From assembly GCA_005884465.1 (NCBI GenBank), contig VAZH01000208.1, positions 1 through 12,394 of the forward strand: a stretch of DNA of 12,394 nucleotides, written 5' to 3'. The position numbers were made by a program, and so were the translations under genes. The notes under the pieces were generated by a model. That model was not told the DNA's origin. It saw only the letters and a program-made list of their open reading frames with translations, and did no database searches. Source of the DNA: Alphaproteobacteria bacterium (GTDB lineage Bacteria > Pseudomonadota > Alphaproteobacteria > Rhizobiales > Xanthobacteraceae). This document shows, in pieces, positions 1 to 12,394 of the stretch; the stretch's first letter is position 1, and every line of letters begins with the position of its first letter.

Positions 1-1614
1 GCATTGATGGCGCTGGCGCAGCGCGCGGTCGGCCATGGCGCCGGCACGATCGTGCTGCTCGGGATCATCAGCGGCGCGCTATTTTATGGTGACGCGGTGA
101 TCACGCCGGCGCTGTCGGTGCTTTCCGCGATCGAAGGTATCAAGCTCGTCACTGAGACGTTCGAGCCCTATGTCGTGCCGCTCACGGTGCTTATCCTGGC
201 GGCGTTGTTTGCGGCGCAGTCGCGCGGCACGGCACGGGTTGCCGCCTTCTTTGGGCCGGTCATGTGTATCTGGTTCGCCGTAATCGCGATCGCGGCGATT
301 CCAGCAATCGTGCGGCATCCCGAGGTCTTGCTTGCGTTAAATCCGCTCCATGCTGTCTCGTTCATGCTCCACCACGGCATCATTGGCTTCGTCACGCTGG
401 GCGCGGTGTTTCTCGCCGTCACCGGTGCCGAGGCGCTGTATGCCGACCTCGGGCATTTTGGCAAGCGGCCGATTCAGACCGCCTGGCTTTTCATCGTCTT
501 GCCGTCGCTGGCGCTGAACTATCTGGGGCAGGGCGCTCTGGTCATTGCCGACCCGAAAGCGGTGGAAAATCCTTTCTTCCTGATGTTTCCGGACTGGGCA
601 TTGATTCCAATGGTCGTTCTCGCCACCGCGGCGACGGTCATTGCAAGCCAGGCCGTGATCACCGGCGCCTATTCGTTGACGCGTCAGGCCATTCAGCTCG
701 GCTTGCTGCCACGATTTGAAATCCGCCATACGTCGGAAGCCCATTCCGGCCAGATCTATATCCCGCGCATCAATATGCTGCTGTTCATCAGCGTAATTCT
801 GCTGGTGTTGATGTTCCGTTCGTCGAGCGCGCTGGCATCGGCCTATGGCATCTCGGTGACCGGCACCATGGTGGTCACGGCGATGATGGGTTTTGTTGTC
901 ATCTGGAGAGTCTGGAGATGGTCGCGCTTCGCGGCCGCGGCGCTGATTGCGCCATTCCTGTTTCTTGATCTGACGTTCCTCGCGGCGAACCTCTTGAAGG
1001 TGTTCGAGGGCGGCTGGGTGCCGCTGGCGCTGGGGGCCGTGGTCATGCTGCTGATGTACACCTGGCGGCGCGGCAGCAGGCTTCTGTTCGAAAAATCGCG
1101 CAAGCTGGAGTTTCCGCTGGCCGATTTGGTGGCGATGTTGGAAAAGCGGCCGCCGCAGCGGGTTTCCGGTACCGCGGTATTCCTGACCAGCGATCCGGCC
1201 AGTGCGCCGACGGCCCTGATGCACAGTTTGAAGCACTACAAGGTGCTGCACGAGAAGAACGTCATCCTGACCATCGAAACCGCGCCGACGCCGCGGATCG
1301 ATCCGGCGGAGCGGGTGAGGCTGGAACAGATCAGCGCGACCTTCTCCAAAATCACGCTGCGGTTTGGATTTATGGAATCGCCCAACGTGCCGAAAGCGCT
1401 GGCGATCGCGCGAAAGCTGGGATGGCAGTTCGACATCATGTCGACGTCGTTCTTCCTGTCGCGGCGCGCGCTCAAGCCGGCCGCGCATTCCGGAATGCCA
1501 CGCTGGCAGGATCACCTGTTCATCGCGCTCAGCCGCACCGCCAACGATGCGACCGACTATTTTCAGATTCCGAGCGGACGGGTGGTCGAGGTGGGAACGC
1601 AGGTGACCATCTAA
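1..1614 (+). CDS. kup: Kup-family potassium uptake transporter, 5' end cut by window
   Basis: Low-affinity K+ uptake permease (probably K+/H+ symport) of the inner membrane. The reading frame is open from base 1 and ends with TAA at 1612-1614, giving about 537 residues. Kup proteins are usually about 620-660 residues, so roughly the first 100 residues lie outside the window. Near the start is the family signature [17 protein letters not shown]. About ten hydrophobic segments follow up to residue ~355, including the conserved [13 protein letters not shown] and [10 protein letters not shown] stretches. The remaining ~180 residues form the hydrophilic cytoplasmic C-terminal domain, ending in the family-typical [13 protein letters not shown]. 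No frameshift is seen. The family call is firm. Ion specificity is inferred from the family, because Rhizobiales often carry several kup paralogues. Confidence 0.95.
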
Positions 1615-1719
1615 ATCTCAGGGTGCCTTGCGGAGCTTGATTTTCGTCGCGTAAGGGGCGAGGTTGGCGCCGAAGGGCCGAGCAATCCGTATCCGCCCCT
1701 GTTGGATTCGCTCATACTC

Positions 1720-1767
1720 GCGCGTATTCCGCAAAAGTGGATACCATTTTGGGAATAGAATACGCGC
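1720..1767. repeat. Intergenic palindrome, REP-like (rhizobial type)
   Basis: An imperfect 48-base palindrome lies between kup and the rhodanese gene. The outer arms GCGCGTATTC (1720-1729) and GAATACGCGC (1758-1767) are perfect inverted copies. Inside, CAAAAGTGG (1732-1740) pairs with CCATTTTG (1744-1751) apart from one bulged G, leaving a loop ATA. The core 'CCGCAAAAGTGG..ACC..TTTT' resembles a short palindromic repeat I recall from Bradyrhizobium and other Rhizobiales intergenic regions; this is recollection, not a search. It ends 34 bases before the rhodanese start, so it could form a hairpin at the end of the kup message or in the leader of the next gene. Confidence 0.6.
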
Positions 1768-1801
1768 AAGTTAATGCACTGAGATCGGTGGGAGGATTTG
1801 A

Positions 1802-2128
1802 GTGGCGGACCAGGTTCACGATTTGACGCCGGAAGATGTTGCGAAGGGAATGGCCGAGGGCCGCTACCTGCTTGTCGATGTCCGCGAGCCGAATGAGGTT
1901 GCGGTCGAAGCTTATCCCGACGCAGTCGTGGTTCCGCTTTCGAGTTTTGATCCGCAGGATATTCCGGATTCCCATGGCAAGCAGGTGGTGTTTGCTTGCC
2001 GCTCAGGGAAAAGATCGGTGACAGCATCGCTGGCGGCTCAAGCCGCGGGTTTGGCCTACGACAACCACCTTGCGGGCGGCATGCTGGCCTGGAAGGCCGC
2101 CGGATTGCCGACCAAGAGCGGCGGCTGA
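1802..2128 (+). CDS. Single-domain rhodanese-like sulfurtransferase
   Basis: A 108-residue one-domain rhodanese, probably cytoplasmic since no signal peptide is seen. Such proteins carry sulfane sulfur on a loop cysteine and pass it to a thiol acceptor. The fold markers appear in order: LLVDVREPNEV (residues ~23-33), a VVVPLSSF strand (~42-49), then the active-site loop ACRSGKRS at ~65-72 with the catalytic Cys and the six-residue loop typical of thiosulfate sulfurtransferases, and GGMLAWKAAGLP near the C-terminus. The GTG start is supported by GGAGG at 1791-1795, six bases upstream. The stop is only 8 bases before the aminotransferase ATG, so co-transcription is likely. The physiological sulfur acceptor cannot be told from sequence. 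Confidence 0.9.
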   Translation: MADQVHDLTPEDVAKGMAEGRYLLVDVREPNEVAVEAYPDAVVVPLSSFDPQDIPDSHGKQVVFACRSGKRSVTASLAAQAAGLAYDNHLAGGMLAWKAAGLPTKSGG

Positions 2129-2136
2129 CCATTGCC

Positions 2137-3306
2137 ATGACGTCCATGAACAAGGTGTTTGCGGATCTTCCCGTGACCGTCTTCGAGGCGATGTCGCAGC
2201 TCGCGCGCGACAACAACGCCATCAATCTCGGCCAGGGTTTTCCTGACGATCCCGGTCCGGAAGATATTCGCCGCACGGCGGCGGAAGCGGTCATGGACGG
2301 CTACAACCAATACCCATCGATGATGGGTATTCCGGAATTGCGGCAGGCGATCGCCGCCCATTACGGGCGCTGGCACGGCCTCGTGCTCGAGCCCATGACC
2401 GAGGTGATGGTGACATCGGGCGGCACCGAAGCGTTGACCAGCGCGATCCTGGCTGTGGTCGAGCCTGGTGACGAGGTGGTCGCTTTCCAGCCGGTTTACG
2501 ATTCCTACCTCCCGATCATCCGCCAGGCCGGAGGCATCCCGCGTCTGGTCCGCCTCGAACCGCCGCATTGGCGGCTAACGGAGGAGGCGCTGCGAAGCGT
2601 CTTCAACCACAAGACCAAGGCGGTGCTGTTCAACAATCCGCTCAATCCCGCCGCGGTTGTCTATCCGCGCGAGGACCTCGAACTGCTGGCGCGGTTCTGT
2701 CAGCAGTTCGATACTATCGCGATCTGCGACGAGGTCTGGGAGCACGTGATCTTCGATGGCCGCGAGCATATTCCGCTGATTACTATTCCGGGAATGCGCG
2801 AGCGCACCATCAAGGTGGGTTCCGCAGGCAAGATTTTTTCGCTGACGGGCTGGAAGATCGGCTTTGTCTGCGCGGCGCCGCCGCTATTGCGCGTCGCTGC
2901 CAAGGTGCACCAGTTTCTTACCTTCACCACCGCGCCCAATCTTCAGGTGGCGGTCGCCTACGGCCTCGGCAAGCCGCCAGATTATTTTTATCAAATGCGT
3001 AAGGAGCTGGCGCGGAGCCGCGACCGTCTCACCGCAGGGCTGGAGCGTATCGGGTTTCCGGTTCTTCGCTCGCAGGGCACCTATTTCCTCACCGTCGACC
3101 TTTCCCCGCTCGGGCTTAACGAAACCGACGAGGCTTTCTGCAAGCGCATCGTGACCGACTACAAGGTCGCGGCGATCCCGGTGTCGGCCTTCTATGAGAA
3201 AGACGCCGTGACGTCGGTCGTGCGTTTTTGCTTCGCCAAGCAAGATGCAACCCTCGACACCGCGCTGGAGCGCCTGTCGGACGCGGTGCACCGCCGAAGA
3301 GGCTGA
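2137..3306 (+). CDS. PLP-dependent class I/II aminotransferase (YbdL/kynurenine aminotransferase-like)
   Basis: A 389-residue fold-type I aminotransferase. Visible landmarks are INLGQGFPD (~29-37), NQYPSMMGIPELRQAI (~57-72), TSGGTEAL (PLP phosphate cup, ~93-100), NNPLNPAA (~166-173), CDEVWEH (~197-203) and SAGKIFSLTGWKIG (~229-242), where Lys232 should form the Schiff base with PLP. Near the end VVRFCFAK holds the carboxylate-binding Arg. The order and spacing match E. coli YbdL (methionine aminotransferase) and kynurenine/glutamine transaminase K enzymes, which prefer Met, Phe, Gln or kynurenine. ATG 2137 is chosen because it follows the rhodanese stop by 8 bases; ATG 2146 is an alternative. 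Neither has a clear Shine-Dalgarno sequence. The frame extends upstream to 1996 inside the rhodanese gene, but that part reads as a shadow. Exact substrate is uncertain. Confidence 0.93.
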   Translation: MTSMNKVFADLPVTVFEAMSQLARDNNAINLGQGFPDDPGPEDIRRTAAEAVMDGYNQYPSMMGIPELRQAIAAHYGRWHGLVLEPMTEVMVTSGGTEALTSAILAVVEPGDEVVAFQPVYDSYLPIIRQAGGIPRLVRLEPPHWRLTEEALRSVFNHKTKAVLFNNPLNPAAVVYPREDLELLARFCQQFDTIAICDEVWEHVIFDGREHIPLITIPGMRERTIKVGSAGKIFSLTGWKIGFVCAAPPLLRVAAKVHQFLTFTTAPNLQVAVAYGLGKPPDYFYQMRKELARSRDRLTAGLERIGFPVLRSQGTYFLTVDLSPLGLNETDEAFCKRIVTDYKVAAIPVSAFYEKDAVTSVVRFCFAKQDATLDTALERLSDAVHRRRG

Positions 3307-3308
3307 TG

Positions 3309-4424
3309 ATGATGCACGGCTGGAGTTGGACTCAAATTCGATTTGTTGCCGTAGTTGTCGTGGCGTTCGCATTGCTCTCGCCGCCCGCGAAAGCGGAGGA
3401 GCGCACCGTCAATTTCTATAACTGGTCGAACTACATGGCGCCGGGGGTGCTGGAGGACTTCACCAGGGAAACCGGCATCAAGGTCGTCTACGACACGTTC
3501 GATGCCAATGAGACCCTGGAGACACGACTGCTCGCGGGAAAATCGGGCTACGATGTCGTCGTTCCCACAGCCTATTTCCTGCAGCGCCAGATCACGGCCA
3601 AGGTTTTTCAGAAGCTCGATAAATCAAAATTGCCGAACCTCGCCAATGCCTGGCCGGTGGTGACGAAACAGCTCGCTGTTTACGACCCCGGTAATCTCTA
3701 CGGCGCTAACTACATGTGGGGCACCACGGGCATCGGCTACAACGTCAAGGCGGTACAAAAAATTCTCGGCGCCGACGCCAAGATCGACAGTTGGGACATC
3801 GTCTTCAAACCGGAGAACCTGGCCCAATTCAAGGATTGCGGCATTCACATGCTGGATTCGGCCGATGATATTTTTCCGGCGGCATTGAGCTATCTCGGGC
3901 TCGATCCGAATTCGACCAAACAGGCCGACCTCGAAAAGGCCGCCGATCTCGTGCTGAAAATCAGACCCAATGTCCGCAAGTTTCATTCATCGGAATATCT
4001 GAGCGCGCTGGCCACCGGCGAGATTTGTTTCGTGGTGGGGTGGTCGGGCGACATCATGCAGGCACGGAGCCGCGCTGCGGAGGCCAGGAATGACATCGAG
4101 ATCGGCTATGCCATCCCCAGGGAAGGCGCGCAGATGTTTTTCGATAATCTTGCGATCCCGGCCGATGCGAAGAATGTTAATGAGGCCTATGAGTTGATCG
4201 ACTATCTCTACCGCCCCGAAGTCGCGGCAAGGAATTCGGATTTTCTGTCCTACGCTAACGGCAATCTGGCGAGCCAGAAGTTGATCGATCCGAAAATTCT
4301 CAACGACAAGAACATCTACCCGGACGAGGTTACGCTGAAAAAGCTGTTCGTGATCACCGCCCGCGATCCAGCCATGCAGCGGATCATCAACCGGTTGTGG
4401 ACAAAGGTGAAGACCGGACGTTGA
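3309..4424 (+). CDS. potF: PotF-like periplasmic polyamine-binding protein
   Basis: Solute-binding component of a putrescine/spermidine-type ABC importer, about 371 residues (PotF is about 370). The N-terminus has a Sec signal peptide: a basic/aromatic start, the hydrophobic core FVAVVVVAFALL, and likely cleavage after AKA near residue 29. The mature protein follows E. coli PotF closely by eye: VNFYNWSNYMAPG, GIKVVYDTFDANET, DVVVPTAYFLQRQ, MWGTTGIGYNV, SWDIVFKPENL, LDPNSTKQ, KFHSSEY, VVGWSGD and a final WTKVKTGR. Two pocket positions differ: NWSN where PotF has NWSD, and ADDIF where PotF has PEEVF. Three consecutive in-frame ATGs occur at 3306, 3309 and 3312. The SD-like AAGAGG at 3297-3302 is too close to the first, so 3309 is chosen. 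The aminotransferase stop overlaps ATG 3306, implying coupled translation. No permease or ATPase gene follows. Confidence 0.88.
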   Translation: MMHGWSWTQIRFVAVVVVAFALLSPPAKAEERTVNFYNWSNYMAPGVLEDFTRETGIKVVYDTFDANETLETRLLAGKSGYDVVVPTAYFLQRQITAKVFQKLDKSKLPNLANAWPVVTKQLAVYDPGNLYGANYMWGTTGIGYNVKAVQKILGADAKIDSWDIVFKPENLAQFKDCGIHMLDSADDIFPAALSYLGLDPNSTKQADLEKAADLVLKIRPNVRKFHSSEYLSALATGEICFVVGWSGDIMQARSRAAEARNDIEIGYAIPREGAQMFFDNLAIPADAKNVNEAYELIDYLYRPEVAARNSDFLSYANGNLASQKLIDPKILNDKNIYPDEVTLKKLFVITARDPAMQRIINRLWTKVKTGR

Positions 4425-4445
4425 GGTTCTCGTAGCTAACTCTTC

Positions 4446-4476
4446 CGTCATGGCCGGGCTTGTGCCGGGCATGACG
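4446..4476. repeat. Intergenic palindrome between convergent genes; possible bidirectional terminator
   Basis: CGTCATG (4446-4452) is an exact inverted copy of CATGACG (4470-4476). After one mismatch a further four pairs form (CCGG 4454-4457 with CCGG 4465-4468), leaving a short loop. It sits in the 87-base gap between the convergent potF-like and lpxXL genes. The consensus 'CGTCATGGCCGGGCTTGT' resembles a dispersed repeat I recall from Bradyrhizobium and Rhodopseudomonas intergenic DNA; no search was made. A hairpin here could end transcription from both sides, although no T tract follows. Confidence 0.55.
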
Positions 4477-4511
4477 AGTGTAGGCGCGCCCCTGACCAAA
4501 AGGTTCGCCGC

Positions 4512-5444
4512 CTATCGCCAGCGGCGATGCAGCCACAGCCATTGATCGGGATATTCGCGGATCCAGCCCTCGACCACCGAGGTAATCGCCTGCGTCGTGC
4601 CCTGAACATCGATTTTACCCGCGGCGTCGCGGACCGGCTTTACTTCATCCGATAGTTCGGCGCGAAAGCGGTGACCGGGCAGGCGGATGATCCGCACCCC
4701 ATGTACCGGGCATTCGACCTGCCGCAATAGCCGCGCGAGCATCGGATTGGCGCGGGTCTTGCGGCCGAAGAAGGTGACCTCGACGCCATTGGTAAGATAC
4801 TGATCGACCAGCATCGCGACGTGCTGGCCGTTTTGCAGGGCCTCCGCAAGCTTTAGCGGGGCGTCGCGGCCGGCCGGAATCAGCGTGCCCATTTTTACCG
4901 CGCGGATTTCCTCGATGGCGCGATCGGCGGAGGCGATGTTCGGCCGCCGATACAGGATCGCTGCGTCCAGTCCGTGCGCGACCGCAGCCAGGGCGGGCAG
5001 TTCCCAGTTGCCGAGATGGCTTGCGAAGATCAGCGCCGGCTTGCCATCGAGCCGCAGCTGCGCAAACAGCTCATGGGTGCGGGGCAGGATTTCGATGCGG
5101 CTTTGTTCGGGATAGGCGGGATCGTGCTCCCAGATATGATCGAGATGCGCGAATTCGGCACCGACGCGACCAAGGTTATCCCAAACGCCTGCCAAAATGG
5201 TCTCGATCTCGGCAGGCGATTTTTCCGGGAATGCGGCGATCAGATTGGCGCGGCCGATTCGTTGCTCGCGCATCATCGGTCCAACAGAGCGAGCGATCCG
5301 GCCGAACAGGTTCGCGGTCTTGATCGGATCGAAATAGCGGGTGGTGCGAAGCATTCCAATCGTCAACGCGCCGACCGCGGCTTCGGCGATCGGCTTGGTG
5401 GCGTCGCGAAGACGGGCCCTGGCACGAGGAAGCAAGCGGCTCAT
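4512..5444 (-). CDS. lpxXL: Lipid A VLCFA acyltransferase LpxXL (HtrB/LpxL family)
   Basis: A 310-residue lysophospholipid-acyltransferase-superfamily protein, expected at the cytoplasmic face of the inner membrane. It contains the catalytic HX4E motif in SHLGNWELP (His143, Glu148), the LYRRPN segment (~166-171), the VDQ stretch (~211), and the family-typical C-terminus PDQWLWLHRRW. In rhizobia LpxXL transfers the very-long-chain hydroxy fatty acid from AcpXL to lipid A. This role is inferred mainly from its place at the end of the acpXL cluster, since ordinary LpxL looks similar. Start ATG 5444 is chosen; TTG 5450 would add two residues. No strong ribosome binding site is seen, and the start lies only 20 bases after the fabF1XL stop, suggesting coupling. 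The adh2XL gene usually found between these two genes is missing. Confidence 0.88.
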   Translation of the reverse strand: MSRLLPRARARLRDATKPIAEAAVGALTIGMLRTTRYFDPIKTANLFGRIARSVGPMMREQRIGRANLIAAFPEKSPAEIETILAGVWDNLGRVGAEFAHLDHIWEHDPAYPEQSRIEILPRTHELFAQLRLDGKPALIFASHLGNWELPALAAVAHGLDAAILYRRPNIASADRAIEEIRAVKMGTLIPAGRDAPLKLAEALQNGQHVAMLVDQYLTNGVEVTFFGRKTRANPMLARLLRQVECPVHGVRIIRLPGHRFRAELSDEVKPVRDAAGKIDVQGTTQAITSVVEGWIREYPDQWLWLHRRWR

Positions 5445-5464
5445 TTGCAAAAATGGCTGACTTG

Positions 5465-6746
5465 CTAGACCGGTTCACGCGTCAGAATCAGCGAGGCGTT
5501 CTGGCCACCGAAGCCGAACGAATTCGACATCACGGCGGTGACGCGGGCGTCGCGCGCCTTGTTGGGGACGACGTCGAAGGGAATCGCCGGATCCGGAACA
5601 TCGTAGTTGATGGTCGGCGGAATCCGCTGATGCTCAAGCGTCAGCAGCGAGAACACGGCTTCCACCGCGCCGGCAGCGGAGAGGGTGTGGCCTACCATCG
5701 ATTTGTTGGACGATACCGGAATTTGCGTGGCGCGCTCGCCGAACACGGTCGAGATCCCCAGATATTCCATCTTGTCGTTTTCCGGCGTGCCGGTGCCGTG
5801 CGCGTTGATGTAGTCGATCTGCTCGGCGACGATGCCGGCATCCGACAATGCGTTGCGGACGCATCCGATGATCGGCTTGCCGTCCGGGCTGGAGCGGGTG
5901 CGGTGGAAAGAATCCGCAAGTTCGCCGCAGCCGGCGACGATGCCGAGGATTTTTGCGCCCCGCGCTGTGGCGGCTTCATAGCTTTCCAGCACCAGCGCGC
6001 CTGCGCCCTCCGCCATCACAAAGCCGTCGCGGTTCTTCGAGAACGGCCGTACCGCCGCCTGTGGTGGATCGTTATGGGTTGACAGCGCCGATAGCAATGA
6101 GAACCGGACCAAGGCTTCCGGATTGACCGAACCGTCGGTCGCAACGCACAGCGCCGCATCCGTCTCGCCGCGGCGAATGGCTTCAACGCCGAGCTGAATC
6201 GCGGTGGCGCCCGATGCGCATGCCGTGGAAAGCGAGATCGGTCGGCGAACCCTTGGTGCCGAACACCTCGGCCAGGTGATCGGCCACCGAGCCGAATAGA
6301 AAACGCCGGTGATATCCTGTGTACCTTCCGCCGCCGCTGACGCGCAGTATGGCGTCATAGTTGAAGTCCGTCTCCGAGATCGCGCGCCCAAGTTCCTCTC
6401 GTTGCGGCCACTCGACCTCGATGGGGGCAACAGCAAGAAACAGCGGCCCGGGAAAATCACCTTTGCTCCCTATCGCGGATTGCGCGATGGCTTCTTCAGT
6501 GGCGATATCGGCAAGCCGCTCCGAAAGATCGGTCGATGAAAAAGGCTCGACCGGCACGAAATCAACCGTTCCGGCCATCGTCGTTTTCAGTCCCTCGATG
6601 GGGAAACGCGTGATGGTCCGAATGCCGGATTCGCCCGCGGTGAGCTTTGCCCAGTTGTCGGCCTGGCCGGCGCCAAGCGATGTCACGACGCCCATGCCGG
6701 TGACGACGACGATCGGTCTTCCTGATTTATCGCGTGATGCTGTCAT
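5465..6746 (-). pseudogene. fabF1XL: FabF1XL 3-oxoacyl-ACP synthase, disrupted by a 4-base duplication
   Basis: Condensing enzyme (KAS II-like) that should elongate acyl-AcpXL in VLCFA synthesis. From ATG 6746 (SD GGGGAA close upstream) the frame reads normally for 168 residues, through VTGMGVVTSLG and GYHRRFLFGSVADHL to FGTKGSP, then runs 19 foreign residues to a stop at 6183. The homologous continuation ISLSTACASG is in another frame and runs intact to TAG 5465-5467. The junction holds the tandem repeat TCGGTCGG (+ strand 6238-6245). Removing one copy restores a 425-residue protein with all landmarks: Cys175 (STACASG), His315 (INAHGTG), Lys347 and His352 (SNKSMVGH), and a final GFGGQNASL. 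As read, the first fragment lacks every catalytic residue. This could be true gene loss, phase variation or a sequence error; no programmed-frameshift signal was seen. Confidence 0.87.
6238..6245. repeat. TCGG x2 tandem duplication at the fabF1XL frameshift
   Basis: Two adjacent copies of TCGG (6238-6241 and 6242-6245) occur exactly where the fabF1XL reading frame shifts. On the coding strand this is CCGACCGATC, where the family-like reading needs CCGATC. The whole gene span of 1282 bases becomes divisible by three (1278) when one copy is removed. This is consistent with replication slippage or an assembly or read artefact. Confidence 0.85.
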
Positions 6747-6773
6747 GTTTTCCCCGCCGGTGCAGCGCCGTGC

Positions 6774-7985
6774 TCACTTGATCGCTTCGACCAGGGCCAT
6801 GCCTTCGCCCCGCCAGTGACCGGCCCCTACGACTACAATCTGTGTCGGCGGCCTGGACATTTCAACCTCGAGCCCCGTGGGATCGTTGGGCGGAAACAGC
6901 GCCCCGCGGGAAAGCGAGAGCGCCGCTAGCGCAAGTCCCAGCGGAAACTGGGTTTCCATGGTGTGACCGAACATCGTGCCGGTAGCCCGTACCGCAAAAT
7001 CCGGATGCTCGCCCAGGAATGCCCGCTCCTCGGATGTCACCGGTTCGGCGCCGGTGGCGCCGGTGATGATAGCGCCCTTGGCCTCAAGCTTGCCGAGTTT
7101 CGACCACAGCTTTTCCAGCGTCGCGGTAATCTCGCCGGGATGCTTGCGGTGCGCCAGATCGGCGACGACGTTGCTCAGGCGCGCATAGGGTTTCGCACCG
7201 CGTGCTTCCGCGTGCGCCCTGGACTCGATGACGAGAAAAGCGCCGGCGGACCCCAGCGCGAAGCCGGCGCTACTCTGGCGGCGAGCCCAAACCGGAGCAA
7301 ATTTGTCCTTGAGGTTGAAATCGCCGAATTCATAGAGCACCAACAGGTCCTTGCGCTCGCCGTTTTGCGAACCACCGATCAGCGCGATGTCGCTTTGACC
7401 GGCGGCGATGCGTGCGAGCGCGATCCTTGCGGCGTCAACGCCGGCGGCTTCCTCGCCCATGAAGGTGCGCGACGAGCCGGTCACGCCGTGCACGATCGCG
7501 ATATTGCCCGCCAACAGGTTAGAAAGCTGCGCCAGGAACAGCGTCGGACGCAGATCGTTCATCAACCTCTCGTTGAGGAAACCGGGAGCGGAGTTGCCTT
7601 TCGCTTCCAAATTCAGAATGTTGCAGTCCACCGCGAGATCGCGTTCGCCACCACCGGCGGCGACAATCATGTCCATCCGTCCGAGGATCTCCTTGTTGCC
7701 TTTAACGCCGGCCGAATCCAGCGCGAGCCCGGCGGCGTAGGTGCCGATGCGTTGCCAGCCTTCCATCTGGCGCTGATCGCCTTTCTTGGGGATCTGCGTG
7801 TCAAAATTCACCGGCGCCAAGGGATGGACGATGTAAGGCGCAAAACCCTTTTCATCGATGTTGATGCGCCGCGCATTGAGCGCCTCCCAGTTCGCGTCCA
7901 GCCCCTCACCAAGTGAGGTGGCGAGGCCGATGCCGGTGATCCAGACTTCCGTCGACCCCGGGTGCGAAGGTTTCGCCTCAGTCAT
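6774..7985 (-). CDS. fabF2XL: FabF2XL, ketosynthase-like protein lacking the catalytic Cys and first His
   Basis: A 403-residue thiolase-fold protein related to KAS II. N-terminal VWITGIGLATSLGEG, central DIALIGGSQNG and C-terminal FGHTMETQFPLG show the ketosynthase fold. By eye alignment with E. coli FabF, the nucleophile Cys position is Glu179 (in FMGEEAAG), the first catalytic His is Gly309 (in ITGATGAE), and the conserved Lys before the second His is Gly336; only His341 remains. The only cysteine in the protein, Cys121, is not at the active site. It is therefore probably non-catalytic and may pair with FabF1XL like a chain-length factor, which is inference. Start ATG 7985 overlaps the fabZXL stop by 8 bases; the frame open upstream to 8090 is inside fabZXL. 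The gene ends 27 bases before fabF1XL. Confidence 0.9.
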   Translation of the reverse strand: MTEAKPSHPGSTEVWITGIGLATSLGEGLDANWEALNARRINIDEKGFAPYIVHPLAPVNFDTQIPKKGDQRQMEGWQRIGTYAAGLALDSAGVKGNKEILGRMDMIVAAGGGERDLAVDCNILNLEAKGNSAPGFLNERLMNDLRPTLFLAQLSNLLAGNIAIVHGVTGSSRTFMGEEAAGVDAARIALARIAAGQSDIALIGGSQNGERKDLLVLYEFGDFNLKDKFAPVWARRQSSAGFALGSAGAFLVIESRAHAEARGAKPYARLSNVVADLAHRKHPGEITATLEKLWSKLGKLEAKGAIITGATGAEPVTSEERAFLGEHPDFAVRATGTMFGHTMETQFPLGLALAALSLSRGALFPPNDPTGLEVEMSRPPTQIVVVGAGHWRGEGMALVEAIK

Positions 7986-8451
7986 GAGCGATGGCCTGCT
8001 GTGGAAAGCCGACGCGCTTGGCCATGGCATCCATGTGTCGGCGCAAATCCGGATTCGGGAAGGGAATATGGCTGAACGTGATCGTCGCATTGCACTTCAG
8101 CTTGCCGCCGACGCTTACCTTCGCTTCGGTCATCGCATAACCCGAGCCTTCGTGAAGGACGTTGGCGTTGATCGTCAGCAATTCCCCGGGGGACACGAAG
8201 CCGCGCATCTTGGCTTCCTTGACCGCGGCGAGAAACGGCATGCGCTCGAATTTCATCAGCGCGAGCAACAGCCAACCCGAGGTCTGCGCCATCGATTCGA
8301 TCAGCAAGACGCCGGGCATGATTGGATAGCCCGGGAAATGCCCCTCGAAGATGGTGTTGTGCTGCGGAACCTGCGCCTCGACCTGAATGGTCTTCTCGTC
8401 GATGTTGAGGTCGAGGATGCGGTCGATCAGCTGGAAATATTCAAGCTGCAT
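7978..8451 (-). CDS. fabZXL: FabZXL (3R)-hydroxyacyl-ACP dehydratase for VLCFA synthesis
   Basis: A 157-residue hot-dog-fold dehydratase. The FabZ/FabA-type motif GHFPGYPIMPGVLLIESMAQ (~37-56) contains the catalytic His38 and Glu52. It removes water from 3-hydroxyacyl-ACP in each elongation round; position between acpXL and fabF2XL indicates AcpXL-bound substrates. Length fits FabZ (about 150) with a short C-terminal extension rich in Arg/His/Met. Start ATG 8451 follows the acpXL stop by 9 bases. No clear Shine-Dalgarno sequence precedes it, so translational coupling with acpXL is likely. Its 3' end overlaps the fabF2XL start by 8 bases. Confidence 0.93.
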   Translation of the reverse strand: MQLEYFQLIDRILDLNIDEKTIQVEAQVPQHNTIFEGHFPGYPIMPGVLLIESMAQTSGWLLLALMKFERMPFLAAVKEAKMRGFVSPGELLTINANVLHEGSGYAMTEAKVSVGGKLKCNATITFSHIPFPNPDLRRHMDAMAKRVGFPQQAIAHD

Positions 8452-8460
8452 GGCGGGCGA

Positions 8461-8748
8461 TTAGGCGCCCGCGCCCTTGGCGGCGACCAATTCGTCGATG
8501 CGCGCGCTGAGGTTTTTCAGGACAAAGTATTGTTCGGTCGTCGCCTTTCCGTCGTTGACTTCCTGCGTCCATTTTTCCAGCGGCAGCTTGATCCCGAATG
8601 CCTTGTCGATCGCAAATGCAATGTCGAGAAAATCGAGGCTGTCGATCCCCAGGTCGTCGATTGCGTGGCTCTCGGGCGTGATCGTGTCGCGCGGTATGTC
8701 GCAAGTTTCAGCGATGATCGTGGCGACCTGATCGAATGTAGAGGACAT
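8461..8748 (-). CDS. acpXL: Specialised acyl carrier protein AcpXL
   Basis: A 95-residue acidic acyl carrier protein. The phosphopantetheine site is Ser37 in [30 protein letters not shown] and the later [20 protein letters not shown] match what I recall of rhizobial AcpXL, which is longer than housekeeping AcpP (about 78) and carries the C26-C28 hydroxy-acyl chain for lipid A. Start ATG 8748 is preferred, with AAAGG at 8756-8760 seven bases upstream; GTG 8751 would add one residue. It is the first gene of the VLCFA operon, and all five genes are spaced from -8 to +27 bases. Confidence 0.95.
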
Positions 8749-8846
8749 CACTAAGCCTTTGATATATTGAGGATAAGTTCCAGGATGGCACGGCAGGCGG
8801 GCGCGGCGCCCCGAAATGCCCCATCGGCGGTCCGGAGTCGAGTGCC

Positions 8847-8875
8847 CGTATATCGGAGCGACGCCCCGAGTTCAA
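8847..8875 (-). promoter_or_regulatory. Candidate sigma-70-type promoter of the acpXL operon
   Basis: On the - strand, TTGAAC (8870-8875) and TATACG (8847-8852) are separated by exactly 17 bases; each matches the sigma-70 consensus at four of six positions. The predicted transcript would have a leader of about 90 bases before ATG 8748, containing a small GC-rich inverted repeat (8799-8811, GGGCG-CGG-CGCCC). The surrounding 189-base gap (8752-8940) holds no gene I can support. Based on matches by eye only. Confidence 0.35.
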
Positions 8876-8940
8876 TGGAGGCGGGCTTTGCCAGCCGGTT
8901 GCAATTTAAAGGCCAAAGCGGCCGATCTTGCTTGAAACTG

Positions 8941-9285
8941 CTAGAAATGCGTTGTGGAAATGCGGGCGCAATCGCGCCGGCCCATCAGCACGCAGTCCTG
9001 GGTCTTGCGCAGATCCGCAATGCTCACGGCGAGCCAAATTCCGATCGCCGTCAGCGCCACGGTAAAAGCCAGTGCCGCAACATTTGCCAGCATGCGGTGG
9101 CGAAAATCGTCCGGTTCATCGCGGTCTCGCTCGTAGCGCGACAGGTCGTTCGGTGCTTGCGGGGCCTGGTCCTGAAGAGACTGGTCGCCCAAGTTCGTCA
9201 GCCGACCGGGAGGGCAGGCCAGGGTGCGCGGCCGGAATTTGAGCACGCGATGCTCTTCCGACGCGATGGGCTGCTGGGTTTTCAC
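8941..9285 (-). CDS. Small single-span membrane protein of unknown function
   Basis: A 114-residue protein of no recognised family. Residues ~1-65 are hydrophilic and charged (RYERDRDEPDDFRHR near 50-64). One transmembrane segment follows (~66-90, MLANVAALAFTVALTAIGIW), then a short tail with two cysteines, CVLMGRRDC (Cys98, Cys106), which could form a disulfide if the tail is periplasmic. Positive charges on both sides make the topology unclear. I associate this layout, one span followed by 'QDCVLxGRRxC', with small conserved Bradyrhizobium proteins, but that is recollection. Start GTG 9285 is supported by GGAG about nine bases upstream. It lies 88 bases after the Kir channel gene and upstream of acpXL on the same strand. 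The 216-residue frame on the opposite strand (8767-9417) looks like a shadow. Confidence 0.75.
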   Translation of the reverse strand: MKTQQPIASEEHRVLKFRPRTLACPPGRLTNLGDQSLQDQAPQAPNDLSRYERDRDEPDDFRHRMLANVAALAFTVALTAIGIWLAVSIADLRKTQDCVLMGRRDCARISTTHF

Positions 9286-9373
9286 TGCTGCCAGCTCCGG
9301 GATATCCTGATCTTATTTAGCACGCTCGCGAGGCATCTCACCGAAAATGTTGACATGGCACCGATGCCACAAT

Positions 9374-10258
9374 CTACGCCTCAAGGGTTTCATGGAACCT
9401 GCCGTAGTCAATCCTGAGCCGACCCTGGTCCGTGATATCGAGGATATCCGCGTAGCGCCGCCCAAAACGAATATCCCGATAATCGTAGGATTTTCGCGCG
9501 TGGACGATCTGCGCCGCGACGACGTCGTATCCGGACACCACAACCACCAGCGAAACCTCCGATGCGGCAAGATCGTCGGCATTGAGCCCGTAGAGCGGGC
9601 TTTGCTCATCGAGGCTATGGTAGAGCGTCCAGCTCAAGGCCAGCGCGGGGTGCTCATTCTGCACCAGCGGGAGCTCGTAGAACCTTCGAAGCGATTGGCC
9701 TTCCATGCTCACTACGTTCTTGAGCAACCACAGTCTGGCGGTGGCGTTGCCGATGATGTCGTGACGCTCGTTGGCGAAGCGAATCATCAGGGTCCGCTTG
9801 CCTTCATGGCTTGAAATCACCGGGTGGTCGGCGAACAGCAAGCGGGCATTCGGCCGCGAGAATCGCGCAAAGATCAGCCCGGTCATCAGCGACATCGAAA
9901 AGATCCCGGTGAAGAGCTCCACGGTTGCGATGAAATGTCCATAATGGGTCTGCGGATGCATGTCGCCGTAACCGGCGGTCGAAAGCGTCTCGATGCTGAA
10001 ATAGAGATAGTCGATGTAAGCGCCGCCGGGCACATTCGAGATCGGCTGATTTCCGATCCAGTAGAACACTGCGAACACCGCATTGAAAGCGACGAACACC
10101 AGCGCGGCTCCGGCGATGAAAGCCGGCCATGAGGCCGTCATGCAGCGATGGCTGATATCGGCCCAAAAATTGAGACGAACGCCCTCGGCGATGACTTCGC
10201 GGCCGCCAAGCAGCACGACCCGCGTGTTCGCTGTTCGCTCGCTCCGGCTTTTGATCAT
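9374..10258 (-). CDS. KirBac-type inward-rectifier potassium channel
   Basis: A 294-residue bacterial Kir homologue forming a K+ channel, presumably a tetramer in the inner membrane. Visible in order are an amphipathic slide-helix region (~33-45, FWADISHRC), TM1 (~46-68), the pore helix and filter YFSIETLSTAGYGDMHPQT (~86-104), TM2 (~106-130), and a cytoplasmic Kir domain (ARFSRPNARLLFADHPV, LPLVQNEHP, DEQSPLYG, YDYRDIRFGRRYADI) ending in IDYGRFHE. The same blocks occur in KirBac1.1 of Burkholderia. The filter reads T94-A-G-Y-G98, whereas KirBac1.1 and most K+ channels have TVGYG or TIGYG. The start is ATG 10258, with a weak AAGAGA upstream. It is divergent from the ParB-like gene across a 110-base gap. 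Confidence 0.92.
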   Translation of the reverse strand: MIKSRSERTANTRVVLLGGREVIAEGVRLNFWADISHRCMTASWPAFIAGAALVFVAFNAVFAVFYWIGNQPISNVPGGAYIDYLYFSIETLSTAGYGDMHPQTHYGHFIATVELFTGIFSMSLMTGLIFARFSRPNARLLFADHPVISSHEGKRTLMIRFANERHDIIGNATARLWLLKNVVSMEGQSLRRFYELPLVQNEHPALALSWTLYHSLDEQSPLYGLNADDLAASEVSLVVVVSGYDVVAAQIVHARKSYDYRDIRFGRRYADILDITDQGRLRIDYGRFHETLEA

Positions 10259-10301
10259 CTTTTCAAAATCTCTTGAAGACGCAGAGGCATTTAATCGCCG
10301 G

Positions 10302-10314
10302 TGCCATCATGGCA
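10302..10314. promoter_or_regulatory. 13-base palindrome in a divergent promoter region, candidate operator
   Basis: TGCCAT-C-ATGGCA is a perfect inverted repeat around one central base. It sits in the middle of the 110-base gap between the divergent Kir channel and ParB-like genes, where a regulator of either or both could bind. No convincing -35/-10 pair was identified, and the palindrome is short enough to arise by chance. Confidence 0.25.
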
Positions 10315-10368
10315 TAACTGGACGATTTTCAGAGCGATTTTTTGGCGGTCAGACAGGGATTCAAAATC

Positions 10369-11004
10369 ATGGCGAATACGCGTGAACCGATCCTTCAGCC
10401 GATTCCGATCCTCTCGCTGCATCCAACCCAGATGACGGTTGGAATGAGAGAGGTGAAGGAAAAGCGCAAGCGCTTGCGAGAGCACTGGCGGAAGCACAAG
10501 AAGATAAAGCAGGGCGAGTTTCTGGGCAGACACATGATCCCCGTGGTCCTCGGGCCGGACCAGCGCCACTACGTGGTCGATCATCACCATCTGGCGCGCG
10601 CGCTTCACGACGAAGGCGTGGAGGACATTATCGTCACCGTCATCGCCGATCTGACCATGGTTGACCGCGATGCATTCTGGAGCGTGCTCGATAATCGCAG
10701 GTGGGCCTATCCCTATGATGCCAAGGGCCAACGCCAACACTTCAGGGACATTCCAAAAACGGTAGCGGACCTCAAGGACGATCCGTTCCGCAGCCTCGCC
10801 GGTGAATTGCGGCGCGTCGGCGGCTTCGCCAAGGACACAACACCGTTCAGCGAATTTCTTTGGGCAGATTTCCTGCGCCGCAGGTTGTCGCGCAAGAGCG
10901 TGGAAGCCGATTTCGACAAGGCCATGGAAAAAGCTCTGGCATTGGCGAAAAGCAAGGACGCGATCTATTTGCCAGGCTGGTGCGGACCCGCGTCGGACGA
11001 TTAG
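10369..11004 (+). CDS. ParB-like (ParBc_2/PF08857-type) protein of unknown role
   Basis: A 211-residue soluble protein. The N-terminal half has the layout of the putative ParB-like nuclease family: PIPILSLHPTQMTVGMREV (~11-29), a very basic stretch (KEKRKRLREHWRKHKKIK, ~30-47), then IPVVLGPDQRHYVVDHHHLA (~57-76) with the D71-H-H-H signature that aligns with the ParB/sulfiredoxin nucleotide-binding motif. The C-terminal half (WAYPYDAKGQ, PFRSLAGELRRVGGF, FSEFLWADFLRRRL) is helical and family-specific. It is unlikely to be the chromosome-partition ParB, because there is no helix-turn-helix and no parA neighbour. Start ATG 10369 has AGGGA at 10355-10359, nine bases upstream; TTG 10342 is a weaker alternative. 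Its TAG overlaps the stop of the convergent MgtC-family gene. No biochemical role is claimed. Confidence 0.85.
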   Translation: MANTREPILQPIPILSLHPTQMTVGMREVKEKRKRLREHWRKHKKIKQGEFLGRHMIPVVLGPDQRHYVVDHHHLARALHDEGVEDIIVTVIADLTMVDRDAFWSVLDNRRWAYPYDAKGQRQHFRDIPKTVADLKDDPFRSLAGELRRVGGFAKDTTPFSEFLWADFLRRRLSRKSVEADFDKAMEKALALAKSKDAIYLPGWCGPASDD

Positions 11005-11501
11005 CTCGGCGGCGTATCGAGCGGTGAAGGAGAGGCAGCAGACTGCTGTTCCGGATCGTGGCTTCCGCCGAGCGTGCGATGGAGCCAGCGCTCGACATGG
11101 CGGCCGAGGATCAGAAGCGTGAACGCGAATACGAGCGCGGTTCCGACAATTCGCCATTGCCCGACACCGCAGGCGATCCCAACGCAGGCCGCGAACCAGG
11201 TACAGGCCGCGCTGGTAAGTCCGTGAACCCGAAAATGATTCTGCGCGTGGACAATGACGCCCGCGCCGAGAAAGCCGATGCCGGTGAGGATGCCTTGAAT
11301 GACGCGGCTGCCGGCGTCGGTAATTTTCATATGATCGGGGGATGGATCGGCCAGCACCACGACCATTGCCGTGGCCAGACCTACCAGACCAAGCGTCTTC
11401 AAGCCGATCGGTTTGTTCTGAAGATCGCGATTAAGCCCGATCAGGCCGCCCGCAAGCGTGGCGACGCCAAGGCGCAGCAAGATCTCCGGCCAATCCAGCA
11501 A
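11001..11501 (-). CDS. MgtC/SapB-family membrane protein, short form
   Basis: Inner-membrane protein of the MgtC/SapB family, about 166 residues with four to five hydrophobic segments. Family landmarks are LAGGLIGLNRDLQNKPIGLK, TLGLVGLATAMVVVLA, GILTGIGFLGAGVIV, GLTSAACTWFAACVGIACG and a last span ending LLILGRHVERW. MgtC itself has an additional soluble ACT-like domain (about 230 residues in total); here only a polar tail of ~25 residues follows, so this is the membrane-only form. Members have been linked to Mg2+ limitation or acid survival, but no ion transport is assigned. TTG 11501 is chosen because GGAGGT (11509-11514) lies seven bases upstream; TTG 11531 would add ten residues but lacks such a site. 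Its stop TAA (11001-11003) overlaps the + strand TAG of the ParB-like gene. Confidence 0.88.
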   Translation of the reverse strand: MLDWPEILLRLGVATLAGGLIGLNRDLQNKPIGLKTLGLVGLATAMVVVLADPSPDHMKITDAGSRVIQGILTGIGFLGAGVIVHAQNHFRVHGLTSAACTWFAACVGIACGVGQWRIVGTALVFAFTLLILGRHVERWLHRTLGGSHDPEQQSAASPSPLDTPPS

Positions 11502-11544
11502 TGCGACGACCTCCAGCTTCGGGGTTCGCAACGATAGGCCAATG

Positions 11545-11566
11545 TCCGCGATCTCTCAATCGCGGA
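11545..11566 (-). terminator. Hairpin between the peroxidase-like gene and the MgtC-family gene
   Basis: TCCGCGAT (11545-11552) and ATCGCGGA (11559-11566) form a perfect 8-base-pair stem with a six-base loop. It starts 26 bases after the stop of the peroxidase-related gene on the - strand and upstream of the MgtC-family start. No T run follows, so it may be a Rho-dependent end, an RNA-stabilising hairpin, or a regulatory palindrome rather than an intrinsic terminator. Confidence 0.4.
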
Positions 11567-11592
11567 AATGGGATCGCATCCGGGCCGGGAGC

Positions 11593-12213
11593 CTATTTCG
11601 GCAAACGCCCCATGATGTAGAATTCGTCATTCGGGCGCATGCCGGTGACGTTGGCCATCCGGTTTGACAGCGCGAAGAACGCGGAGATCGCGGCGATATC
11701 CCAAATGTCGTCGTCGCTAAACCCGTGGCTGGCGACGGCACTGAAATCCGCTTCCGAAATGCCGTGCGCCTCGATGCACCTTCATCGCGTAGTCGAGCAT
11801 GGCTCTCTGGCGCGGCGTGATATCCGCCTTGAGGTAGTTGACGGCGATCTGGTCTGATATCTGCGGGTTCTTCGCCCGGATGCGCAGGATCGCGCCGTGC
11901 GCGATCACGCAATACAGGCATTGGTTGGCGCTGGAGGTGGCAACCACGATCATCTCGCGCTCGGCCTTGGTCAGTCCGCCGTCCTTTTCCATCAGCGCAT
12001 CGTGATAGGCAAAGAACGCCCGAAATTCGTCAGGGCGATATGCCAGCGTCAGGAACACGTTGGGTATGAAGCCGGATTTCTCCTGCACGCGAGCAGGCGG
12101 GTGCGGATATCGTCCGGCAGCTTGTCGATGGACGGCGATGGGAAGCGCTTGCAATGGGCTGCGCCATGGAGCAGGTTCCGCGTCAAGCCGCGTGATGCGG
12201 TAGCCGAGACCAT
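11593..12213 (-). pseudogene. AhpD-like 'peroxidase-related' enzyme, multiply frameshifted
   Basis: Remnant of a carboxymuconolactone decarboxylase/AhpD-superfamily protein of the peroxidase-related type. The best-preserved part (frame of 12268-11717) reads VQEKSGFIPNVFLTLAYRPD, then LTKAEREMIVVATSSANQ and CLYCVIAHGA with the CxxC active-site motif. Upstream, FPSPSIDKLPDDIRTRLLA is in another frame and joins VQEKSGF after loss of one base near 12088. Downstream, EAHGISEADFSAVASHGF to FYIMGRLPK and TAG (11593-11595) is in a third frame, joined near 11773 where two bases are missing after MKVH. With both repairs the span from ATG 12213 gives 207 residues. ATG 12167 is an alternative start that would need one more base near 12152. 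The protein as read is not functional; decay and sequence error cannot be distinguished. Confidence 0.8.
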
Positions 12214-12286
12214 AATCCATCGCGGCATCTGCGCAAAGCACGCCTGCGCGAGGCAGCGCGCGGAGCAAATGGCGGCGCTGAACCCG

Positions 12287-12394
12287 TCAGCGCAACGGCT
12301 TCTTCAGCAGCGAAAAACGATCGGGATCAAGGCCCATCGACGGCTGCAGCATCGGTGCTTCCATCGTGCGCGCGACGGCGCGATCGGCGGAATC
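12287..12394 (-). CDS. C-terminal end of an unidentified protein, cut by window
   Basis: An open frame enters from the right edge and ends with TGA at 12287-12289, giving 35 residues that include MEAPMLQPSMGLDPDRFS and finish with LLKKPLR. Codons are mostly G or C at the third position, as in the neighbouring genes, which supports a real coding end. There is too little sequence to name a family. It lies 73 bases upstream of ATG 12213 of the peroxidase-related remnant, on the same strand. Confidence 0.45.
   Translation of the reverse strand, partial: DSADRAVARTMEAPMLQPSMGLDPDRFSLLKKPLR

Follow-up and report, generated by a model that had tools for sequence, protein, structure and literature searches.

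The cluster for the very-long-chain fatty acids of lipid A has been described in Bradyrhizobium ORS278, where it comprises acpXL, fabZXL, a pair of fabF genes and lpxXL, and where fabF and lpxXL are not separated by an adh gene; the part of that paper available to us describes no break in these genes (PMC5613085). The paper gives fabF1XL ahead of fabF2XL, and its two names may be swapped relative to the naming used here. According to the same part of the paper, lpxXL and BRADO4680 could be mutated, but acpXL, fabZXL, fabF1XL and fabF2XL repeatedly resisted mutation, from which the authors infer essentiality, citing also a Tn-seq study in which these genes are essential in R. palustris. Essentiality of the cluster genes is not universal, as Agrobacterium fabrum mutants in fabF2XL and adhA2XL are reported, in the available part of PMC11901934, to be viable without very-long-chain acids. 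For B. diazoefficiens, the main text of a Tn-seq paper contains neither acpXL, fabF nor "very long", and mentions lipid A twice, in connection with hopanoids and in a reference (PMC8225791). In the lineage studied here fabF1XL is probably essential.

Here we analyse a window of 12,394 nucleotides, which is the entire contig C390 of a draft genome of 3.83 Mb (678 contigs, 70.9% complete), and in which fabF1XL is interrupted by two head-to-tail CCGA units. Simple-sequence phase-variable LPS genes, as known from Haemophilus and Neisseria, carry long repeat arrays. The window resembles them in having a tetranucleotide unit within a surface-lipid synthesis gene, but it holds two units only and we see no length variation among its relatives. 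By its nearest loci, which for the downstream half of the gene include Nitrobacter, Rhodopseudomonas, Afipia and Bradyrhizobium, the source organism appears to be a Bradyrhizobium-type soil bacterium.

The cluster and its interrupted ketosynthase gene

On the minus strand of the window the genes follow each other in the order acpXL, fabZXL, fabF2XL, fabF1XL and lpxXL. The acyl carrier protein gene acpXL (8461..8751) matches NF005079 with 182.5 bits (cut-off 83), fabF2XL (6774..7985) lies in a single frame and matches NF005084 with 635.9 bits (cut-off 320), and the lipid A acyltransferase gene lpxXL (4512..5450) matches NF005120 with 459.5 bits (cut-off 273). The fabZXL-like dehydratase gene (7978..8451) reaches 97.2 bits with NF000582, below the cut-off of 113, and is named also by its position in the cluster.

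In fabF1XL the frame changes in the middle of the gene. The 5' part (6183..6746) is an open frame of 187 residues with its start at 6746 and its stop at 6183; it matches positions 1-172 of the NCBIfam profile NF005076 with 236 bits, and its last approximately 20 residues are out of frame. The 3' part (5465..6241) lies in another frame and matches positions 167-424 with 531.6 bits; this frame is open from a GTG at 6460 on to 5465, and its segment before 6241 is not fabF1XL protein. Jointly the two pieces span the 425 positions of the profile, although in two frames, and neither half alone reaches the cut-off of 629 bits. In a protein comparison with G157, the nearest genus member compared (89% DNA identity over fabF1XL), residues 1-175 belong to one frame and residues 171-428 to the other. 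At the break the sequence of the minus strand is GGTTCG CCGA CCGA TCTCG, the two units being 6245-6242 and 6241-6238. Since the frame is not continuous but changes at 6245-6238, we regard this fabF1XL as a broken or mis-assembled copy. It shares with the known fabF1XL of acpXL-lpxXL clusters the gene order, a profile match in both halves and the catalytic residues, and differs from it in being interrupted by a 4-bp tandem duplication. Equating NF005076 with fabF1XL is our own reading of a profile which NCBIfam labels beta-ketoacyl-ACP synthase.

Ketosynthase catalysis depends on a cysteine, two histidines and a lysine. In our alignment all four are found in the 3' piece, and in two unbroken relatives of 425 residues (P0124 and P0129) they are Cys175, His315, Lys347 and His352, all at positions after the break. 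In FabF2XL a Glu stands in the Cys column, a Thr at the first His and a Gly at the Lys, and only the last His is kept. With three of four catalytic residues missing from FabF2XL, no other gene of the cluster would be expected from sequence to substitute for fabF1XL. A previous, sequence-only reading of this stretch had described a CCGA duplication that leaves a 187-residue stub without catalytic residues, had named the gene fabF1XL with the residue numbers given above, and had regarded its product as the one synthase of the cluster with catalytic competence; our analysis agrees with all of this, on the last point as far as the sequence goes.

We also considered whether an adh gene beside fabF1XL had been deleted at 5450-5465, and rejected this idea, as a short spacer is the usual state. 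In the 131 related loci described below, the spacer between fabF1XL and lpxXL is short in 90, measures 900 to 1400 bases in 31 and is larger in 8, with both genes not found in the remaining 2. The open frame at this place in G157 (L141 13958-14980) resembles an alcohol dehydrogenase, a name we gave by eye.

Related loci, copy number and codon constraint

The gene was compared with 131 related loci, 80 of them named and 51, the best-matching loci only, from further members of the genus; the two sets may share genomes, so that 131 is not the number of independent species. The sequence-only reading had proposed an alignment to relatives as a check, and in it the extra four bases are absent from all 131 loci, the gap of four being split by the aligner in two distant ones (L086 and L088). 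All 131 have a single reading frame, a call which rests in 119 cases on a first motif test, in 10 on the start and cysteine motifs seen in one printed frame (at most 250 residues) and in 2 on a second test. The protein closest to the downstream half among those listed, P0123, is 98.8% identical to it and is unbroken across the site; in the upstream overlap 104 of 111 residues are identical, with its first approximately 56 residues outside the view.

The sequence-only reading had also suggested an on/off switch, in which slippage of the tetranucleotide gives reversible phase variation. A tandem tetranucleotide does lie within a surface-lipid gene, and, as that reading pointed out, the loss of one unit would reunite the frames. 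But there are two units only, the extra unit is found in none of the 131 loci of other genomes (the nearest being 89% identical in DNA), and Tandem Repeats Finder at score 30 detects no array at 6238-6245. Four-base tandem pairs are not above chance either: fabF1XL has 3, whereas 200 letter shuffles average 6.2 and roughly corresponding stretches from 51 relatives average 3.9. The CCGA repeat itself is thus unremarkable and only the frame break is notable. With two units in a gene that is probably essential, a switch is not credible, and we consider it extremely improbable.

In the genus fabF1XL is normally a single-copy gene. Among 265 genomes, including the source genome, matches to fabF1XL at E ≤ 1e-250 number one in 261, two in 2 and none in 2. 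The genomes with two strong matches are G175 and G176, each with one copy found to lie in a single frame; those without a match are G192 and G212. No second fabF1XL was found in the source genome: P0190, a protein seemingly the same as that of G157, has beyond C390 a single match there at E ≤ 1e-10, a 42%-identical synthase on C138. The assembly is 70.9% complete, so a second copy could sit in the missing part. The same genome also has, at the end of a contig, a ketosynthase fragment (L004, G000:C405:2-298), which is not among the P0190 matches at this threshold.

Both halves of fabF1XL look like the coding sequence of a constrained gene. Substitutions relative to G157 at codon positions 1, 2 and 3 number 7, 2 and 61 in the downstream half and 13, 6 and 41 in the upstream half, similar to neighbouring genes, and comparisons with G157, G032 and G025 likewise show little change at positions 1 and 2 in both halves. 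An old break would have left some other damage, so the lack of decay means that the event is either very recent or not real. Constraint on both halves would also fit a programmed ribosomal frameshift that reads through the break. However, as all 131 related loci are in one frame there is nothing conserved to programme, and the site has no unusual fold (z -0.25, DNA parameters); we therefore give this explanation next to no credence.

A real and very recent event is the main rival to a sequence error. By this explanation fabF1XL was knocked out in the sampled lineage when a 4-bp tandem duplication arose spontaneously, and the very-long-chain acids were lost or are supplied by another ketosynthase. 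Perfect tandem duplications of 4 bp arise commonly in nature, and base-call errors do not typically take this form; the absence of decay fits a very recent event. Viability without these acids is reported for the A. fabrum mutants in fabF2XL and adhA2XL (PMC11901934, available part). Against it stand the resistance of this normally single-copy gene to mutation in ORS278 (PMC5613085, available part), the absence of the duplication from all 131 related loci and of the broken tail from the best 120 of 1476 proteins matched, and the lack of a compensating copy in the 70.9% of the genome at hand. We consider a real loss unlikely. For the same reason of resistance to mutation in ORS278, a working loss of very-long-chain lipid A is unlikely.

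Sequence quality of the contig

Unexplained frame breaks near fabF1XL would point to an assembly or consensus error, and we find one such gene. An AhpD-like, peroxidase-related gene on the minus strand (11596..12160; TIGR01926 137.9 bits, cut-off 81.8) shows three short gaps, of 1, 1 and 2 bases, when aligned with G157 and likewise with G025, the gaps being placed differently in the alignment to G032, and its codons are still constrained. It lies about 230 to 800 bases from the contig end. The fabF1XL break is found mid-contig, approximately 6 kb from each end, which counts against a simple end effect.

For the rest of the genome we used a homology test against G157 and G032, which is blind to breaks near gene ends and to genes without a close relative. 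It found no frame break in 62 genes on six other contigs (62 kb), with none in 56 genes for the control G157. All six belong to the seven longest of the 40 contigs fetched, C138, C205 and C220 having been picked through a synthase-domain match and C340 partly through a scan flag. In the window, 2 of 13 genes tested are broken; the difference from 0 of 62 gives a Fisher P of 0.028, with the window having entered the comparison because of its break. The six clean contigs imply that the assembly is not generally full of indels, and this also speaks for a real loss. On one further contig (L169, G000:C95), which was chosen because the scan flagged it, 1 break was found in 3 genes; it lies at about 490, in a gene that matches an open frame of 874 residues in G157. 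The codon-usage scan itself, run on 35 of the 40 fetched contigs with the 5 below 900 bases left out, counted 33 changes of frame on the same strand over 241 kb of the source genome and 27 over 200 kb of G157. Most of them lie near a stop codon, like ordinary gene junctions, and we dropped the scan as a genome-wide break rate because it does not discriminate. At contig C390 an error is favoured but not proven.

Truncated relatives and the origin of the break

The stub was searched against the protein database with and without its out-of-frame tail, and the best 120 of 1476 and of 1451 matches, respectively, were inspected. These searches return proteins of 0.55 to 1.75 times the query length, and full-length relatives are therefore left out. 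The broken tail of the window was not found among the best 120 of the 1476. With the tail-less query, 31 of the best 120 of 1451 matches continue for at least 8 residues past the in-frame match, and in 24 of these 31 the tail fits another frame of fabF1XL (two of them weakly), with breaks at residues 158 to 264. Such scattered breaks look as catalogue noise would make them. One of the frame-broken relatives, P0112 from Bradyrhizobium sp. i1.3.1, comes from a chromosome-size contig of 9.56 Mb, and its fabF1XL changes frame around residues 219-231.

The two closest cases raise the question whether the stretch just before the catalytic-cysteine motif is a mutational or assembly hot spot, with several independent frame breaks in the lineage. 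P0001 (186 residues; 96% identical over 167 in-frame residues), which stands for a cluster of 37 sequences, and P0004 (220 residues, 89%) lose the frame no more than five codons from where the window does, by what seem to be different changes, as judged from the protein alone. Such breaks occur in 2 of the 7 nearest truncated matches, for which a rough post hoc Poisson test gives P of about 0.008, both the test and the number seven having been picked after looking. Along the gene as a whole, breaks among the best 120 of 1451 matches occur at a similar rate (6 of 24 at residues 158-172 and the rest at 184-264), and the ordinary fold at the site does not single it out. A hot spot is very unlikely on this evidence. 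P0035 and P0084, of lower identity, are further relatives whose frame breaks only a few codons from that of the window, through different changes; when the query lacks the tail, P0084 is lost from the matches listed and P0001, P0004 and P0035 stay. Where a highly conserved motif adjoins strain-specific sequence, assemblies from soil may break down. A bolder suggestion is that real, independent frame breaks, seen in the window, P0001 and P0004, make the stretch before the catalytic Cys a recurrent site of inactivation in this soil lineage, so that some members of the natural population would lack very-long-chain lipid A even though cultured relatives seem to need the gene; we hold this to be very unlikely indeed. 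The closeness of the breaks in P0001 and P0004 to that of the window is not fully explained.

On balance we consider the CCGA duplication to be quite likely a consensus or assembly error in one draft-genome contig, because fabF1XL is intact in the related genomes examined and is probably essential. The break itself, the unbroken relatives, the lack of decay and the second frame-broken gene on the contig come from our own comparisons, and the probable essentiality in a relative from the literature (PMC5613085, available part). We count for an error the one-copy rule in the genus and the lack of a second copy in the source genome, the constrained halves, P0123 unbroken across the site and the missing bases in the AhpD-like gene; against it we count the 62 unbroken genes elsewhere, the mid-contig site and the breaks of P0001 and P0004 within five codons. 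The sequence-only reading had itself named sequence error as a serious alternative to a switch, and this caveat is the better supported of its two explanations. The frame break is most likely an artefact of the sequence and not a real feature.

If so, the duplicate CCGA would be absent from the cell, and the organism's real gene would be one whole fabF1XL, encoding the elongating ketosynthase for the very-long-chain acids of lipid A. As an error, the break is a caution against inferring switches from frame breaks in single draft genomes unless the underlying reads are at hand. Were the break real, a gene considered essential in Bradyrhizobium would have been lost in nature, which would offer a natural test of the role of very-long-chain lipid A.
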